DNA from: Lysobacterales bacterium | GTDB taxonomy: Bacteria > Pseudomonadota > Gammaproteobacteria > Xanthomonadales > SZUA-38 | Length of the DNA stretch: 64,000 bases | Assembly: GCA_028285525.1 (NCBI GenBank) | Contig: JANQOZ010000023.1 | Coordinates: forward strand, 1-64,000 | Direction: 5' to 3' | Shown: piece by piece, positions 1-64,000 of the stretch | How the letters are laid out: the number at the start of each line of letters is the position of its first letter | Numbering within the stretch: the stretch's first letter is position 1 | Translations under genes and position numbers: made by a program | The notes under the pieces: generated by a model | The model's database searches: none | Seen by the model: only the letters and a program-made list of their open reading frames with translations | Told to the model about the DNA's origin: nothing

Positions 1-60
1 GAGCTGCGCCGTAACGGCACCCCCATCGATCCACGCCCCTGGCTGAAGCGATCTCGCTGA
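1..60 (+). CDS. C-terminus of an EnvC/M23-type murein hydrolase activator (partial)
   Basis: The first 60 bases read in frame 1 as 19 residues and a TGA stop. The tail ELRRNGTPIDPRPWLK resembles the C-terminal end of EnvC and related M23 (LytM-domain) proteins, which finish with a strand containing an R-x-G-x-P/V-x-P-x-P-W-L pattern. EnvC-type proteins are periplasmic and activate cell-wall amidases at the division site. Only the last strand of the domain is in the window, so the assignment rests on this short match and could be any M23 relative. Confidence 0.5.
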   Translation, partial: ELRRNGTPIDPRPWLKRSR

Positions 61-206
61 ACCGGCCAAAGGCGGACTGGTAGCTTCCGCTTAAAATGAG
101 CAATATTCATGCGAGTTTCATCAAGAACATGACTTGTGGCCCACAGATACGTGAATGTTTTGTTATTTGAGTGAGCTGTATTCATTCATACAATCATTTA
201 AATCTC

Positions 207-235
207 TTGAATTGCGGCTGAGGCATCCGTATCTT
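207..235 (+). promoter_or_regulatory. Sigma-70-type promoter for the small RNA
   Basis: TTGAAT at 207-212 and TATCTT at 230-235 are separated by exactly 17 bases. This places a transcription start at about 241-243, just before the first GGA-loop hairpin of the candidate small RNA. No protein-coding frame begins here. The hexamers match the consensus at 4-5 of 6 positions each, so this is a reasonable but unproven promoter. Confidence 0.4.
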
Positions 236-240
236 TTGAG

Positions 241-392
241 TCCTGGCCAAACGGACTGGCCTGGCGCCACCTGATTCAGGCGGCGGGCAACGGAAAGCCC
301 TCGCGCAGCCTGGCTGCCGAGCTGACATAAGGATTTTGTCGGGGCACATCGAGTAATCCCCTCCCCTCCCCTCGCTCGATGTGCCTTTTTTT
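241..392 (+). ncRNA. Candidate CsrA/RsmA-sequestering small RNA (RsmY/RsmZ-like)
   Basis: This non-coding stretch of about 150 nt folds by eye into a chain of hairpins ending in a strong terminator. Hairpin 1 (GGCCA 245-249 with TGGCC 257-261) carries ACGGA in its loop (251-255). Hairpin 2 is 265-285 (eight pairs, one mismatch, loop ATT). Hairpin 3 (GGGC 285-288 with GCCC 297-300) again has ACGGA in its loop (290-294). A small GCAG/CTGC stem (305-317) follows, then an unpaired AAGGA (329-333) and the terminator. ANGGA in hairpin loops is the binding signature of CsrA/RsmA, and RsmY/Z/CsrB RNAs sequester that protein. No GacA-type upstream element was recognised and there are only three ANGGA motifs, fewer than in most family members. 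It could also be another structured RNA. Confidence 0.4.
343..392 (+). terminator. Rho-independent terminator
   Basis: An 11-bp perfect stem, GGCACATCGAG (343-353) with CTCGATGTGCC (375-385), is followed directly by seven T residues (386-392). The 21-nt loop is pyrimidine-rich (CCCCTCCCC repeats). The T-run gives the direction as plus strand, so it ends the small RNA or a long 3' UTR of the upstream gene, before the SDR gene at 455. Confidence 0.8.
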
Positions 393-454
393 ATGCCCAA
401 GCCTCCGCTAATCTCGCGAGCTCATTCCACGAACCCACCAGCAGGTAACCCGCT

Positions 455-1228
455 ATGAGCCCATCAAATCCGCAGCGTTTCATCAGCAAAGTTGCCATGG
501 TGACCGGTGCCTCGAGGGGGATCGGCGCGGCGGTTGCAGCCCAGCTGGCCGCTGAAGGGGCCCACGTCGTTCTGGTGTCTCGCGACAAGGACTCGCTGGC
601 AGAGGTCGCCGGGAGCATTAACGATGCCGGCGGAAAGGCGACGGTGATGAGCTGTCACGTCGGACGGGTCGAGGAGATCGACCAGCTCATGAGTCAGGTT
701 GAACAGGAACTGGGCAGGCTGGACTGCCTGGTGAACAACGCCGGCACAAACCCCTATTTCGGGATGGCCGCCGACGCCGAAGAATGGGCCTTCGACAAGA
801 CGTTTGCCGTTAACCTCAAGGGCCCCTATTTCCTGAGCGCCCGCGCGGTGAAGCTGATGGCGAAGAACGGCGGCGGCTCAATCGTTAACGTGGCCTCGAT
901 CGAGGGGCTGCAGCCCGCTCGCCAGCACCTGCTCTACGCGATGAGTAAAGCGGCGATGATCAACATGAGCGTCGGCTTTGCCAAGGAGTACGGACCGGCG
1001 GGAATCCGGGTCAACACAGTTTGCCCCGGCGTCGTGGAAACCCGCCTGGCAAAGGCCCTCACCGAGAACCCGCAGGTGCAAAAGATGCTGAAGTACACCC
1101 CGGCAGGTCGCCACGCCCAGCCTGCGGAAATGGTGGAAGGCATCCTTTATCTGCTGTCCGACGGCGCCAGCTACACCACGGCCACCACCCTCACCATGGA
1201 CGGCGGGACGCTGACCAACGCCTTCTGA
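455..1228 (+). CDS. SDR-family NAD(P)-dependent oxidoreductase
   Basis: The 257-residue protein has the classical short-chain dehydrogenase layout: cofactor motif TGASRGIG at 17-24, NNAG at 94-97, and catalytic Ser148, Tyr161 and Lys165 (YAMSK). The length matches the classical SDR family of about 250 residues. The PG motif after the sixth strand (CPGVVETRL) and the C-terminal DGG are also typical. It should reduce or oxidise an alcohol/ketone in the cytosol; the substrate cannot be read from the sequence. It is a single gene after the terminator at 343-392 and before rpoH, with no shared operon evident. It starts at the ATG at 455 with an AG-rich stretch (AGCAGG) upstream. Confidence 0.9.
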   Translation: MSPSNPQRFISKVAMVTGASRGIGAAVAAQLAAEGAHVVLVSRDKDSLAEVAGSINDAGGKATVMSCHVGRVEEIDQLMSQVEQELGRLDCLVNNAGTNPYFGMAADAEEWAFDKTFAVNLKGPYFLSARAVKLMAKNGGGSIVNVASIEGLQPARQHLLYAMSKAAMINMSVGFAKEYGPAGIRVNTVCPGVVETRLAKALTENPQVQKMLKYTPAGRHAQPAEMVEGILYLLSDGASYTTATTLTMDGGTLTNAF

Positions 1229-1324
1229 CTGGCATTTTTCGGCAATTTTTGCTAGTGTTTCGGGTTGGCCTGTTCAGGTCCTGCTCCCTCCGCGTGATGA
1301 TCTGGAGCGGAACTTAACCGGCCC

Positions 1325-1350
1325 TTAGCACTCTAATCCGAGAGTGCTAA
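1325..1350 (+). promoter_or_regulatory. CIRCE-like inverted repeat upstream of rpoH
   Basis: TTAGCACTC (1325-1333) and GAGTGCTAA (1342-1350) are perfect 9-bp arms identical to the CIRCE element bound by the heat-shock repressor HrcA. The classical spacer is 9 bases; here it is 8. The element lies 15 bases before the rpoH ATG (1365) and 5 bases before its ribosome binding site, so HrcA bound here could block transcription, or the hairpin could act in the 5' UTR. hrcA itself is not in the window. Confidence 0.75.
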
Positions 1351-1364
1351 AACTGGAGCAAGCG

Positions 1365-2222
1365 ATGAGTACCGCTTTGGTAGCAAAAAATTTGCCCGTA
1401 CCTTCGGCCACCGGGAGCCTCGAATCCTACGTGAACGCGGTGAACCAGGTGCCCGTCCTGACCTTCGACGAAGAGCAGGGGCTGGCCCGACGGTTTCGCG
1501 AAACGGGAGATCTGGAGGCAGCTCGCGGATTGATCATGGCGCACCTGCGTTTTGTGGTGCACGTCGCGCGCAGCTACTCCGGCTACGGGCTCGCTCTCGG
1601 CGACCTGGTGCAGGAGGGCAATATCGGTCTGATGAAAGCGGTCAAACGCTTCGATCCTGACCAGGGCGTTCGCCTCGTGTCCTTTGCGGTGCACTGGATC
1701 CGGGCCGAGATGCACGAATTTATCCTGCGCAACTGGCGGATCGTCAAAGTCGCGACCACCAAAGCCCAGCGAAAGCTGTTTTTCAACCTGCGTAAGTCCA
1801 AAAAGCGGCTGGGCTGGCTGAACCACAAAGAAGTGCAGGCGGTGGCCAAAGACCTCGGCGTCAAGCCCGAGGTGGTCGTGGAGATGGAATCCCGGCTGTC
1901 CGGTCAGGACATCGGTTTTGACAGCCCGGTCGACGATGACGACACCCGGCCGTCCCCCACGAGCTACCTGCGCAGCAAAACGGTCACTGACCCGGCGCTG
2001 CTGGCCGAAGCCGATGATCTGGAAGATCACAACAACGGCCTGCTTTACGAAGGGCTGGACCAGCTCGACGATCGGAGCCAGGACATCATTCGCAGCCGCT
2101 GGCTCGAAGACCGCAAGGTCACGCTGCAGGAGCTGGCCGACCGCTACTCGGTGTCCGCCGAGCGTATTCGCCAGCTTGAGGCAAACGCGCTGAAAAAGAT
2201 GCGCGCCTCGATCGCGGCCTGA
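1365..2222 (+). CDS. rpoH: RNA polymerase heat-shock sigma factor RpoH (sigma-32)
   Basis: The 285-residue protein has sigma region 2 ([18 protein letters not shown], 80-97, then [17 protein letters not shown]) and region 4 near the C-terminus ([27 protein letters not shown]). The RpoH box is QRKLFFNLR at 135-143, the segment that separates sigma-32 from other group members. The length is that of E. coli RpoH. The frame is open further upstream to a GTG at 1344, but that codon lies inside the CIRCE arm. The ATG at 1365 has GGAG at 1355-1358 with 6-base spacing and gives the usual RpoH N-terminus, so it was chosen. It directs transcription of chaperone and protease genes after heat stress. The CIRCE-like site suggests HrcA control of its synthesis. 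Confidence 0.96.
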
Positions 2223-2231
2223 AGTATCCCA

Positions 2232-2258
2232 AACGCCCCGCTCACGCAGCGGGGCGTT
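2232..2258 (+). terminator. GC-rich stem-loop after rpoH
   Basis: AACGCCCCGC (2232-2241) and GCGGGGCGTT (2249-2258) form a 10-bp perfect stem with a 7-base loop between the convergent ends of rpoH and the minus-strand gene ending at 2294. There is no clean T-run on either side, so it may terminate weakly in both directions. Confidence 0.55.
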
Positions 2259-2293
2259 CGATCAACTCACCAACCCTGTCCCGCAGAGTCAGC

Positions 2294-3580
2294 TCAGCGA
2301 AGCTGGCGAACGACGCGATAACGGCGTGACCCCGTCTTCTCCAGCTCACGTCGCGTTAAATCCAGATCGCCATTGAGCCAGTAGCGTCTCGTTCTCGCCT
2401 GAACCTGCCGCGAGACGACGATGACGCCGTCCCCGACGTACAGGACGTCCTCCGGCCTCAGCGCGGCGACCGACAGTTCCCGCTCGATTTTCTTGCCGCC
2501 GTTAAAGCGGGCCTCCATGCGCGCTTTTTCGCTCAGCAGCTCCGGCGCCGGCGCTTCCTCTGCGGGCGCCGCAAGCTCCAGCGGACGGCGGACCTGATAG
2601 CGGCTGGCTGACTCCTGCGTCAGCTCGGGTCGAGTCAGATCCAGCTCGTCGGAGAGCCAGTAAACCCGGTTTCGCGTTCCGGCTGCCCGAACGACGGCAA
2701 TCACGCCGTCGGCGACAAAAAGCATATCCCGCCGCTTCAGATCGGCGCTGCTGATCGACTCCCGTATCGGCTTGCCGCGGTTGACCCGACGCTCCAGCGA
2801 TGCTCGCGCCGCACCACTTTTTTCGTCGGCTTCGGCTGGCGGTGCCGCTGACCCATCCTGGATCGCCACTGGCTGCTCGGGGACGGCGGGCGGCGGGGGC
2901 GCTGGCTCGGTGACCTCGGGCTCAGTAATCTCGGGCTCGGCGACCTTTGAGCCAGCGTCCACCGGCTCGGTAACCTGCGTCGACGCCGCCGCAACCTGCT
3001 CACCCGATGGCTCCGAAGCCTCCGCCGGCGGTTCAGGAGATGCACCTGGCGCACGGCCGAGATCCGGGGTTTGAATTCGCTTGCGCCCGAGCAGCTCGTC
3101 AGCCCCGGGGATCTCAACCTTGAGGTTTTCTACCTGACTGCGCGAGGAGTCCCGCAAGGCCTGAGAGGCGTCGCTGGGCCGGGGCGTGGTTGCCCTCGGC
3201 GCGTCGGGCGCCAGCGGCGCGGCTGACTCACCCCCTTGATCAGCACCATCATCGAGCCAGATGCTGATGCTCTGCTCGTCGCTGTCTTCAAAGCGCACCG
3301 CTGCCGGATCGGCAGCCGCCCCGAGCTGCCGGGTGATCATCGCGTGCCAGCGCTGTGGCGCCACCACCCGCAGCGCCTGCCCCTGCTGGCCAGCGCGCTG
3401 CCCGAGCGAGGCGAGCGCCTCCGTCGCCTGCCCCGACACCAGCTCGGCGCCGCTGATCACAAGCTCCTGGGCGTGAGCCGCCTGTGCGATGCACAGCGAC
3501 AGCAGCGCCGCCGACAGCCGGAAACGCCACGGGCGCGCGTCAGCGGACCTGTGCTCACTGCCGGCAGGCGTCGCTACCAC
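2294..3580 (-). CDS. Exported proline/glutamate-rich protein with two C-terminal repeats; function unknown
   Basis: I do not recognise a named family. The frame encodes 428 residues: an N-terminal extension with a signal peptide ending AQAAHA, a region of about 100 residues, a low-complexity linker rich in Pro, Glu, Ala and Thr (TEPEVTEP-type repeats around 200-250), and two homologous modules of about 65 residues at the C-terminus. The modules share R-x-N-x-G-K-x-I, a V-A/G-D-G-V-I-x-V core, R-x-Y-W-L and L-D-L-T-R-x-E-L. They look like small beta-rich domains. The signal peptide and linker suggest a periplasmic or envelope protein. The GTG at 3580 overlaps the stop of the upstream YciI-like gene, implying translational coupling; a start nearer the signal peptide is possible. 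Confidence 0.7.
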   Translation of the reverse strand: MVATPAGSEHRSADARPWRFRLSAALLSLCIAQAAHAQELVISGAELVSGQATEALASLGQRAGQQGQALRVVAPQRWHAMITRQLGAAADPAAVRFEDSDEQSISIWLDDGADQGGESAAPLAPDAPRATTPRPSDASQALRDSSRSQVENLKVEIPGADELLGRKRIQTPDLGRAPGASPEPPAEASEPSGEQVAAASTQVTEPVDAGSKVAEPEITEPEVTEPAPPPPAVPEQPVAIQDGSAAPPAEADEKSGAARASLERRVNRGKPIRESISSADLKRRDMLFVADGVIAVVRAAGTRNRVYWLSDELDLTRPELTQESASRYQVRRPLELAAPAEEAPAPELLSEKARMEARFNGGKKIERELSVAALRPEDVLYVGDGVIVVSRQVQARTRRYWLNGDLDLTRRELEKTGSRRYRVVRQLR

Positions 3581-3879
3581 GTCTTTCCGCCCAGCAGTTC
3601 GCCGGCGACGCCCTTAAACGGCAGGACCTCCCAGGTTTCCCAAACGCCCGCGGCGAAATAAGGATCGGCTTTGAAGAGCGCCACCGCTTCCGCCTCGCTG
3701 GCGGCACGAAAAATCAGCAGGCTGCCCTGCGTCGGGTCACCGGGGTTGGCGCCGGGACATGGCCCGGCCAGCACCAGGTGCTCAAGCACCGATTCGATAT
3801 GCGTCAAATGAGCAGCCATGTGCTCATCGCGCAAGGCCTGCGTACCCTCAGCGTCTCGGCAGTAGAACAGGTAGTCCAT
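3574..3879 (-). CDS. YciI-family protein
   Basis: A 101-residue protein with the YciI/YCII fold pattern: N-terminal MDYLFYCRD strand, a long helix with R-D-E-H-M-x-x-H-L, then GP, a GSLLIFRA strand, the acidic A-x-x-x-F-K-x-D-P-Y-F-x-A-G-V-W motif and a final strand E-V-L-P-F. Proteins of this ferredoxin-like family are small, mostly uncharacterised, and related to chlorite dismutase/muconolactone isomerase folds. It lies 12 bp after ChaC and overlaps the next gene by 7 bp, so the three minus-strand genes probably form one operon. Confidence 0.85.
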   Translation of the reverse strand: MDYLFYCRDAEGTQALRDEHMAAHLTHIESVLEHLVLAGPCPGANPGDPTQGSLLIFRAASEAEAVALFKADPYFAAGVWETWEVLPFKGVAGELLGGKTW

Positions 3880-3891
3880 TTTCCTCTCTCA

Positions 3892-4446
3892 TCAGGTGTG
3901 GGATGCGGCGCCGTCCGACAGCAGGCCGGCCAGCGCAAAGACGTGATCGTCGCGCTCACCCATGGCCCTCAGCGCCCTCGCAAGGTCGATCACATAGTCC
4001 GCGTTATTGCCGCTGGGTCCGCTGCTGCGGGCCATTTGCCGGGCTATGGTCTCATCCGGCGCCGGCCCAAGAAAGGCCGGATTCTCCGGAGGCGCCAGGT
4101 AGGTGATTCCGCGGAGGACCCGACCGTCTTTGAGAACAATCGGAATCGGAAAGCGTTCGTAGCCGTTCTTCTCGCGATAGTCCAACGCTTCGAGGACGCT
4201 GCCGCGGACCCGATAAACCATCCCGCCGCAGCGCACGCCTGGAGCCGGCGCCAGCGTCAGCACCCGACCCGGCGCATCGGGCGTCCCGCGATGATCGTGA
4301 GACCCCTGCCAGAATCGACGCTGCCAATGATCAATCCAGGCGGGATGGCGCTCGACATAGGGAAAATCTACCCGAAAGATCAGCGAGCCGTAGCCAAACA
4401 CCCACTCGTCGCCTGTCTGCATCCCGCTGTCGTCGGACTGTGCCAT
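3892..4446 (-). CDS. ChaC-type glutathione-specific gamma-glutamylcyclotransferase
   Basis: The protein (184 residues from the ATG at 4446) has the gamma-glutamylcyclotransferase signature YGSL at 19-22 (WVFGYGSLIF), the GMVYRV strand, and the catalytic glutamate in L-D-Y-R-E-K-N-G-Y (Glu92), all as in ChaC. The reaction releases 5-oxoproline and Cys-Gly from glutathione in the cytosol. The frame is open to a GTG at 4470 and an ATG at 4464. Those starts would leave almost no room from the divergent sigma gene at 4476, so an internal start is preferred; no convincing ribosome binding site separates the choices. It is first in the minus-strand group with the YciI-like gene. Confidence 0.88.
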   Translation of the reverse strand: MAQSDDSGMQTGDEWVFGYGSLIFRVDFPYVERHPAWIDHWQRRFWQGSHDHRGTPDAPGRVLTLAPAPGVRCGGMVYRVRGSVLEALDYREKNGYERFPIPIVLKDGRVLRGITYLAPPENPAFLGPAPDETIARQMARSSGPSGNNADYVIDLARALRAMGERDDHVFALAGLLSDGAASHT

Positions 4447-4475
4447 CGGCGAATATTGCAACATAATCACGGGTA

Positions 4476-5027
4476 ATGAGGGGGAAAAAAGAACAGGAAT
4501 TTGAAGCGCTGTGGCAGCGCCACGGACCCGGCGTCCGAGCCAGACTCGTCAACCAGCGGCTCCTGGACCCTGCGATCGACGTCGACGACATCGAACAGGA
4601 AGTCAGAATCCGCCTGTGGCGCGTGCTGCAGACTGAGACACAGGTGACCCATGCTGCGTCTTATCTGAGAACCGTCGTCAACAGTGCCCTGATCGACGCG
4701 GTCCGGCGCGCCCAGGCGCGCGAGTCCAGTCGCCGGGGCGGAGAGTTCAACGAGCAGATGCACACAGCCACCAACAACGAAGGCCTCGCCGACCCGGTGC
4801 AGGGGCAGCAGCGCATGCAGGAACTGTCGGCCGCCGCCGAGTCAGCGCTGGAAGCGATGAGCGCCAACCGGCGCCGCGCGGTATCGCTGCGCCTTCACGG
4901 TCTTGCGGTCAACGAGATCGGCGCGCTTTGCGGCTGGTCCAGCGCGAAGGCCCGAAATCTCGTGTACCGTGGCCTCGAGCAGCTTCGCAGCGAGCTGGGC
5001 AAGCGAGGAATTGACCTTGAAAGTTAG
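4476..5027 (+). CDS. ECF-like sigma-70 family RNA polymerase sigma factor
   Basis: The 183-residue protein has a region 2 core (DIEQEVRIRLWRVL, then YLRTVVNSALIDAVRRAQ) and a region 4 helix-turn-helix near 130-175 (RRRAVSLRLHGLAVNEIGALCGWSSAKARNLVYRGLEQL). It is the size of small alternative sigma factors that respond to envelope or other signals. The start of the next gene lies inside its 3' end, and that gene encodes a one-pass membrane protein, the usual place for an anti-sigma factor. A third coupled gene encodes a PDZ-TPR-CHAT protein. The likely role is to direct transcription of its own operon and perhaps targets elsewhere. The start at the ATG 4476 lies 30 bp from the divergent chaC start. 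Confidence 0.85.
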   Translation: MRGKKEQEFEALWQRHGPGVRARLVNQRLLDPAIDVDDIEQEVRIRLWRVLQTETQVTHAASYLRTVVNSALIDAVRRAQARESSRRGGEFNEQMHTATNNEGLADPVQGQQRMQELSAAAESALEAMSANRRRAVSLRLHGLAVNEIGALCGWSSAKARNLVYRGLEQLRSELGKRGIDLES

Positions 5028-5589
5028 TGCGCAGGAACTGTCGAAGCTCATCAGCCGGCAGGATGATACGAACCCGCCGACCGCTGAGGAGCTGGCGGCT
5101 TTGGTCGACCAGACGCTGCCGCCGGACCGACGCGAAGCCGTGCTCAATCACCTGGAGCGCAGCCCGGACAGCGCCCGCGCCGTCGCCATCGCCCTAGAGC
5201 CGGGCGCAACCTCAGGCGGCGCCGGGTTCCGGTGGCTGGCAGTCGCTGCTTCAGCGGTCGCGGCCGTCGCGCTGGCGTCTGTCGTGTGGCTGGGGGGTAC
5301 TCCGGAAGAAGACACGCTGCGCGCCGCCGACCCATCCATTTCGCCCGCTCCCGGGGCCGTTATCTCCACCCCGGACGACCTGTTCAGCTGGCCGGCGCCG
5401 CCGGACCTTTCGCCTCGACGGGTCAGAATCATGAGCGCCGCCGCTGAGACCATCTGGCTGTCGGAACCGACCAGCCCGCCGGTAGATCTGCCGGCCGGAA
5501 CGGTCGCCAGCGGCAAGACCTACCTGTGGCAGCTGGAAGACGTGGACGGCACGGTGGTTGCCGGGCCCAACTGGTTCCGAATGCCGTGA
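5017..5589 (+). CDS. Putative membrane anti-sigma factor
   Basis: A protein of 190 residues from a TTG at 5017, chosen because AGGA (5006-5009) lies 7 bases upstream and the start overlaps the sigma-factor stop by 11 bp. Residues 20-55 (EELAALVDQTLPPDRREAVLNHLERSPDSARAVAIAL) look like an anti-sigma domain helix pair but lack the His/Cys zinc ligands of the ZAS type. One membrane segment follows (about 72-92, WLAVAASAVAAVALASVVWL). The remaining 100 residues would be periplasmic and form a small beta-rich domain (FSWPAP...TYLWQLEDVDGTVV). Layout and position suggest it holds the preceding sigma factor at the membrane; no database match was checked. It overlaps the next gene by 4 bp (GTGA). Confidence 0.7.
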   Translation: MKVSAQELSKLISRQDDTNPPTAEELAALVDQTLPPDRREAVLNHLERSPDSARAVAIALEPGATSGGAGFRWLAVAASAVAAVALASVVWLGGTPEEDTLRAADPSISPAPGAVISTPDDLFSWPAPPDLSPRRVRIMSAAAETIWLSEPTSPPVDLPAGTVASGKTYLWQLEDVDGTVVAGPNWFRMP

Positions 5590-8500
5590 CACTCGCAGGC
5601 CGGTGGCGGTTGGTGCGCCCCACGCTTCTGCTGATCTGCCTGCTGAGTACGCCGCTCCAGGCGCGCGTGCTGATCACCGAGGTCGTGCCCGGCCTCGCGG
5701 GAGAGCGGGCGGGTGTGCAGGTGGGCGACGTGCTCCTGGCCTGGGAACAGGGCGAACTACAGCGGCCGCTCACCTGGCCGATCGAGGTGGTGCGCGCAGC
5801 GGAGGTGGACGGTCTGCTCGAAGGCGGCACCGTCACCCTGCTCCGGGACGGACAAACGCTGAACCTCTCGCTGGGCCCCGGGGTCTGGGGCATCGCAACC
5901 GTACCCGACGCAGAGGCTGGCGGTGCTCTCGCATCGCTCTACCGACAGCTTCCCGAGCTGACCTCGCAATCCCTCGAACCGTTCCTCGCCGGCGCACGCA
6001 ACCAACCTGAGATCGACGATCGGCTGGCGCTGTACTGGCTGGCCGGTGATCACTTTCAGCAGATCGACGACCTTGAGAGCGCCGGTCGCTGCTGGCAGGA
6101 GGCCCTGGCGCTGGCAACCGATCCCGCCGAGCAGGCGCTGCTGCGCATGCGCTACGCCCGGGCGCTGATGAACACGTGGCAATCAGACGAGGCCCGCCGG
6201 CTGTATCAGCAGGCCCTCGAATTCTGGGAAGCGGTGCCGGCACCTCAGCATCAGCTGCAGCTCCAGACCCTGCTGGGCTTCGCCGCCTTCGAGCAGCGGG
6301 ACCTGCCCGCCGCAGACGCGGCGTTCAGTGCCGCGACGGCCCTGGTCCGTGAACACCCTGCCAGCCAGCCTCTGGCAGCGTCGGCGCTGCGAGGGATGGG
6401 CCAGGTACGCTCAATCCAGGGCGGCTTTGATGACGCGATAGCGCTCGGCAACGAGGCGCTTGATCTGGCCAAGGCCTACGCTCCCCGATCGCGGATCGAG
6501 GCGAAGGTCCTCAACTTTCTCGGCTACACGGTTGCGCGCACCCACGACGTGGCCGACGGCGAGGCCCTGATTCGCGACGCGATCGCGCTCGCTGACGAGG
6601 TCGAAGCGAGCGGCTTCACCTCGGCGGGTTTTCGCAACAATCTGGCGCTGATCTACTACCTGCGGCGGGACTACGCCTACGCCCAGACGCTTTACGAACA
6701 GGCGCTGGAGCGCTTCGAGCGGCGCAACCCTGTGAGCCCCGTTGTTGCCCGCACCCGCTACAACATTGCGCTGACCCTGGCCCGCCAGGACCTTCAGGCC
6801 GAATCGGCCGCCATGCTGGAGTCGGTCCTGGCGCTGCAGCGGCAGCTGGTACCCGGCACGGAGGATGAGGCGCGCACGCTCCACAGCCTCGCGTTTCGCT
6901 TCGCGGCAGCCGGTGAGCTGACCAAAGCCATTTCGACCGGCCGCGAGGCGGTTCAGCGCTACCGCGAGCTGTTGCCCGAGAGCTATCTGCTGACGAGCTC
7001 GCTCCATAAGCTTGGCGACATTTATATCCGAGCCGGGGACTATGCGGCCGCTCGAGATGCGCTTGAGGAGTCGTTAGAGATGGCCCGCCGTATCTCTCCG
7101 GAGAGTCAGGTTCACGCCGAGTCAGCCTTCGACCTGGGCCGCGTCTTGAGCGAGCTCGGCGAACCTTCGCTGCCGCTGTTTCGCGAAGCCGTCGAGGTGG
7201 TCGAGTCGCTGCAGGCTCGGCTCGGGGGTGGCGACGACGCCGTCAGCCGGTTTCGGGAGTACTACAGCCGATACTTCCGCCGCTTGATCGAAGCTGAGCT
7301 GGAGGCCGGCAACGATGAACCGGCGTTTGCGATCTCCGAACGGTATCGTGCGCAAAGCTTTCTCGCCGTGCTCGGCTCACGCCCCGCGGCGCTGACCAGC
7401 CGCCTTCCCCCGTCGCTCAAGGAACGCTGGAGCGATGCCCAGGCAGCCTATGAGGCGGCTCTCAAGGCGGCGGCCAGCGCTCCGGAGGACGAGCTGGAGG
7501 AGCTAAACCAGCAGGTCATCGTGGCACGGCAGGCCTGGCGGGACGCCGGCGACGAGCTGCGCAGCGCCGGTGGCGTCGGACACGTGATCGCCCCGCGCGC
7601 GGCCACGCCCGAGCTGGTGGCCGAATCTCTGGAGGACGGCCAGGTGGTCATCAGCTACGTCTCCCAGCCGGCGCACACCGACGTATTCTTGATCGATGCC
7701 GCCGGCATGCTGAGTCATCATCGGCTCGCGTTTTCCCGGGCACAGCTCAGTGAAACCGTCAACCAGATCCGCGTCCTGATGGCGGTACCGGACGCCGGCT
7801 CCGCGAGCCAGGAAACGCTCGAGCGGAAGCTTAAGATACTCGGGGAGGCCCTGATTGCTCCGCTGCTGCCCGTGCTGGATGACGTCAAGAGGCTGGTGGT
7901 GATTCCTGACGGAGAGCTTTGGCTGGCCCCGCTGGCCGCGCTGATCACCGACGACCGCTATCTGCTTGAGCGGTTTGAGGTGCAGCTCGGCTGGTCAGCG
8001 ACGGCCTACCAGGCCGACCGACCGACCCCGGTCAACGAGCTGCTGCTGGCGATGGCAGATCCCGGCATCGTCAGCGGCCCAGGTAATGGTGAGGACACAA
8101 CCCGGGACAACGTCCGCCAGGGTCAGCCCTCACTGCCGGGCGCGCGCCAGGAGGTTAACCGGATCGCGAGTTTCTTCTCCAAGCGCGAGGTGTATCTCGA
8201 TACCCAGGCCAGCGAACGGAATTTTCGCCAGGTCGCCGCAAGTGCGGATGTGGTGCACGTCGCCGCGCATGCCGTCACCCGGGTCGACCCGCCGATCGAG
8301 TCGTACCTCCAGCTCGAGGGCGATGAGCAGCACGATGGGCGATTAATGGCCTGGGAAGTGCTCGAGAATCTGAATCTCAAAGCCCAGCTCGTCACGCTAT
8401 CGGGGTGCGCCACAGCCCTGGGAGAAGGTGCGGGCGGCGAGGGGCTGATGGGACTGACCCGCGCTTTTGGTGTCGCCGGGGCCCAGCGCGTGCTCGCGAG

Positions 8501-8711
8501 CCTGTGGCCGGTTTCGGACCAGGCGACCGCTGGCCTTATGACCACGTTCTATGAGAACCGCGCGGCCGGTATGGACGATGCTCAGGCGCTGCGCGAGGCC
8601 CAGCTCACGTTCTTGCGTCCTTCCTTTACCCAGCGGCTGCTGAGCGGTTTCGACGACAGCCGCAGCCACCCATTTTACTGGGCCGCATTTTCGCTCTACG
8701 GGGCGCGATAG
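5586..8711 (+). CDS. Exported PDZ-TPR-CHAT domain protein (caspase-like peptidase)
   Basis: The 1041-residue protein starts at a GTG at 5586 that overlaps the upstream stop (GTGA), which gives a clear signal peptide (Arg-rich start, PTLLLICLLSTPL core, cleavage after LQA). Residues of about 27-110 look like a PDZ domain (VLITEVVPGLAGERAGVQVGDVLLAW...TVTLLRDGQ). About 115-610 is a TPR-type helical array (repeated A-x-x-x-Y-x-x-A-L). The last 270 residues or so are a CHAT caspase-like domain with His895 in VVHVAAHA and Cys941 in LSGCATA, the expected catalytic dyad, followed by GEGLMGLTRAF and W-P-V-S-D. A periplasmic peptidase tied to a sigma/anti-sigma pair is unusual. Its 3' end overlaps the convergent monooxygenase gene by 16 bp. 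Confidence 0.9.
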   Translation: MTLAGRWRLVRPTLLLICLLSTPLQARVLITEVVPGLAGERAGVQVGDVLLAWEQGELQRPLTWPIEVVRAAEVDGLLEGGTVTLLRDGQTLNLSLGPGVWGIATVPDAEAGGALASLYRQLPELTSQSLEPFLAGARNQPEIDDRLALYWLAGDHFQQIDDLESAGRCWQEALALATDPAEQALLRMRYARALMNTWQSDEARRLYQQALEFWEAVPAPQHQLQLQTLLGFAAFEQRDLPAADAAFSAATALVREHPASQPLAASALRGMGQVRSIQGGFDDAIALGNEALDLAKAYAPRSRIEAKVLNFLGYTVARTHDVADGEALIRDAIALADEVEASGFTSAGFRNNLALIYYLRRDYAYAQTLYEQALERFERRNPVSPVVARTRYNIALTLARQDLQAESAAMLESVLALQRQLVPGTEDEARTLHSLAFRFAAAGELTKAISTGREAVQRYRELLPESYLLTSSLHKLGDIYIRAGDYAAARDALEESLEMARRISPESQVHAESAFDLGRVLSELGEPSLPLFREAVEVVESLQARLGGGDDAVSRFREYYSRYFRRLIEAELEAGNDEPAFAISERYRAQSFLAVLGSRPAALTSRLPPSLKERWSDAQAAYEAALKAAASAPEDELEELNQQVIVARQAWRDAGDELRSAGGVGHVIAPRAATPELVAESLEDGQVVISYVSQPAHTDVFLIDAAGMLSHHRLAFSRAQLSETVNQIRVLMAVPDAGSASQETLERKLKILGEALIAPLLPVLDDVKRLVVIPDGELWLAPLAALITDDRYLLERFEVQLGWSATAYQADRPTPVNELLLAMADPGIVSGPGNGEDTTRDNVRQGQPSLPGARQEVNRIASFFSKREVYLDTQASERNFRQVAASADVVHVAAHAVTRVDPPIESYLQLEGDEQHDGRLMAWEVLENLNLKAQLVTLSGCATALGEGAGGEGLMGLTRAFGVAGAQRVLASLWPVSDQATAGLMTTFYENRAAGMDDAQALREAQLTFLRPSFTQRLLSGFDDSRSHPFYWAAFSLYGAR

Positions 8712-10036
8712 CCGCTGAAACCTAAGTTTCCGCGCAGCGTCGAAGACGGGTAGTCCTTGTGGAACAGCCCTCGACGCTGAAGCTCCGGCACCACAAGCTC
8801 CACGAAGTCGACGTAAGCTCCAGGGACATGACTGGCGCCGACCACAAAGCCGTCACACGCCTTTTCGGTAAACCACTGCTCCAGCCCGTCCGCAACCTGG
8901 GTCGGCGACCCGATGAAGTTCGGCGCCTCCTTGATGGTCCCGCGAGCGCTGAATTTCACGAACTCCGCCACCGTGGGATTCGCCTTGCCGGACAGCTTGA
9001 TCACTCGATCGCGAATGGACCGCAACCCGCTGATGGCGTCCAGTTCGTCATCGCTGAACGGTTCGTCCAGCCCCTTGCTGCCGAAGTCGAAATTCAGGGC
9101 CTCGGACAGCAGGGCCAACCCGTCGATGGGCTTGGCGAGTGACTCGATCAGAGCAGCCTTGTCCTCCGCTTCGGCCTGAGACTCAGCGACAATCGGGTAG
9201 ATAAGCGGCGCTACGCGATAGGATTCGGGATCACGGTCGCTGGCGAGAGCCTGCGCCTCGATTTCTCCGTACACGCGTTTGGCAAAGTCGAGGTTGGGGA
9301 AGATCGCGAAGATCAGCTCAGCCCAGCGCAGCGCAAACTCGCGGCCGCGGCCGCTTTGACCCGCCTGGATGATGAGCGGATGGTCCTGCGGCGTCCGCGG
9401 CACGGTATGGGGGCCGCGCGATCGAAAGTACTCCCCCACATGATCCAGTCGAGAGACTTTCGCAGGATCGGCAAACTCGCCGCTGTCACGATCCAGGGTC
9501 AGCGCGTCAGCCTGCCAGGCGTTCCAGTGGCCGAGAACAACCTCCATATACTCGTCCGATCGATCGTAGCGCGTGTCGTGAGCGATCGAGCCGGTTGCGC
9601 CCATATTGAAGGCTTCGGAGTCGTTCAGGGAGGTCACCACGTTCCAACCGGCCCGCCCGTTGCTCAGGTGATCGAGCGTGGCAAAAGAGCGCGCTACGTG
9701 GAACGGCGGATAGTAGGAGGTGGACATGGTTGCGCCCAGGCCCAGGCGCGTGGTGTCGGCCGCCAGCGTGGCGAGCACCACCAGCGGATCGAGCTTGACC
9801 ACCCGCACGCCGTTACGTACGGACTCAGCATGGCTGCCCTCAAAAATATCCGGCATGGCCAGCCGATCGTCGAAGAACATCAGCTGGAACTTTCCGGCCT
9901 CGAGCGTTCTGGCGATCCGCTGGTAGTATGGCAGCGTCAAGAAGTCGTGGGCCGCCTCAGGGTGACGCCACGACGCCGCATAGTTGGAGCAATTCTGCGC
10001 CTGTACAAACCCCACCAGCGCCATCGATCTTGCCAT
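8696..10036 (-). CDS. LLM-class flavin-dependent monooxygenase (NtaA/SnaA/DszA/SfnG type)
   Basis: The 446-residue protein has the bacterial luciferase-like layout of the NtaA/SnaA/DszA family: A-x-x-A-x-x-x-F-D-x-x-F-F-D-D near the N-terminus, the T-x-x-L-G-L-G-A-T-x-S-T-x-Y-x-P-x-x-x-A-R core, the LSNGRAGWNVVTS motif, and a central Q-A-G-x-S-x-x-G-R-E-F-A loop. These enzymes use reduced FMN from a partner reductase to oxidise substrates such as nitrilotriacetate, sulfones or dibenzothiophene; no reductase gene is nearby. The ATG at 10036 (MARSMALVGF) was chosen over one 15 bases upstream because GGAG lies 6 bases before it. It is divergent from the EamA gene, and the palindrome at 10071-10090 lies in their shared promoter. 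Confidence 0.92.
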   Translation of the reverse strand: MARSMALVGFVQAQNCSNYAASWRHPEAAHDFLTLPYYQRIARTLEAGKFQLMFFDDRLAMPDIFEGSHAESVRNGVRVVKLDPLVVLATLAADTTRLGLGATMSTSYYPPFHVARSFATLDHLSNGRAGWNVVTSLNDSEAFNMGATGSIAHDTRYDRSDEYMEVVLGHWNAWQADALTLDRDSGEFADPAKVSRLDHVGEYFRSRGPHTVPRTPQDHPLIIQAGQSGRGREFALRWAELIFAIFPNLDFAKRVYGEIEAQALASDRDPESYRVAPLIYPIVAESQAEAEDKAALIESLAKPIDGLALLSEALNFDFGSKGLDEPFSDDELDAISGLRSIRDRVIKLSGKANPTVAEFVKFSARGTIKEAPNFIGSPTQVADGLEQWFTEKACDGFVVGASHVPGAYVDFVELVVPELQRRGLFHKDYPSSTLRGNLGFSGYRAP

Positions 10037-10070
10037 CGGTGTCTCCCACATTGCTTTGTGGCAGTATAGA

Positions 10071-10090
10071 TTAAATGTCCGGACATTTAA
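10071..10090. promoter_or_regulatory. Perfect 20-bp palindrome, candidate operator for the GntR/UTRA regulator
   Basis: TTAAATGTCCGGACATTTAA is a perfect 20-bp inverted repeat. It overlaps the ATG (10075) of the EamA gene and lies 35 bp upstream of the monooxygenase start. A TATAGA at 10065-10070 lies 4 bases before the EamA ATG, so that gene may be leaderless and repressed directly over its start. The 16-bp core recurs with one change at 12810-12825. The central GTC-N2-GAC is like operators of HutC-type GntR proteins (for example the GTCTAGAC core of YvoA/DasR), and such a gene lies at 15690. Confidence 0.65.
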
Positions 10091-10998
10091 AAACGGCCAG
10101 CCTGGTCGGGGTCATCTGTGTCTCGCTGGGAGCGCTGCTGCTGTCGGCAAAAGGCATCGTGGCCAAGCTCATGTATGACCAGGGGGCTGACGCGACGATC
10201 GTTGCCGGGGTTCGTTCGGTGCTCGCCATCTTCGGCTTTTGGGCGTGGGCGCTTTGGCGGGCTGGCGCGGCGCCGATGCTCGCGGTCCGGCCCGCCCACC
10301 TCTGGGCGGCGCTGGGCATGGGGTTTGCCTGCTACTACGTTGGCGCCTACGTGGACTTCTATGCGCTGACCCTGATCGACGCCTCGCTCGAGCGGGTCAT
10401 TCTGTTCAGCTATCCGATCCTAATCGTCAGCTATGAAATTGCCCGCACCCGCAAGCTGCCCTCACCCACCGTAGGCTGGTCGCTGCTTCTCACCTACGTT
10501 GGGGTGCTGCTGGCGGTCGGCGCGTTCGACGGCAATCTTCTGAAGGGCAACCTCGCCGGTGCAGCGCTGGTGCTGATCTCTACGGTGGGCGTGGCGGCGT
10601 TTTACCTGGTGAATGGCAAGGTGGCGCCCGTGATGGGCGCACTGCAGTTCACCACCTGGGCCATGACCGCTGCCGGCCTGGGCTTTGGCGCCCATCTTCT
10701 CGCCTTTGGCGATTTCACCCTGCTTGCCGAACTCAACGGGGAGTTCTGGTGGCTGATGGCGCTGATGGTGGTCGGCGTGACGGTGCTGCCGCTGGTGCTG
10801 ATGGGCCAGGGCGTGGCGCGCATCGGCGCCACCCGCGGCGGCATGATCAGCACGCTGGGCCCCGCCGCCACCGTGATTCTCGCCTATCTGTTTCTCGACG
10901 AAATCATGCATCCGCTGCAGCTGGTGGGCAGCGCCATGATTGTGCTCGGCGTCTGGGTCCTCGAACGGCGGCGGTCGGAGGATACCTCCGCCACCTGA
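10075..10998 (+). CDS. EamA/DMT-family transporter
   Basis: A protein of 307 residues with about ten hydrophobic segments in two homologous halves, the EamA (drug/metabolite transporter) arrangement. Typical features are the first helix (GVICVSLGALLLSAKGIVAKL), the LIDASLERVILFSYPILI segment at the end of helix 4, and the second-half ARIGATRGGMISTLGPAATVILAYLFLDE, where EamA proteins have their conserved P-V-x-A-x-x-x-x-x-x-x-L-x-E. It sits in the inner membrane and probably exports a small metabolite. The ATG lies inside the palindrome at 10071-10090 with no ribosome binding site, which fits a leaderless mRNA. It is convergent with the alpha/beta hydrolase gene ending at 11015. Confidence 0.9.
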   Translation: MSGHLKTASLVGVICVSLGALLLSAKGIVAKLMYDQGADATIVAGVRSVLAIFGFWAWALWRAGAAPMLAVRPAHLWAALGMGFACYYVGAYVDFYALTLIDASLERVILFSYPILIVSYEIARTRKLPSPTVGWSLLLTYVGVLLAVGAFDGNLLKGNLAGAALVLISTVGVAAFYLVNGKVAPVMGALQFTTWAMTAAGLGFGAHLLAFGDFTLLAELNGEFWWLMALMVVGVTVLPLVLMGQGVARIGATRGGMISTLGPAATVILAYLFLDEIMHPLQLVGSAMIVLGVWVLERRRSEDTSAT

Positions 10999-11014
10999 CG
11001 CGACCTACGACCGG

Positions 11015-11818
11015 CTAGTGTTTGTCGAGAAAGGAGAAGAGGATGTCGCAAAAGGCGATCTTCTGCTCCTTCCCGGCGACGACGTGCGCAACTTCCGGCA
11101 TGTCGACGCCCTCGGCATTGGGCAGCAGCGCCTCAATCTCTTTGGTGTACTTCGGCGTGGTGATCACGTCCATACCCGAATGCACCATGAGTGTGGGGGC
11201 TTTGACCTGACTCAGCTGGTTGCGAACGTCGTGGCTGATGCAGGCATCAACGAGGCGGGCGTGAGCCGTCTCTCGCCCGATCAGCTCGGACCACGGCCCG
11301 TGCTCACCAAGCAGACGATCGCGGTTCTTGTTGTAGAAGTCGTTGCGGAACGAAAAGCAGCAGACCAGCTTCTGGAACGCAGCGAAGCCCATTTCTTTGT
11401 GCACGTCCCGGAACAGCTCCAGCTGATCCTGCAGCATCGGGTCGACCGCCGCCCAGCAGCCCATGTTCACCATCGAGCGAACGAGCTCGGGCCGCTGAAT
11501 AGCCACCTCCTGCGCCACGCAGGCGCCCATGCCGACCAGCCCGATGAAATGGACGTTGCTCCAGCCCAGATGATCCAGCAACGCCATCACGTCCTGCGCG
11601 TGAAGCTTCATGGTGGCGGGTTCAGAGAGATCGTCGGTCGACTCCCCGATGCCACGGTAATCGATAATGAGCGTCTGAAAACGATCCGTCAGGCCCTGCG
11701 CCAGATTGCGCTCGTTCCCGTGACAGTAGGTTCCCCAGCCACCCATACAGATCGCTGGATCACCCTCGCCCAGGATCTCGTAGTACATGTGGTGGTTGTT
11801 TACGTTGACGATCGGCAT
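11015..11818 (-). CDS. Alpha/beta-hydrolase-fold protein lacking the nucleophile serine
   Basis: The 267-residue protein has the alpha/beta hydrolase order: strand and oxyanion region GDPAICMGGWG, the L-I-I-D-Y-R-G-I-G-E-S loop, the nucleophile elbow, an acid region (VHSGMDVITTP) and a C-terminal His (PEVAHVV). The elbow reads FIGLVGMGACVAQE. Where GxSxG is expected, the nucleophile position (about Gly96) is not Ser, Cys or Asp. It may therefore be a non-hydrolytic member, as known in some dioxygenases, lyases and receptors of this fold. It is 36 bp downstream of the HMG-CoA-lyase-like gene on the same strand, so it probably shares the promoter with the operator at 12810-12825. Confidence 0.85.
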   Translation of the reverse strand: MPIVNVNNHHMYYEILGEGDPAICMGGWGTYCHGNERNLAQGLTDRFQTLIIDYRGIGESTDDLSEPATMKLHAQDVMALLDHLGWSNVHFIGLVGMGACVAQEVAIQRPELVRSMVNMGCWAAVDPMLQDQLELFRDVHKEMGFAAFQKLVCCFSFRNDFYNKNRDRLLGEHGPWSELIGRETAHARLVDACISHDVRNQLSQVKAPTLMVHSGMDVITTPKYTKEIEALLPNAEGVDMPEVAHVVAGKEQKIAFCDILFSFLDKH

Positions 11819-11854
11819 GTGAATTCCTTTTTAGCGGTGGATGCGTGCCGAACG

Positions 11855-12769
11855 TCAGGTTCGGGCTTCAAAGCGGAAATCGCCCGCGCGCGAGAGCATG
11901 CTGGGCATCGGCTTGCCCATCACGCCATCGAGCCACTTGGCCGTTTCCAGAACGGTTTCGAGATCGACACCGGTCTCAAAGCCCGAGTTATGCAGGGCGT
12001 AAAGCATGTCTTCCATGGCGACGTTGCCGGTCGCGGCCGGCGCGAAGGGGCAGCCGCCGATGCCGCCGGTGCTCGCATCGAGCCGGTGCGCGCCGGCGTC
12101 AGCCGCCGCCAGGGCGTTCGCGATGCCCGTGTTGCGGGTGTTGTGGAAGTGGCAGCGCAGCGGCAGCTTTCCGGCCATGCCCTGTACCTCTTTGACCAGC
12201 GCCGTGACCTTGCGCGGTACGGATACCCCGATCGTGTCGGCCAGGCCGATTTCGCTCGGACCAAAGGGCAGACAGGACTCCAGCAGCCGCAGCACCTGCG
12301 CCGGCTCAACCAGCCCTTCGAAGGGGCAGCCCCAGGCCGCCGCCAGCGTCAGGCTGACCGGCGTGCCGGCGGCGGTCGCCATCTCGCAGACCCGGCCGAA
12401 CGCCTGGACCGATTCCTCCGACGTCACGCCCTGGTTGCGCTGGTTGAATGTGTTGCTGGAGACGACAACAAATCCAACCATGTCGCAGCCGGCGTCCAGA
12501 GCCCGCTGACAGCCGCGCTCATTCAGCGCCAGGCCAATGAAGCAGGAGTCGTCTGTCCGGGGCGCGGTGGCCATCAGGTCTTCCGCGTCCGCCATCTGGG
12601 GGACTCGCTTCGGATGTACAAAGCTGGTGACCTCCAACCGCCGGATGCCGGCGCTCAGCGAACGGCGGACAAATTCCGCCTTATCCGAGGTGGATACGAT
12701 CTCCAGCTCGGACTGAAGCCCATCCCGCGGACCTACCTCAACTACCTCAATGCGACTCACAGTTCTCAC
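11855..12769 (-). CDS. Hydroxymethylglutaryl-CoA lyase family enzyme
   Basis: The 304-residue protein is a DRE-TIM metallolyase of the HMG-CoA lyase group. It has EVGPRDGLQ with the catalytic Arg14 and Asp15, metal ligands CHFHN (His207, His209), and the glycine-rich loop GGIGGCPFAPAATGN with catalytic Cys240. Such enzymes cleave HMG-CoA to acetoacetate and acetyl-CoA; relatives act on citramalyl-CoA or similar 3-hydroxy-3-methyl thioesters. It is divergent from a family III CoA-transferase that could make its substrate, with a palindrome between them, and is followed by the alpha/beta hydrolase at 11015. The substrate is therefore likely a branched C5-C6 dicarboxylic acid, but this is inference. 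Confidence 0.93.
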   Translation of the reverse strand: MRTVSRIEVVEVGPRDGLQSELEIVSTSDKAEFVRRSLSAGIRRLEVTSFVHPKRVPQMADAEDLMATAPRTDDSCFIGLALNERGCQRALDAGCDMVGFVVVSSNTFNQRNQGVTSEESVQAFGRVCEMATAAGTPVSLTLAAAWGCPFEGLVEPAQVLRLLESCLPFGPSEIGLADTIGVSVPRKVTALVKEVQGMAGKLPLRCHFHNTRNTGIANALAAADAGAHRLDASTGGIGGCPFAPAATGNVAMEDMLYALHNSGFETGVDLETVLETAKWLDGVMGKPMPSMLSRAGDFRFEART

Positions 12770-12809
12770 TCCCGCAATGCGTCACGAAGGGCGGCAGTAT
12801 ACCTTTTTT

Positions 12810-12825
12810 AAATGTCTGGACATTT
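12810..12825. promoter_or_regulatory. Second copy of the ATGTC-N2-GACAT operator
   Basis: AAATGTCTGGACATTT repeats the core of the palindrome at 10071-10090 with one change at the centre. It lies between the divergent HMG-CoA-lyase-like gene (start 12769) and the CoA-transferase (start 12882), so one site could control both. Two such copies, each at a divergent promoter of the same catabolic block, support a local regulon. Confidence 0.65.
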
Positions 12826-12881
12826 GACTGAGCCGCTTCGGGAGCGGTATACAACACAGTCTTTTTTCACGGGGTAGAACG

Positions 12882-14093
12882 ATGGCACAGGCGTCAGGAC
12901 CAAGCGGGCCGCTGAAAGGGCTGCGCGTAATCGAAATGGGCACGCTGCTCGCGGGACCATTCTGCGGGCAGCTGCTGGGAGACATGGGCGCGGAGGTCAT
13001 CAAGCTCGAGGCACCCGGCATGGGTGACCCGATGCGGGTCTGGGGCCAGGAGAAGGCCCATGGCAAGTCGCTCTGGTGGCCCGTGGTGGCCCGCAACAAG
13101 AAGTCTGTGACGGTCAACCTCCGGGTGCCCGAGGGTCAGGCCATCGTGCGCGAGCTTGTCGCTCAGGCGGATTTTGTGCTCGAAAACTTTCGTCCCGGGA
13201 CGATGGAAAAGTGGAACCTCGGGTATGAGGAGCTCAAGGCGATCAATCCGGGCATCATCATGATCCGCGTCTCCGGTCAGGGCCAGACCGGACCTTACTC
13301 GAAGCGTGCTGGCTACGGCTCGATCGGTGAAGCGATGGGTGGTCTCCGGTACGTGTGCGGCGACCCCTCCACGCCACCGAGCCGTATGGGCATCAGCATC
13401 GGGGATTCGCTGGCCGCCACCTTCGCCACCGTCGGCGCGCTCGCCGCACTGCACCATAAGAACCAGACTGGTGAAGGCCAGATCGTGGATTCGGCGATCT
13501 ATGAGGCGGTTCTCAACATGATGGAGTCGCTCATCACCGAGTACGACAAGACGGGCTATATCCGGGAGCGCACCGGCGCGATCCTGCCCAACGTCGCGCC
13601 GTCCAACGTCTATCCCACGGCCGATGACAAGATGATTCTGATCGCCGCCAACCAGGACACGGTATTTCGTCGGCTGTCGGCCGCCATGGGGCAGCCGGAG
13701 CTGGCCGAGGACGAGCGCTACGCCACGCACGCGGCACGCGGGGCCGTGCAGGTCGAGCTGGACGAGATGGTCTCGGAGTGGACCCGCACCAAAGACGCGG
13801 ACACGCTGGTGCAGCTGATGGAGGAACACGGCGTTCCGGTCGGCAAGATCTACCGCGCCCCGGACATGCTGGAAGACCCCCACTTTAAAGCTCGCGAGGC
13901 GATCATCAAGGTGATGCATCCGGAGCTGGGCGACCTGCAGATGCAGAACGTCGCGCCGAAGCTATCCCTGACCCCTGGGGCTGTGCACAGCCCGGGCCCG
14001 GACCTGGGTCAGCACAACCATGAGGTTCTGACGGGCCTGCTCGGCTACACCGACGAACAGCTGACCGGGATGACTGAGCAAGGCGTGATTTAA
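12882..14093 (+). CDS. Family III (CaiB/BaiF) CoA-transferase
   Basis: The 403-residue protein has the family III CoA-transferase pattern: G-L-R-V-I-E-M-G-T-L-L-A-G-P-F near the N-terminus, L-G-D-M-G-A-E-V-I-K-L-E, N-K-K-S-V-T-V-N-L, a V-L-E-N-F-R-P-G-T-M-E-K-W motif and the C-terminal L-G-x-H-(N)-x-E-V-L. These enzymes move CoA between acids through an aspartyl-CoA intermediate. The usual catalytic Asp position (G-Y/F-D before the QA-x-x-G motif) reads GYGSIGEAMGG, so the standard aspartate is Gly here. This GSIGEAMGG variant is common in a subset of the family. It starts the plus-strand operon with an HMG-CoA synthase and a GntR regulator. Confidence 0.92.
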   Translation: MAQASGPSGPLKGLRVIEMGTLLAGPFCGQLLGDMGAEVIKLEAPGMGDPMRVWGQEKAHGKSLWWPVVARNKKSVTVNLRVPEGQAIVRELVAQADFVLENFRPGTMEKWNLGYEELKAINPGIIMIRVSGQGQTGPYSKRAGYGSIGEAMGGLRYVCGDPSTPPSRMGISIGDSLAATFATVGALAALHHKNQTGEGQIVDSAIYEAVLNMMESLITEYDKTGYIRERTGAILPNVAPSNVYPTADDKMILIAANQDTVFRRLSAAMGQPELAEDERYATHAARGAVQVELDEMVSEWTRTKDADTLVQLMEEHGVPVGKIYRAPDMLEDPHFKAREAIIKVMHPELGDLQMQNVAPKLSLTPGAVHSPGPDLGQHNHEVLTGLLGYTDEQLTGMTEQGVI

Positions 14094-14148
14094 ACGGGAG
14101 GGGTCCTGCGGCATACTGGTGTCACTTTTCTCTGACATTCGGTCAACT

Positions 14149-15666
14149 ATGGCACCTGGCATCAGCGCAATTGCGGCATACATCCCTCCCTACCGGGTCG
14201 ATCTGGCGCAGTGGTGTGACTGGTACGGCCACTCCGCCGGTAAGATCCGGGCCGTCGTCGGCAACAGTTTTCGCGTCCGCGGGCCGCGGGAAAACGTCTA
14301 CACCATGGCGGCGGAAGCGGCGCTTCGGCTGATCGTCAAAAACCAGATCGACACCACGAAAATTCGCTTCCTGGCGCTGGGCACCGAATCCAGTACCGAC
14401 AACTCGGCCGGGGCTGTGGTGGTCAAAGGCCTGCTGAACCAGGTACTGCCCCAGCTTGGGCTGGAGCCGATCAGCCGTCACTGCGAGGTTCCCGAGTTCA
14501 AGCATGCCTGCCTGGGTGGGGTCTATGGCCTGAAGAGCGCCGCGCGCTTCCTGGCCTGCGAACCCGAGGACAGCCTGGCGCTGGTGATCTGCGGCGACGT
14601 GGCTGAATACGCGCGCGGCAGCAGCGGCGAGCCAACGCAGGGCGCCGGTGCGGTGGCCATGGCGCTCAGCGCCAAACCGGCGCTGCTCGAGCTGATGCTT
14701 CCGTGGTCGGGCAGCGCCTCGGACTATCGGCTGATCGATTTTCGCAAGCCGATGAGCCAGGCGAGCAGCCGGGCGCCGCGACCGTTCGGGCAAAGCCGCG
14801 ACTTTCCGGTCTTCAACGGCCACTACTCCACGAGTTGCTACCTCGACGCCACGCTGACCGCGATGCGGGACCTGTGGCGGCGCCGCGGCCAGCCCCCCAA
14901 AAGCTATATGGAATCGCTGGCCGGGGTGTTCATGCACCGACCCTACCGGCGGATGCCGGAAACCGGACTGGCCATCTCCGTGCTGGGCGCCATGGCCGCG
15001 GACGAAGACGCCTTTGAAGGCCTGGCCGCTGCGGCGGCGGAGGCCGGCGTTGACGCCAACAAACTGAGAAGTGAGCTCCTGGCAACGCCAGACCTCCTCG
15101 AGCTGGTGGCCGACAATCGGCTGAACGACGATCCCTACCCGCTGGCGATGCAGGTCATCCGGGCAGTGCGAAAGACCGAGTTTTTTGACGCCACAGTCGG
15201 CCGGCCGCTGACGCTCGGGTCGGAGCCGATGATGGAGATCGGCAACCTCTACACCGCGGCGCTACCAGCCTGGCTGGGCGCAGGTCTCGAAGAGGCCGCA
15301 AGCCCTGGTCCTTCCGCCAGCGGGCAGCCCGCCAAGCTGCAGGCCGGTGACGAAATTCTGCTGGTGGGGTACGGCAGCGGCGACGCCGCCGAGGCGATCC
15401 CCGCGAGGGTGGTAGAGGGATGGCAGCAGGCGGCAGACCGCATCGGGTTCAAAGAGACTCTGGCTGACGCCATCGATCTGACCCAGCACCAGTACGAGGT
15501 CCTTCACGATACCGGTGACTGTGACGGCCTCCGCCCGCCCACCGCCGCTCGGTTCCTGCTCGACCGCATCGGAGAACGCGACGACCCTGAATTCGCCGAT
15601 GCCGGCGTCGAGTACTACCAGGTGATCGCCCGCTCGGAGGTGCAGGGCTCTGCCCGCAGCGCCTGA
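14149..15666 (+). CDS. Hydroxymethylglutaryl-CoA synthase family protein
   Basis: The protein (505 residues from the ATG at 14149) has a thiolase-like fold and keeps the HMG-CoA synthase triad: Glu80 (LALGTESSTDNS), Cys121 (KHACLGGVYGL) and His264 (VFMHRPYRRM). The N-terminus ISAIAAYIPPYR is the family start, so the ATG at 14149 is preferred over a GTG at 14119; neither has a good ribosome binding site. The enzyme condenses acetyl-CoA with acetoacetyl-CoA or a related 3-ketoacyl thioester. At about 505 residues it is longer than the usual bacterial mevalonate enzyme of about 390-460. Next to an HMG-CoA-lyase-like gene it may serve a degradative or ketone-body-like route and not mevalonate synthesis. 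Confidence 0.88.
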   Translation: MAPGISAIAAYIPPYRVDLAQWCDWYGHSAGKIRAVVGNSFRVRGPRENVYTMAAEAALRLIVKNQIDTTKIRFLALGTESSTDNSAGAVVVKGLLNQVLPQLGLEPISRHCEVPEFKHACLGGVYGLKSAARFLACEPEDSLALVICGDVAEYARGSSGEPTQGAGAVAMALSAKPALLELMLPWSGSASDYRLIDFRKPMSQASSRAPRPFGQSRDFPVFNGHYSTSCYLDATLTAMRDLWRRRGQPPKSYMESLAGVFMHRPYRRMPETGLAISVLGAMAADEDAFEGLAAAAAEAGVDANKLRSELLATPDLLELVADNRLNDDPYPLAMQVIRAVRKTEFFDATVGRPLTLGSEPMMEIGNLYTAALPAWLGAGLEEAASPGPSASGQPAKLQAGDEILLVGYGSGDAAEAIPARVVEGWQQAADRIGFKETLADAIDLTQHQYEVLHDTGDCDGLRPPTAARFLLDRIGERDDPEFADAGVEYYQVIARSEVQGSARSA

Positions 15667-15689
15667 TAAAGGTTGAGCACCTAAACTTC

Positions 15690-16487
15690 GTGACCCAGAA
15701 CACCTCGGACCTGCTCCGTCAGTACACGACGGACGTCCTGGACCCGGACTCTCCGACGCCGCTGTACCACCAGCTATTCACCATGCTGCGCGACTGCATC
15801 GTGGGCGGTGTACTCAAGGACGGCGAGCGGATGCCCTCCGAAAAGGAGCTGGCCGAGTCGTTTAACGTCTCGCGGATCACCGCCCGCCGGGCGCTGCACG
15901 ACCTGTCCACTCGCAACCTGGTCGCCCGCCACCGCGGCCGCGGGACGTTCGTCAGCTACCGCTACCGACCGAAACCGGTCAACGCACCGCTGCTGGGCAT
16001 GCTCGAAAACCTTGAAATGATGGGTCGGGCCACGCGGATCAAGGTGCTCGGTCTGCATTTTGCTTTTCCGCCAGCGCCGATCGCCGACCTGTTTGACCTG
16101 CCGGAAAAGCAGAAGCTGTGCCAGATCGTTCGCGTACGTAGCGCGGCCAGCATGCCTTTCGCCTACTACGAATCGTGGACACTGGGCCTGGAAAAGAAGG
16201 ACGTGTCGCGCAGCGAGCTGGTCAGCCGAACGCGGCTCGAGCTACTGCGGCAGGCCAACATCAATATCGACCACATCGAACAAACGCTGACCGCCAAAGC
16301 CGCCTCACCCCAGGAAGCAGACGCGCTGGGCATCATGCCGGGCAAACCGCTGCTGATGCTGGTTCGGCGGTCCTTCGACGAAAAAGATCAGCTGCTCGAC
16401 CACCTGTACGCCGTATACAACCCGGACCGCTTCCAGTACCACATGACGATGTCGCCGGACGGTACGGCTGAGGTGAAAGCACACTAG
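15690..16487 (+). CDS. GntR-family regulator with UTRA ligand domain (HutC subfamily)
   Basis: The 265-residue protein has an N-terminal GntR winged helix (PLYHQLFTMLRDCIVGGVLKDGERMPSEKELAESFNVSRITARRALHDLSTRNLVARHRGRGTFV) and a C-terminal UTRA domain (about 95-250, including V-R-S-A-x-x-M-P-F-A-Y-Y-E-S-W and E-Q-T-L-T-A-K-A-A). HutC-type regulators usually repress catabolic genes and let go on binding the pathway substrate. It starts at a GTG 24 bp after the HMG-CoA synthase gene and is the natural candidate to bind the two palindromes at 10071 and 12810. The ligand is unknown. Confidence 0.9.
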   Translation: MTQNTSDLLRQYTTDVLDPDSPTPLYHQLFTMLRDCIVGGVLKDGERMPSEKELAESFNVSRITARRALHDLSTRNLVARHRGRGTFVSYRYRPKPVNAPLLGMLENLEMMGRATRIKVLGLHFAFPPAPIADLFDLPEKQKLCQIVRVRSAASMPFAYYESWTLGLEKKDVSRSELVSRTRLELLRQANINIDHIEQTLTAKAASPQEADALGIMPGKPLLMLVRRSFDEKDQLLDHLYAVYNPDRFQYHMTMSPDGTAEVKAH

Positions 16488-16578
16488 CGCCCACGAGCGC
16501 TGGAAGTTGCGAGCCTGATGGCCCACTTGGCGAGCGACAGCGCAGCGTGTAGTTCCGGGTAACTCGAAGGAAATCAAA

Positions 16579-17400
16579 CTGGCTAATTTCAATCCACTGT
16601 TTTTCGGCGAGGGCAACCGGCTCTTTGGGGTCTACCATGACGACCCGGCCGCGGCTCGAACAGGGATGGCGGCACTGATTGTCCCGCCCTTCGGTCAGGA
16701 ACACATGCGTTGCCATAAAACGCTGCAAAAACTCGCGGTAGATCTAGCCAGGCGCGGGATACCAACCCTGCGTTTCGATCTTTCGGGAACCGGGGACTCT
16801 GCTGATCACGAGAAGGTGTCTCTCGGCGTATGGTGCGAGGACACCTTGGAGGCAATCGAGCACCTGAAGCGGCAGTCAGGTTGCGATCATCTCACGCTCA
16901 TCGGCGTGCGCCTCGGCGCTGGCATCATCGCCAGCCTGAAGGTGAAGGCAGATCAGCTGGTTCTCTGGGACCCGGTTCTTAACGGTGACGCCTACCTGTC
17001 CGAAATAGATCAGCTCCACCAGGAACTGCTCGACAGCCCGATGTACGGACGGCCCGGTCGGCGTCGGAATGTGCACGACCCGGAGGAGCGCATAGGGTTT
17101 TCCCTACCGAACTCGCTCAGAGAGTCGCTTGCCGGGTTTCATGCGGATAGCGAATCGTCCGTCAACACTTCGAGGGGATTGTGGATAGCCGCTGAGGACA
17201 CCGGTTGCGCAGGCAGTTTTACAAAGTTTCAAGGTTCGTTTTCCGTTGAGTGGTCGACTATCAGCCTGGATATGCCATGCTACTGGAATTCGATTGAGCA
17301 CCTGGAAAAGGTCCTGATGGGCCAGCCGGTAGCTCGAAAAATCCTGGAATTCACGACTGAAGGCTCCAGCGTTGGAACAAGCGATACGTTTCGGTCGTAG
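16579..17400 (+). CDS. Exosortase-system-type alpha/beta hydrolase 2, apparent CTG start
   Basis: The coding signal begins well upstream of the first ATG (16666). Residues NPLFFGEGNRLFGVYH are encoded at 16585-16632 and match the start of exosortase A system-associated hydrolases (P-L-F-x-G-x-x-x-x-L-F-x-x-Y-H). Between the in-frame stop at 16516 and 16666 there is no ATG, GTG or TTG. AAGGA (16567-16571) sits 7 bases before a CTG at 16579, so a CTG start is proposed (273 residues). The elbow reads GVRLG at 109-113 with no Ser, as in the R-L-G-A variant of this group. It is the first gene of a lower-GC five-gene cluster and overlaps the next gene by 29 bp. Confidence 0.75.
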   Translation: MANFNPLFFGEGNRLFGVYHDDPAAARTGMAALIVPPFGQEHMRCHKTLQKLAVDLARRGIPTLRFDLSGTGDSADHEKVSLGVWCEDTLEAIEHLKRQSGCDHLTLIGVRLGAGIIASLKVKADQLVLWDPVLNGDAYLSEIDQLHQELLDSPMYGRPGRRRNVHDPEERIGFSLPNSLRESLAGFHADSESSVNTSRGLWIAAEDTGCAGSFTKFQGSFSVEWSTISLDMPCYWNSIEHLEKVLMGQPVARKILEFTTEGSSVGTSDTFRS

Positions 17401-18211
17401 CGACCATCTCTCGGGCGTGCTGAGCTCACCCGAATCGAAGACAGCAGAATCCCGGCGGCCCATCGTTGTCATACCCAACGCTGGCTTCGTTCACCACGTA
17501 GGTCCATTTCGGCTCCATACCTACCTCGCCCGAGCGCTTCGAGACGCGGGCTTCAGTTCATTCCGGTTTGACCTTTCTGGGTTGGGAGACAGCTCATCCC
17601 CAGCAGGGCGTCACCAGGTCTCGCAACGAAAAAACGCTGATCTGGTCGATGCTATGGACATGCTCTCCGATCGGACCGGCTGCCGGCATTTCGTTATGGT
17701 CGGCCTGTGCTCCGGAGCGAGCGATGGACACCGGGTTGCACTGGTCGACCCCCGGGTGGTCGGTGTTGTCATGATCGACCCACCGGCTTATCCCAATCGA
17801 TGGTTTTTCGTTCGGAAGGCGCTCAACCCGTTTCGGGTGGTCCGAGTCGCCGTGAGATCACTTCGCCGACGTTCAAAGCCACCGGCAGGTCCGGACGGCA
17901 AATCCGAAATACCTGCCGTCCGCATTCACAAACCGCTGCCCGTCGGCGAGTTTGCCTCCCAGCTTGAGAAAAGTACGGTCAGCGGCGTTCGCTACCTGTT
18001 CATTTACCTGAATCGCCGGGACTATAACCACCGGAGACAGCTCTACAGCCTGCTCACGCCGGCGACGCCGCGTCAATCGATCGCGGTGGTCTATGAGCCA
18101 AGGTTTGACCACACCTTGATCTTTAAATCTGATCGTGTCCGAGTAGCCGAACATGCCGTAGCCTGGCTTCTTGATCTTCCGCCCAACAGCGCAGCCAGGG
18201 AGGCCGCGTAA
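17372..18211 (+). CDS. Exosortase-system-type alpha/beta hydrolase 1
   Basis: The 279-residue protein (TTG start at 17372, inside the end of the previous gene) is an alpha/beta hydrolase with N-A-G-x-x-H-x-V-G-P-x-R-x-x-x-x-L-A-R and F-D-L-S-G-L-G-D-S. Its nucleophile elbow is GLCSGASD with Cys113 at the nucleophile position. That Cys elbow (GLC-x-GAS) and pairing with a second hydrolase mark the exosortase A system-associated hydrolase 1/2 pair, usually found with PEP-CTERM sorting and polysaccharide genes. No exosortase is in this window. The C-terminal His lies in FDHTLIF. Substrate unknown; an acyl or thioester carried by the neighbouring ACP is possible. Confidence 0.82.
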   Translation: MEQAIRFGRSDHLSGVLSSPESKTAESRRPIVVIPNAGFVHHVGPFRLHTYLARALRDAGFSSFRFDLSGLGDSSSPAGRHQVSQRKNADLVDAMDMLSDRTGCRHFVMVGLCSGASDGHRVALVDPRVVGVVMIDPPAYPNRWFFVRKALNPFRVVRVAVRSLRRRSKPPAGPDGKSEIPAVRIHKPLPVGEFASQLEKSTVSGVRYLFIYLNRRDYNHRRQLYSLLTPATPRQSIAVVYEPRFDHTLIFKSDRVRVAEHAVAWLLDLPPNSAAREAA

Positions 18212-18269
18212 TGAATTCATCTTCGGCAGCTGTCATCAGGGCTCCGATGCCCATTACAGGATAGAAACT

Positions 18270-19700
18270 ATGACCACGCCACGAGTCACCATCGTCATCT
18301 CGCCCCGCGAGCGCTTCAGCCTCAGCGAGAGGGCGCTCGATGCAATTTACGAACACACTTCGCTGCCGTTTGATCTCATCTATGTGAGCGGCGGGGTCCC
18401 ACCCCAGGTGCTGACGATGCTTCAGCGGGCCTCAGAGGACAAGGGATTTGAATTGATTCACACCCCGCGATTTCTTGCGCCGAACGAGGCTAGAAATCTC
18501 GCTATTCCAAAGGTCAAAACCGAGTACGTCGTGTTTTTGGATAACGATGCCTTGGTCGCCCCCAACTGGCTTGAGCACCTGCTGGCCTGCGCAGACGAAA
18601 CTCAGGCATCGCTGGTCGGCCCGCTCTACATGATCCATGAATTTGAACGAGCCACCATACACATGGCCGGAGGCCGCCTTACGCCTGTCGAAGAAGACGG
18701 GCGCAAATACCTGATCGATGAACAGTACCTTTACGACACACCCGTCGCCAAAGCTGATATGCGTTTGAAGCGTCGCAAGGTGGAGTACGTTGAGTTTCAC
18801 TGCATGCTCGCGCGGATGACGTTGTTTGACCAGATTGGGCTTCTGGACCCTAAGCTCTACAACCTTCACGAGGAGCGAGACTTCTGTCTGGCTGCTATCG
18901 AAGCTGGCGGCGAGGTGTACATCGAGCCGCGGTCAATTGTGACTTACGTACCTCCGCCCCCCTGTCAATGGTGGGACCTTCCGTACTTCATGCTTCGTTG
19001 GAGCGAAGAATGGAGTGTTTCGAGCGTAAGGCTGTTCAACAAGAAATGGGACGTCGCCGGCGTACGGCATATCAGCGACAAGAACCACGTTTACGAAGAG
19101 GGAACGGTCATTGGATTTGCCAGCGCCTGGCGTGCACGCGTAGCAGGACATCGGTTCAGCAACGAAGACGCAGATCCGATTGGCCCTCTGGACCAGGCTC
19201 GACTGATGGTGGCGCTGCTCGCGTCGGTGGATCGACAGTACTATTCCATGGAACTCACCGGGCAAAACTCCAAAGAAAACAGCTCGCAGCAATCCGTCCC
19301 GACACCCGATATCATTTTCCGGCTGTCCGAGCTCGAGGACCCGGACTTCTGCTATGAAGCCACCCTGTCGCCGCTGCGCAGACCGGTAGGCGACCAGCCA
19401 TTCGTGGTGAGAACCAAGGGGCTGAAGGCAGAAACCATGGCCGAGCTGTCCGACTACGCCTTTATGGTGAACAGGGCCCCTGACGGCAGCTATGAGTGCT
19501 GGTTCGCGCTGGCCACCGCGCCCGAGCGAATCGCTGCGCAGGAGCCGGTAGCCACACCAGTCACGCTCGCGGGCGCCGTGACTGCTGACGGGGATCGGCG
19601 ACTCACCCTGGTTCAAGGTCATGTTGGAAAGATCCTGTCTGAGCGCGATTTGAGCGACGATTCGCTGCTGAATGCCATCGTCCAGGGAGATCTCTACTGA
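18270..19700 (+). CDS. Family 2 glycosyltransferase
   Basis: The 476-residue protein begins at the ATG 18270 with AGGA 8 bases upstream. Residues 1-230 are a GT-A glycosyltransferase 2 fold: V-T-I-V-I-S-P-R-E-R-F at the start, R-N-L-A-I, and the metal/nucleotide motif FLDNDALV (Asp91, Asp93), followed by a H-x-E-x-R-D-F-C-L motif that replaces the usual ED/QxxRW. The last 200 or so residues show no domain I can name. The stop overlaps the next start by one base (TGATG), so it is translated with the FkbH-ACP gene. It probably adds a sugar to a cytoplasmic lipid or acyl-carrier acceptor. Confidence 0.88.
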   Translation: MTTPRVTIVISPRERFSLSERALDAIYEHTSLPFDLIYVSGGVPPQVLTMLQRASEDKGFELIHTPRFLAPNEARNLAIPKVKTEYVVFLDNDALVAPNWLEHLLACADETQASLVGPLYMIHEFERATIHMAGGRLTPVEEDGRKYLIDEQYLYDTPVAKADMRLKRRKVEYVEFHCMLARMTLFDQIGLLDPKLYNLHEERDFCLAAIEAGGEVYIEPRSIVTYVPPPPCQWWDLPYFMLRWSEEWSVSSVRLFNKKWDVAGVRHISDKNHVYEEGTVIGFASAWRARVAGHRFSNEDADPIGPLDQARLMVALLASVDRQYYSMELTGQNSKENSSQQSVPTPDIIFRLSELEDPDFCYEATLSPLRRPVGDQPFVVRTKGLKAETMAELSDYAFMVNRAPDGSYECWFALATAPERIAAQEPVATPVTLAGAVTADGDRRLTLVQGHVGKILSERDLSDDSLLNAIVQGDLY

Positions 19701-21784
19701 TGGACACATCGACACTGTCGGCAAACCTGGTGATCGCTGCCAATTTCACGATCGAGCCCATCGACGCAGCATTGTCATTCTGGAATCAGGAGCTACAGCT
19801 CTGGTCGTCTCAGGAATACGCTCCCTTTGATCAGCTGTTCCAGCAGCTGCTTGATCCAGCCAGCGCGCTTGCCGCAGATAGATCGGCCACAAAGGTGATC
19901 CTTCTGCAACCTGAGCGTTGGCTTTCTGGGGGCGACGTCAAGCGTGCTGCCAGTGACTTCTGCGGCGCCGTTGAGACCTTCCTGGAAAGCAGGCAGGAGA
20001 GTCTCCTGCTGATCCTTTGCCCGCCGTCAGCACCGGAGAACGCGGGTCAGCCTGATCTTGTCTTAGCTGAGCAACGGATTGCAGATACCCTGTCAGGCTT
20101 AAGCGGCCTGACGTTGGCTTCTGGCACGGAGGTGCAGGAGAACTATCAGGTTACTCAAATGTCCGATCCGCATGGATCCCGGATTGCGGCTATCCCGTTT
20201 TCAGCCACCTATTTTGCTGCCCTTGCGGCGACGATTGCCCGGCACGTTTGGCATCAGCTTGTTCCCGACAGCAAAGTCCTGGTCCTGGATTGCGACGACA
20301 CGCTGTGGGGCGGATTGTGCGGCGAGCTTGGTCCGGATGGAATCGTGCTCAACGAACAACACCTCGCCCTGCAAAGACACGCGCAAAGCTGTCGTCAGGC
20401 AGGAATGCTCGTCTGCCTGGTTAGCAAAAACAACGAAGCGGACGTATTGGCAGTTTTCGAGCGAAATGCAGAGATGGTACTCAGCCTCGATGACGTGACC
20501 GCCCATCAGATCGGATGGGGTTTGAAATCAGCGTCAATGACCAGGCTCTCCGAAACGCTCGGGCTTGGGCTGGACAGCTTTATTTTTGTTGATGATGACC
20601 CGATGCAGCTGGCAGAGGTCTCCCGGGTGCACTCTGAAGTGGTGACCCTGGCACCGCCCGAGACCAATGCCCAAAGGTTCTGGAAACACTTCTGGCCAAC
20701 CGACTCATCGGTCACAACCGAAGAAACAAAGCGGCGTACCGAGGCCTACCGAGAGCACGCCAATCGCGAATCATCGCGCGCCCAGTCCCTTGAATCGGGA
20801 GCTACCCTGGCGGACTTCATCTCCAGCCTCGACTTGAGAATCGATCATCGTCAGCTTGACTCAGAGGATCTGAGTAGAGCATTCGAGCTTTCGCATCGCA
20901 CTAACCAGTTCAACACCAATGGACTGAGGCAGTCCGAGGCACAGCTCGTCGCTGCCTCAAAGGACCCGGCAACGATCTGTCTGACCACACGCGTGAGCGA
21001 CCGCTTTGGAGACTATGGATTGGTAGGCCTGATCCAAGGAGCTGTATCCGCAGAAACCCTGCATGTGAGGGAGTTTTTGCTTAGCTGCCGGGCCCTCGGA
21101 CGAGGCGTTGAGCATTCGATGGTGGCAGAGCTTGCACGGCAAGCTCGCGAACGAAACGTCTCAAAGGTCACTTTTCATTTCACCGATAGTGGCCGCAACA
21201 CCCCTGCTCTCGATTTTTTAACGAAACTGGCGGGAGCCGACAGTTCGGCGAGCTCGGAGTTTTCGATGACCAGTGAGCGTGCGGCAGGTTGTCGATTTGA
21301 AGCTGTCGAAAGTCAATCTGCTGAGCGTGAGCCACAGGCTCACGCGCCTACTACTGAGAAACACCCAGGCGATTTTGGGCGAAACCATAATCCTGGGTTG
21401 CTGGCGCACATTGCAGAGGCTCTGGCAACAGGAGAGCAGATCCTGAACGCCTATACACCGGCTCAAAACGCTGCACCCCAATCGTCGTCCAACGAGGCTT
21501 CGGATATAGAAACGTTGCTGACCAGAGCTTTCTGTGAACATCTGGGTGTATCAGAAGTCGACCGGAACGAGGGTTTTTTTGATCTGGGTGGACATTCACT
21601 GCAGGCGGTGCAAATTCTTTCCGAGATGAGTGCCGCGGCAAACGTGGAGCTCGATCCGACACTGCTGTTTACAACAAATTTCTCCATTGCCGAACTGGCC
21701 GAAGAAATCGAGTTCCAGGACACGACCGGAAACCAACCCGTTGGGAGCGTTCTTGACCAGCTATCTGCGTTGACCGACAGCTGA
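19700..21784 (+). CDS. FkbH-like HAD-IIIC enzyme fused to an acyl carrier protein
   Basis: The 694-residue protein has three parts. An N-terminal region of about 180 residues precedes an FkbH-type HAD domain with the DxDxT motif DCDDTLWGG (Asp197, Asp199, Thr201), S-K-N-N-E and F-I-F-V-D-D-D-P. Next comes a GNAT-like segment (about 390-510, R-V-S-D-R-F-G-D-Y-G-L-V-G and L-S-C-R-A-L-G-R-G-V-E). After a low-complexity linker, a carrier protein domain has Ser633 in DLGGHSLQA as the phosphopantetheine site. FkbH proteins take glycerate from 1,3-bisphosphoglycerate and load it on an ACP as glyceryl-ACP. Fusion of enzyme and carrier suggests self-loading. No ketosynthase or pantetheinyl transferase is nearby, so the C3 unit is probably moved to a glycoconjugate. 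Confidence 0.9.
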   Translation: MDTSTLSANLVIAANFTIEPIDAALSFWNQELQLWSSQEYAPFDQLFQQLLDPASALAADRSATKVILLQPERWLSGGDVKRAASDFCGAVETFLESRQESLLLILCPPSAPENAGQPDLVLAEQRIADTLSGLSGLTLASGTEVQENYQVTQMSDPHGSRIAAIPFSATYFAALAATIARHVWHQLVPDSKVLVLDCDDTLWGGLCGELGPDGIVLNEQHLALQRHAQSCRQAGMLVCLVSKNNEADVLAVFERNAEMVLSLDDVTAHQIGWGLKSASMTRLSETLGLGLDSFIFVDDDPMQLAEVSRVHSEVVTLAPPETNAQRFWKHFWPTDSSVTTEETKRRTEAYREHANRESSRAQSLESGATLADFISSLDLRIDHRQLDSEDLSRAFELSHRTNQFNTNGLRQSEAQLVAASKDPATICLTTRVSDRFGDYGLVGLIQGAVSAETLHVREFLLSCRALGRGVEHSMVAELARQARERNVSKVTFHFTDSGRNTPALDFLTKLAGADSSASSEFSMTSERAAGCRFEAVESQSAEREPQAHAPTTEKHPGDFGRNHNPGLLAHIAEALATGEQILNAYTPAQNAAPQSSSNEASDIETLLTRAFCEHLGVSEVDRNEGFFDLGGHSLQAVQILSEMSAAANVELDPTLLFTTNFSIAELAEEIEFQDTTGNQPVGSVLDQLSALTDS

Positions 21785-21798
21785 CGAAGGTCAAGCGA

Positions 21799-22992
21799 TT
21801 GCACGTCCTGCTTTATTGCTCAGGCTCGGCGGGCGACATACTGCCATTTGTTCGGATCGGCGGCAGCATCGTGCGAAGCGGTCACAGTGCAACTCTGGTG
21901 ACGCATGCAGGGTATGAGAGTCTCGCCGAAAAAGCAGGCCTCGCTTACGCCCCAATTGACAGCGCACAGCAATACGCTGAATACCTGTCCAACGTCTCTG
22001 CGTTAAATACACCAGGAGGCATTGGCAGATTTCTGCAGGATTTTTCGCTCCCACTCGCGGAAGGCTCAGTTCGGGCCATTGAATCGGAACTCAGAGACAA
22101 CAGCGTCCTGCTCAGTTGCCCAACCTTTGACGTACCAGCTCGCCTCGTCGCGGAGCGCATCGGCCTGCCGATTATGTGGTTGTTCATCGCACCCGTTCAG
22201 GTTGCCCAGTGGAACCTTAGGGCGAAAATCCGGCTAGCCATGTTTCGGGATGTGCTCGGCGATTCCATTCGGCAGATCAGGGCTAATTTGGGTATGTCCG
22301 AGATCACCGATTGGGATACCTGGCTTGCTTATTCTGCTTCGTCAATCGGTCAGTGGCCTCGCTGGTTTGCTGAGCCAGCTGAAGACTGGCTGTCAGGAGT
22401 CGAACCGATCGGTTTTCTTGCAGACAACGAGGCGGAGCGAGTTCAACTGAGCGACCCGATCGAACAATTTCTTGCTGCAAATCCCGCACCGGTACTGATA
22501 ACCGGCGGCACAGGGGATTACCTTGACGAATCTTTCTTCGCAGCAGGTTTGAAAGCAGCCCGTCATAACGATCTGCCGTCGATTGTGGTTACACGATACC
22601 CGGACCGAGTTGAATCGACCGGAGGTCGTGTATTGGTCGCCGAGAAAGCTCCTTTCGGCCTGCTGATGCCGCGTTGCAGCTGCGCCATACATCATGGCGG
22701 CCTGGGAACACTGGGAGCCGCAGCAGGCGCAGGCATCCCCCAACTCATTTTGGCGTTTGGCGCCGACCGTCCAGACAACGGAAAGCGCGCGATCGATCTG
22801 GGTATCGGACAAATGGTTGAGGCCAGAGAGTGGAAGACTGACAGGCCTACGATGCTGCTGCGGCAGCTGCTCACAAGCCAGAAGACGCGGCTGCGCTGCG
22901 AACAGATCGGCAGGGTAACGTCCGAAGAACAAGCCGGGTTTCCTGGAGTCCCGGAACTCGAGGCGTTTTTTGGCTCTGAGTCCGGCAGGTGA
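21799..22992 (+). CDS. GT1-family (UGT/MGT-like) glycosyltransferase
   Basis: The 397-residue GT-B protein starts at a TTG (21799) with AAGG 8 bases upstream. The N-terminus (HVLLYCSGSAGDILPFVRIGGSIVRSGHSATLVTH) is the usual acceptor-side Rossmann fold with the G-D-x-x-P motif. The C-terminal signature APFGLLMPRCSCAIHHGGLGTLGAAAGAGIPQLI is the nucleotide-sugar binding motif of UDP-glycosyltransferases that modify lipids and natural products. It is the last gene of the cluster, 14 bp after the FkbH-ACP gene. Together with the GT2 enzyme, two sugars or one sugar on two acceptors may be transferred. Confidence 0.88.
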   Translation: MHVLLYCSGSAGDILPFVRIGGSIVRSGHSATLVTHAGYESLAEKAGLAYAPIDSAQQYAEYLSNVSALNTPGGIGRFLQDFSLPLAEGSVRAIESELRDNSVLLSCPTFDVPARLVAERIGLPIMWLFIAPVQVAQWNLRAKIRLAMFRDVLGDSIRQIRANLGMSEITDWDTWLAYSASSIGQWPRWFAEPAEDWLSGVEPIGFLADNEAERVQLSDPIEQFLAANPAPVLITGGTGDYLDESFFAAGLKAARHNDLPSIVVTRYPDRVESTGGRVLVAEKAPFGLLMPRCSCAIHHGGLGTLGAAAGAGIPQLILAFGADRPDNGKRAIDLGIGQMVEAREWKTDRPTMLLRQLLTSQKTRLRCEQIGRVTSEEQAGFPGVPELEAFFGSESGR

Positions 22993-23279
22993 GACCCGAA
23001 CGCCAACAATAGGCGCCTTGTTCCGCCGAAACCCAGGAATAAGGAATATCGGCGAGAAGGCTTGTGTCGCTGACCCACAAAAGACCTCGTGCCGCCCTAA
23101 GTATTCCCTCTGTCTGCACCTATCCGGAATCTTTGTGGTTTTCTCAGGGTGCGAAAGCGCCATCAGATAAACATATATGTAAACTTGACAAACACAAACG
23201 TGAATGTCGGAATGGGCTCATGGGCTGCCCATTCGGACCTTCACGCGGCGGCCCTCCCTAAAGCAGCGAGGTACGCGGT
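22993..23279 (+). promoter_or_regulatory. 287-bp leader region of the TonB-dependent receptor
   Basis: No gene is seen. It contains the 10-bp palindrome ACATATATGT (23171-23180), a TTGACA (23185-23190) that could be a -35 element, and then a large hairpin. CGTGAATGTCGGAATGGGC (23199-23217) pairs with 23227-23245 over 19 positions with two mismatches and a 9-base loop. No T-run follows, so it is more likely a leader structure than a terminator for the glycosyl cluster. The ribosome binding site region (GCGAGG, 23265-23270) is about 20 bases beyond the stem. Confidence 0.5.
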
Positions 23280-25592
23280 ATGAAGTTTGTCCAGTCGCTC
23301 GGGTCAGCCATGCTGATCGCTCTTCTTGCCTCCGGCACCCAGGAGGCACGCTCCCAGGATGGAGCCGAGAATGAGGAAATCATTGATGTGGTCGTTGTTA
23401 CGGCGCGAAAGCGGGAGGAGTCGATTACCGATATTCCCATCTCGATCACGGCTTTCAGTGCCGAGGACATCGAGGCGATCGGCATGCAGAGCATTGCGGA
23501 CCTGCCCGCAGTGACACCCGGCTTTGTCTATGAAAAGTTTGCGGGCATTCCGGGGCGTTTTGACAACAGCCCGAGGTTTCGGGGGATTTCTGTCAACTCC
23601 CTGGCGCCGAGTCGCCAGACGGCTTCGGTTTTCATCGACGGCATCTTCGTATCCAACGGCATTCAGGGGATCGGCCTGGAAGACGTCGAGCGGATTGAGG
23701 TCATCAAAGGCCCACAGTCCGCTTACTTTGGGCGCCTGACCTTCGGCGGCGCAGTTAACTACATCACCAAGACGCCCGGAGAGGAGTTTAAGGGGCGACT
23801 TTCCGCCATGGCCGCAGACCGCAGTGACTATCAGATCCAGGCAAGCGTCGAAGGCCCGCTGGCAAGCTGGGTCAAAGGCCGGCTCAGCGTTTCCTACCGA
23901 GACAAGGGCGGCCACTACCGCGCTGAGAACGACGGCACTGAGCTCGGCGCAGAGGAGACGTCAGCGATCGGCGGAACCCTCTTTTTCACGCCGACTGACA
24001 ATCTCGAGATCAAGCTGCGAGGCTACTACTACGAGAACGACGACGGCCCGCCGGCCTACACGTTCTCAGGCCTCGATGACCACAACTGCGGCCCGTTTGG
24101 TGGCACCGACACCACCATCTGCGGAGATGCGCAGATCACCCCGCTGCGGTTTAACTCCGATGTTTCTGACGGCTTGCGCGACCGGCTGCTGAGCCTGCCG
24201 TCTGTACTGGGACCGAATCGAACCCAAATTGGCCTGGAACGGGAGTCGACGCGGCTCAGCCTGCAGTTCAACTACGACATTCCGGGCACGAGCATGACGT
24301 TGAGTGGTTTGTTCGGCAGCAACGATGAGGAAGTACAGCTGCTGCGCGATGCGGATGACTCCTCCGACGAAGCCTACTTCTCGTTTGCCAACCGCAAGTT
24401 TGAGGACGACAGCCAGGAGCTCCGCCTGTCGGGTCTCGGTTTCGACGACCGGCTGCAGTGGTCTATCGGTGTCAATCACTTCGAGCAGGACTTTGCCAAC
24501 AACGGCACGTTTATTGTCCCACCGCTGGGCTTTCTCAACTTCAACGCGGCTCCAGCGCTCGAGGCGATCAGCACAACGGGCGTGTTTGGCAGCCTGATTT
24601 ACGATCTGACCGACACCGTGACCATCACGCTGGAGGGCCGCCAGCAAAAAGACGAAGTCGACGATGACGGTAACACGGACGACATGGTGCCGCCCGAGAG
24701 CGTGGAGTTCGACAACTTCCTTCCCCGTGCCATCGTTGAGTGGCAGGCGACCGAAGACGCCCTGCTCTACGCGAGCTTTTCCGAGGGGAATCTCCCCGGC
24801 GGATTTAACGCCGAAATCGCAAATCTTTCGGACGCGCAGCTGGCTGAGCTTAGAGCCATTCAGAGTGACGCTTCCGCCGCCTTTCGCGAAGAGCAGCTCG
24901 ACAATATCGAACTCGGGTGGAAGCAGGTGTGGAATAACGGCGCCGGCGTAACCACGCTGGCGATTTTCAACATGGAACGTACCGATCAGACGTTCCGACG
25001 TGCAGATATCGTGGCCGACCCCAACGATCCGACCGGGGTACAGCAGGTCGACTACTTCATCAACGCCGGAAAGTCGGAGGTCAACGGGCTCGAGTTTGAG
25101 GCGGACTACGCCTTCACCGAAGGCTTTTCCATGGGCGCAACGTTGGCGTACATCGACTCGGAGTTTAAGGTCTTCAACTCCGGCGTCCATGCCGAGGTAT
25201 TTGGAACGCCGGACGCCAGCGGCCGACGGGCGGAGCGGTTCCCGGAGTGGAGCGGCTCGGTGTCGGCATCCTTCAACGGAAAGTTTTCGAACGGGCTCGA
25301 CTGGTTTGCCCGCGGCGACGCCTTCTACCAGGGGGAGCGATTTGCCGATGAGATCAATCTGACGACCGCCCCCTCCGGTTACCAGATCAACCTCCGCGCC
25401 GGCATACGAACCGACAATTATCGGATCGAAGCGTTTGTCACCAACCTCACCGATGACGAAACGCCGACGGCCATCAACCGATTCCGCGACCTCTCCTTCG
25501 ACACTTCGCTGTTCGATTTTAGTACGCTTGGTTATCAGCTGGGTCTAAGGGATCGCCGGCAGGTTGGCATCCGCGCGACCTACGAGTTCTAA
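23280..25592 (+). CDS. TonB-dependent outer-membrane receptor
   Basis: The 770-residue protein has a signal peptide (MKFVQSLGSAMLIALLASGTQEARSQ), a TonB-box-like segment IDVVVVTARKREES (about 35-48), and a plug domain (IPISITAFSAEDIEAIG...FRGISVN...SVFIDGIFV...VERIEVIKGPQSAYFGRLTFGGAVNYITKTP). A 22-strand-type barrel ends in the aromatic V-G-I-R-A-T-Y-E-F. It belongs to the broad TonB receptor group with V-V-T-A-x-K-R-E-E-S, often used for sugars, polyketides or unusual substrates instead of siderophores. The substrate is not readable. A SUMF1-fold protein gene follows 28 bp later, probably in the same operon. The leader carries a palindrome and large hairpin. Confidence 0.95.
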   Translation: MKFVQSLGSAMLIALLASGTQEARSQDGAENEEIIDVVVVTARKREESITDIPISITAFSAEDIEAIGMQSIADLPAVTPGFVYEKFAGIPGRFDNSPRFRGISVNSLAPSRQTASVFIDGIFVSNGIQGIGLEDVERIEVIKGPQSAYFGRLTFGGAVNYITKTPGEEFKGRLSAMAADRSDYQIQASVEGPLASWVKGRLSVSYRDKGGHYRAENDGTELGAEETSAIGGTLFFTPTDNLEIKLRGYYYENDDGPPAYTFSGLDDHNCGPFGGTDTTICGDAQITPLRFNSDVSDGLRDRLLSLPSVLGPNRTQIGLERESTRLSLQFNYDIPGTSMTLSGLFGSNDEEVQLLRDADDSSDEAYFSFANRKFEDDSQELRLSGLGFDDRLQWSIGVNHFEQDFANNGTFIVPPLGFLNFNAAPALEAISTTGVFGSLIYDLTDTVTITLEGRQQKDEVDDDGNTDDMVPPESVEFDNFLPRAIVEWQATEDALLYASFSEGNLPGGFNAEIANLSDAQLAELRAIQSDASAAFREEQLDNIELGWKQVWNNGAGVTTLAIFNMERTDQTFRRADIVADPNDPTGVQQVDYFINAGKSEVNGLEFEADYAFTEGFSMGATLAYIDSEFKVFNSGVHAEVFGTPDASGRRAERFPEWSGSVSASFNGKFSNGLDWFARGDAFYQGERFADEINLTTAPSGYQINLRAGIRTDNYRIEAFVTNLTDDETPTAINRFRDLSFDTSLFDFSTLGYQLGLRDRRQVGIRATYEF

Positions 25593-25620
25593 ATCAGCGG
25601 TTCACCGAATCGGAACAACG

Positions 25621-26544
25621 ATGAGTCAAAAGCGTCTTTTGTTGGCCGCCACTACGGCGGCCTTATTCATACTGGCGACTACGGGCGCCGGCGCCCAGAC
25701 GTTTAAGGACTGTACCGACTGTCCGGAAATGATCGAGATCCCGTCGGGTACGGCAACGCTGGGGGCAGAGCCGTATGAGGCAAACACCAAGGCTGGCGAT
25801 CTCCCGCTGCGAGAGGTGTCGATAACGTATCGCCTTGCCGTCGCGAAAACCGAGGTGACACAGGCCCAGTACCGGGCGTTCATGGAAGCATCGGGGCACC
25901 AGATGAGCCAGCTCGGCTGCAATACCTGGAACGTCAATCGAATTATGGGCTACGTACGCGCCCACACCTGGGAAGCGCCGGGCTATCCCCAAAACGACAG
26001 CCACCCGGTGGTCTGCGTGAGCCATGTAGACGCCACCGCCTACGCGAGCTGGCTGGCGGAAAAGACCGGTAAACCCTATCGGCTACTGTCGTCGACCGAA
26101 TTTGAGTACGCGCTGCGTGCGGGGACTCGCGGGCCCTGGTTCTGGGGCAGCAGCAACGCCGATGCGTGCCAATATGCGAACGTCGGTGACAGCACCTTTC
26201 GGCGGCACTTCGAATACGCACCGGTGTTTCACTGCGACGATGGATATCTGCAAACAGCATCTGTCGGGAGTTTCGAGCCTAACCCCTGGGGCCTGCACGA
26301 TATGTTGGGCAACGCCTGGGAATGGACCGACGACTGCGTACACAGACAGAGCCAGGCCATTCCCCTGGACGGGCGGGCCTGGCTGGAAGAGGACAACGGC
26401 GACTGCAGCCGGCGAACGCCTCGTGGGGGCAGCTGGGTGTCCGGAACCGACTGGGTACGGGCGGCGGCACAGGCGGGGGACGGCGCCGGTTATCACAGCC
26501 AGATCCTTGGGTTCCGGGTGGCGTTGACGATCGCAGACGAATAG
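25621..26544 (+). CDS. Exported SUMF1/FGE-fold protein, probably not catalytic FGE
   Basis: A 307-residue protein from the ATG at 25621 (GGAACAACG upstream), with a signal peptide ending TGAGAQ. The rest is a formylglycine-generating-enzyme-like (SUMF1) fold: E-I-P-S-G-T-A-T-L-G, K-T-E-V-T-Q-A-Q-Y-R-A-F, H-P-V-V-C-V-S-H-V-D-A-T-A-Y-A-S-W-L, Y-R-L-L-S-S-T-E-F-E-Y-A-L-R-A-G, N-P-W-G-L-H-D-M-L-G-N-A-W-E-W-T-D-D-C and R-G-G-S-W. The two active-site cysteines that follow R-G-G-S in true FGE are absent (RGGSWVSGTDWVRAAA), so it is more likely a binding protein or a member with another activity. It follows the TonB receptor by 28 bp and may work with it in the periplasm. Confidence 0.87.
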   Translation: MSQKRLLLAATTAALFILATTGAGAQTFKDCTDCPEMIEIPSGTATLGAEPYEANTKAGDLPLREVSITYRLAVAKTEVTQAQYRAFMEASGHQMSQLGCNTWNVNRIMGYVRAHTWEAPGYPQNDSHPVVCVSHVDATAYASWLAEKTGKPYRLLSSTEFEYALRAGTRGPWFWGSSNADACQYANVGDSTFRRHFEYAPVFHCDDGYLQTASVGSFEPNPWGLHDMLGNAWEWTDDCVHRQSQAIPLDGRAWLEEDNGDCSRRTPRGGSWVSGTDWVRAAAQAGDGAGYHSQILGFRVALTIADE

Positions 26545-26620
26545 CACCGTTGACCGTCAGGCGCCGGGCCGGCACCTCGCCGCTTCGGTCTAGCGACAAC
26601 CGGAACTGCGGCGGCTCCGG

Positions 26621-27193
26621 CTAGGCGTATTGATGCTCCTGGCAGATCAGCTCCGCGTCATCCGCGTTCAGGCTGAGCTCGAGTAACCCGCACCGGTGAG
26701 GATCGCCATCCGCGTGTTTCCGCTGAAAATGACGGCAGGTGCAGCACTTTCCAAAGGGCTGCTGCTGACGTTCACTCAACATGCTCACAAGCAGCTCCTG
26801 CAGCAGCGTGCCGAGCTCCTGCTCGGTTTTGGTGGGCAGGTTACCCAGCACACGGCTTAACGACGCCAGCGGGTCGTCGGCCAGATACCGGCGCCCCGCC
26901 GCCGTGAGGTGAATCGAAACCGCTCGCCGGTCGGACGCCAGCGGCTGTTTCCTGACCATACCTTTTCGTTCCAGCGCTTTGATGGTTTGAGACACCGTGC
27001 CCTTGGTGACACCCAGGTAAGCCGTCAAGGCTGACGGGCTGCTCGAATACCGGTTGGCCTTCGAGAAAAAACGCAGCGCCTCCCACTGCACGGGGTTTAG
27101 TCCATGCGCGAGCTGGTCATTGGCGAGCAGCCGACTGAGCCGCTGCAGCAGTTCTGCAGCGTTGGTATCCGATGGATGGTTTTTTGATTTCAT
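26621..27193 (-). CDS. MarR-family regulator with Cys/His-rich C-terminal tail
   Basis: The 190-residue protein has a MarR winged helix (about 30-105: L-N-P-V-Q-W-E-A-L-R-F-F, TAYLGVTKGTVSQTIKALERKGMVRKQP, S-D-R-R-A-V-S-I-H-L-T-A-A-G). Unusually, the last 45 residues add Cys150, Cys151, Cys153, Cys168 and Cys184 with His155, His160, His166 and His187, a pattern that could hold a metal or an iron-sulfur cluster and sense redox state or nitric oxide. It is divergent from an exported protoglobin and a thioredoxin-like gene. Two near-identical palindromes lie between them, one 3 bases upstream of its own start, consistent with repression of both directions. Confidence 0.9.
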   Translation of the reverse strand: MKSKNHPSDTNAAELLQRLSRLLANDQLAHGLNPVQWEALRFFSKANRYSSSPSALTAYLGVTKGTVSQTIKALERKGMVRKQPLASDRRAVSIHLTAAGRRYLADDPLASLSRVLGNLPTKTEQELGTLLQELLVSMLSERQQQPFGKCCTCRHFQRKHADGDPHRCGLLELSLNADDAELICQEHQYA

Positions 27194-27196
27194 AGT

Positions 27197-27215
27197 TAGT
27201 ATTTAGTCGCTACTA
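27197..27215. promoter_or_regulatory. MarR operator O1 (next to the regulator start)
   Basis: TAGTATTTAGTCGCTACTA differs from the core of O2 (27255-27273) at 2 of 19 positions. It lies 3 bases upstream of the MarR start codon, so binding here would autoregulate the regulator. Confidence 0.7.
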
Positions 27216-27249
27216 GTATTGCACAAGCGACAAACTCCTGCTAGTTTAG

Positions 27250-27278
27250 AAATATAGTATTGAGTCGATACTATATTT
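27250..27278. promoter_or_regulatory. MarR operator O2 (protoglobin promoter)
   Basis: AAATATAGTAT (27250-27260) and ATACTATATTT (27268-27278) are perfect 11-bp arms around the 7-base spacer TGAGTCG. The core recurs as O1. The site lies 23 bp upstream of the protoglobin start codon, immediately before the ribosome binding site AAGGAG (27287-27292), so a bound repressor would block transcription of the protoglobin/thioredoxin genes. Confidence 0.75.
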
Positions 27279-27301
27279 ATCAACTTAAGGAGTCATCTGA
27301 C

Positions 27302-27955
27302 ATGCTCAAAGTACTTGCTGTTTTTTCAACACTGCTCTGGACCCAGGTTCAGGCGAATGAACGCCCCGATAGCGAAGCGCTGCCGGGCTACGACTATGGC
27401 GACAGGCAGCTCACGAAAGCGCCGTATTCACTGGCGGATCTTGAGGCCCTCAAAACCACCGTTCTGTTCAGCGCGGACGATGAACGGTGGCTCCGAGAAA
27501 GCAAGGCGGTGCTCGCACCTCAGGCCGAACAGATCCTGGACACCTGGTATGGCTTTGTCGGCGCCAATCCGCACCTGCTCTACTATTTTCATAACGCGGG
27601 CGGCCAGCCCGACACCGAATACCTGGGCCGGGTCCGAAGCCGTTTCATCCAGTGGGTCTACGACACGGCTGACGCCAACTACGACCAGGACTGGCTGAAC
27701 TACCAGTACGAAATTGCGCGCCGGCACCATCGCGTAGGCAAAAATCGCACCGACGGCGCCACCGGGCCGGATCACATTCCGATGAGCCTGGTGGTGGCAC
27801 TCGTTTATCCGGTGACGGCAACCCTGAAACCGTTTCTCGCGAACGGTGACCATACTCCAGAAGAGGTTGACGCCATGCATCAGGCCTGGACCAAGTCCGT
27901 GTTGCTCCAGGCGATTCTGTGGAGCCACCCTTACGTCATCGAAGGAGATTTCTAG
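27302..27955 (+). CDS. Exported protoglobin-domain protein
   Basis: The 217-residue protein starts at the ATG 27302 (AAGGAG, 9-base spacing). It has a short signal peptide (LKVLAVFSTLLWTQVQA) and a protoglobin/globin-sensor domain: L-A-P-Q-A-E-Q-I-L-D-T-W-Y-G-F-V-G-A-N-P-H, then Y-L-G-R-V-R-S-R-F-I-Q-W-V-Y-D-T, and Y-Q-Y-E-I-A-R-R-H-H-R-V-G-K-N with His142 or His143 as the probable proximal haem ligand. Known protoglobins are cytoplasmic and bind O2, CO and NO; a periplasmic version suggests gas sensing or NO/O2 handling outside the inner membrane. A thioredoxin-like gene starts 3 bases after its stop, and a MarR regulator with a Cys/His tail controls the promoter. Confidence 0.87.
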   Translation: MLKVLAVFSTLLWTQVQANERPDSEALPGYDYGDRQLTKAPYSLADLEALKTTVLFSADDERWLRESKAVLAPQAEQILDTWYGFVGANPHLLYYFHNAGGQPDTEYLGRVRSRFIQWVYDTADANYDQDWLNYQYEIARRHHRVGKNRTDGATGPDHIPMSLVVALVYPVTATLKPFLANGDHTPEEVDAMHQAWTKSVLLQAILWSHPYVIEGDF

Positions 27956-27957
27956 CC

Positions 27958-28506
27958 ATGAACACACCCGACTGGAACGTGAGCGAGTGGCTCAACGTCG
28001 AAGGACCGCTGAGCCTTGAGGGCCTCAAGGGAAAGGTGGTTGTCATGGAGACTTTTCAGATGCTGTGCCCGGGCTGCGTGGCCACTGGGCTGCCGCAGGC
28101 ACAGCGGGTCGCCGACAGCTTCAGCCCCGATGACGTGCAGGTGATCGGCCTGCACAGCGTGTTTGAACATCACCAGGCGCAGGGGCACCGGGCCGCGCTC
28201 GAAGCGTTTTTGCATGAGTACCGCTACACCTTTCCGGTGGCGATCGATAGGGTCGACGATGCGCATCGTCAGCCCGCCACCATGCGAGCCTACGGCATGC
28301 AGGGGACACCCACGCTGGTGCTGTTTGATCGATCCGGACAGCGCGTGCTGCAGCATTTTGGCCATCTGCCAGACCTGGTGCTGGGGGCCAAAATCGAACG
28401 CTTAAAAGAAGCGCGGGGTGGAACAGGAGACCAGGCTAAACACGAAGCTAGAGCGACGCGCGAAGATACGGCGGAATCGTGCGGCGAAGCCGGCTGTCTG
28501 ATTTAG
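27958..28506 (+). CDS. Thioredoxin-like (TlpA/AhpC-TSA type) protein
   Basis: The 182-residue protein has a redoxin fold: W-L-N-V-E-G-P-L-S-L-E-G-L-K-G-K-V-V-V-M-E-T-F, the active site CPGC (Cys37-Cys40) in place of the usual W-C-x-x-C, and the cis-proline region M-Q-G-T-P-T-L-V-L-F-D. No signal peptide is seen, so it is probably cytoplasmic, unlike the protoglobin before it. The last 40 residues are charged and end CGEAGCLI, an extra Cys pair that may exchange electrons with the CPGC site. The gene begins 3 bases after the protoglobin stop and should be translated from the same mRNA. Confidence 0.88.
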   Translation: MNTPDWNVSEWLNVEGPLSLEGLKGKVVVMETFQMLCPGCVATGLPQAQRVADSFSPDDVQVIGLHSVFEHHQAQGHRAALEAFLHEYRYTFPVAIDRVDDAHRQPATMRAYGMQGTPTLVLFDRSGQRVLQHFGHLPDLVLGAKIERLKEARGGTGDQAKHEARATREDTAESCGEAGCLI

Positions 28507-28515
28507 CAGAGCCAA

Positions 28516-28604
28516 GCGAAGCCGGGGTCGATTCCGTCAGCTGCACCATAGGCGGCAGCGTGCGACCCCCGCTTCGCGAAGCCAGGACGCAGCGTCGCGA
28601 AGCA
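28516..28604. repeat. Dense inverted-repeat element between convergent genes
   Basis: The 15-bp arms 28516-28530 and 28563-28577 (GCGAAGCCGGGGTCG with its near complement, one mismatch) enclose a second stem GCTGC/GCAGC. They are followed by GACGC-A-GCGTC (28586-28596) and further copies of GCGAAGC (28576-28582, 28597-28603). The element lies between the ends of the thioredoxin-like gene and the metallohydrolase gene. It could be a bidirectional terminator or a REP-like repeat; there is no T-run. Confidence 0.5.
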
Positions 28605-28627
28605 ACCGAGGCCGCGGGGACACGTTA

Positions 28628-30598
28628 TCAAGGCGGGGCCGCGCCCGACACAAACGGCCTGCACCCCTTTTCGTACAGGGCGACCGCCTCGGCGCGGTGC
28701 TGGTCCGTGTGGTAAATCGCGGCGTTTTTGGCCCAGTCGACGGTGTTCTGGCAGATCGACGCCAGAAACTCGGAATCCTCCGGCGACGCGCGAGGCGTTC
28801 CGTTGAGGTCGAAGTAGACCGGACTGGTATGCGCCATGGGCAAAGAGCCAGTACCAGTCAGTTCGGCCTGAGTCGGCAGCGCCTCCTCCGAGTAGGCTCG
28901 CGCGGCCACCCAGGCGCTCTCGCCAAGCGCCACGACGCCGGTCAGCAGCACCTCCCGAGCCTTCTCCGAATTGTCCGTGTGAAGAACCACCTCGCCGTTG
29001 ACGATCACCTCCACGTGGTCGACCGGGTGGCGTGATTCCACCCGTACGTTTACCGGGAGGGTTTGTGGCCCCTCCAGCAGGACGCGGTCGCCGATTGACG
29101 CAGATCCGATGGCAAAGTCGATCATCGCGCCGGTGGATACAAAGTTTCGGCCGGCCTGAATTCCGTCGATCCAGCTTTGGTAGCTGAATTCACCCACGAC
29201 GTTCACGTAGGTGCGGACGGCGCCGGTGACCTGGGTATTCCACATCTTGTCGGTTCCACCCACCGCCGGGAGGTTATAGCCGGTATTCAGCAGCGCGTAC
29301 CAAAGACGCAGCGGACTCATGGGTTTAGGCGTGTGTTTACCCATCATGATTCGAGCGGGATGGCTTTCAAACGGCGTTCCGAAGACAAACGTCTCCACCG
29401 CGTCGACCTTGCCCAAGGCCACGTCGATCGGGAGCTCTCCGTGGGGGTGAGGAAAGTGCGACCAGGCCACGAGCCCACCCTGAGCATGCGCCTTATCCGC
29501 CTGGTGCGCCATCGTCGGATAGTCGCTGCCGCCGCGCACACCGGTCAGAGGGGGTCCCCAGCCGAACGGAAAGACCAGCTCCTTGAGATTCAAGAGCACG
29601 GTGTGGCCAAGAAAATCATGGCGGGTCTCTTCACCGATATAGACCTTGTACCGATCGGTGGACAGCACGCTCGGCTGCCCGGTGAAATGCCCGATCTGCG
29701 TCGACAGGTTGCCGCCGGACGATGCCAGCACGTTGACGACGTTGACGTCCTCACCCTGTGCTTCGAGCATCCCGTAGTGGGGATCCAGAAAGTGAGTATG
29801 GGTATCTCCCGAATACCAGCCACGTTCAGCCATGTGCACCCAGCGCGACAGCCTGAGCTCGGCATCAGCACCGTCCTCGGTCACGCGGAAAGACGTCTTC
29901 GCAGGCTCATATTCAAGACCTCTTCGCGCCTGAATCGTGTAATCACCCGCCGGCAGGGACAGCTTAAAATCCGGCTTCACGTAGGCCCAGGTTTGTCCCG
30001 CCACGTGCACGGCGCCGCCGACGTCTGCGCGCCAGCCCAGAGGAATGCGCTTGCGATGGCCCTGCGGCGGCCAATATTCACCGCTCGCGTCCCGGACGCT
30101 GACCCGCGCGAAAACGGGTTGGCCCGTGTCGGCATCACGCAACGATACCCTCGCCTCAAAAACGGCGTGGTGCAGCATGTGGTTCGGCGTCTCCCACTCG
30201 TCGGGCAACGGCGCGGTATCGATTCGCTGCAGCCGCCAGTCGCCGTCGACTTTGACCATCTGCATCGAAATACCGAAGGCATGATCCATCTCCCGGTAGG
30301 GGACAAAAACCACGGGTGAGACGGTCGCGCGATCTCCGTCCAGGCTGTAGACGGCATTTTTGAGCTCAACCCGGGTGATCTGACGCATCGACAGCGTGGC
30401 CAGGTAGACCTCCTTGGGCCGCCCCTCAAAGGTGAAGTCGTCGGTGGTCATCGCCGCGAGCGCCTCACGGTCGACGCTCTGCGCGGCGCTGGCCCACTGC
30501 GTGGCCACCAGCTGCAGCGGAATCAGGTCTTCGCCGAGGTGAGCGCTCGCGGTCACCGCCATCAAACCGAACAGCAACACCAGAATCCGGTACGTCAT
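28628..30598 (-). CDS. Exported CehA/McbA-family metallohydrolase with N-terminal SnoaL-like domain
   Basis: The 656-residue protein starts at the ATG 30598, giving a signal peptide (MTYRILVLLFGLMAVTASA). The longer frame to 30691 lacks a signal peptide. Residues of about 25-140 resemble a SnoaL/NTF2-like domain (W-A-S-A-A-Q-S-V-D-R-E-A-L-A-A-M-T-T-D-D-F). The rest is a PHP-type metallohydrolase of the CehA/McbA group with metal-binding YSGDTHTHF, SHFPHPHGE and GGTDKMWN motifs. CehA and McbA hydrolyse aryl carbamates, but most members have unknown substrates. It is divergent from the beta-lactamase-like gene at 30781, with a 182-bp shared promoter region. Confidence 0.86.
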   Translation of the reverse strand: MTYRILVLLFGLMAVTASAHLGEDLIPLQLVATQWASAAQSVDREALAAMTTDDFTFEGRPKEVYLATLSMRQITRVELKNAVYSLDGDRATVSPVVFVPYREMDHAFGISMQMVKVDGDWRLQRIDTAPLPDEWETPNHMLHHAVFEARVSLRDADTGQPVFARVSVRDASGEYWPPQGHRKRIPLGWRADVGGAVHVAGQTWAYVKPDFKLSLPAGDYTIQARRGLEYEPAKTSFRVTEDGADAELRLSRWVHMAERGWYSGDTHTHFLDPHYGMLEAQGEDVNVVNVLASSGGNLSTQIGHFTGQPSVLSTDRYKVYIGEETRHDFLGHTVLLNLKELVFPFGWGPPLTGVRGGSDYPTMAHQADKAHAQGGLVAWSHFPHPHGELPIDVALGKVDAVETFVFGTPFESHPARIMMGKHTPKPMSPLRLWYALLNTGYNLPAVGGTDKMWNTQVTGAVRTYVNVVGEFSYQSWIDGIQAGRNFVSTGAMIDFAIGSASIGDRVLLEGPQTLPVNVRVESRHPVDHVEVIVNGEVVLHTDNSEKAREVLLTGVVALGESAWVAARAYSEEALPTQAELTGTGSLPMAHTSPVYFDLNGTPRASPEDSEFLASICQNTVDWAKNAAIYHTDQHRAEAVALYEKGCRPFVSGAAPP

Positions 30599-30780
30599 GC
30601 GTTTCCCCTGTTGCGCTTCGACTGTGCGCGTTGAAACCTTGCCAACGGCCCAACATTCGGTGCGCATTGACAAACTATCCGTCGGCCGCAATGATACGAG
30701 TAATTATTCGCATTTTGAAGTGGTCGCGTGATCGCGCTCTTTACTCACACTGCCGGGCAACGCAAAACCGGAGGCCTTTT
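30599..30780. promoter_or_regulatory. Divergent promoter region, metallohydrolase and serine hydrolase
   Basis: A 182-bp gap between the start codons at 30598 (minus) and 30781 (plus). The plus gene has GGAGG at 30770-30774. An A/T-rich stretch at 30690-30720 (ATGATACGAGTAATTATTCG) could contain the promoters. No clear inverted repeat was found. Confidence 0.3.
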
Positions 30781-31806
30781 TTGATCAAGCAACTGGCAGC
30801 CGTTGCGGGAATCTTCGCGATCGGTTCGGCGATCGCAGAGGAGAACTGCCGCCCGGTTTCACCGGATCATGAGCTTCTTTGGCAGGCTGATGCCTGGCTG
30901 AACGATACGGTTGAGGTGCTGGACACGGTGATCCTGGAGCACTGCGGCGAGGTGGTCTTCGAACGCTACTACAACGGGTTCGACGCCGAAACAGCCCACG
31001 ACATGCAGTCGTCGACCAAAACCTTTACCGGCCTGCTCACCGGCATCGCCATCGATCGGGGCATGATCAAATCGATCGATCAGCCGATTGCTGAGCTGCT
31101 GCCGAAGCAGCGCGACCTTCTCGAAGGGGAAAAGGCCCGGATTACGGTACGGCATCTCCTGGAAATGACGACCGGCCTGAAGTGGGTCGACTTTGGGGCA
31201 GAGCGCTCCTTCGACAGGCAGGCCAGAGCCGCGGACTCGGCGGCCTTTATCCTAGGCGAACCGCTGGTCTCGTCACCGGGCGAAACCTACTTTTACAACA
31301 CCGGCAGCTCACACCTGCTTTCCGCCATCATCCACAACAATGTGGCCGGAACCACCGCCCAGTTCGCGGAGAAGTTTCTTTTTGGACCGCTGGGGTTTGA
31401 GGGCGTTGTTTGGAACCGGCACGGTGACGGCGTCAACGAGGGAGGCTGGCAGCTATACCTTCGACCGATTGATGCGCTGAAGTTTGGCCGCTTGCTATTG
31501 AACCGGGGCCAGTGGGAGGGAGAACAGCTGGTCAGCGCAGCGTTTATTGACGCCGCCACATCGTACCTTCATCAAACGGAATTCGGTGGTGCGGGCTACG
31601 GATATCAGATGTGGCACGTTCCCGACCTGGGGAGCAATGACCTCGCGGGCGCCCGCGGCTGGGGCGGTCAGAACATCCTGGTTGCAGCAGACCTGAATGC
31701 CGTCATCGTCACCAACGGAGATATCCTCCAGAACCCGCAGGTGAGCCAAACCGTAGAGCGTTTGCTCGGCGAGTTCTTGATCCCGGCGTTGCAAGGTGCT
31801 CCCTAG
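30781..31806 (+). CDS. Exported serine beta-lactamase-like hydrolase
   Basis: The 341-residue protein starts at a TTG (30781) chosen because GGAGG lies 6 bases upstream and a signal peptide follows (IKQLAAVAGIFAIGSAIA). It has the class C beta-lactamase/esterase fold: nucleophile motif S77-S-T-K80, tyrosine motif Y172-N-T, H-L-L-E-M-T-T-G-L in between, and W-G-G-Q-N near the C-terminus where the KTG-like box is expected. Such enzymes are peptidases, esterases or amide hydrolases of the periplasm, and few are true beta-lactamases. It is a single gene, divergent from the CehA/McbA metallohydrolase. Confidence 0.9.
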   Translation: MIKQLAAVAGIFAIGSAIAEENCRPVSPDHELLWQADAWLNDTVEVLDTVILEHCGEVVFERYYNGFDAETAHDMQSSTKTFTGLLTGIAIDRGMIKSIDQPIAELLPKQRDLLEGEKARITVRHLLEMTTGLKWVDFGAERSFDRQARAADSAAFILGEPLVSSPGETYFYNTGSSHLLSAIIHNNVAGTTAQFAEKFLFGPLGFEGVVWNRHGDGVNEGGWQLYLRPIDALKFGRLLLNRGQWEGEQLVSAAFIDAATSYLHQTEFGGAGYGYQMWHVPDLGSNDLAGARGWGGQNILVAADLNAVIVTNGDILQNPQVSQTVERLLGEFLIPALQGAP

Positions 31807-31914
31807 TGTTTGCCAGCTGAGTCGGATCCCGTCGAGCGTCGTGTGTTGTTTCGCTGACTGTCCCACGGTGCACTGAAATAGGTGATGCCAGGCGGCGTTA
31901 TACTCACCGCTCGT

Positions 31915-32658
31915 ATGGCGACCGTCAGTTCAACAACATCCGCTTACGCCGCGCCGCGCTGGGCACAGGTGATGAGCCGCCTGACCGATTATCTGGTGTG
32001 CGATTTTCTTGGCGGGCCCAGGCCATGGAAGTTTTCCTGGGTGATCAACTTTCAGAAGGCCGGTACCTTTCTTTTTCTGCTGAGCCTGATGGTCTGGTAC
32101 GGCAATTACTCGACCGAGGTGTGGATCTACACGGCCATGCACGGCAGCTACGGTCTAGTCTGGATTATCAAGGACATCGCATTTCCGGATCCCGGCTGGC
32201 AGCGCCGTATCACGATTGGCGGCGGCATCATGGCGTTTACGGGTGTTCTGGGCTGGTACTGGGTCTTCGGCTGGCTGCTGATTGCCGGCGTTTCCCAACC
32301 TGACTACCCGCTGCCCGACGCCGCCTGGTACTGCCTCAGCATTAGCCTCTGCATCATTGGCTGTGTCGTCATGATCGCCGCTGACGCGCAGAAATTCTTC
32401 ACCCTCCGGCTGCAGCGCGGCCTGATTACCGACGGCATGCATCGGTACGTTCGTCATCCGAACTACCTGGGGGAAATCATGATCTACGGCAGTTTTGTCC
32501 TGATGGTCTGGCACTGGCTGCCCGTACTCGTACTTGCATGGGTTTGGCTGGGCGTGTTTGCTGTCAACATGATCATGAAAGAGGCGAGCATGTCCCGCTA
32601 TCCTGAGTGGGCCGAGTACAGGAAGCGGACCCGCTGGCTGATTCCGTTCGTGCTGTAA
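31915..32658 (+). CDS. Membrane protein of the DUF1295/isoprenylcysteine methyltransferase-like fold
   Basis: The 247-residue protein has about six hydrophobic segments and the C-terminal signature GLITDGMHRYVRHPNYLGEIMIYGSF followed by E-A-S-M-S-R-Y-P-E-W-A-E-Y-R-K-R-T. This is the conserved cofactor-binding end of the steroid 5-alpha reductase/DUF1295 and ICMT families (R-H-P-x-Y-x-G). It may be a membrane reductase or methyltransferase on a lipid-like substrate. The ATG at 31915 is preferred over an upstream start at 31882 without a ribosome binding site; an ATG at 31972 is also possible. The gene converges on the CoA-transferase ending at 32663. Confidence 0.83.
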   Translation: MATVSSTTSAYAAPRWAQVMSRLTDYLVCDFLGGPRPWKFSWVINFQKAGTFLFLLSLMVWYGNYSTEVWIYTAMHGSYGLVWIIKDIAFPDPGWQRRITIGGGIMAFTGVLGWYWVFGWLLIAGVSQPDYPLPDAAWYCLSISLCIIGCVVMIAADAQKFFTLRLQRGLITDGMHRYVRHPNYLGEIMIYGSFVLMVWHWLPVLVLAWVWLGVFAVNMIMKEASMSRYPEWAEYRKRTRWLIPFVL

Positions 32659-32662
32659 AGGT

Positions 32663-33850
32663 TCAGGAAAGTTCGGCGACGCCGGCTTCAACCAGCGACT
32701 GGATGTCGTCAGCGGAGTAGCCAAGCCCCTCCAACACTGATCGCCCGTCCGCCCCCGGATGGGGTACGGGCAGGCGAACGCCGAGCCGCTCCTGCCCCAA
32801 CTGAACGGGCAGCGCCGGCAGCTTGGTCACGCCGCCGTCAGGCAGATCGAGATCCAGAAGCCCCCCTGACGCGTTCAGATGGGGATCGTCGAACAGGTCC
32901 TCGGGCTTGCCAATCGGCGCGAACGGAACGCCGCATTGATCCAGCTCATTCATGAGCTCCTGTTTGTCCATCTCCATAAACCGCGCCTGCACCCGGGGCA
33001 GGATCACGTCTCGCTTGCCGACCCGGTTGCTGTTTTCCTTCAGCTCCGGGTCATCGGCCAGGTCGTCCAGCCCGAAGTGCCGGGTGAAGGTCTGCCACTG
33101 GCCGTCGCTGACCACGCCGACAAACACCTGGTCGTCGCCTTTGCATTTGAACACGTCGTAGACCGCCCAGGCTGACACCCTGACGGGCATCGGCTGGGCC
33201 GCCTGACCGGTCACCGCTTTCTGCGCCATGTGCTGCCCCACGAGGAACGCGGTGGTTTCAAACAGCGCGCTGGTGACCTGCTGCCCCTTGCCCGTCGCCT
33301 GGCGCTGCTGAAGCGCCGCCAGCACGCCGATCGCGCCAAACATGCCGCCGGTGACGTCGATGACCGAGGCCCCGGCGCGCAGCGGCCGACCGGGCGGGCC
33401 GGTCATGTACGCAAGGCCGCCCATCATCTGAGTCACCTCGTCCAGGGCCGTGCGGTGTTCATACGGACCGGCCAGGAATCCCCGCGCTGAGCAGTAAATC
33501 AAGCCGGGGTTGTCGGCCGACAGGCTCTCGTAGTCAAACCCCAGCTTGTCCATGGCGCCTGGCCTGAAGTTCTCCAGCAGCACGTCGGCCTTGAGCGCCA
33601 GCGACCGGGCGATCGCCTTGCCCTGGTCCGATTTGAGATCCAGGCACAGGCTGCGCTTGTTGCGGTTGTACATGGAAAAGTAGCCGGCCCCGGAGCCGCG
33701 CAGGCGTCGCGTCTTGTCACCGCCAAGCGGCTCGATTTTGACCACGTCGGCGCCCAGATCAGCCAGCATCAGCCCGACAACCGGCCCCATGACCATGTGG
33801 GAAAACTCCACGACGGAGATGCCGGAGAGCGGCAGATTGGTGTCATTCAT
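32663..33850 (-). CDS. Family III (CaiB/BaiF) CoA-transferase
   Basis: The 395-residue protein starts at the ATG 33850; a TTG 33 bases upstream would run into the divergent promoter. It has G-I-S-V-V-E-F-S-H-M-V-M-G-P, L-A-D-L-G-A-D-V-V-K-I-E, N-R-N-K-R-S-L-C-L-D-L, V-L-L-E-N-F-R-P-G-A-M and the catalytic aspartate Asp137 in T-A-L-D-E-V-T-Q-M-M-G-G, all intact, unlike the paralogue at 12882. It is divergent from an HMG-CoA-lyase-like gene, so it probably makes the CoA thioester that the lyase splits. The only base-level hint of control is the AT-rich inverted repeat between them. Confidence 0.93.
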   Translation of the reverse strand: MNDTNLPLSGISVVEFSHMVMGPVVGLMLADLGADVVKIEPLGGDKTRRLRGSGAGYFSMYNRNKRSLCLDLKSDQGKAIARSLALKADVLLENFRPGAMDKLGFDYESLSADNPGLIYCSARGFLAGPYEHRTALDEVTQMMGGLAYMTGPPGRPLRAGASVIDVTGGMFGAIGVLAALQQRQATGKGQQVTSALFETTAFLVGQHMAQKAVTGQAAQPMPVRVSAWAVYDVFKCKGDDQVFVGVVSDGQWQTFTRHFGLDDLADDPELKENSNRVGKRDVILPRVQARFMEMDKQELMNELDQCGVPFAPIGKPEDLFDDPHLNASGGLLDLDLPDGGVTKLPALPVQLGQERLGVRLPVPHPGADGRSVLEGLGYSADDIQSLVEAGVAELS

Positions 33851-33892
33851 GGGCGGAATCCGGTTGGCTGAGGGATCGAGCAAATATGTTAT

Positions 33893-33905
33893 ATGATTAT
33901 ATCAT
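33893..33905. promoter_or_regulatory. AT-rich inverted repeat in the CoA-transferase/lyase promoter
   Basis: ATGAT-TAT-ATCAT (5-bp arms, 3-base spacer) lies in a short, very AT-rich stretch (33881-33910) between the divergent starts at 33850 and 33932. It could be an operator or simply promoter -10 sequence; the arms are short. Confidence 0.3.
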
Positions 33906-33931
33906 TAGGACAAAAACGCGACGTCATACCG

Positions 33932-34873
33932 ATGCCTGAAGCCTCATCCTCCCCACAGATTCTGATCAGCGAGGTCGGTCCGCGTGACGGCCTGCAGAGC
34001 GTCTCCGCCATTATGCCCCTGGAGGCCCGTAAGGCCTGGGTGGCGGCCGAAGCCGCCGCTGGCGTCCGGGAGATCGAGGTGGGGTCGTTTGTCCCCGCCA
34101 AGGTCATTCCCCAGATGGCCGGTACGGCGGAGCTTGTGGCCTACGCCCGTGAGATTCCCGATCTCACCGTCGCCGCGCTGGTGCCAAACCTGCGCGGCGC
34201 GCAGGACGCTATCGAAGCCGGCGCGCATAAAATCTCGATTCCGTTTTCGGTGAGCGAGACGCACAGCCTGAAAAACGTCCGGCGGACTCATGATCAGATG
34301 ATCGAGCAGGTCCGCGCAATCGCGGAGCTGGTCGCACAGCAGCCGGAAGAACAGCGCCCCCACTTCGAAGCTGGCCTCTCGACAGCATTCGGCTGCACCC
34401 TGGAAGGTCCGGTCTCGGACGACCTGGTTGTCCGTAGCGCGGAGCGGCTGATCGAAGCGGGCTGCGCCGAGGTAGGCCTGTCGGATACGACCGGCTACGC
34501 CAACCCGGCCCAGGTTCGGCGACTGATCCGCAAAGTGCGGGCTGCCGTCGGTGACGACAAGCTGACCGGCGTTCACCTCCACAACACCCGCGGCGTTGGC
34601 CTGGCCAACGCCCTGGCCGCGCTCGATGAAGGGATCACGACGCTGGATAGCTCGCTGGGCGGGCTGGGCGGCTGCCCGTTTGCTCCCGGGGCCAGCGGCA
34701 ACATCGTCACCGAAGACCTGGTCTTCATGCTGGAGGCCATGGGCTACGACACCGGTATCGATATCCCGGCGCTGATGAAAGTGCGGGACGTCGTTCGGGA
34801 CGCGTTGCCGGATGAACCGCTTTACGGCTTTATCCCCGACGCCGGGCTGCCGCTGGGTTTTGCCCATGCCTGA
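33932..34873 (+). CDS. Hydroxymethylglutaryl-CoA lyase family enzyme (second copy)
   Basis: The 313-residue protein from the ATG 33932 has EVGPRDGLQ (Arg18, Asp19), HLHN (His215, His217) and GGLGGCPFAPGASGN with Cys248, the complete HMG-CoA lyase active-site set. An ATG 39 bases upstream (33893) lies inside the AT-rich promoter repeat and is less likely. It is clearly diverged from the copy at 11855 and is not a recent duplicate. It is divergent from a CoA-transferase and overlaps the following carboxymuconolactone-decarboxylase-like gene by 8 bp. The pair likely breaks a branched 3-hydroxy dicarboxylate into an oxoacid and acetyl-CoA; the exact substrate is not known. Confidence 0.93.
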   Translation: MPEASSSPQILISEVGPRDGLQSVSAIMPLEARKAWVAAEAAAGVREIEVGSFVPAKVIPQMAGTAELVAYAREIPDLTVAALVPNLRGAQDAIEAGAHKISIPFSVSETHSLKNVRRTHDQMIEQVRAIAELVAQQPEEQRPHFEAGLSTAFGCTLEGPVSDDLVVRSAERLIEAGCAEVGLSDTTGYANPAQVRRLIRKVRAAVGDDKLTGVHLHNTRGVGLANALAALDEGITTLDSSLGGLGGCPFAPGASGNIVTEDLVFMLEAMGYDTGIDIPALMKVRDVVRDALPDEPLYGFIPDAGLPLGFAHA

Positions 34874-35429
34874 CACCCCGCTGCGGCGAGTAAAGCCAGA
34901 CCTAATGCCGGAGATGCTGCGCAGCAGCTGGGAGAAGTCGCGCGATATCCGCGGCGACGCCACTTTCATTGAAACCATGGCGAACGAACCTCGCCTGTTC
35001 GAATGGTATAGGGACCAGTTCTACGGACGCGTGTTTCACGGCGGGCGGGTACCAACGAGGCTCAAAGAACTCGCCCGCTATCGCCTGTCGACCCGACACG
35101 GTTGCCACTACTGCAATCAAGGTAATCGGCTGGATGCGCGGGCTGCCGGCCTCAGCGATGAGGATCTGACCGCCATTGAGAACGACGATCTGGACCATTT
35201 TGCCGGGCTGGATCGTGCGGTCCTGATGCTCGCGGACCAGATGCTGTTGACCGAGCACCAGGGCCAGCTCAAAGGCCCGGTCTATGAGTCGCTCAAGGTT
35301 TTCCTCGACGACGGTCAGATTATCGAACTCGGTATGACGCTGGCCGTGCTGACCGGTATGGCCCGATTTCTGTTCGTTTTTGACCTCGTGGAGAAAGAGG
35401 CCAACTGCCCGTTCCATCCGGGCGATTAA
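34866..35429 (+). CDS. Carboxymuconolactone decarboxylase/AhpD-fold protein
   Basis: The 187-residue protein starts at the ATG 34866, overlapping the lyase stop. It has the CMD/AhpD fold: R-L-K-E-L-A-R-Y-R-L-S-T-R-H-G-C-H-Y-C-N-Q-G-N with a C-x-x-C redox pair, then L-D-R-A-V-L-M-L-A-D-Q and D-G-Q-I-I-E-L-G-M-T-L-A-V-L. The CxxC suggests a peroxidase- or disulfide-type activity like AhpD; family members also act as decarboxylases. Translational coupling with the lyase points to the same pathway or to protection against its side products. Confidence 0.87.
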   Translation: MPDTPLRRVKPDLMPEMLRSSWEKSRDIRGDATFIETMANEPRLFEWYRDQFYGRVFHGGRVPTRLKELARYRLSTRHGCHYCNQGNRLDARAAGLSDEDLTAIENDDLDHFAGLDRAVLMLADQMLLTEHQGQLKGPVYESLKVFLDDGQIIELGMTLAVLTGMARFLFVFDLVEKEANCPFHPGD

Positions 35430-35521
35430 GCTTTTCGCACTTTCCAAACCCTGCCGCAGGCCCTACCATTGCGAGCCTTGACGGTAATTCGCGCATGCCG
35501 CGAAGCAATAAGGAGCAGTCC

Positions 35522-35962
35522 GTGAGCGTAGGTGACTTCAGCAGCATTCTGAAATTTTTTGGCGGTAGCCAGCCGACCCCGGAAGAGCAGGAAGAACTGT
35601 TCAAGGAAGCGGCCATGATGGCGCTCGCTCGGGCCACCAGCGCAGACACCAACATCAAGCAGGTGGAGCTGGAGCACGTGCAGGACCTGCTGCGCGAGGC
35701 GACTGGCGACGAGTACAGCATTGGCGACATTCGAACCGCCGCTAAATCTGAGGTGTTCGAAAGCCAGCCGCTGGAGAAATATCTGGCGGGAGTGGCCAAG
35801 AAGCTGGAAAACCATGACCGGATCAAGCTGATTCAGCTCGTCGGGCGGGTCATCCACGTTGACGACCGGGTCAGCCAGCTCGAAATCGACTACTTCAACC
35901 GCGTTGCGGCAGCGCTTAACGCAACGCCGGCCGACGTCCTCGGCCTGATGGCGGAAGAGTAA
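35522..35962 (+). CDS. TerB-family (tellurite-resistance-like) protein
   Basis: The 146-residue protein starts at a GTG (35522) with AGGAG 6 bases upstream; an ATG 27 bases earlier has no ribosome binding site. It is an all-helical TerB-like protein with acidic metal-binding patches (ATSADTNIKQVELEHVQDLL, VIHVDDRVSQLEIDYFNRVAAAL). Stand-alone TerB proteins are widespread and mostly uncharacterised, probably metal-responsive scaffolds. No other ter gene is nearby. Confidence 0.83.
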   Translation: MSVGDFSSILKFFGGSQPTPEEQEELFKEAAMMALARATSADTNIKQVELEHVQDLLREATGDEYSIGDIRTAAKSEVFESQPLEKYLAGVAKKLENHDRIKLIQLVGRVIHVDDRVSQLEIDYFNRVAAALNATPADVLGLMAEE

Positions 35963-35987
35963 ACCTCGAGCCCAGACCCAAGTCCGT

Positions 35988-36587
35988 CTAGGTTCGGGCC
36001 ATCCCCCGGGTCACTCCCGGCCTCGACCCGATGTGAGCGGCCCAGCGCTGAATGTTGGGCCAGGGCTTGAGCGACTCGGGTAGCCGCGCGGCGGAGGTCG
36101 CCGCCGACGGATAGGCGAGCAGGTCAGTCACCGTCAGCTCGTTCCCCACCATATATTCCCGCTCGGCCAGGTGGCTATCCAGGACTTCGAACATGCGGCA
36201 GGCTGACTCCACGAAGTAGTCCACCGCCCGCGGGTCGTCCAGCGGGAAAATCTCGCTGAACATGAACTGCCCAGCCAGCGCCGGACTCAAGTCGGAGGCG
36301 AGCATTCCCGCCCATTGATACATCTCCCGCCGCTGCGCCAGCGATTCGGGGATCAGCTTGCCGGCCTTTTCGCAAAGATAAAAGGCAATCGCCATGCTGC
36401 CGTAAACGGCATCCCCTTCGTCCAGGAGAAACGGCAGCTTGCCAAAGGGATTGAGCTTCAGCATCTCCGGGGTGCGATGTTCCCCGGCGACCAGATCAAC
36501 GCTTCGCGTTTCGTAGTCAAAGCCGAGCTCTTCCAGCACCACCTGGGCTTTCTGACCGTTGGCGGTCGGCACGGTGTAAAGGAGCAT
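35988..36587 (-). CDS. Glutathione S-transferase family protein
   Basis: The 199-residue protein has a thioredoxin-like N-terminal domain (MLLYTVPTANGQKAQVVLEELGFDYE), the NPFGKLPFL strand and cis-proline, the G-S-M-A-I-A-F-Y-L-C-E glutathione-binding segment, and an all-helical C-terminal domain with N-E-L-T-V-T-D-L-L-A-Y-P. It is like Ure2/YfcG-type bacterial GSTs, which use glutathione to reduce disulfides or conjugate electrophiles. It is the last gene of the eight-gene minus-strand operon, 10 bp after a VOC gene. Confidence 0.92.
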   Translation of the reverse strand: MLLYTVPTANGQKAQVVLEELGFDYETRSVDLVAGEHRTPEMLKLNPFGKLPFLLDEGDAVYGSMAIAFYLCEKAGKLIPESLAQRREMYQWAGMLASDLSPALAGQFMFSEIFPLDDPRAVDYFVESACRMFEVLDSHLAEREYMVGNELTVTDLLAYPSAATSAARLPESLKPWPNIQRWAAHIGSRPGVTRGMART

Positions 36588-36597
36588 AGGATTTGCC

Positions 36598-37461
36598 TCA
36601 GTCGGTGATCAGCTCGAGCCATTCGCCGCTGGCCCCCACCAGCTGGGTCGCCGAAGCGTTGGCGCCCGGCAGCGCAACCAGCGTTGAGACCTCCGGCAGC
36701 TGACTCACTGAAAAGCTCATCGAAATAATCCCGGCCGGAACGCCGTTCACCACGGGTCTCACGCCCGCAGCAGGCATTTGATCGATCTCAACCAGATACC
36801 CGGGCGCCAGCGGCAGCGCGCAGATCGGGTGCCGAGTTTCGCGATCCAGCCCGAAGGCGAGCGACAGGCCCTGCACCCGGGCGTCGACCAGCGCTGGGTC
36901 TGGCTCGAGCTGGAACTGCCGCCGATACCACTGCTTGATCGAGTCGCCGTCCATGCCGGCGACAATGCCCACGAAGCAGTGGCCCACCCCCTCCTCCAGG
37001 ATCGGCAGATCAAAGCCGGGAATCGGCGCCTTGATCTGGGTCAGGTACAGCAGCTCACCACCGGGGCCTTCAACCTGCATGGCGCGAATGTCCTTGGAGA
37101 TCGACAGCTCCGCCGGAGGGCCCAGAATGCGGAACGGTGAGTCAGCCAGCGATTCGGCCAGGGCGTCCACGTCGGCGACAGCGATCTCAGCGGCGTTCCA
37201 GCCCGGATAGCGAAACGGTACGTAGTCGGGCACTGACCCGACCTCAACGAGGCGAACAAATCCCGTTCGCGCGCCCCTGGGCAGCATCTCAGCGCAGGCG
37301 GCCTCCGCCAGCTCCGGCGCGCTCCAGAGTTTGGCCAGCGCCCCGGCAACGCCTTCCCATCGCCGCTCGTACTGGAGAAACGTCCCGTAGGCTGAGACGG
37401 CCGCCGCAAGGTCGGGGACGCCGACGGTGAAGCCGGCGATTTCCGGCAGACTCGACACCAT
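36598..37461 (-). CDS. VOC-superfamily (glyoxalase/extradiol dioxygenase-fold) protein A
   Basis: The 287-residue protein consists of two beta-alpha-beta-beta-beta halves of the VOC superfamily, the layout of two-domain glyoxalases or extradiol dioxygenases (FTVGVPDLAAAVSAYGTFLQYERRWEG ... VGIVAGMDGDSIKQWYRRQFQLEP). Metal ligands are not obvious, apart from His162-type residues in GHCF and a C-terminal E-W-L-E-L. A second, diverged VOC gene lies in the same operon at 40119. It starts 1 base before the stop of the upstream TRAP gene region, so it is translationally coupled. Confidence 0.75.
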   Translation of the reverse strand: MVSSLPEIAGFTVGVPDLAAAVSAYGTFLQYERRWEGVAGALAKLWSAPELAEAACAEMLPRGARTGFVRLVEVGSVPDYVPFRYPGWNAAEIAVADVDALAESLADSPFRILGPPAELSISKDIRAMQVEGPGGELLYLTQIKAPIPGFDLPILEEGVGHCFVGIVAGMDGDSIKQWYRRQFQLEPDPALVDARVQGLSLAFGLDRETRHPICALPLAPGYLVEIDQMPAAGVRPVVNGVPAGIISMSFSVSQLPEVSTLVALPGANASATQLVGASGEWLELITD

Positions 37462-37462
37462 C

Positions 37463-38491
37463 TCAGCCTCGCTCCCGGAAGGCCTGCTTGCCTTCCTGGA
37501 TCAAATCGTAGACTTCCTGCGCCCGCCCACCGATCTGATCCAGCATCGCCTGGTGGGTGGCAAGACCAATTTCCTTCCACTGCGCCATCTGCTCTGGGCT
37601 GGGCTGATGCATCGTGACTCCCAGCTCCTCAAAACCCTGCGCAATTCGGGCAATATCCTCGCGAATCAGCCGGCGCCCCTCGGCGGTTTCGTCCAGGCTA
37701 CTCATCACCCGCGCCTGTCCGTCAGGCCCCTGCGACTCGAACCAATCGAGGTTGGCCACCGTGAGTCCCGTGTCCAGCGCATGCCGGGTCAGATTGAAGT
37801 GCTTGGCCTCCCGCGAAATGCCGCCGATGGCAAACATCCCGATGCCGCCCTGGCCGCTGGCGATAAGGCCGGTTTGCAGTGATGGGATCACCTCGGAAAA
37901 CGTCACCGGAATCAGGTCGGCGCCGATCGCCTCACCAAAGATTCGCGACCCCAGCGCGTTGGACGAGCGCATGGAAAGTCCTGCCGCGTCCTCAGGCGTC
38001 AGGATCGGCTTGCGCGCATAGATATGAAACCAGCCGACCTCAGACCACTGCAGCAGCGCCAGGCGCTTCTCCGCCAGCAGCTCACGAAACACGTCCGTGA
38101 GATACTCATCGAGCACAAAATCCGCCTCGGCCTGGGTTTCAAACAGGTAGGGCGCCAGCAGCACGCTGAGCTCCGGGACAACCGTTGCCAGCCCCTGCAG
38201 TGAAAAACCGCTGATCTGAATTCGCCCGCGGCGGACGTTGGAGAGCGCCGTCTCTTCGCTGCCGATCTGGCCAGTGATAAACAGGTCCAGCTTCATATCA
38301 GCCGGCATCTGTGCCTCGAAGCGCTCCCCAAACCGCAGCCACATGTCGTGCCAGGGTGTGTTGGGTACTGCCAGGGATGAAACGCGAACCACCTGCTTAG
38401 GTTGAGAAACGCCGGGCGCGCCGGCCTCACCGCAGGAGGAGAGCACGGCGATCAGCGCGAGGCTCGAAACCAGGGCCGCAACTCTGGTCAT
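37463..38491 (-). CDS. TRAP-transporter DctP-type solute-binding lipoprotein
   Basis: The 342-residue protein has a lipoprotein signal (lipobox LSSC, Cys20) and the DctP fold: W-x-R-F-G-E-R-F, G-x-I-G-S-E-E-T-A-L-S-N-V-R-R-G, L-F-E-T-Q-A-E-A-D-F-V-L-D, and the M-R-S-S-N-A-L substrate arginine segment (residues of about 175), followed by P-V-T-F-S-E-V-I-P-S-L-Q-T-G. It should capture an organic acid in the periplasm. No DctQ/DctM membrane subunits are in the window, so it would need to work with a transporter encoded elsewhere. Its ATG overlaps the upstream hydrolase stop (ATGA). Confidence 0.92.
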   Translation of the reverse strand: MTRVAALVSSLALIAVLSSCGEAGAPGVSQPKQVVRVSSLAVPNTPWHDMWLRFGERFEAQMPADMKLDLFITGQIGSEETALSNVRRGRIQISGFSLQGLATVVPELSVLLAPYLFETQAEADFVLDEYLTDVFRELLAEKRLALLQWSEVGWFHIYARKPILTPEDAAGLSMRSSNALGSRIFGEAIGADLIPVTFSEVIPSLQTGLIASGQGGIGMFAIGGISREAKHFNLTRHALDTGLTVANLDWFESQGPDGQARVMSSLDETAEGRRLIREDIARIAQGFEELGVTMHQPSPEQMAQWKEIGLATHQAMLDQIGGRAQEVYDLIQEGKQAFRERG

Positions 38492-40122
38492 CGATTCGCG
38501 TCCAGCAGCTTGAGCACAGCCTGCGCGTGCGCGGCGGCGGCTGCCGCTGGATCAGGCACCACCTGTAGGCTCGCTGCAGCGCCTGACTCGGGACGGCCTT
38601 CAATGCCGGTCACCAGCTTGGCTTCGTGCAGGATGGCGGAAAGGTCCGTGCGTAATGCCGCACGCCATACTTCCGTGCCGTGCTCGTCGCAGCGCAGTGC
38701 GTCGAAGAGCTGCTGCTGCAGCATTTCCGGATCGAGCGGCTTCGCCGAGCGCACCGCGCCCTTCGCCGTGGTGTCGTACCACGGAAAAAACAGCTGCGCC
38801 TGGCGAAGCTGGCGCCAGCGGCGCAGCAGGTGTGCACCACACTCATCCATCGGTCTGACCGGCCACCAGCGCTCCGCGTCGAGCTCTACCCCAGCAGGAC
38901 AAATCGGCTGATGCAGCGTGACCGGCAGCGCCGGCTTCAGTGCGTAAAGGTGTGCGGCGATTGCCGCAGCGCCGCCAAGGGCGACAATGCCAAGGCAGCC
39001 CTCGCCTAAGAACTGCTCCAGGAGCAGTTGCGCGATGGCGTGGGGGTCATCAGCGCTGCCTCCCATGGGGCCGGTCTCGCCATGAAAAGGCAGATCGGGC
39101 AGCACCACGCGGAAAGCATCATCACCCACGCTGTGCAGCTCGACGGCGAAGTCGGCCGCGCTGTCTCCCGAGCTGCCCAGGTCATGCAGCAGCAGGATAA
39201 ATCGATCAGCATGACCGAATTGGCGAACGCGCCACTGGCCACCTTCGCCGTCAACAAAGGCGTCGGCATGCGCCGCCGGCGGTTCAACCGTTTCCAACGC
39301 CGTCCCGGCTGACACCTGGCTGAAAATTTCTCTAACCCGGGCCCGGACCACCTCGGGGTTCATTTCAATCGATTCGATACTCACACTCTCGGGCACGCCG
39401 CTCAGCCGATCTGCCGTGTGCTCCAGCGGATCGCCGCGCCGGAACAAGATATGGCAAGGCCGGGTGATCCGTTCAGCCACCGGCACAGCGTCCCAGGAGA
39501 ACGCCGCCCCATAGCCGACCTTGTAGTCCTCGCCGGCGTAGAGATAGTCGTGGATATAGCCGTCCCAGATCTGCGGCGGTGCCTGGTCGAGCGTCATTCG
39601 TGCCGCCGGGCGCTGATCAAACCAGGGAAAGAAAATGGTTTGTTCAGCGATCTTGCCCCACAGCCGGATCAGGTGGCTGCCATCCCAGCGTGGCGGGTTG
39701 GGCTCGAAATACCCGGAGAGGATGTGAGCCTGCTCAAGCTGATTAAATGCCGGCACGCCGTCCAGCACCATGTGGGCAACGGCGTCGGGATGCTGATCGG
39801 CGAGCGCCATAGCGATCTGCGCACCGGTGTGGACGCCCATCACCAGCGCCTGACGGACTCCCAGAATCTCCAGCACCCGCTGAAGATTGTCGGCGAAGTC
39901 CGCGATCCTGGGCTGGTCGTTCGGCAGGAGATCGGACAGGCCGAAGCCGGGCGTGTCCGGGGCGATCACAAGATAGTCCGGCGCCAGCTCTTCCATCAGC
40001 GTGAGCTGGGTTGCTGACGTCTGGGGTGACTGGTGAAGCAGCAGAACCGGCGGGCCGCTGCCGACGTAGCGAAGGTGGTTACGCCGGCCGTCGATTTCGA
40101 TGATTTGTCGGCGAACGTTCAC
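38488..40122 (-). CDS. Fused double alpha/beta hydrolase with His in the nucleophile position
   Basis: The 544-residue protein contains two alpha/beta hydrolase domains. Domain 1 (about 1-270) has L-L-L-H-Q-S-P-Q-T-S in place of the usual H-G oxyanion motif, D-T-P-G-F-G-L-S-D, and the elbow GVHTG at 96-100 with His98 where Ser is normal. Domain 2 (about 285-544) has F-I-L-L-L-H-D-L-G-S-S-G-D-S and L-P-D-L-P-F-H-G-E-T-G, but its elbow is reduced to G-G-A-A-A. Domain 1 is close to the stand-alone hydrolase at 45174 (GHHTG). The GTG start overlaps the stop of the VOC gene upstream (GTGA), and its stop overlaps the TRAP start. Catalytic activity is uncertain. Confidence 0.82.
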   Translation of the reverse strand: MNVRRQIIEIDGRRNHLRYVGSGPPVLLLHQSPQTSATQLTLMEELAPDYLVIAPDTPGFGLSDLLPNDQPRIADFADNLQRVLEILGVRQALVMGVHTGAQIAMALADQHPDAVAHMVLDGVPAFNQLEQAHILSGYFEPNPPRWDGSHLIRLWGKIAEQTIFFPWFDQRPAARMTLDQAPPQIWDGYIHDYLYAGEDYKVGYGAAFSWDAVPVAERITRPCHILFRRGDPLEHTADRLSGVPESVSIESIEMNPEVVRARVREIFSQVSAGTALETVEPPAAHADAFVDGEGGQWRVRQFGHADRFILLLHDLGSSGDSAADFAVELHSVGDDAFRVVLPDLPFHGETGPMGGSADDPHAIAQLLLEQFLGEGCLGIVALGGAAAIAAHLYALKPALPVTLHQPICPAGVELDAERWWPVRPMDECGAHLLRRWRQLRQAQLFFPWYDTTAKGAVRSAKPLDPEMLQQQLFDALRCDEHGTEVWRAALRTDLSAILHEAKLVTGIEGRPESGAAASLQVVPDPAAAAAAHAQAVLKLLDANR

Positions 40123-41021
40123 TCGGACTCGGGTGGATCTTCGACCAGCTCGATGTATTCACCGGCCGCACCTTTGAGCACAACACTCCGGCGACCGTAA
40201 TAGGGCGCGCCGGGATTGGCCGCAGGGATGCCAAGCCAGCGATCCCGATATGGCGTGATGTCATCCACCACAAACGTCACCATGGCGATACCACCCGGCA
40301 TCCCTTCCGAGGTCGGCGACCGCGAAGCGGCCTCGTCGGGATAGTCGTCCAGCTCGAGCAGAAAGCGCTGAGACAGCGGAACGATCGTCAGCGGGTACAT
40401 CGTGTCGTCCGGCACGCCCCAGGCGCGTGACAGCACGCTGACCTTGTAGTCGTAAGGGCCGTTCACCGGCATCCCCAGCGTATCGCGATAGAACGTATCG
40501 ATCGCAGTGCGGTCCCGCGCGGCCAGCACCATGATGAATACCCGATCTACGGGGCTCGTCGCGGGCAGCAGGCCGAAGCCCGAGTTGTCGGGCGTGATGC
40601 GGGTGAAGTACAGCAGCTCGTTGCCGGGCCCGATAGCCTGCATGGCCTTGATACGCTTCTGTTCCGTCAGGTAGTTCGGCTGCCCGATGACCTCGAAGTG
40701 CGGGCTCGCCTCGAGACGGACATTGAGCGCATCGGGATCTTCCACAAGAATCTCGATCGCGTTCCAGCCCTCCGTCTTGAGTGGCTCATAGTTTCCCTGA
40801 TCGGGCGTTTGAACAAAGCGCAGGTACACGGGCTCGTTGCTTTGCGGCTGGATGATTTCAAAGGTGTTGTCCGCCACATCCGGCGCGTTCCAGCTTGCCG
40901 CCAGCACCGCACCCACCTGCCCGGTTGCCACCTCCTGGTAATCGAGGGTGTCCTGGTAGATATCAGCAACCTGACTGGGGTCGCTGACCATGACGGTGAC
41001 CATCAGGATTGCTTTCAACAT
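40119..41021 (-). CDS. VOC-superfamily (glyoxalase/extradiol dioxygenase-fold) protein B
   Basis: The 300-residue protein has two VOC halves (ILMVTVMVSDPSQVADIYQDTLDYQEVATGQV ... FIMVLAARDRTAIDTFYRDTLGMPVNGPYDYKV, ending G-E-Y-I-E-L-V). It is the same type and length as protein A at 36598 but clearly diverged. The second half keeps the usual D-x-x-x-x-F-Y-x-x-x-L-G motif of glyoxalases. The overlap with the nitrilase (7 bp) upstream and hydrolase (4 bp) downstream fixes it in one operon. The reaction is unknown; isomerase or ring-opening dioxygenase are possible. Confidence 0.77.
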   Translation of the reverse strand: MLKAILMVTVMVSDPSQVADIYQDTLDYQEVATGQVGAVLAASWNAPDVADNTFEIIQPQSNEPVYLRFVQTPDQGNYEPLKTEGWNAIEILVEDPDALNVRLEASPHFEVIGQPNYLTEQKRIKAMQAIGPGNELLYFTRITPDNSGFGLLPATSPVDRVFIMVLAARDRTAIDTFYRDTLGMPVNGPYDYKVSVLSRAWGVPDDTMYPLTIVPLSQRFLLELDDYPDEAASRSPTSEGMPGGIAMVTFVVDDITPYRDRWLGIPAANPGAPYYGRRSVVLKGAAGEYIELVEDPPESE

Positions 41022-42067
41022 GGCGTGATAATACCTCGCTCAAGAAGGCGCCCGATGGCGGCCGCCTGTTGATCGACAAAAAATTTCCGCTCCGGCACCT
41101 GATACCCGTCGGGCTGGGTAAGGCCGTTCGCCGCATGGATGGGCTCGCCGGCATACACATGCTCGAACAGCTCAAGCCGCTGACGCGAAAGCAAATTCGG
41201 CATGCCGGGACGATTGCGATAGCGGCGCAAGGACGCCAGGTCCAGCGCGGCGGTCGCGGCACAGGTTTCGCCGGTGCCGGCCTCGGCCATCACCGCGCCT
41301 TTGTAGTCCAGAACCTTCGACATGCCGTCGGTGGAGTTCACGGGTATCCCCGCCTGGTAGAGGCCGGCGCTATTGGCCGACACGACGTAGGCCAGGTTCT
41401 CCATGGCCCGTGCTCGCTTCGCAATGTCTTTTGGCGTCAGCATCGGGCTGCCCATTTCGCTGGTGGAATGGGTCAGTACCTCGGCGCCGCGCAGCGCCAG
41501 CGCCCGGCTGATCTCCGGATAGAGAATCTCCTCCGACGCCACGCAGGCGATGCGCCCGAGCACGGTGTCAGCAACCGGGAAGACGCCTTCGATACCGTAC
41601 CGATCCAGATAGGCGTCCCACACGTCATGCGGCGTCGGCGCGTACATCGAGATCAATCGGCGGTAGCGCAGCACCACGTCGCCGTTGTCGGCGATGAGAA
41701 AGCAGGTCTGAAAATAGATATCCGAAAAGTGCGGATCGACCTCATAAGCATTGCCGGCGATGAACACCTGATTGTCCACCGCCACGCTGCCCAGCGCCTC
41801 GTACTCCGGGCCGTCGATCTCGATCGCCGCCAGCGCTTTCCAGGCGGGGATCGGCTCGCCCGCCGGATAGCAGGTGAGAAAGTACTCCGGCAAAACGATC
41901 AGCCGCACGTCCGGCCCGGTGAACAGCTTGGCGGCGCGGATCTGGACCGCGATGGCGTTGATGGTCTCGAGCATGCGGGCGCGCGCGTGCTCGTGCGTCA
42001 TGCCGTGTACTGCATGGCAGGCGGTCTGCAGGGCAATTGCCTGATAGGCGGGATGGTCGCTGCTCAT
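41015..42067 (-). CDS. Carbon-nitrogen hydrolase (nitrilase superfamily) with a changed catalytic Lys
   Basis: The 350-residue protein begins at the ATG 42067, which overlaps the upstream stop by one base. It has the nitrilase-fold glutamate Glu61 (L-P-E-Y-F) and the cysteine Cys175 (R-I-A-C-V-A-S-E-E-I-L-Y-P-E). The usual catalytic lysine in the Y-R-K motif reads Y-R-R (Arg137). The loss of Lys would normally disable amide or nitrile hydrolysis, or point to a changed activity. The rest of the alpha-beta-beta-alpha fold is intact (A-R-A-M-E-N-L-A-Y-V-V-S-A-N-S). It likely acts on an amide or related bond in the pathway of this operon. Confidence 0.85.
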   Translation of the reverse strand: MSSDHPAYQAIALQTACHAVHGMTHEHARARMLETINAIAVQIRAAKLFTGPDVRLIVLPEYFLTCYPAGEPIPAWKALAAIEIDGPEYEALGSVAVDNQVFIAGNAYEVDPHFSDIYFQTCFLIADNGDVVLRYRRLISMYAPTPHDVWDAYLDRYGIEGVFPVADTVLGRIACVASEEILYPEISRALALRGAEVLTHSTSEMGSPMLTPKDIAKRARAMENLAYVVSANSAGLYQAGIPVNSTDGMSKVLDYKGAVMAEAGTGETCAATAALDLASLRRYRNRPGMPNLLSRQRLELFEHVYAGEPIHAANGLTQPDGYQVPERKFFVDQQAAAIGRLLERGIITPC

Positions 42068-42780
42068 CAGCGCTCGAGTTCGACGAGCTCGTAAAACGTT
42101 TGCATGTAGCCGCCGACGGCGCCGCGCACAAAGATGAAGTCGTCGTCCGCTGTGCACCAGACCTCGTACGGGGGGTGTTCCTCCGGCAGGCCACCCTCAG
42201 CGGTGTCGGTGTACTGGAACTTGTGGCAATCGAACGTCCCGGCCGGTACTTCGATGGTTTCGTCACCGAGGTACTCGAGCCCAAAGCCAACCTTAAACAG
42301 CAGCGGCCCGGTGGCGCCGCGGTGGTCGGGGGAGGTGAGCATCATGTTGGGAAAGTACTGTTTCTTCGGTCCGGACTGATCGAAGACCGCAAAGCACATG
42401 CCGTCCGCCACGAGCGGATGCGTTCCCAGCCACGGCACCGGCTCATTCAGCTCCATCCGCTGGCTTAATCTGCCGTCTCGCTGGTTGTACGACTCACACT
42501 CGGCCACCCGGTCGGTAAAGCGAAACCAGGCGGTGCCTTCAAACTTGTCGGCGATCGTCAGTCGATTAAAGCAGTCGAGCGGCCTCCAGTTCTTGTCCCA
42601 GCTGACCGTCACATCACGCAGCACCGAAGGCGCGTCGTCGATTTCGCAGTGAGCCCTCAGGGTGCGCGCGCCGTCGCCGTGGACGGTGACAATAAAACTC
42701 TCCCGGCCGCGTTCGTGGCCCATGCGCTCGGGCTTGGTGCTGGTGTAGAGGAGCTTTCCGCGAATCGTTCGATGGTCCAT
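42067..42780 (-). CDS. Conserved protein of unknown function (beta-rich)
   Basis: I do not recognise a named family. The 237-residue protein starts at the ATG 42780 (MDHRTIRGKLLYTS) and has no signal peptide or membrane segment. It is rich in beta-strand-like stretches (ESFIVTVHGDGARTLRAHCEIDD, TAWFRFTDRVAECESY, L-E-Y-L-G-D-E-T-I-E-V-P-A-G-T-F-D-C-H-K-F-Q-Y), of a type seen in DUF3108-like or lipoprotein-carrier folds. It sits 2 bp after the membrane-protein gene and overlaps the nitrilase start (TGATG), so it belongs to the catabolic operon. Confidence 0.72.
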   Translation of the reverse strand: MDHRTIRGKLLYTSTKPERMGHERGRESFIVTVHGDGARTLRAHCEIDDAPSVLRDVTVSWDKNWRPLDCFNRLTIADKFEGTAWFRFTDRVAECESYNQRDGRLSQRMELNEPVPWLGTHPLVADGMCFAVFDQSGPKKQYFPNMMLTSPDHRGATGPLLFKVGFGLEYLGDETIEVPAGTFDCHKFQYTDTAEGGLPEEHPPYEVWCTADDDFIFVRGAVGGYMQTFYELVELER

Positions 42781-42782
42781 AG

Positions 42783-43445
42783 CTAGTTTCCGATGATGTG
42801 TAAGCCAAGCATGGCGTTGATCAAAAGCCCCACCCAGATCGTGACAACAAAAGGTTTGACCTTCCGTAAGGAGGCTTTGATGGTGGCGTTGACCTCGTCG
42901 TCCGGCCCGACGGTGACGAGCTTTCCGAACGCAGGCCCAAACGGTTTGAGGTTGACCCGGATCAGCAGCCCCATGGTCATCAAACCCGCAAAGACGATCA
43001 GCTTCCAGGCCAGCCAGTCGGCGCGGATGAGTTCGCCGCCCGCGAGCGTATAGCCTGCGAGCGCGAGCAGGGCGGTGATGACGAGCACCCTGCCCCACCA
43101 GTCAACCTTCGTCAGAATGACGGCTTGACCGTGGCTGATATGCAGCTTGATCACGGTAGCCACCCAGAGCAGGCCAAAGATCCACAGCCCGACCACCGAC
43201 AGAGCGGACATATCGACAATGCCCAGCCGCCAGGCGATATGAAATCCCACCGGCAGGGAAAGCGCCATGCAGATCCGGGGCGCCTGGTCGACAAACAGCA
43301 TGATGTCCGCCGCCGTCCGCCGCGCCTCGACGCCACGCGAGGCGTCGGCTATGTACTTGCTGGAATAGAAGACACCCAGGTCGCCGCCAAGCCAGTACAC
43401 AAACAGCAGCAGGTGGAAGAGCTTTAGCAGCAGGATTTCGGACAT
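42783..43445 (-). CDS. Multi-pass membrane protein (CopD/DUF2269-like)
   Basis: The 220-residue protein has about six hydrophobic segments (ILLLKLFHLLLFVYWLGGDLGVFY, ICMALSLPVGFHIAW, LSVVGLWIFGLLWVATVIKLHI and others) with a His in helix 1 (LFHLL), as in CopD/DUF2269-type membrane proteins that may bind haem or metal. The short charged N-terminus, MSEI, starts the operon. The palindrome at 43476-43501 lies 30 bp upstream, the only candidate operator for the eight genes. Confidence 0.7.
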   Translation of the reverse strand: MSEILLLKLFHLLLFVYWLGGDLGVFYSSKYIADASRGVEARRTAADIMLFVDQAPRICMALSLPVGFHIAWRLGIVDMSALSVVGLWIFGLLWVATVIKLHISHGQAVILTKVDWWGRVLVITALLALAGYTLAGGELIRADWLAWKLIVFAGLMTMGLLIRVNLKPFGPAFGKLVTVGPDDEVNATIKASLRKVKPFVVTIWVGLLINAMLGLHIIGN

Positions 43446-43475
43446 CGCACAGGATCCGACGGGGAGTGGCGGAAT

Positions 43476-43501
43476 TGTACTAAAAGTATAACTTTAGTAC
43501 A
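43476..43501. promoter_or_regulatory. Inverted repeat, candidate operator of the catabolic operon
   Basis: TGTACTAAA (43476-43484) and TTTAGTACA (43493-43501) are perfect 9-bp arms with an 8-base AT-rich spacer. It lies 30 bp upstream of the minus-strand operon start and 36 bp upstream of the NicO-like gene, in an otherwise GC-rich 92-bp gap. TetR-type or GntR-type repressors use sites like this. No regulator gene is adjacent. Confidence 0.65.
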
Positions 43502-43537
43502 GTTTCGACTCCCTTCGACCACCGGCACTGACGACCT

Positions 43538-44266
43538 TTGGACTGGCTGACCCCCGAGATTGCAGCCCTCTCCGCGACCGCGGTGACCATCGCGTTTGCC
43601 CATACGCTTCTAGGTCCCGACCACTACCTGCCCTTCGTCGCCTTGAGCAAGTCACGCGGCTGGACCATCAAAAAAACGCTGGCCATCACCGCCGGCTGCG
43701 GCCTGGGTCATGCAGCGGGTTCGGTGGCACTGGGATTTATCGGCATTGCGCTGGGGACCGCTCTCAGCACCATGACCGGGATCGAGAGCTGGCGCGGCGA
43801 TCTGGCCGCATGGGGCCTGACCGCCTTTGGCGTGGTCTACCTGGCGATCAGCCTGAAACGGCTTGCTCGCAACCAGCAGCACAGCCACCCGCATGTGCAT
43901 GCTGACGGCACGGTTCACCAGCACGCCCACGACCATCATGGCGCTCACGTCCACGCCCACGAGGAAGCCCATAAAGATAACAAGGGCAGCAGCGTATCCT
44001 GGGCGATCTTCATCGTTTTTGTGCTGGGGCCGTGCGAAGCGTTGATTCCGCTTTTGATGGTTCCCGCCAGCCAAAGCAATATGGCCGGCGTGTGGCTGGT
44101 CACCGGGCTGTTTGTCACGGTCACGCTCGCAACCATGCTGGCGGCGGTCGCGCTGTCGCTGGTTGGCCTGAAGCAGGTCAGGCTCCCCGCCATCCAGCGC
44201 TACTCCGGGGTCATGGCCGGTGCTGCGATCTCCTGCTGCGGTCTGGCGATGCTCGCCGGGCTTTAG
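43538..44266 (+). CDS. NicO/UreH-like nickel/cobalt or sulfite-type transporter with a His-rich loop
   Basis: The 242-residue protein (TTG start at 43538) has about six membrane helices. Helix 1 contains F-A-H-T-L-L-G-P-D-H, like the H-x-x-x-x-D-H signature of nickel/cobalt permeases. A cytoplasmic loop at about 113-148 is packed with His (HSHPHVHADGTVHQHAHDHH and following). The second half has W-A-I-F-I-V-F-V-L-G-P-C-E-A-L-I-P-L-L. This is the NicO/UreH/TauE-like arrangement; the His loop argues for Ni, Co or Zn. No urease or hydrogenase genes are nearby. The gene is divergent from the catabolic operon and converges closely (9 bp) on the DUF5694 gene. Confidence 0.82.
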   Translation: MDWLTPEIAALSATAVTIAFAHTLLGPDHYLPFVALSKSRGWTIKKTLAITAGCGLGHAAGSVALGFIGIALGTALSTMTGIESWRGDLAAWGLTAFGVVYLAISLKRLARNQQHSHPHVHADGTVHQHAHDHHGAHVHAHEEAHKDNKGSSVSWAIFIVFVLGPCEALIPLLMVPASQSNMAGVWLVTGLFVTVTLATMLAAVALSLVGLKQVRLPAIQRYSGVMAGAAISCCGLAMLAGL

Positions 44267-44275
44267 GCTCGTCTT

Positions 44276-45085
44276 TCACAGAAGCGGCAGTAAGTCGATC
44301 GGCTCACGATCCGGGTCATCCTCCAGGAGCCCTCGGATAATCGCGATATGCCCCTGCCCGCCGATGACGACCACACGCGAACCGGGCGTCGCGTGATGCT
44401 GAATGTTGGCGTACATGCGGAAGTTTCGGTGCCACCAGCTGGCGGCCGCGTCTGCGCCGACAAATTCCTCGCCGGCACCCACGTGATTGGTTAGAAGATA
44501 GAACGATCGATTGCGCTGATCCTCCGCGGCGCTGTTGTAGGTGCGCAGCAGATCCGCCAGCGGCAGCGTTGCCTGCTTCCGATTGGTCTCCTCGGTGATT
44601 TCCGCAATCATCGAGTCGAGCCTGGCCTTGAGCTCCGGGTCGGCCTCGATGCTCTGGAAAAGTGCTTCCGCGTCCCAGCCTACCTCACGCTCATCAAAGG
44701 AATGCACTGCCTCCAGGCCCGCCAACGCCGCGATGCGGAACCCCAGCTGATAAATTTCATTGTGAGTCAGCTCAAAACTCCCGGCGCGATAGTCGTTGTA
44801 CTCGGCCTGCATCTCCTGCTGACTGGCCGGGTTGTACTCAAGCAGCACGCTGGTCGGCTCGAGCGCCGCGATTCGCTGGCTCAGCGCCTGAAGATAAGCC
44901 TGGTTCTCATCCGTCATCACGTCGAGGACATCCGTCTTGACGACGTCCTGGCCGGGATTGTGGAAATGGAACAGGCCGACGAGCAGCACCTGTGCCGGCT
45001 CCTCATCAGCAGCCAGCACCGGTGACGCAAGCACCAGCAGGACGGTCAGCGTCGTGCAGCGCAGAAGAAGACCCTTTCTGATCAT
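44276..45085 (-). CDS. Exported DUF5694 protein (TraB/ChaN-like fold)
   Basis: The 269-residue protein has a signal peptide (RCTTLTVLLVLASPVLAA) and the DUF5694 pattern: VLLVGLFHFHNPGQDVVKTDVLDVMTDENQAYLQALSQRIAALEPTSVLLEYNP, E-I-Y-Q-L-G-F-R-I-A, and a C-terminal R-V-V-V-I-G-G-Q-G-H-I-A-I-I-R. Its G-x-F-H-F-H and G-x-G-H motifs resemble TraB/erythromycin-esterase-type folds, which suggests a hydrolytic site. It is usually found as a single periplasmic gene; here it is alone, with 88 bp before the next minus-strand gene. Function unknown. Confidence 0.83.
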   Translation of the reverse strand: MIRKGLLLRCTTLTVLLVLASPVLAADEEPAQVLLVGLFHFHNPGQDVVKTDVLDVMTDENQAYLQALSQRIAALEPTSVLLEYNPASQQEMQAEYNDYRAGSFELTHNEIYQLGFRIAALAGLEAVHSFDEREVGWDAEALFQSIEADPELKARLDSMIAEITEETNRKQATLPLADLLRTYNSAAEDQRNRSFYLLTNHVGAGEEFVGADAAASWWHRNFRMYANIQHHATPGSRVVVIGGQGHIAIIRGLLEDDPDREPIDLLPLL

Positions 45086-45173
45086 AGATGCAGCTCCGGC
45101 GATCGTTGTCAGGATCGTCGCGCTGCGACACCGCGGCGTCTACGGCCTAAAGTCACGCAGGCCGCAGGGCCCA

Positions 45174-45977
45174 CTAGAGAGTCGCGCTTCGAACGTAGGC
45201 GGCGACCGCCTCAACCCATTCGTTCGGCCGCTGATCCACGATGTCGATAGCGCCACCCTCGATGGCGACAAAATCGAAGTCCGGGCGCAGCTCGTGGGAC
45301 CATTTGGCGTGTTCGTAGATCTGATCGCCGGTGTTGGTCAGGATCAGCGTGGGGTGCGTGATTTGGGTGAGCGTTTTGGCGTGGTCGTAGGCAAAAGCGG
45401 CGTTGTGCCCGTACCAAAACGGGCCGAAGCCCTGCAGTTGTTCAACGACGTAGCGGGTGACCAGGGCGGGATCGGTGCCCTCTCCGGCCCACTGATAGCG
45501 GTCCGCGTAAAGGTTCGACAGATGACTGCCGTCCACGTGGTGCTCAAAGCTTTTTTCGTTGTCTTCCACCATCTTGATGAACGCCTGCCGCTCATCGTGC
45601 TTCAGCGGAACCGGGCCGTTGAGAATCAGACGCTGCACCCGGCCAGGAAACTGCAGCGCCACTTCGGTCACGATCAGCGCCCCCGTGTGGTGACCGAGCA
45701 GGACGGCCTGATCGATGCCCAGCTGATCGAGCACCGGCGGCACGGCCTCAGCATAGTCGGCAACTGAGGGCACAAAGTCCGGCGCGTCGGATAGACCGAA
45801 ACCCGGCGTATCGATGCCCACCGCTCGAAGCCCCTGATCCCGGAGCAGGGGATAGACCGAGTCGAACTGCCGCAGCGTCATCGGTGCCTGATGGCACAGG
45901 ATCAAAGGCGGACCATCACCCTGGGTATCCAGAAAGTGAACCTGGCCAAATGGTCCGTCCGCGTAGCCTCGTTTCAT
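45174..45977 (-). CDS. Alpha/beta hydrolase with GxHTG elbow (His in place of Ser)
   Basis: The 267-residue protein is an alpha/beta hydrolase with I-L-C-H-Q-A-P-M-T-L-R-Q-F at the oxyanion loop, D-T-P-G-F-G-L-S-D, the elbow LLGHHTGALIV (G95-H-H97-T-G99) with His at the nucleophile position, T-N-T-G-D-Q-I-Y-E-H-A for the acid loop and G-G-A-I-D-I-V-D-Q in place of the C-terminal His region. It is a close relative of domain 1 of the fused protein at 38488. The shared changes mark a distinct subgroup whose chemistry differs from normal serine hydrolases or is lost. It stands alone, divergent from the Calx-beta gene. Confidence 0.86.
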   Translation of the reverse strand: MKRGYADGPFGQVHFLDTQGDGPPLILCHQAPMTLRQFDSVYPLLRDQGLRAVGIDTPGFGLSDAPDFVPSVADYAEAVPPVLDQLGIDQAVLLGHHTGALIVTEVALQFPGRVQRLILNGPVPLKHDERQAFIKMVEDNEKSFEHHVDGSHLSNLYADRYQWAGEGTDPALVTRYVVEQLQGFGPFWYGHNAAFAYDHAKTLTQITHPTLILTNTGDQIYEHAKWSHELRPDFDFVAIEGGAIDIVDQRPNEWVEAVAAYVRSATL

Positions 45978-46158
45978 CGTTAAACCCCCTTACTGCCCGA
46001 TTCCTAGCCCACGACCTGTTTCCGCCGGCTCGGCTGCTCCCATCATAAGGCCCGTCAGAGGTTGCTCAAAAAGCCATCGTCTTGAAGGTAGTGAGACGAA
46101 TCCGCGCCCCGCCGCGTCCCATGGCTCAACAAGAAGGGACCAATAGAGGCGAAGAATC

Positions 46159-48399
46159 ATGGAATGTCTCAACACTTATGCAAAAAGACGATCGTTGCGG
46201 GCGCTGCGCTGGGCCTGTGGCCTGCTGCTGGCAGGAGGCTTTCAGCTGGCGCTGGCCGGCGTTGAGCCGGTAGTCAGCATCACTTCTGCGGATCCGACCG
46301 CGGATGAAGCCGGTCCGGACGTCGCAACGTTCACGGTGACCCGGTCGGTGGTGACCGCACAATCTCTGACGGTGAACCTCGCGCTTGCCGGTTCGGCGGC
46401 CCGTCTGACCGACTACCAGATCACCAGCCTGCTGGGCGGCTCCCCCTTTGCGGTCAGCATCCCGGCCAATCAGAATAGCCTGACGGTGACCATTACGCCG
46501 AATCCCGACAATACGGTTGAGGGCACTGAGGACGTGGTGGCAACGCTGCAGCCAGGCTCCGGCTACCAGGTCGACGGCGTTGACGACGAGGTGACGCTGA
46601 CCATCGCGGACGACGTGGCTGAGGTGAATGTTTTTGTCGTTGACGCGGCAATGGACGAGCAGGGCCAGGTCCCAGGCCGCTTTCGGGTGACCCGCTCACC
46701 CAACGGCAATACGGCAGCCACGCTGACGGTCGATATAGACATCACCGGCACGGCGACACGCAACGTTGACTACCAGACCGACGGGATCATCGGCGGCAAC
46801 CCGCTGGCGGTGACCCTTGGTGCCAACGAGCTGGAAACCATTGTGCTGCTGACGCCCCGGCTGGATTCGATCGTCGAAGGCACTGAAACGATTCAGGTCA
46901 CGCTGGTGCCCGACCCGACGAGCTACACCGTGGGAGCCGACACGCAGGCGGACCTGACGCTTGCCGACTCGGTGCCCGAGGTGAATCTCACCTTGGTGGA
47001 AGGCGCGATGGATGAAGCGGGACCGGTGACCGGGAGATTTCGCGTGACGCGAACCAATGCGGGCAACCCTACCGCGGCTCTGTCCGTCAACATCGACATC
47101 ACCGGCAGTGCCCAGCGCAACGTCGACTACAACCTCCCGGGCATCTTCGCCGGCAGTCCGCTGGCCGTCCAGATCCCTGCCAACGTCAACGAAGCGGAAT
47201 TTGTTCTCACGCCGCGCCAGGACAACATCGTTGAAGGCGTGGAGGACGTCCAGATCACGCTCCAACCCGATCCGTCGCTCTACACTGTAGGCACTCAAAC
47301 CCAGGCGGACCTCACGCTGGCCGACAGCGTAACCGAGGTCAATCTGAGCGTCGTCGACAGCGCGATGGATGAGGCGGGACTCGTCCCCGGCACGTATCGG
47401 GTTACCCGCACCAACGCCGGCAATATAGACCAGGCGATAACGGTCAACGTGGATGTCACCGGAACCGCCGCGATCAACACCGACTACCGACCCATCAACC
47501 TGTTTGGCGGCGCACCTTTTGCGGTGACTCTGGGCATCGGAGAAACCGAAGCGATCTTTACGTTCGAACCTCGCGCTGACAACGTGCTTGAGGAAACCGA
47601 GACGATCGTTGTGACCCTGCAGCCGAACGCGTCGACCTACACCGTTGGCACGCAAACCCAGGCGGACTTCACGCTCGCCGACGATCCGGTTGTGGTGACG
47701 CTGACGCCGGAAGACGACACGCTTGCCGAACAGGACCTGGAGACCGGAAGCTTCCTGGTGACCCGCAGCAATAACGGCGACCTCACCCGCTCCCTCCAGG
47801 TGAATCTGGCGGTGGGCGGCACGGCAACACAAAACGTCGACTACCGCATTGATGACGTCTTCGGCTCCTCACCCGCAACGACCACCATTCCGGCGAACGA
47901 GCTGGAGGCCCGGATCATTCTCACGCCCATCGCCGACCAGCCAGACAACGAGCCGGATGAAAGCATCGAGCTGACCCTGCTGGAGAGTGACAGCTACAGC
48001 GTCGGCACCGCCACCCCGCTGGCCTTCACGCTGTTTGATCTGATCGATTTCCTCTTTTCCGATAGCTTTGAGCTTGCGCCGGTTCCCAAGTCCTGCAGCC
48101 TCAGCGAACTCTCGAAGCTTGCGCCGGAACGATTTGTCGATCAGGGCAGCAGCTTTCTGGATCTGGAGACCGGGCTCAGCTGGTCGCGCTGCGGCCTGAC
48201 GGGGCGCCAGGATCCCGCCGGCTCGGAGTGCCTGCAAGACAACGTCGCCACCTGGCCAGAACTCGGCGAGGGTTACTGGCTGGAGCGATTCAACGAGGGC
48301 TGGATCGGCGACAACGAAGGATTCAGCAGCTGGCGTGAGGCGAAAGCCGCGGAGCTTCAGTCTCTGCCCGTAGCCTGCAGCAGCGCCTTGGTCCGCTGA
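46159..48399 (+). CDS. Secreted Calx-beta repeat protein with C-terminal Lcl-type domain
   Basis: The 746-residue protein starts at the ATG 46159 (GAGG 9 bases upstream). A signal peptide (LRWACGLLLAGGFQLALA) is followed by five tandem repeats of exactly 119 residues (about 36-630), each a Calx-beta-type beta-sandwich with E-V-N-L, A-M-D-E-A-G, F-R-V-T-R, N-V-D-Y, and E-x-T-E-x-I-x-V-T-L motifs. A final region of about 100 residues with four or more cysteines (CSLSELSKLAP...WSRCGLTG...SECL) resembles the DUF1566/Lcl C-terminal domain. Calx-beta repeats bind calcium and build surface adhesins. The protein is probably secreted or surface bound. DNA repeats of 357 bp are noted separately. Confidence 0.87.
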   Translation: MECLNTYAKRRSLRALRWACGLLLAGGFQLALAGVEPVVSITSADPTADEAGPDVATFTVTRSVVTAQSLTVNLALAGSAARLTDYQITSLLGGSPFAVSIPANQNSLTVTITPNPDNTVEGTEDVVATLQPGSGYQVDGVDDEVTLTIADDVAEVNVFVVDAAMDEQGQVPGRFRVTRSPNGNTAATLTVDIDITGTATRNVDYQTDGIIGGNPLAVTLGANELETIVLLTPRLDSIVEGTETIQVTLVPDPTSYTVGADTQADLTLADSVPEVNLTLVEGAMDEAGPVTGRFRVTRTNAGNPTAALSVNIDITGSAQRNVDYNLPGIFAGSPLAVQIPANVNEAEFVLTPRQDNIVEGVEDVQITLQPDPSLYTVGTQTQADLTLADSVTEVNLSVVDSAMDEAGLVPGTYRVTRTNAGNIDQAITVNVDVTGTAAINTDYRPINLFGGAPFAVTLGIGETEAIFTFEPRADNVLEETETIVVTLQPNASTYTVGTQTQADFTLADDPVVVTLTPEDDTLAEQDLETGSFLVTRSNNGDLTRSLQVNLAVGGTATQNVDYRIDDVFGSSPATTTIPANELEARIILTPIADQPDNEPDESIELTLLESDSYSVGTATPLAFTLFDLIDFLFSDSFELAPVPKSCSLSELSKLAPERFVDQGSSFLDLETGLSWSRCGLTGRQDPAGSECLQDNVATWPELGEGYWLERFNEGWIGDNEGFSSWREAKAAELQSLPVACSSALVR
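46264..48048 (+). repeat. Five tandem 357-bp coding repeats
   Basis: Units begin at 46264, 46621, 46978, 47335 and 47692 with the same length of 357 bp (119 codons) each, judged from the GAG-GT-AAT (E-V-N) start of each unit. They encode the Calx-beta repeats of the secreted protein. Sequence similarity is high between units 2, 3 and 4 and lower for units 1 and 5. Such an array can gain or lose units by recombination. Confidence 0.8.
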
Positions 48400-48451
48400 T
48401 ACGGCCGGGACCCGCTGAGCCTCTTCCTCAGTCTCGAAGGCCTGAACCAAA

Positions 48452-48477
48452 GGGCGCCGAACTGTTCGGCGCCCCTT
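48452..48477 (+). terminator. Stem-loop terminator after the Calx-beta gene
   Basis: GGGCGCCGAA (48452-48461) and TTCGGCGCCC (48465-48474) form a perfect 10-bp stem with a 3-base loop, followed by CTTCT. It lies 52 bp after the stop, before the DUF3604 gene. The T-run is weak, so efficiency is uncertain. Confidence 0.6.
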
Positions 48478-48645
48478 CTGCCACGGGTGCTTCGAGGCGC
48501 GCTATCACGGGTTTATCTGTCAACCGATTTCTGCAGCCGCGCAATTGCCGGATGGACTTAAGTTTTGGAGGTAGTCCCGCTGGGTGCTACGTGGCTTCGC
48601 TGTTACAGTCACCGATTGCGAGGTGGGAGAGGGACTGCCAGCACC

Positions 48646-50670
48646 ATGAAAGCCGCGATCGCGTTCTATCGTCCAGCCGCGCTGGGAGCCACTGTGCTGC
48701 TGACCGCCTGCGTCAAGACGTTCGACCCACTGCCGGACGCAACATCTCCAGGTCTGGTCGAATACACCGAGCAGCGGGAAGCCTGCGCGCTTCGGTCGCC
48801 GACCAAGAGGGCGCTGTTCGGCGATCTGCACATCCACACGGCGTTTTCCTACGATGCCCGCCCACGCGGCACCGAGACCACGCCGGCGGACGCCTATCGA
48901 TTTGCGAGAGGCGAGCCGCTGGGTATTCCGCCCTATGACAAAAACGGCAGGCCAGCAGCGACGCAGCAGCTTGAGTATCCGCTTGACTTCGCCGCGGTCA
49001 CCGACCACTCCGAGTTCTTTGGCGAGATGACGCGCTGCTACGATGCGGAGAGTGTCGTTTACGACCTGCCGACCTGTCGCCTGATTCGGCAGAACGAAAA
49101 CGAGGGCATGTTCGCCATGTTTCGTGTTGTCGGCGCGACCGACCCGAAACACCTGCCGGACGTTTGCGGCGAGGACGGCGAGGCGTGCGTTGAGCCGGCA
49201 AACGACCTCTGGCGACAGATTCAGGAGATGGCGGATGCCGCCTATGATCGGACCTCAGCCTGCACCTTCACCACCTTTGTCGGCTACGAGCACACCGGCA
49301 CACCCAACTCCAACAACATTCATCGGAACGTGCTGTTTCGAAACGCCGTAGTCCCGGCCCGCGCCATCTCTTACATCGAGACGCCCAGCGATCGACTGCT
49401 CTGGGATCAACTCAAGGAACAGTGTCTGGACGGGCTCGACGGCTGCGACGTGCTGGCGATTCCGCACAACGCCAATCTCAGTTCTGGGGCGATGTTCCCC
49501 TCCTACATCAGCGGCTTTGAGTCCGTGGATTCCGCCCGCGCGATGGCAGAGCTGCGAAACGCGATGGAGCCGGTGATGGAGGTGTTTCAGCACAAAGGCA
49601 ACTCGGAGTGTTTCAACGGACTGCCCAATATCCTCGGCGCGCCGGATGAGCTTTGCCAGACCGAGCAGGTCCTGGAGGTCAACCGGGAGGTCGACGTGTT
49701 TGGCGACTACCGGATCGTCGATTTCTGCGAGGACGGCGAGGTCGGGACACGCGGGTTTCTCCGGGTTGGGTGCATCTCGAAGAACGATTTCTACCGTAGC
49801 GTGCTGCTGACCGGCCTGCAGGATGAGGCGGCTATCGGCATCAATTCTTATAAGCTCGGCGTCATCGCCTCAACCGATACCCATATGTCGCTGGCCGGCG
49901 ATACGTCGGAAGAGCACTGGAAAGGTCATCTGGTCAGCGAGGTGGACCTCGGCGGCCGGCTGCGGAACATCGAGACCTCCGCCACGAGCCTGGCGGGCAA
50001 TCCCGGCGGCCTGGCAGGCGTCTGGGCCGTTGAGAATTCCCGCGACGCGATATTCGAAGCGCTGCGACGACGCGAGGTGTTCGGCACCACGGGAACGCGA
50101 ATCGAGCCCCGGCTGTTTGGCGGCTGGGATTTGAGCGATGACGCCTGCGGCATGGATGACCTGGCAGCTCACGGCTACGCCGTGGGAAAACCCATGGGCA
50201 GCGACCTGGCGCCCCGACCGGCCGGAGCCGCGCCGAAGCTGCTCGCCAACGCCGTTGCGGGCCCGGACGGCGCGCCGCTCCAGAAGCTGCAGCTCATCAA
50301 AGGCTGGGTCGACGACGCGGGTCGCTCGAACTACAGGATCTACCACCTTGCCGGGGAGGAGCATCACCATCACGACGCGCACGACCTGGAAGAGAGCAAG
50401 GAGCCGGGCCATGGTGAGCAGGCGCTGTGCCGCGTGTTTGAGGATCCCGACTTCGAGCCGGATCAGCCGGCGTATTACTATCTTCGCGCGGTCGAAATAC
50501 CGACGCTGCGCTGGAGCTCGCGTGCCTGCCTTGCCCTGGCGCCTGATCAGCGACCCAGGGAGTGTGATAACGAGGCACCCAAAACGATCCAGGAGATGGC
50601 CTGGACTTCCCCCATCTGGTACCTCCCCGAAAGCCAGGCCGCAACCCCTGATGCCAGAAGCTCCGAATAG
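48646..50670 (+). CDS. DUF3604 (PHP-type) lipoprotein
   Basis: The 674-residue protein starts at the ATG 48646, which gives a lipoprotein signal (ATVLLTAC, lipobox Cys). The longer frame to 48565 has none. It is a DUF3604 protein: FGDLHIHTAFSYDA metal-binding motif at the start, A-V-T-D-H-S-E-F-F-G-E, I-P-H-N-A-N-L-S-S-G, F-Q-H-K-G-N-S-E, and I-A-S-T-D-T-H. These are the conserved His/Asp motifs of PHP-fold metallohydrolases. A His-rich loop (HHHHDAH) occurs near 565. DUF3604 genes are common in marine gammaproteobacteria, with unknown substrates. It is anchored in the envelope. Confidence 0.88.
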   Translation: MKAAIAFYRPAALGATVLLTACVKTFDPLPDATSPGLVEYTEQREACALRSPTKRALFGDLHIHTAFSYDARPRGTETTPADAYRFARGEPLGIPPYDKNGRPAATQQLEYPLDFAAVTDHSEFFGEMTRCYDAESVVYDLPTCRLIRQNENEGMFAMFRVVGATDPKHLPDVCGEDGEACVEPANDLWRQIQEMADAAYDRTSACTFTTFVGYEHTGTPNSNNIHRNVLFRNAVVPARAISYIETPSDRLLWDQLKEQCLDGLDGCDVLAIPHNANLSSGAMFPSYISGFESVDSARAMAELRNAMEPVMEVFQHKGNSECFNGLPNILGAPDELCQTEQVLEVNREVDVFGDYRIVDFCEDGEVGTRGFLRVGCISKNDFYRSVLLTGLQDEAAIGINSYKLGVIASTDTHMSLAGDTSEEHWKGHLVSEVDLGGRLRNIETSATSLAGNPGGLAGVWAVENSRDAIFEALRRREVFGTTGTRIEPRLFGGWDLSDDACGMDDLAAHGYAVGKPMGSDLAPRPAGAAPKLLANAVAGPDGAPLQKLQLIKGWVDDAGRSNYRIYHLAGEEHHHHDAHDLEESKEPGHGEQALCRVFEDPDFEPDQPAYYYLRAVEIPTLRWSSRACLALAPDQRPRECDNEAPKTIQEMAWTSPIWYLPESQAATPDARSSE

Positions 50671-50741
50671 CGCTCGTCCAACGCCAAACCCGGTATTAAA
50701 ATCTCCTGCATTCGGGTCATAACCACAGGAAACCCCACCCC

Positions 50742-51824
50742 ATGAATCGCGTTTTCAACTTCAGCGCCGGACCGGCCGTTTTGCCGCTTGAGGTTCTCCA
50801 GCAGGCCGCAGAGGAAATGTGTGACTGGCAAGGCACCGGCATGTCGGTGATGGAAATGAGCCACCGCGGCCCGCAGTTCATTTCGATCTACGAGCGGGCG
50901 GTCGCTGACCTGCGCAAGCTGCTGAGCATCCCCGACGACTACGAGGTGCTGTTTTTGCAGGGTGGTGCAACGGCCCAAAACGCGCTGGTGCCGATGAACC
51001 TGCTGCGGGGTCTGACGACCGCCGACTACGTGAACACCGGCGCCTGGTCCAGCAAGTCCATTCGGGAAGCCGGCAAGTATTGCCAGGTAAAAGTGGCCGC
51101 GAGCTCCGAGGCTCAGGGCTTCACCTGCATCCCCGACGTCGCAGACTGGCAGCTGGACCCCAAAGCCGCCTACGTCCACATCTGCTCCAACGAGACCATC
51201 GGCGGCGTGGAGTATCACTTCGTTCCGGACACCGGGGACGTCCCGCTGGTGGCCGATATGTCGTCCAACATCCTTTCCCGACCGATCGATGTGTCACGTT
51301 TCGGTCTGATCTACGCGGGCGCGCAGAAAAATATTGGTCCCGCCGGCGTGACGATCATCATCGTTCGAAAAGATCTTCTGGAGCACGCGATGCCGAGCAC
51401 GCCGTCGGTATTCAACTACCAGCTCCAGGCCGAGAAGGACTCCATGCTCAACACGCCCTCCAGCTACGGCATTTATATCGCCGGGCTGGTGTTTCAGTGG
51501 ATCGACCGGCAGGGCGGCCTGGCGGCGATGGAAACACGAAATCGAGAAAAGGCCGCCATTCTCTATGACTACCTCGACCGCGGTGAATTCTTCAGCAGTC
51601 CGGTTGCGATCAGCGACCGATCGTTGATGAACGTGCCTTTTCGGCTGCGGGACGAATCACTGAATCAGCAGTTTCTCGACGGCGCTCAGGAGCGGGACAT
51701 GCTGCAGCTCAAGGGCCACCGATCCGTCGGCGGCATGCGAGCAAGCATCTACAACGCCATGCCGCGAGCGGGCGTTGAAGCCCTGGCGGCATACATGGCA
51801 GATTTCGAACAGCAACATGGCTGA
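50742..51824 (+). CDS. serC: Phosphoserine aminotransferase
   Basis: The 360-residue protein has the class V aminotransferase pattern of Ser[15 protein letters not shown] at the start, [12 protein letters not shown], the PLP lysine Lys196 in [11 protein letters not shown], and the C-terminal [15 protein letters not shown]. It converts 3-phosphohydroxypyruvate and glutamate to phosphoserine in serine synthesis (and pyridoxal phosphate synthesis) in the cytosol. AGGAA lies 9 bases before the ATG. The serA gene overlaps its end by 8 bp, so the two are expressed together. Confidence 0.96.
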
Positions 51825-53013
51825 GTCGCCGACGCGCGCTGCGCCATTCAGGGTACTCACGCTCAACAACATCTCCGTCCGGGGGCTCCAGCGCCTGCCC
51901 CGCGAGCGCTACGAGGTGGCTTCAGAGATCGGCAGCCCGGACGCCATTTTGGTTCGCTCCGCCAGCATGCACGGCCAGGAGATCGCCGAAAGCGTGCTGG
52001 CGGTCGGCCGAGCCGGCGCAGGCACGAACAATATTCCGATCGACGAGCTCTCAGCCCGCGGTATTCCGGTCTTCAACGCGCCGGGCGCGAACGCCAACGC
52101 GGTCAAGGAGCTGGTCATCGCGGGCATGCTCCTCGCCGCTCGAAACATCTGTCAGGCCTGGCGCTACACGCTGGCGCTGGAGGGTGACGACGAGTCGCTG
52201 TCCCGCGAGGTGGAGCTGGGCAAAAAACGCTACGTCGGCTATGAACTGCCCGGGCGGACCCTGGGCGTGATCGGACTGGGCGCGATTGGCGTTGAGGTGG
52301 CCAATGCGGCCCACCTGCTCGGGATGAAGGTGTTGGGGTTTGATCCAGCCATCACGGTGCAGCGGGCCTGGCAGCTGTCGTCCGGCGTGGAGCAGGCTCT
52401 GTCGCTTGACGACCTATTCGCTCGCAGCGACATGATCACCATCCACGTCCCGCTGCTGGAAGCCACCCGACACCTGGTCAACGCGGAGCGACTGACGCTG
52501 CTGACGGCGGGGAGCGTTGTGCTCAACTTTGCCCGCGCTGGAATCGTTGATGATCAGGCCATGCTGGAGGCTCTCGACGCAGATCAGGTGAGTGCCTACG
52601 TATGCGACTTCCCCAACGGCGCTCTCAAAGACCACCCGAAGATCGTCACGTTGCCCCATCTCGGTGCATCAACCGCTGAGGCCGAAGAAAACTGTGCGGT
52701 GATGGTGGCCAACACGCTGCGCGAGTTCCTCGAGGACGGCACCATCCGAAACTCAGTCAATTTTCCTCAGGCGGTGCTCCCGCGGACTCAGCCGTCGGTC
52801 CGTGTGGCCATCGCCAACCGGAACGTCCCCAACATGGTGGGGCAGATCTCGAGCATTCTGGCGGAAGCCAACCTGAACATTGCCGACCTGCTCAACAAAT
52901 CCCGCGGGGAGGTGGCCTACACATTGCTGGACGTTGACGGTGAAGTGGTGCCCGAGTCGGTGGTCACGCAGCTTGAGCAGATCAGCGGCGTGCTGTCGGT
53001 GCGACTCCTTTAG
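51817..53013 (+). CDS. serA: D-3-phosphoglycerate dehydrogenase with ACT domain
   Basis: The 398-residue protein (ATG 51817, overlapping serC) has the NAD-binding fold ([13 protein letters not shown]), the catalytic Arg region in N-F-A-R-A-G-I-V-D, and the His in L-P-H-L-G-A-S-T, as in 2-hydroxyacid dehydrogenases. A C-terminal ACT domain (about 325-398, [32 protein letters not shown]) allows serine feedback, as in E. coli SerA. It catalyses the first step of serine synthesis. serB is not nearby. The gene order serC-serA in one operon makes the pair functionally clear. Confidence 0.95.
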
Positions 53014-53049
53014 GCGCCGCGGCCGGCTGCCGCAACCGAGGCCGGCTGC

Positions 53050-53628
53050 TCAGCCGAGCATTGGCAGAGGGCTGACGCCAAAAACTGACTGATGCAGCCA
53101 CAGGGCGGTCACCCCATAAACCGCCAGCCCCAGCACCACCGCGATAACGTCGTTGAGCATCGAGGTCGGCAAACCCGGGACCGGTCGCGTCGGTCGGCGC
53201 TTCATCGACACCCGATCGGCAGCCGCCCAAAGCAGAAAAGAGCCGAACAACAGCAGGTCTGCCAGGGTGCCGTTGACCAGCAGATGGGACAGCGCCCAAA
53301 GTTTGACCGCCAGGAGCTGGGGGTGTTTCGCCGCCCGACTGATCCGGCCCGGCAGGTAGGGCGCAAAAAACAGGACAAAAACCGGCAGCATGAGCAGTGC
53401 AGCCACGTGGTAAAGCCAGATTGGCGCCACGTACAGAACGGTCGGCGACAGCCTCGCATCCGCGTAACCGCGGGAGAGCAGCACCAGGCCGGCGAGCGAC
53501 AGCAGGCTGTAGATGACCTTAAAGCCGAGGTCACTTTTTGCCGCCAGCCTGTCGCGCAGCGGCAGCGCCACGATGGATATTGAGTGCACCCCGATAAACA
53601 ACACCAGACCCGCAACCAGCAGCAACAT
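53050..53628 (-). CDS. nnrU: NnrU-family membrane protein
   Basis: The 192-residue protein starts at the ATG 53628 (GGGAG 9 bases upstream) with five to six hydrophobic segments. It has the NnrU motifs GLVLFIGVHSISI and a C-terminal H-P-Q-L-L-A-V-K-L-W-A-L-S-H-L-L-V-N-G-T-L-A-D-L-L-L-F-G-S-F. NnrU was named in denitrifiers where its loss disturbs nitrite and NO reductase expression, but many holders do not denitrify. The family is related to methyltransferase/isomerase-like membrane folds. No denitrification gene is in the window. Confidence 0.87.
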   Translation of the reverse strand: MLLLVAGLVLFIGVHSISIVALPLRDRLAAKSDLGFKVIYSLLSLAGLVLLSRGYADARLSPTVLYVAPIWLYHVAALLMLPVFVLFFAPYLPGRISRAAKHPQLLAVKLWALSHLLVNGTLADLLLFGSFLLWAAADRVSMKRRPTRPVPGLPTSMLNDVIAVVLGLAVYGVTALWLHQSVFGVSPLPMLG

Positions 53629-53862
53629 TCGATTTCGCTCCCAAGATGACAGACGCTCGCGCCGCATCGCAGCCCACGCGATGAGGCGATTATAGAACGC
53701 TGCTTTCGCTATGCCTGCGCCAATCGGCATGGTGCGGTCCCTGAAGACGTTGCCGACCGGTTGAGCGGTGTCGCGACGATTCGTTTACGGCTGGCTGCTA
53801 CCATAGCGGCGCGCACGGTCGCCGCTGGGCAGCGCACGTCAAACCACCTTGGGGAGCCAACC

Positions 53863-55254
53863 TTGTCCGAAACTGTCATCGCTCAGGAACAGGGCCTGCG
53901 GGACCGCACGATCGCCTGGTCCGCCGGCCAGATCGCTGTGCAGATTTACCGGGACGTGCCGTCGCTGCTGCTGCTCTTCTACATGACCCAGGTGCTCGGC
54001 ATCAGCCCGGGCCTGGCCGGCGGCGCAATTTTTGTTCCAAAGTTAATTGTCGCCGTATTGGCCGACCTCGGCGCCGGCTGGTTCAGTGACCGCCTGAAGG
54101 AAAGCAATCGCCGGGCTCACCTGCTGCTGCTCGGGGCCGTCATCTCCCCGCCCCTCCTGGTGCTGTTGTTTCAGGCGCCGGCCGACGGGACGGAAATGAT
54201 GCGAGCCCTGCAGGTTTCTCTTGTGCTGTCGGCGTACATGATCGTCTTTTCGCTGTTTTCGGTTCCTCACCTTGCCCTCGGCACGCAGATCTCGGCCGAT
54301 CCGGGGCGTCGCACCGCGGCGATGGCGTGGCGAACCGCCATGGCGGCCGTTGGACTGCTGGTCGCGGCATCCGTTGCCCCAATCCTGGTTGAGCGCTTCG
54401 GCGGCGGTGCGGCGGGCTACAGCCTCATGGCCTGGATTCTTGCCGGCATTTGTCTGGTGACCCTGCTCATCGCCTGGTGGGGCAGCCGGCATATCGATAT
54501 ACGGGACGCTGCCCGCGCGATTCCCGGGGCTGCAGCCCGGGCGTCCGCCCGGACGATGGGCCGCTGGCGGGCGCTGGCGGCGAACCGTGCCGCGCTGGGG
54601 TTGCTGGGCGCGTTCCTTTGTCAGCTGTGTGCTATGGGCATGGCCTACGCAACGCTGGCCTATCTCTTCAGCTTCAACCTCGAATTTCCGAATCCCCTCG
54701 AAACCATCGGGATTATGGTGCTGCTGACCAGCGTGATGGCCATGGCCATGCAGCCGATCTGGGTGGCTGTGTCCGGCAAGATCGGACGACGCGCCGTTTA
54801 TCTGCTGGGTTTGCTGGGCTATACGTTTTCCCTGTGCCTGATCGCGTTTGCGCCGGCCGGCAACAGCCTGTGGGTTTACGTGGGCGGGGTGATCATGGGG
54901 ACGTTTCAGTCGGCCTGCTTCACGACAGCCTTTTCGCTGCTGTCCGACGTCATCGAGCACGACCGCGAGATCAGCGGAGAATCGCGCGCAGGGTTCTTCT
55001 CAGCGCTGTTTACCATCATCGATAAAGTCGGCTTTGCCCTGGGCGGAACGCTACTGGTGGGTCTGGTGCTTGAGTTCACGGGATTTGTCGCGGGACAGCC
55101 GACGCAAAGCAAAGACGCGCTCTCGGGCATCACGCTCGGTTTTGCGCTGCTGCCGGCGTTTTTCAACGTCCTGTCGATGGCGCTGCTGCTGTTTGTCTAC
55201 CCGCGGGAGAAACCGGCCGCTGCAGCGTCGCAGCGACCGGCAGCCGAGGTGTAG
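53863..55254 (+). CDS. MFS transporter (GPH/sugar-cation symporter type)
   Basis: The 463-residue protein starts at a TTG (53863) with GGGGAG 6 bases upstream; the longer frame to 53761 lacks a ribosome binding site. It has about twelve hydrophobic helices. The early L-L-L-F-Y-M-T-Q-V-L-G-I-S-P-G-L-A-G and the A-D-L-G-A-G-W-F-S-D-R-L-K-E-S loop match the glycoside-pentoside-hexuronide MFS_2 group (D-P-x-x-G-x-x-S-D-R), and H-D-R-E-I-S-G-E-S-R-A-G-F-F-S-A in the second half is typical. It imports a sugar-like or other small substrate with a cation. A 7-bp stem-loop follows its stop, shared with the convergent pirin gene. Confidence 0.9.
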   Translation: MSETVIAQEQGLRDRTIAWSAGQIAVQIYRDVPSLLLLFYMTQVLGISPGLAGGAIFVPKLIVAVLADLGAGWFSDRLKESNRRAHLLLLGAVISPPLLVLLFQAPADGTEMMRALQVSLVLSAYMIVFSLFSVPHLALGTQISADPGRRTAAMAWRTAMAAVGLLVAASVAPILVERFGGGAAGYSLMAWILAGICLVTLLIAWWGSRHIDIRDAARAIPGAAARASARTMGRWRALAANRAALGLLGAFLCQLCAMGMAYATLAYLFSFNLEFPNPLETIGIMVLLTSVMAMAMQPIWVAVSGKIGRRAVYLLGLLGYTFSLCLIAFAPAGNSLWVYVGGVIMGTFQSACFTTAFSLLSDVIEHDREISGESRAGFFSALFTIIDKVGFALGGTLLVGLVLEFTGFVAGQPTQSKDALSGITLGFALLPAFFNVLSMALLLFVYPREKPAAAASQRPAAEV

Positions 55255-55271
55255 CGGCCAAGCAGGCCGCT
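55253..55271. terminator. Stem-loop between convergent genes
   Basis: AGCGGCC (55253-55259) and GGCCGCT (55265-55271) form a 7-bp stem with a 5-base loop between the stops of the MFS gene (55254) and the pirin gene (55280). There is no T-run, so it may serve both directions weakly. Confidence 0.35.
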
Positions 55272-55279
55272 TGGGCCGC

Positions 55280-55981
55280 TTAGCGCCCCATATCGAAGAG
55301 CAGAATCTCGGCAGCATCGACACCTTCGATCTCATGGCTCGCGGCACCGGTCATCGCGACACCGTCGCCAGCTCTTAACATCTTCCCGTCGAGCTTTACC
55401 GACCCGCGAGCGACCTGCAGCCAGCCATGGCGCTGATCAGACAGATCAAAATCGATTCGATCTCCGGCATCGAGCAGAGACGCATAAAGATCAACGTCCT
55501 GGTGAATGGTCACCGAGCCCTCGCGACCGTCGCGCGATCCAACCAGGCGCAGCTTGCCGCGCTTCTCTGAATCGCTGAACGCCTTCTGCTCGTAGCTGGG
55601 CTCAAGCCCCTTCTTCTCCGGCATGATCCAGATCTGCAGAAAGTGCACCGGGTCGACGTCGGAGGCGTTGTACTCGCTATGACGAACGCCGGTTCCCGCA
55701 GTCATGCGCTGAACGTCCCCGGGCCGGATCACCGAACCGGTGCCGAGGCTGTCCTTGTGTTCCAGCGCGCCCTCCAGCACGTAAGAGATGATCTCCATAT
55801 CGCTGTGGCCGTGGGTATCGAACCCTTTACCCGGCTGCACCTGATCTTCGTTGATCACCCGCAGGGGACCAAACCCCATAAACTGCGGATCGTAATAGTG
55901 ACCAAACGAAAACGTGTGGCGGCTGTCCAGCCAGCCAAAGTTGGCGACGCCACGTTCATTTGCCGGTCGAATTGCAAGCAT
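55280..55981 (-). CDS. Pirin-family protein (YhhW-like quercetinase)
   Basis: The 233-residue protein has the bicupin pirin pattern: F-S-F-G-H-Y-Y-D-P, the iron ligands in T-H-G-H-S-D-M-E-I-I-S-Y-V (two His plus Glu) and the conserved R-M-T-A-G-T-G-V-R-H-S-E. YhhW-type pirins have quercetin 2,3-dioxygenase activity. It has no partner gene. Its upstream region has the inverted repeat at 56068-56090. Confidence 0.94.
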   Translation of the reverse strand: MLAIRPANERGVANFGWLDSRHTFSFGHYYDPQFMGFGPLRVINEDQVQPGKGFDTHGHSDMEIISYVLEGALEHKDSLGTGSVIRPGDVQRMTAGTGVRHSEYNASDVDPVHFLQIWIMPEKKGLEPSYEQKAFSDSEKRGKLRLVGSRDGREGSVTIHQDVDLYASLLDAGDRIDFDLSDQRHGWLQVARGSVKLDGKMLRAGDGVAMTGAASHEIEGVDAAEILLFDMGR

Positions 55982-56067
55982 GATGTGCTCCTTAAATTCG
56001 TCGTTAATTGATGGGCTCTATTATCAATCACGCCTCAATAGGAAACAATAATACAAAATAAGGACAT

Positions 56068-56090
56068 ATTGTCTCCAAACAGCAGACAAT
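56068..56090. promoter_or_regulatory. Inverted repeat upstream of the pirin gene
   Basis: ATTGTCT (56068-56074) and AGACAAT (56084-56090) are perfect 7-bp arms with a 9-base spacer, in an AT-rich promoter zone 87 bp upstream of the pirin start. The layout (TTGTC-N13-GACAA) would suit a LysR-type regulator, as often found for pirin genes. No LysR gene is adjacent. Confidence 0.45.
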
Positions 56091-56181
56091 CGGAGGTCGC
56101 AGGTTCGAAAAAGCACCGTTTTGCCACAACGGGTTTCACGGGTATGGTGTGCGCTGATCACCACTTCCTGAGGCCCCGCTC

Positions 56182-57081
56182 ATGATCAGACACGCGCTTT
56201 CAACCCTGCTATTTGCCTGCTGTTTCAGCGCAACGGCAGAAAACCTGACTCTGACCGGCAGCGACGCGTTTGTCGCCATGCAGAAGACCACATGCGGCAC
56301 GGTCGAGGCCGGCGTGATCCGCTACGGGGTTTTCGAAGGCCGGGCCTACAGCCGCATTCCCGGCGAAAAAGATCGCCATATGTTTGACCTCCTTGGGGTG
56401 AACGTACGCCACTGTAAGGTCAGCGAAGATCCGGAGCGGGGCCGATCCTTCCGGAGCGTTTCTCGAGAGATCATGGTCTACCTTGATCCAGAGACGGGAG
56501 AGCTCATCGACAGCTGGGAAAACCCGTGGACCGGCGAGACGATCAAGGTGCTCCATGTCGCCAACGATCCGGTGAACATGCGGGCGCCGAGATACGAGCG
56601 GGAGGCTGACGGCAGCTCCAACCTGTCTATGCCGCTGCGGCGCTACGGCGACATCACCGCGCGGTCTTCAGAAATCCCGCTGTTTTATACCAACCCCTTG
56701 GGCGGCGACTATCAGCCTTATGTCGGTGGGACTTATCACGCCATGGAGATCTTCGACAGCTTTTACGACAGTAAAAAGCTGCTCGACAGCAGCGAGCCAT
56801 CCATTGGTCAATCTCATCTCGGCTGGGTGCGCGTTGCCAAGTGGCTGCCGTGGCTCAAGATGGGCGACCGTCCGGGCTGGATGATCTTTAATGCAACCGG
56901 CTTCAACACGTTTGATCGGGAGCTGCTACCCGAGCGCCTGGTCAAAATCCTCGACCAGCGTTTCCCGGAATACTGGAATCCGCCGCCGCTCGACGACGAT
57001 CGACCCAACGAGACCTCCTGGACCGTCTTTAAGAAGTACATAGAGGAGCACGGCGATGCCAGCAGCAGCGAGGAGCACTAA
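56182..57081 (+). CDS. Exported DUF1838 protein
   Basis: The 299-residue protein has a signal peptide (MIRHALSTLLFACCFSATA) and DUF1838 features: W-E-N-P-W-T-G-E-T-I-K-V-L-H-V-A-N-D-P-V, F-Y-T-N-P-L, and G-W-V-R-V-A-K-W-L-P-W-L-K-M-G-D-R-P-G-W-M-I-F-N-A-T-G. DUF1838 proteins are found in marine and aromatic-degrading bacteria and have no known function. It overlaps the start of the next gene by 26 bp and so leads a three-gene group with the DUF1330 and thioesterase genes. Confidence 0.87.
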   Translation: MIRHALSTLLFACCFSATAENLTLTGSDAFVAMQKTTCGTVEAGVIRYGVFEGRAYSRIPGEKDRHMFDLLGVNVRHCKVSEDPERGRSFRSVSREIMVYLDPETGELIDSWENPWTGETIKVLHVANDPVNMRAPRYEREADGSSNLSMPLRRYGDITARSSEIPLFYTNPLGGDYQPYVGGTYHAMEIFDSFYDSKKLLDSSEPSIGQSHLGWVRVAKWLPWLKMGDRPGWMIFNATGFNTFDRELLPERLVKILDQRFPEYWNPPPLDDDRPNETSWTVFKKYIEEHGDASSSEEH

Positions 57082-57553
57082 GACACCCCGCGGCCGACGC
57101 CGCTGCCTGCGCGCCAGCCTTGTTGTCGCGGGCCTCGTGGCCTGCTCATGGGCACTTGCCGAGGAGCAGGTGCCGGCCTGCGATAAGCCGGTGCTGATGC
57201 TGGTGATCGGTCAGCTCAACAGCCGGGATGCGCTCAAGGAGTATGGGACAGCGCTGCGCAAGCTCAACACCTACCCCGAGCAGCAGGGCTACTACGAGTT
57301 TTCCACCCGCCCCAGCGAAACGTTCGAGGGTCAGTGGCCGGACAACCAGTTCATCATCGGCGCCAACTTTCCCTGCGTGGAGGCGGCCCGAGGATTCTGG
57401 TACTCCGACGACTACCAGGCGATCCGTCACCTGAGGTCCGGGGCCGGAAATATTTCGGTCACCATCCATCCGATGAACGAGGTGCCCGAGTATATCGGCA
57501 AGGCCTCGCCGAAAAGGCTGCTGCCGCCCCAGCCCACCCAGTCGCCGCCTTAG
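57056..57553 (+). CDS. Exported DUF1330-like protein
   Basis: The 165-residue protein has a signal peptide (RCLRASLVVAGLVACSWALA) and a ferredoxin-like DUF1330 domain: V-L-M-L-V-I-G-Q-L-N-S-R-D-A-L-K-E-Y-G-T-A-L, F-E-G-Q-W-P-D-N-Q-F-I-I-G-A-N-F-P, A-A-R-G-F-W-Y-S-D-D-Y-Q-A-I-R. The N-terminus overlaps the DUF1838 gene by 26 bp. Most DUF1330 proteins are cytoplasmic; this one is exported, like its DUF1838 neighbour. Confidence 0.83.
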   Translation: MPAAARSTKTPRGRRRCLRASLVVAGLVACSWALAEEQVPACDKPVLMLVIGQLNSRDALKEYGTALRKLNTYPEQQGYYEFSTRPSETFEGQWPDNQFIIGANFPCVEAARGFWYSDDYQAIRHLRSGAGNISVTIHPMNEVPEYIGKASPKRLLPPQPTQSPP

Positions 57554-57556
57554 TTC

Positions 57557-58132
57557 ATGCAAGGACAACCGATCAGCTTCTCCCGCACCACCATGACGGA
57601 ACTGATGATCCCGGCCTACGCCAACTTTGGCGGCAAGATTCACGGCGGCCATCTTCTGTCGCTGATGGACAAAGTGGCCTACGCCTGCGCCAGCCGTCAT
57701 GCCGGGACCTATTGCGTCACCGTCTCCGTCGACACCGTGCACTTTCTCAAGCCGGTTGAGGTGGGGGAGCTGGTGTCGTTTCAGGCGTCCGTGAACTATG
57801 TGGGCAACAGCTCGCTGGTTGTGGGTATGCGCGTGACCTCCGAAAACGTGCAGACCCGGGTCGTCAATCACACCAACACCAGCTCCTTCACCATGGTGGC
57901 CCGATCCGAGGACGGCCAGAAAGTTCAGGTTCCCCCGCTGATTCTCGAAACTACGGACGACGTGCGACGCTTTTTTGCCGCGCTCAAACGTCGCGAGCTT
58001 CGCCAACGCAACCGAGAAACGATGAAGGCTTACGACCACAGCGACTTCCGACTGAGCGGTGAGGTGGGCGCCGCGCTGACCGACGAGCGTTGCGTGATCC
58101 AGTTGCCGGAGGATGCCTCCAGCAACAGCTAG
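57557..58132 (+). CDS. Acyl-CoA thioesterase (hotdog fold, YciA/ACOT-like)
   Basis: The 191-residue protein has the hotdog acyl-CoA hydrolase pattern: T-E-L-M-I-P-A-Y-A-N-F-G-G-K-I-H-G-G-H-L-L-S-L-M-D-K-V-A, V-T-V-S-V-D-T-V-H-F-L-K-P-V-E-V-G-E-L-V-S-F-Q-A, and N-T-S-S-F-T-M-V-A. These are the cytosolic YciA/ACOT7-type enzymes that hydrolyse acyl-CoA thioesters. The ATG lies 3 bases after the DUF1330 stop, so it is in the same operon. It has a helical C-terminal extension (about 135-191). Confidence 0.92.
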   Translation: MQGQPISFSRTTMTELMIPAYANFGGKIHGGHLLSLMDKVAYACASRHAGTYCVTVSVDTVHFLKPVEVGELVSFQASVNYVGNSSLVVGMRVTSENVQTRVVNHTNTSSFTMVARSEDGQKVQVPPLILETTDDVRRFFAALKRRELRQRNRETMKAYDHSDFRLSGEVGAALTDERCVIQLPEDASSNS

Positions 58133-58161
58133 TTAGCGAACAGCCCGGGAGACTCGATGGG

Positions 58162-59055
58162 CTAAAGGCTCCAAAGCGTGGCAAGCAGCAGCGTCAGGCG
58201 GTAGCCGAAGGTGATCAGGAGGAGGCCCGCCAGCACGATCAGGGTTAGCGCGAGCGCCGGCAGCCGCGCGAACCCATAGAAGCGCCGCAGCGTGAGATAC
58301 CAGTAAACGCCTTTGATGGGCTCGATGCCAAGCTCCATCAACACCCAGGCTGCCGACCGGTAACTGGCCAGCGCCTCGAGACTGAATACCGCAAACACCA
58401 GGTGGGGCCAGAACGACGCGACGACACCGAAGATAATCAGCAGCTCAAAAGCGTAGTAGTGAATGGCGACCACGGTGTGTTCGACCGGGCGGTTCGGCTG
58501 GCGAAACAGAATCAGCTTCAGGAACAGGGCCAGCGCGGGCACCATCAGGAAAACCAGCGTTCGCGCCAGCACGTCAGACCGAACGTTGTACATCTCCTCG
58601 AATTCTGCGAACCCAAGGTTCAGTGCTGACGCCTTATCCGTTGCCCAGGCCTCGGCCGGGATTATCCCGCTGTAGATCTGCTGGCCAATTTGCGACGCGA
58701 GCGGCGTGTTGTATCCGGTGAATGGTGCCCAGGACTGGACAAAAAAATAGACGACGTTCGCCAGGACAAACAGCTGCAGCGGCCGCAGATACGGCACTCG
58801 GCGCCCCGCAAAAAACTCCCCGGCGAGCCCGCCGGGCCGCAGCACGAGCCACCGAAGCGACCGCAGCAGCCTCGAATCCAGATCCGCCAACTGGCTGACC
58901 GCATCCGAGATTAGCGCCGAGACGGACCAGTCTTTATCGACCAACACGCGCTCGCCGCACTGGTGACAGAACGGGCCGTTGAGCACGGCGCCGCAGCTGG
59001 CGCAATGATCCGGCTTTGGCGCCGGATCATTGCCGCTCGCACCGCGCTCAGACAA
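58162..59055 (-). CDS. DUF3667 zinc-ribbon membrane protein
   Basis: The 297-residue protein has an N-terminal zinc ribbon (C-A-S-C-G-A-V-L-N-G-P-F-C-H-Q-C-G), the D-L-D-S-R-L-L-R-S-L-R-W-L-V-L-R-P-G segment of DUF3667, and about five hydrophobic helices. The family is in the inner membrane, with no known role. It ends 29 bp from the convergent thioesterase gene and lies 40 bp downstream of the tricorn protease homolog on the same strand, with which it may be co-transcribed. Confidence 0.87.
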   Translation of the reverse strand: MSERGASGNDPAPKPDHCASCGAVLNGPFCHQCGERVLVDKDWSVSALISDAVSQLADLDSRLLRSLRWLVLRPGGLAGEFFAGRRVPYLRPLQLFVLANVVYFFVQSWAPFTGYNTPLASQIGQQIYSGIIPAEAWATDKASALNLGFAEFEEMYNVRSDVLARTLVFLMVPALALFLKLILFRQPNRPVEHTVVAIHYYAFELLIIFGVVASFWPHLVFAVFSLEALASYRSAAWVLMELGIEPIKGVYWYLTLRRFYGFARLPALALTLIVLAGLLLITFGYRLTLLLATLWSL

Positions 59056-59094
59056 GGGCCTTAAATCCCAGCACCAGACAGCCCGCGCCGGTGC

Positions 59095-62000
59095 CTACTC
59101 GCGGGCGGCGCGGGTCGGAAACGGCGGGCGGGTTGGCTTCTTGTAGGCGCGGTTCTTCAGCCCCGCCAGCGCCAGCTCAATCGCCTTTTCCAGCTGCGGG
59201 TCTCGACCGGCGTTGATCTCGCTGGGCCACTGAACGACCTCAACATCGGGGGCGACGCCCACGTTTTCGACGATCCAGCCGTCTTCATTCCAGATGGCCA
59301 GATTAGGCGCGGTAATGCCGCCACCGTCCATCAGCGGGGGAAAACCGAGGATACCGACCAGGCCGCCCCAGGTGCGTGTCCCAACCACGGGCCCCAGCTC
59401 ATACTTCTTGAACATCCAGGGCAGAAGGTCGCCGCCCGATCCGGCGTTTTCGTCAGCGATCATGACCTTCGGACCGTATACGGCGCCCCGCGGGCTTACC
59501 AGATCGTCGCCGTAGCGCATCGCCCACCAGGCGGCGAACGGTCGGCTCAGGATGTCGATGTAGTAATCGGCAAACAGGCCGCCGCCGTTATAGCGTTCAT
59601 CGATGATCATGCCCGCTTTGTGAGACTGGGGATAAAAGTAGCGCTTGAAGTACTCATGCCCCGCGCCTGCCGTATTGGGAACGTGGACATAGCCGATTTG
59701 ACCGTCGGTGGCTTCATGAACCTTCCGCATGTTGTCCTCGACCCAGTGACGGTTACGCAGGGACGCCTCATTGGCGATGGGGGTCACCTGAACCTGACGG
59801 GTCTCTGCGCCGGGCGATTCGGCCACCGTCAGGGTTACCGGCCGCCCCACCTTCTGCTCAAAGTAGCGAAACAGGCTTTCGTTCGCGGTAATTGCCTGGC
59901 CGTCGACCGCGAGCAGGAAATCACCCGCGTTCACCTGAACACCGGCCGCGGCCAGCGGCGCCTTTAGCTCCGGACTCCAGTTCAGCCCACCGTAGATTCG
60001 TTCGATTCGATAGAGGTTATTCTCGATCCGATAGTCGGCCCCCAGAAGCCCCACCGAGACGTTCTCGGGATCCTCGATGGTGTCGCCATCGGTTGAGTAG
60101 CTGTGCCCAACCGCCAGCTCGCTGGCCATCCAGCGCATAACCCGCAGCAGGTCGTCTCGGGTCGCGACATGGTCGACCATCGGCCGATAGCGCTCCCTGA
60201 CCGCGTCCCAGTCGGCGCCGTGATAGTTGTCAGCGTAGAAGTAGTCCCGGTTGATGCGCCAGGCCTCGTCGAAGATCTGCGCCCACTCCTTTCGGGGCTC
60301 CACCCGAACCTTCACGTTGTCCAACGCGAGCGAGCCCTCGCCCGGCTTGATTTCGGCGCCTGCCGGGACGACAAACCACTGACCCTTCTGCAGGTAGAAC
60401 AGCTTCTCACCGTTAGCGCTGAGCTGAAATGCGGCCACGTCTGCCGCCAGCGTTTTGATTTCGCGATCTTCGAATGAAAAATGCTTCAGCTCACCGGCTC
60501 CACCGAACGCTTCGAAGGAGGTCTTGCCCGTGGTCTCGATCCAGTAAAGGGTTCCGGTCTTGCCAACGGCCAGGCTATGACGCGTCGCGGCTTCTCCCGG
60601 GACAACCTGAATCCGCTGATCCAGCCCGTCAAAGTCGACGCGTGTCTCCGCGTCATCTTCATTTTCATCTGTCTCGGCGTCCTCCTCTTCCGCTTCCTCA
60701 GACGCACTCTCCTGGATTGCCACCTCGTCGTCCTGGGGCGGCAGCGGATTGGGGCCGTCCGCTGCCAGGGTTGCCACATAGATCTGATGTTTCATCGTGA
60801 CGTCGATGCTCGACTGGGCGAACCAGTCTTTCAGCGGCCCGGCCTGAGTTGAAGCGAGCATGTAAAGCTGGGATCCGTTCGGATCGAAAACCGGATGACT
60901 GACCTCCGCCATCCCGTCGGTCACCCGCTGCGACTCACCGCTCTTCAGATCATAGAGATAGACAACCTGCGTCAGACCCGCGTCGTTGACGGTGTAGGCC
61001 AGCCACCGTGAATCCGGACTGAAGCTGTAGCTCATCGTGATCACCGGGCTGTACACGGGCTCCTGAGCGACGCGCTTCACCGACCCATCGGCCACGCTTA
61101 CCAAGTGCAGGGCCAGCGCGTTATCGCGGAAGGCGAGCTGCTGACTGTCCGGCGACCAGACGGGATCAAAGTAAAAGCCCGCGCCCTCAAGCTCGATGCG
61201 GCGAGTATCGCCGTCCGGCATCGTTTTGATGTGCAGGCCATATTCGCCGCCCTGATCAGAAAACCAGGCCAGGCTCGCGCCGTCGGGAGACCAGGCAGGG
61301 CTGCGATCATGAACACCGGAGGTCTCGGTGATCGCCTGAGGAAAGCCCTTCTCGGCCGGGACGGTGACAATCTCGCCGCGGTATTCCAGCGCAACGCGTT
61401 GACCATCGGGCGCAAGATGTGCGTCGCGGACCCACTCTTTGCCGCTGGCCCATCGCGGCCGTGCCTCGCGGAGGTCGGAGGCAGCGCCGACCTTCAGCGC
61501 TGACACCGCCTGGCTCTCAGGCTCAAACACCTTCAGCTGTCCACCGTGTTCAAACACGATCGCGTTGTCACCCGCGCGGGCGTTCAGCACCGGGAATTCG
61601 TCGAACTCCGTCAGCTGCTCTACCTGGCCGCCGGAGAAGCGAAACAGATTGAACTCCCCGGCCCGGTCAGAGTTGAAGTGCACCGTGTCGCCGATCCACA
61701 TCGGATCGGTGTCGTTTGAACCCCCTTCGGGTTTGGGGATCTCGACAACGTCGTAGTCATCCAGATCCATGATCCAGATGCGGCTGATCGTGCCGCCGCG
61801 ATAGTTCTTCCACTGCGTATGCGCGGCGCGATGCGGCGTGTAGGCAATCTTTTTTCCATCCGGCGACAGGGACGCCCGAAACCCCGTCGGGACCGGCAGA
61901 CGCGTCGCCGGACCGCCGGTGACCGCTACCGTGTAAAGATGGCGATGGCGGCGGGTGTGCACGCTCCGGGCGCTCGAAAAGAGCACCTGTTTACTGTCGC

Positions 62001-62358
62001 CGCTGAACCCGAGCGTCAGGTCCAGGCCGGGGTGCCAGGTCAGTCGCTGCACGGTTCCGCCGGCAGCGGGCATCACGTAAACGTCGGTGTTGCCGTCATA
62101 GTTTCCGCTGAAGGCCAGCCAGCGTCCGTCGGGTGACAGCACCGGGTTCGACTCGGTTCCCTCGGCGGTGGTGACCCGCCGGGCGATGCCGCCGTCGCGG
62201 GAGGCGATCCAGATGTCGTTGTCGTAGACAAAAGCCAGCTGATAGCCGCTGATGGCCGGAGACCTCAGCAGACGGGTATCCGCGGTACTGACCGCGGGAC
62301 TCTCAAAGCTGGCGGTCAGCAGCAGCGTGGCGAAAAACACAGGCAGAAATAAACGCAC
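59095..62358 (-). CDS. Tricorn-type S41 protease homolog (exported)
   Basis: The 1087-residue protein starts at a GTG (62358) with GGGAG 8 bases upstream, followed by a signal peptide (RLFLPVFFATLLLTASFESPAVS). The longer frame adds a stretch without signal features. Residues of about 30-560 form WD40/Tol-B-type beta-propellers (repeated S-P-D-G-x-x-L-A-F). An acidic insert (about 630-655, SEEAEEEDAETDENEDDAE) precedes a tricorn C1 region, a PDZ-like domain (about 820-900) and the S41 core with ADENAGSGGDLLPW holding the catalytic Ser. The family trims peptides; bacterial forms are periplasmic. It is the only proteolytic machine besides the CHAT protein in the window. Confidence 0.93.
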   Translation of the reverse strand: MRLFLPVFFATLLLTASFESPAVSTADTRLLRSPAISGYQLAFVYDNDIWIASRDGGIARRVTTAEGTESNPVLSPDGRWLAFSGNYDGNTDVYVMPAAGGTVQRLTWHPGLDLTLGFSGDSKQVLFSSARSVHTRRHRHLYTVAVTGGPATRLPVPTGFRASLSPDGKKIAYTPHRAAHTQWKNYRGGTISRIWIMDLDDYDVVEIPKPEGGSNDTDPMWIGDTVHFNSDRAGEFNLFRFSGGQVEQLTEFDEFPVLNARAGDNAIVFEHGGQLKVFEPESQAVSALKVGAASDLREARPRWASGKEWVRDAHLAPDGQRVALEYRGEIVTVPAEKGFPQAITETSGVHDRSPAWSPDGASLAWFSDQGGEYGLHIKTMPDGDTRRIELEGAGFYFDPVWSPDSQQLAFRDNALALHLVSVADGSVKRVAQEPVYSPVITMSYSFSPDSRWLAYTVNDAGLTQVVYLYDLKSGESQRVTDGMAEVSHPVFDPNGSQLYMLASTQAGPLKDWFAQSSIDVTMKHQIYVATLAADGPNPLPPQDDEVAIQESASEEAEEEDAETDENEDDAETRVDFDGLDQRIQVVPGEAATRHSLAVGKTGTLYWIETTGKTSFEAFGGAGELKHFSFEDREIKTLAADVAAFQLSANGEKLFYLQKGQWFVVPAGAEIKPGEGSLALDNVKVRVEPRKEWAQIFDEAWRINRDYFYADNYHGADWDAVRERYRPMVDHVATRDDLLRVMRWMASELAVGHSYSTDGDTIEDPENVSVGLLGADYRIENNLYRIERIYGGLNWSPELKAPLAAAGVQVNAGDFLLAVDGQAITANESLFRYFEQKVGRPVTLTVAESPGAETRQVQVTPIANEASLRNRHWVEDNMRKVHEATDGQIGYVHVPNTAGAGHEYFKRYFYPQSHKAGMIIDERYNGGGLFADYYIDILSRPFAAWWAMRYGDDLVSPRGAVYGPKVMIADENAGSGGDLLPWMFKKYELGPVVGTRTWGGLVGILGFPPLMDGGGITAPNLAIWNEDGWIVENVGVAPDVEVVQWPSEINAGRDPQLEKAIELALAGLKNRAYKKPTRPPFPTRAARE

Positions 62359-62471
62359 TTGGCAGGCTCCCGGTTCGTGATGAGCGGACGTTAGCAGATC
62401 CGGCGTGGCGTGGTTACCCCGCGGTCGAGTATTCTTGGCGCCTGACCGATGTTCTTCTCGAGGCGCATTCC

Positions 62472-62930
62472 ATGAATCGATCCAAACCAACGCTCCTGGC
62501 TTCTTTCCTCGTACTAGCGTTGCTGTCGACAGCAACGGTCCTGGCGGACGCGCCGGTTAAATTCCCGAACAAGCAGTATCCGGACTACCCGTTTTCCGAG
62601 GCGGTGGCCCACGGCGGCGTACTCTACCTGTCCGGAGAGATTGGTACGGGTCCGGACGGACAGCTGGTTTCCGGCGGGATCGAGGGAGAAGCCCGTCAGA
62701 CGATGAACAATATTCAGAGCAAGCTCGAGCGCCACGGCCTGACCATGGATGACGTCATCAAGTGCACCGTATTTCTCGCCGACATCGCCGAGTGGGGAGA
62801 CTTCAACCAGGTATATGCCGACTACTTTGAGAAGGGCCGCTTCCCGGCACGCAGCGCCCTGGCGGCGTCCGGACTGGCGCTGAACGCGCGAGTGGAAGTC
62901 GAGTGTCTGGCGGCGATGCGGGACAACTGA
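62472..62930 (+). CDS. Exported RidA-family protein
   Basis: The 152-residue protein has a signal peptide (TLLASFLVLALLSTATVLA) and a RidA (YjgF/UK114) domain: F-P-N-K-Q-Y-P-D-Y-P-F-S-E-A-V, L-Y-L-S-G-E-I-G-T-G-P-D-G, V-I-K-C-T-V-F-L-A-D-I-A-E-W-G-D-F, and F-P-A-R-S-A-L-A-A-S-G-L-A with the Arg that binds imine substrates and E-V-E-C-L-A. Standard RidA hydrolyses enamine/imine intermediates in the cytosol; export to the periplasm is unusual and suggests another target. The gene is divergent from the tricorn homolog and 28 bp before the alpha/beta hydrolase gene. Confidence 0.9.
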   Translation: MNRSKPTLLASFLVLALLSTATVLADAPVKFPNKQYPDYPFSEAVAHGGVLYLSGEIGTGPDGQLVSGGIEGEARQTMNNIQSKLERHGLTMDDVIKCTVFLADIAEWGDFNQVYADYFEKGRFPARSALAASGLALNARVEVECLAAMRDN

Positions 62931-62958
62931 TCACCCCACGCCGGGCAAAGGAGATTAT

Positions 62959-63807
62959 GTGCCGCTGCTGAGCCTTGAGGATTTCGATCTTCACTATGAG
63001 GTCACCGGCGCCGGCCCCCCTGCGCTGCTGGTTCACGGTCTCGGATCAAGCGGCGCCGACTGGACGTTTCAGGTCGCGCAGCTCTCGTCATCGTTTCAGC
63101 TGATCTGCCCCGATCTGAGGGGCTCGGGTTTGAGCGGTAAACCGCCCGGCCCCTATAGCATTCGGCAATTTGCCGCCGATCTGTGGCAGCTCATCGACGA
63201 ACTGGGGCTAAGAACCTGTCATCTGGTCGGGTTTTCTCTCGGCGGCGCGGTGGCTCTGGAAATGGCTTTACAGCAGGCGGAGCGAACAGAACGACTGGTG
63301 ACGATCAATGCGCTGCCGACCTACCGGATCGATCACTGGCGAAAGTGGATGCAGGCCCAGATCCAGCTGAATCTCGTGCGGTGGCTCGGCTTGCCCCATA
63401 CCGCTCGCGTGATTGCCAAGCGGATTTTTCCCCATGAATTTCAGGCGCCGATGCGCCGCCGGGTCGAGCAGGTGGTCGGACAAAACGCTAAAGCGCCCTA
63501 CCTGGCCACGTTGCGGGCCCTGATGGACTGGTGCGCCGCCGATCGGCTTCACCAGATCAACAAGCCGACGCTGTTTCTGTCCGCCGAGTTCGACTACACG
63601 CCGGCGGAGGAAAAGCGTGCGTTCGCCGACGAGATCGGCGCCGAGTTTCTGCTGGTCAAAGGCTCGCGCCACGGTACGCCGTTCGACGCGATCACCGCGA
63701 CCAATGCCGTTCTGGCTTCGTTTCTCATGGGTCAACCAGTGTCAACTGAATCTCTTGTCGCCGACACGGAAACGCAATTCGGAATCAATACAAAGACTCA
63801 GGCCTGA
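62959..63807 (+). CDS. Alpha/beta hydrolase
   Basis: The 282-residue protein (GTG start at 62959 with AGGAG 5 bases upstream) has a complete hydrolase set: V-H-G-L-G-S-S-G-x-D-W at the oxyanion loop, D-L-R-G-S-G-L-S, the elbow G-F-S-L-G-G with Ser, S-A-E-F-D-Y-T-P as the acid region and K-G-S-R-H-G-T-P with the catalytic His. It is a normal member, unlike the GxHTG proteins at 38488 and 45174. The substrate is unknown. It probably follows RidA in one transcript. Confidence 0.9.
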   Translation: MPLLSLEDFDLHYEVTGAGPPALLVHGLGSSGADWTFQVAQLSSSFQLICPDLRGSGLSGKPPGPYSIRQFAADLWQLIDELGLRTCHLVGFSLGGAVALEMALQQAERTERLVTINALPTYRIDHWRKWMQAQIQLNLVRWLGLPHTARVIAKRIFPHEFQAPMRRRVEQVVGQNAKAPYLATLRALMDWCAADRLHQINKPTLFLSAEFDYTPAEEKRAFADEIGAEFLLVKGSRHGTPFDAITATNAVLASFLMGQPVSTESLVADTETQFGINTKTQA

Positions 63808-63837
63808 ATTGCGGCGCAGCGCTCACGGGCCTGCAAG

Positions 63838-64000
63838 TTATTCGAAGTCCGCGACAGTAATAACCTTTGGGTCAAACGTGCCGGCACCAGCGGACGCAAC
63901 GTTGCCGATGCGGATCACTCGGTTTCCGACAATCAGGCGCTGGTCGTCTTCTCCAAGCGAAAGAGTGGCGACCGGGTAGCGAGGAAGAAAGCCGATCACG
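63838..64000 (-). CDS. C-terminus of an unidentified protein (partial)
   Basis: From the window end, the minus strand is open for 53 codons (ending RIGNVASAGAGTFDPKVITVADFE) to a TAA at 63838-63840. The sequence has strand-rich motifs (PRYPVATLSLGEDDQRLIVGNRVIRIGNV) but I cannot assign a family. The start is beyond the window. It is convergent with the alpha/beta hydrolase gene. Confidence 0.55.
   Translation of the reverse strand, partial: VIGFLPRYPVATLSLGEDDQRLIVGNRVIRIGNVASAGAGTFDPKVITVADFE

Follow-up and report, generated by a model that had tools for sequence, protein, structure and literature searches.

The closest described counterparts of the element considered here are the CIRCE operators of groESL and dnaK, at which HrcA acts and in which two arms are held nine bases apart (TTAGCACTC-N9-GAGTGCTAA). 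From work in other bacteria it is known that HrcA is inactivated when GroE is titrated. In E. coli, control of the heat-shock sigma factor is known to act on its translation and stability, and the P3 promoter of rpoH is σE-dependent. Promoters recognized by σE follow a pattern of a GGAACTT -35 element, a spacing of about 16 bp and a TC-type -10 element. To our knowledge, E. coli has neither hrcA nor CIRCE. A CIRCE element on rpoH itself was predicted in 2004 for Geobacter sulfurreducens, as entered in Table 8 of that study (PMC545781).

Results

A CIRCE element with perfect arms precedes rpoH

In the stretch of DNA analysed here (the window, 64,000 nucleotides), rpoH occupies positions 1365–2222 of the forward strand and encodes the heat-shock sigma factor σ32. 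The 285-residue product scores 397 bits against TIGR02392, above the curated cut-off of 323, and is the only protein of the genome to exceed that cut-off, which rules out a second, specialised rpoH paralogue. A GGAG ribosome binding site is evident in the sequence at 1355–1358 (forward strand), 6 nt 5′ of the ATG.

The initial annotation had described perfect 9-bp CIRCE arms beside this ribosome binding site, separated by eight rather than nine bases, and both points were borne out by the window sequence and by a motif scan of the genome. The left arm TTAGCACTC (1325–1333, forward strand) is followed by the spacer TAATCCGA (1334–1341, no strand assigned), where nearly all other CIRCE sites have nine bases, and by the right arm GAGTGCTAA (1342–1350, forward strand). 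The complete 26-bp element, TTAGCACTC-TAATCCGA-GAGTGCTAA, thus spans 1325–1350 and ends 14 nt 5′ of the rpoH ATG. Its arms match the consensus at 18/18 positions and can be extended to 10 bp (TTAGCACTCT-N6-AGAGTGCTAA). Dinucleotide shuffles of the window gave an expectation of no matches to the element, and when the 6.23-Mb genome was scanned with spacers of 7–10 bases this was the sole CIRCE with perfect arms.

Control by HrcA presupposes that the repressor is encoded, and the search of the rest of the genome recovered a single, intact hrcA (product of 345 aa; TIGR00331, 320 bits) adjoining grpE and dnaK. The accompanying scan for additional CIRCE sites returned one other convincing example, 5′ of groES-groEL, with the normal 9-base spacer (TTAGCACTC-CCGTATGGA-GAGTGCCAA). 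A CIRCE-like site at C98:170323, which carries three mismatches, was attributed to chance because a reversed-pattern control yielded three matches. This leaves two predicted HrcA targets, groESL and rpoH. No further CIRCE with an 8-base spacer was present in the genome when up to three mismatches were allowed.

CIRCE at rpoH accompanies hrcA across the order

Next, the regions upstream of rpoH in relatives were compared. A sample of 77 genomes of the order, mostly one per genus, was checked for rpoH and hrcA, and 75 rpoH upstream regions were found and read; CIRCE was counted as present if a canonical, GCAGTC-type or half-changed site occurred with no more than four mismatches. By this measure CIRCE precedes rpoH in 52/54 genomes with hrcA and in 2/21 without it (Fisher p 1.4e-13, for genomes that are related and so not independent). 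The genomes without hrcA are spread over families f1, f2, f6–f9 and f11, so several separate events probably lie behind the absence of the gene, even though the genomes are not independent. This tracking of hrcA by CIRCE across the order supports HrcA control of rpoH. Where the adjacent gene could be recognized, almost all CIRCE sites in the order precede either groES or rpoH.

The two exceptions that have CIRCE at rpoH and lack hrcA are G015, in which the site is degenerate with a spacer of 10, and G709. The latter assembly (L123, L240; 1.0 Mb, 96% complete) carries a perfect 9-spacer CIRCE on rpoH and an 8-spacer CIRCE on groESL. No hrcA was detected in this 96% complete assembly, and the gene may be absent from the fragmented 1.0-Mb assembly rather than from the organism.

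The association extends beyond the order. Of 80 relatives of this RpoH taken from GTDB genomes, dozens, from beta- and gammaproteobacteria, have CIRCE just 5′ of rpoH, with a spacer that is always nine bases, barring one very weak match. Taken as a prediction from the operator, HrcA control of rpoH is likely here, and it is of a kind already known. The proposal of the initial annotation that HrcA represses the heat-shock sigma gene and so joins the two circuits is thus supported by the co-occurrence with hrcA; however, the link is widespread and had already been predicted for Geobacter, and the proposal left out the promoter described below.

The same comparison bears on the idea that the inverted repeat forms an mRNA hairpin next to the ribosome binding site and serves there as a thermosensor or stability element. 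Folding of a longer RNA does give a 10-bp hairpin adjoining the ribosome binding site (z −2.8). However, the repeat is nearly always missing from genomes without hrcA, and half-changed sites, in which TTAGCACTC is combined with GACTGCTAA and pairing is broken, are common; it is mainly on these two grounds that an RNA thermometer or stability hairpin was rejected. Moreover, a transcript that starts at about 1343, as the putative promoter predicts, would contain the right arm only, which makes a hairpin unlikely. Overall, we regard this explanation as highly improbable.

Arm variants occur in several parts of the order. In a number of genomes, mostly of family f2 (L124–L153), the rpoH CIRCE is symmetrically rewritten to TTAGCAGTC-N9-GACTGCTAA, a form apparently also present at groES in some genomes, and half-changed sites are present in other families. 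HrcA may have undergone a shift in specificity. Relative to the gene the variants are unevenly distributed, at rpoH and groES alike, with the left-arm form TTGGCACTC far commoner than the right-arm form GAGTGCCAA. The possibility that this orientation bias reflects RNA pairing was set aside, as other positions give no support.

A predicted σE-type promoter lies beneath the operator

The initial annotation read the site as an HrcA operator alone and overlooked a σE-type promoter sequence, GGAACTT-N16-TCTAA, at 1309–1336. The predicted -35 element, GGAACTT (1309–1315, forward strand), was identified by motif scan and by its conserved spacing; the -10 element, TCTAA (1332–1336, forward strand), lies 16 bp past it and was recognized from sequence and conservation. 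The TC of this -10 element is formed by the last two bases of the CIRCE left arm. The pattern GGAACTT-N15..17-TCNNA has a single match in the window, against 0.17 expected, and the strict σE-type pattern has one occurrence in the 2.18 Mb of the source genome that was scanned.

The two elements are held in fixed register in relatives. A GAAC core is found 15 or 16 nt 5′ of CIRCE at 46/53 rpoH sites of the order, compared with 0/18 groES sites (p 1.5e-11). The beta- and gammaproteobacterial rpoH set gives 23/42 against the same 0/18 (p 2.3e-5), so that about half of that set is without GAAC at this distance. Likewise, the A of TCNNA coincides with the third base of the CIRCE spacer at 43/53 rpoH sites of the order and 26/42 of the beta/gamma set, compared with 1/18 at groES. 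In some relatives that carry hrcA, nothing matches the σE pattern used. When the two species of the source genus are compared, the segment from the -35 element to the ATG is identical at 52/56 positions, compared with 57/86 farther upstream. In G003, a genome of the same family with neither hrcA nor CIRCE, AGAACTT-N16-TCTGA still precedes rpoH. A σE-type promoter beneath the operator best explains the position of the site.

A search of 2.18 of the 6.23 Mb (35% of the genome) did not find rpoE, and the best ECF matches in that 2.18 Mb are 34% and 31% identical to RpoE and score far below the cut-off for that factor. Elsewhere in the window, an ECF-type sigma factor is encoded at 4476–5027, near a 1061-residue protein (5526–8711) that by eye resembles a TPR plus CHAT-protease-like protein. 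An inverted repeat at 337–393 (GGCACATCGAG...CTCGATGTGCC), followed by a run of T, is an apparent intrinsic terminator 5′ of an SDR gene (455).

An alternative is that the operator does bind HrcA, yet rpoH is transcribed mainly from a σ70 promoter, either farther upstream or built from CIRCE itself. For the first version, a block at about 1229–1265 is partly conserved in the genus. For the second, the left-arm TTAGCA would serve as the -35 element and the right-arm TGCTAA as an extended -10 element, which the 8-base spacer places 17 bp from each other; many betaproteobacteria have AAT or TAT after CIRCE, giving TGCTAANAT, and lack GGAACTT at the usual distance. However, a consensus scan of 1100–1400 yielded no σ70-type promoter, and a transcript from the CIRCE-built -10 would start at about 1360, past the ribosome binding site. 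Moreover, the σE-type -35 element is kept at a fixed distance both here and in relatives. Transcription mainly from a σ70 promoter is therefore considered unlikely.

The 8-base spacer is confined to the source genus at rpoH

At rpoH, the two genomes of the source genus were the only ones in which a spacer of eight bases was observed; the rpoH CIRCE of G002, a genome of the same family, has nine. Set against the 9-base spacing by which CIRCE is recognized, the rpoH site is one base short, and it is filed here as a spacer variant of CIRCE, nine bases being near-universal and not a proven requirement. The shorter spacer displaces one arm by 1 bp relative to the other. Promoter geometry is unaffected, because the -10 element is tied to the left arm.

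Such a spacer might mark a poorly bound operator, with HrcA control of rpoH in the course of being lost from the genus. Indeed, 8-spacer sites with TTRGCACTC/GAGTGCYAA arms are very rare, occurring in 2/369 genomes of the class, the source genome and G709 (at groESL), and G709 has no detectable hrcA. On the other hand, both species of the genus have perfect arms even as the DNA farther upstream diverges, and loss of hrcA is almost always accompanied by loss of the arms. Decay of the operator thus appears quite unlikely. Rather, the perfect arms in both species suggest that the 8-spacer operator is in use; we expect this genus-level variant of the 9-base operator to be bound by HrcA.

HrcA proteins were also aligned over their DNA-binding residues to account for the spacer and arm variants, and no clear cause emerged from the alignment. 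The HrcA of the genus has SSAT in place of SPAT in the presumed recognition helix, together with other changes.

Discussion

The sequence elements, their conservation at a fixed spacing and the co-occurrence of CIRCE with hrcA are direct observations. The elements are probably the parts of an HrcA operator superimposed on a σE-type rpoH promoter, at which HrcA would occlude the promoter until chaperones are titrated.

HrcA binding, use of σE, the start site and repression are the steps that we infer. GGAACTT-N16-TCTAA (1309–1336) would be recognized by RNA polymerase with σE or a σE-like ECF factor, and initiation at about 1342–1345 would leave a leader of about 21 nt that includes the GGAG ribosome binding site. 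With active HrcA bound at 1325–1350, the -10 element and the start site would be covered and transcription thereby blocked. Unfolded proteins that titrate GroE would leave HrcA inactive and release groESL and rpoH together; σ32 would then be made, provided that σE is active.

A broader proposal, which we favour with some reserve, is that this composite element occurs in many beta- and gammaproteobacteria that carry hrcA. In such species the HrcA operator would contribute part of the σE -10 element, and a site of about 42 bp would join envelope stress to chaperone load. Loss of hrcA would remove the operator and could leave the σE-type promoter behind, and the 8-base spacer would correspond to an altered affinity for HrcA. 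In Xylella, hrcA and rpoH both increase during nitrogen starvation (PMC3224663), and this joint rise argues against strong repression in that organism.

Thus, rpoH itself appears to have a repressor that senses chaperone load seated on its σE-type promoter. The same arrangement appears in most of the relatives with hrcA that were examined and in many further beta- and gammaproteobacteria. If this is true, the σ32 regulon is nested under HrcA, and envelope and cytoplasmic stress meet at one site. The prediction for hrcA-bearing species is that hrcA mutants will show raised, σE-dependent transcription of rpoH.

Among open papers, none was found in which CIRCE and a σE promoter are described together on rpoH; as evidence of novelty this is weak. 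In the portions of PMC545781 consulted, no σE promoter is described at the Geobacter sulfurreducens rpoH CIRCE. Otherwise, as given there, the Geobacter site is the same operator on the same gene, likewise with perfect arms; it differs in having a spacer of nine and in lying 51 nt 5′ of the start.

Compared with the CIRCE/HrcA operators of groESL and dnaK, the rpoH site has the same arms, and the genome that carries it also has hrcA and a groESL site; it differs in its spacer of eight rather than nine, in its target, rpoH, and in overlapping a σE-type promoter. The resemblance to E. coli rpoH P3 lies in the promoter, which there too has a GGAACTT-like -35 element, a spacing of about 16 bp and a TC-type -10 element driving rpoH, whereas in the source genome the -10 element is shared with an operator. 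Two features of the locus go beyond the known kind: the operator overlaps a conserved σE-type promoter, and its spacer is specific to the genus.

Follow-up and report, generated by a model that had tools for sequence, protein, structure and literature searches.

Three genes of type III-E CRISPR systems, coding for the TPR-CHAT protease Csx29, the sigma inhibitor Csx30 and the ECF-like sigma factor CASP-sigma, are encoded together (PMC10028731; PDB 8EEY). Csx29, a CHAT protein, cleaves the sigma inhibitor Csx30 (PMC10028731). A second described arrangement is DdvA/DdvS of Myxococcus xanthus, in which an ECF sigma factor is kept under a transmembrane (TM) anti-sigma factor with a CHAT part (PDB 8ROT, 8RW5; PMC4374960, PMC12288465). 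DdvS, the sigma partner of DdvA, controls an antiphage island (PMC4374960, PMC12288465). Furthermore, a review mentions CHAT, subtilase and carboxypeptidase genes near the ECF54 group of sigma factors and a proposed proteolytic action (PMC8999054). Because of these three precedents, the kind of system described here has to be regarded as already known. In the open-access literature the terms "CHAT domain" and "anti-sigma" were found together only in the Csx29 paper.

We analyzed a stretch of 64,000 nucleotides (the window) carrying a triad of genes for a sigma factor, an anti-sigma factor and an exported CHAT protein. The features of the triad are as follows:

4476..5027, + strand: ECF-type sigma factor, 183 aa, regions 2 and 4 (ATG start; Pfam region 2 E 6e-7, region 4_2 E 1e-6; TIGR02937 E 5e-15)
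5017..5589, + strand: predicted one-TM anti-sigma factor, 190 aa (TTG start; sub-threshold zf-HC2; model)
5236..5292, + strand: TM segment of the anti-sigma factor, aa 74-92 (hydropathy)
5320..5325, + strand: Arg102-Ala103 in the periplasmic linker, candidate scissile site with Arg at P1 and a small residue at P1' (conservation, shuffle test)
5338..5586, + strand: periplasmic beta-sandwich domain of the anti-sigma factor (AlphaFold2 pLDDT ~80; weak Ig/FN3-like Foldseek matches)
5586..8711, + strand: PDZ-TPR-CHAT protein, predicted to be exported, 1041 aa (GTG start; Pfam, model)
5586..5663, + strand: predicted signal peptide, aa 1-26 (hydropathy rule and orthologs)
5664..5885, + strand: PDZ-like domain of DegP/HtrA/RseP type, ~aa 27-100 (PDB profile matches; low pLDDT)
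5925..7220, + strand: TPR superhelix, ~aa 114-545 (Pfam TPR_12 E 3e-38; pLDDT mostly 85-98)
7827..8702, + strand: CHAT (separase/caspase-like) peptidase domain, aa 748-1039 (PF12770 E 6.5e-69)
8268..8270, + strand: catalytic His895 by homology, codon CAT (invariant in 61/61 sigma-linked CHATs)
8406..8408, + strand: catalytic Cys941 by homology, codon TGC (invariant in 61/61 sigma-linked CHATs)

The sigma and anti-sigma genes overlap by 11 bp, the anti-sigma and CHAT genes by 4 bp (GTGA), and this layout suggests autoregulation. The sigma factor contains only the sigma-70 regions 2 and 4, has the size of ECF members (~180-200 aa) and matched TIGR02937 and both Pfam regions above the cut-offs. 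Orthologous triads were found at 66% identity within the genus of the window organism and at 49% in a second genus of its family. Promoter conservation 5' of the sigma gene was uninformative, since a divergent gene, likewise conserved, overlaps the leader. The window carries a second gene of the sigma-70 family (1344-2222) with regions 1.2, 2 and 4, RpoH-like by size, ~2 kb 5' of the ECF sigma gene. A Calx-beta-like repeat protein is encoded directly 5' of the orthologous triad in locus L144 (2633-4954); a protein of this type with a similar C-terminus lies ~40 kb from the triad in the window (46159-48399).

The anti-sigma protein consists of a predicted N-terminal helical sigma-binding domain, the TM segment and a periplasmic Ig/FN3-like domain. 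Because Arg precedes the TM segment and acidic residues follow it, the N-terminus is probably inside and the C-terminus outside. The AlphaFold2 model is of low confidence overall, with N-terminal helices, a poorly modelled TM segment and a confident C-terminal beta-sandwich, for which Foldseek gave weak Ig/FN3-like matches and none with E < 0.001. As in class I (ASD/ZAS) anti-sigma factors, the gene is located directly 3' of an ECF sigma gene and the product has N-terminal helices (low confidence) and one TM segment. The zinc motif HxxxCxxC, present in many but not all members of that class, is kept by relatives (L144, L146), whereas the window protein reads HLERSPDSA and has lost the cysteines; its zf-HC2 match stayed at 17.3 bits against a Pfam cut-off of 22.2. 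Architecture and operon together indicate that the protein would hold the ECF sigma factor in the cytoplasm.

The third gene had been described by the sequence-only reading as coding for a signal peptide, a PDZ-like domain, a TPR array and a CHAT domain with His895 and Cys941, overlapping its neighbours as given above, and all of this was borne out by orthologs, Pfam matches and codons. The first 26 residues form a typical signal peptide, conserved among orthologs, which supports the predicted export to the periplasm. The PDZ-like domain is below the Pfam cut-off in the window protein and gave sub-threshold Pfam PDZ matches in three orthologs; a profile of the three orthologs matched the PDZ domains of DegP, DegQ, HtrA2 and RseP in the PDB (best E 3e-5), identifying it as of the DegS/DegP type. 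Among the relatives searched, PDZ domains on CHAT proteins were restricted to the family of the window.

His895 and Cys941 align with the catalytic residues of Csx29 and separase. A CHAT profile against the PDB matched Csx29/TPR-CHAT (E 4e-16), DdvA (E 3e-11) and separase (E 3e-5). A single-sequence phmmer search with the CHAT of the window missed Csx29, which was found by the profile searches. The model of the protein (mean pLDDT 82, lowest across the signal peptide and PDZ domain) had its best structural matches in Csx29 (8EEY; Foldseek E 7e-16, VIA Z 33.6), separase and DdvA (Z 23.3). Thus, the order typical of TPR-CHAT proteins, a TPR array followed by a CHAT domain with a His-Cys dyad, is present, and both homology and model identify a TPR superhelix and a separase-like CHAT cysteine peptidase with an intact active-site dyad. 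The dyad was kept in all 61 sigma-linked CHATs, and among the 131 unlinked CHATs 12 lacked both residues (p 0.01; the losses may be one clade); therefore, peptidase activity seems important here. CHAT-like pseudo-peptidases without His and Cys, none of them sigma-linked, are located at L119, L120, L124, L125, L126, L130, L131, L133, L137, L138, L140 and L141. An anti-phage assignment of the locus was discarded, the PADLOC matches being weak (BovA, E 1e-3).

Compared to the CRISPR triad, the window shares the gene content as well as the fold and dyad of the protease. However, Csx29 is cytosolic, bound to Cas7-11, activated by RNA and has neither PDZ domain nor signal peptide, and Csx30 is soluble, with no reported cleavage after Arg. 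By eye, ORFs near the triad looked unlike Cas7-11. In DdvA, anti-sigma factor and CHAT are one protein, a putative protease; in the window there are two genes, the CHAT protein carries a PDZ domain and a signal peptide, and the single-chain order of DdvA (anti-sigma, TM, TPR-CHAT) is absent. The triad resembles DegS/RseP-RseA-sigma E in having a PDZ-bearing periplasmic candidate site-1 protease, a one-TM anti-sigma factor and an M50 protease for a second step. Unlike the trypsin-like serine protease DegS, the candidate here is a cysteine CHAT peptidase of another fold and catalytic type, with a PDZ domain that, among the CHAT proteins of the relatives searched, was restricted to the family of the window; Pfam gave no trypsin-like domain, leaving the PDZ domain as the only part shared with DegS/HtrA. 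For ECF54, finally, an action independent of any anti-sigma factor is described, unlike the window triad.

Related loci fell into five forms. Form A (the window; Wenzhouxiangella) consists of sigma, an FN3-like anti-sigma and an exported CHAT. Among the carriers of this triad is a cultivable relative, Wenzhouxiangella sp. XN79A. In form B, sigma is followed by a different one-TM anti-sigma and by CHAT, often with an extra gene for a small secreted protein or for a trypsin-, peroxidase- or, in Acidobacteriota, C11-type product. Form C carries a one-TM Ser/Thr kinase with a C-terminal DUF4384 between sigma and CHAT, replacing the anti-sigma in eight loci (L084:4369-5952, L041:8642-10378, L081, L087, L089, L095, L098 and L099; kinase identity from Pfam in 2 of the 8, the other six grouped by sequence similarity). 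Therefore, cleavage of an anti-sigma factor is not the job of every exported CHAT. Form S (Chloroflexi, Burkholderiales and others) combines sigma with a soluble anti-sigma and a CHAT lacking a signal peptide. Form F, from Acidobacteriota, joins anti-sigma, TM, TPR and CHAT in a single polypeptide encoded 23-61 bp after sigma; such fusions were found in L167, L169 and L222 and are homologous to DdvA (E 3e-10).

Several side observations concern these loci. Genes inside sigma/anti-sigma/CHAT operons code for a C11 clostripain-like (L199:2806-4287), a haem-peroxidase-like (L105:4550-5884) and a trypsin-like protein (L109:3381-3923). Small, often secreted proteins are encoded between anti-sigma and CHAT at L055:7880-8554, L068:3547-4131, L083:4810-5499, L109:3790-4476, L122 and L123. 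The one from L055, the sole one scanned, had no known domain. Several of them have similar Gly/Asp/Glu-rich C-termini (e.g. GSDGEG, DDEGTGQEP, DDEAEGYHED); they are possibly CHAT substrates, or the tails may be a sorting tag. Very large CHAT families, with 38 and 21 matches per genome, are present in the genomes of L167 (G265) and L169 (G264). The genome of the window itself contains on contig C89 (L062:73-4183) a second triad of sigma, one-TM anti-sigma and CHAT, the CHAT protein of which (931 aa) differs from that of the window.

The compartments of the partners match. Of the CHATs with a TM partner, 34/47 carried a signal peptide, vs none of 6 with a soluble partner (p 0.001; called by one fixed rule, several of the 13 misses looking like signal peptides by eye). 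CHAT export thus tracks partner topology, which places CHAT in the same compartment as the C-terminal domain of the anti-sigma factor.

In Lysobacterales, a same-strand sigma gene was located within 3 kb upstream of 42 of the 92 CHAT genes with at least 3 kb of available sequence, compared to 2/92 on the opposite strand (Fisher p 4e-13; the genomes, being related, are not independent samples). A sigma gene of the same type lay on the same strand within 3.5 kb upstream of 46 of the 107 CHAT genes from relatives, and about half of all CHAT genes are without such a gene. With ~69 sigma matches in a genome of 6.2 Mb, the chance of finding one beside CHAT is ~2%. In this genome, 20 further sigma loci were examined over ~4 kb downstream each, and none was followed by a CHAT gene. 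Inheritance of the linkage as a one-off event was rejected: the label "none" needs 29 changes on the CHAT tree, at least 15 of them forced by supported branches, so that the linkage was gained or lost repeatedly (fasttree, with long-branch warnings). Of the B-type anti-sigma relatives, 35/45 lie within 6.5 kb of a CHAT gene (21 upstream, 7 on the opposite strand and 7 downstream). For the anti-sigma family of the window (class A), matches of at least 36 bits in 121 genomes occurred only beside CHAT, the two exceptions to the pairing both being at contig ends. The coupling of sigma/anti-sigma and CHAT is therefore far above chance and conserved across families and phyla. The sequence-only reading had proposed to look for the gene triplet elsewhere and would have been contradicted by a CHAT gene found mostly without the pair. 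In the subfamily of the window this does not apply, every evaluable strong anti-sigma homolog being beside CHAT; among CHATs in general, the half without an upstream sigma limits the statement.

We consider it moderately probable that the operon is a regulated-proteolysis switch in which the exported CHAT acts as site-1 protease on the anti-sigma factor and sigma is released. The one-TM anti-sigma would keep the ECF sigma silent in the cytoplasm. An envelope signal may be read by the PDZ and/or TPR part, activating CHAT allosterically as target RNA does with Csx29. Activated CHAT would then cut the anti-sigma and so release the beta-sandwich; the most likely place is the linker next to the membrane on the periplasmic side, perhaps R102-A103, the bond suggested by conservation. 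The second cut, freeing sigma, could be made by an RseP-like M50 protease, which is encoded in the genome. Such a circuit had been suggested by the sequence-only reading with CHAT "in place of DegS/RseP"; this wording is too strong in view of the M50 protease, and the interpretation as a whole is partly supported. The experimental anchor is the cleavage of Csx30 by Csx29. Against the switch stand the kinase loci, the many CHATs without upstream sigma and two points taken up below, the Arg of CHAT-less anti-sigmas and the absent separase Asp; a cysteine protease in the oxidising periplasm would also be unusual.

The main rival, rather unlikely in our view, makes CHAT an output. Here, the sigma pair would sense envelope stress alone and drive its own operon, with CHAT as an induced periplasmic effector protease on foreign or damaged proteins and the anti-sigma left untouched. 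Autoregulated operons of sigma, anti-sigma and effector are common, and many class B loci contain further genes for small secreted proteins or for trypsin-like, C11 or peroxidase-like products. The kinase-linked CHATs, with no anti-sigma to cut, and the half of CHATs without upstream sigma also speak for this explanation. The switch is nevertheless favoured because anti-sigma and CHAT are fused in one chain in form F and DdvA, because their compartments match, and because the class A anti-sigma is paired near-exclusively with CHAT.

The position of a first cut may be narrowed by conservation. In the post-TM alignment of 38 anti-sigma partners (17% mean identity), one column has 37 Arg and a single Lys, with G, A, S or N as the next residue in 38/38. 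All 34 class A and B proteins (the class B partner L111 left out because of a wrong gene call) had R[GASN] within the first 40 residues past the TM segment, vs 19.0 expected from shuffling (0/2000); the reversed dipeptide was not enriched in the same test. An Arg-small motif was also present in 6/6 soluble partners, in 5/5 fused proteins between TM and TPR, and in two held-out anti-sigmas. R102-A103 thus looks as a conserved scissile site would and is our candidate.

Separase, the eukaryotic relative of CHAT, cleaves after Arg. According to the profile alignment, the position of its P1-Arg reader D2151 is taken by A982 in the window CHAT and K670 in Csx29, so Arg reading of the separase type at this position is ruled out. 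Csx29, for which cleavage after Arg is not reported, cuts elsewhere (PMC9729208). At a fixed place the motif was absent from the kinase partners, and it is kept in six B-type anti-sigmas without CHAT within 6.5 kb. The latter rules it out as an exclusive mark of CHAT; its role could instead be a structural one, or that of a site for another protease. Taken together, the motif is therefore a testable lead and not proof.

Two of these points speak for an explanation that we regard as improbable: the Arg motif would have a structural role in linker or beta-sandwich or be recognised by a general periplasmic protease, and CHAT would cut the anti-sigma elsewhere or cut the inhibitor of another protease. 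CHAT-less anti-sigmas with the motif and the missing S1 acid of separase fit this well, but the motif also occurs in soluble cytosolic and fused forms with little else in common. That the TPR/PDZ part binds the beta-sandwich plus a ligand and alters sigma binding across the membrane without cutting, proteolysis having another purpose or being done by other proteases, recalls the CHAT-bearing DdvA, which acts as an anti-sigma with no known inactivating signal (PMC4374960), but fits poorly with a dyad fully kept in 61 divergent linked CHATs and has a low probability.

Beyond the window, the switch may be extended to a tentative general proposal, which we consider possible but doubtful. Exported TPR-CHATs would then be a widespread site-1 protease class for anti-sigmas that cuts after the conserved Arg, close to the membrane on its outer side, and that exists in cytosolic, periplasmic and fused versions matched to the topology of the partner; Craspase (Csx29-Csx30-sigma) and DdvA-DdvS would be specialised members of one sigma-switch lineage. 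As far as the open-access literature shows, what is new is the split, exported form with its PDZ domain, how widely it occurs, and the Arg site. Arg102-Ala103 and the dyad make the switch testable by single point mutants. If the proposal is true, many unexplained exported CHAT proteins would gain a job, and a separase-like class would be added to the small number of protease classes that are known to initiate the proteolysis of anti-sigmas. A common signalling layout would then be shared by Myxococcus DdvA and the CRISPR-linked Csx29-Csx30-sigma triad.
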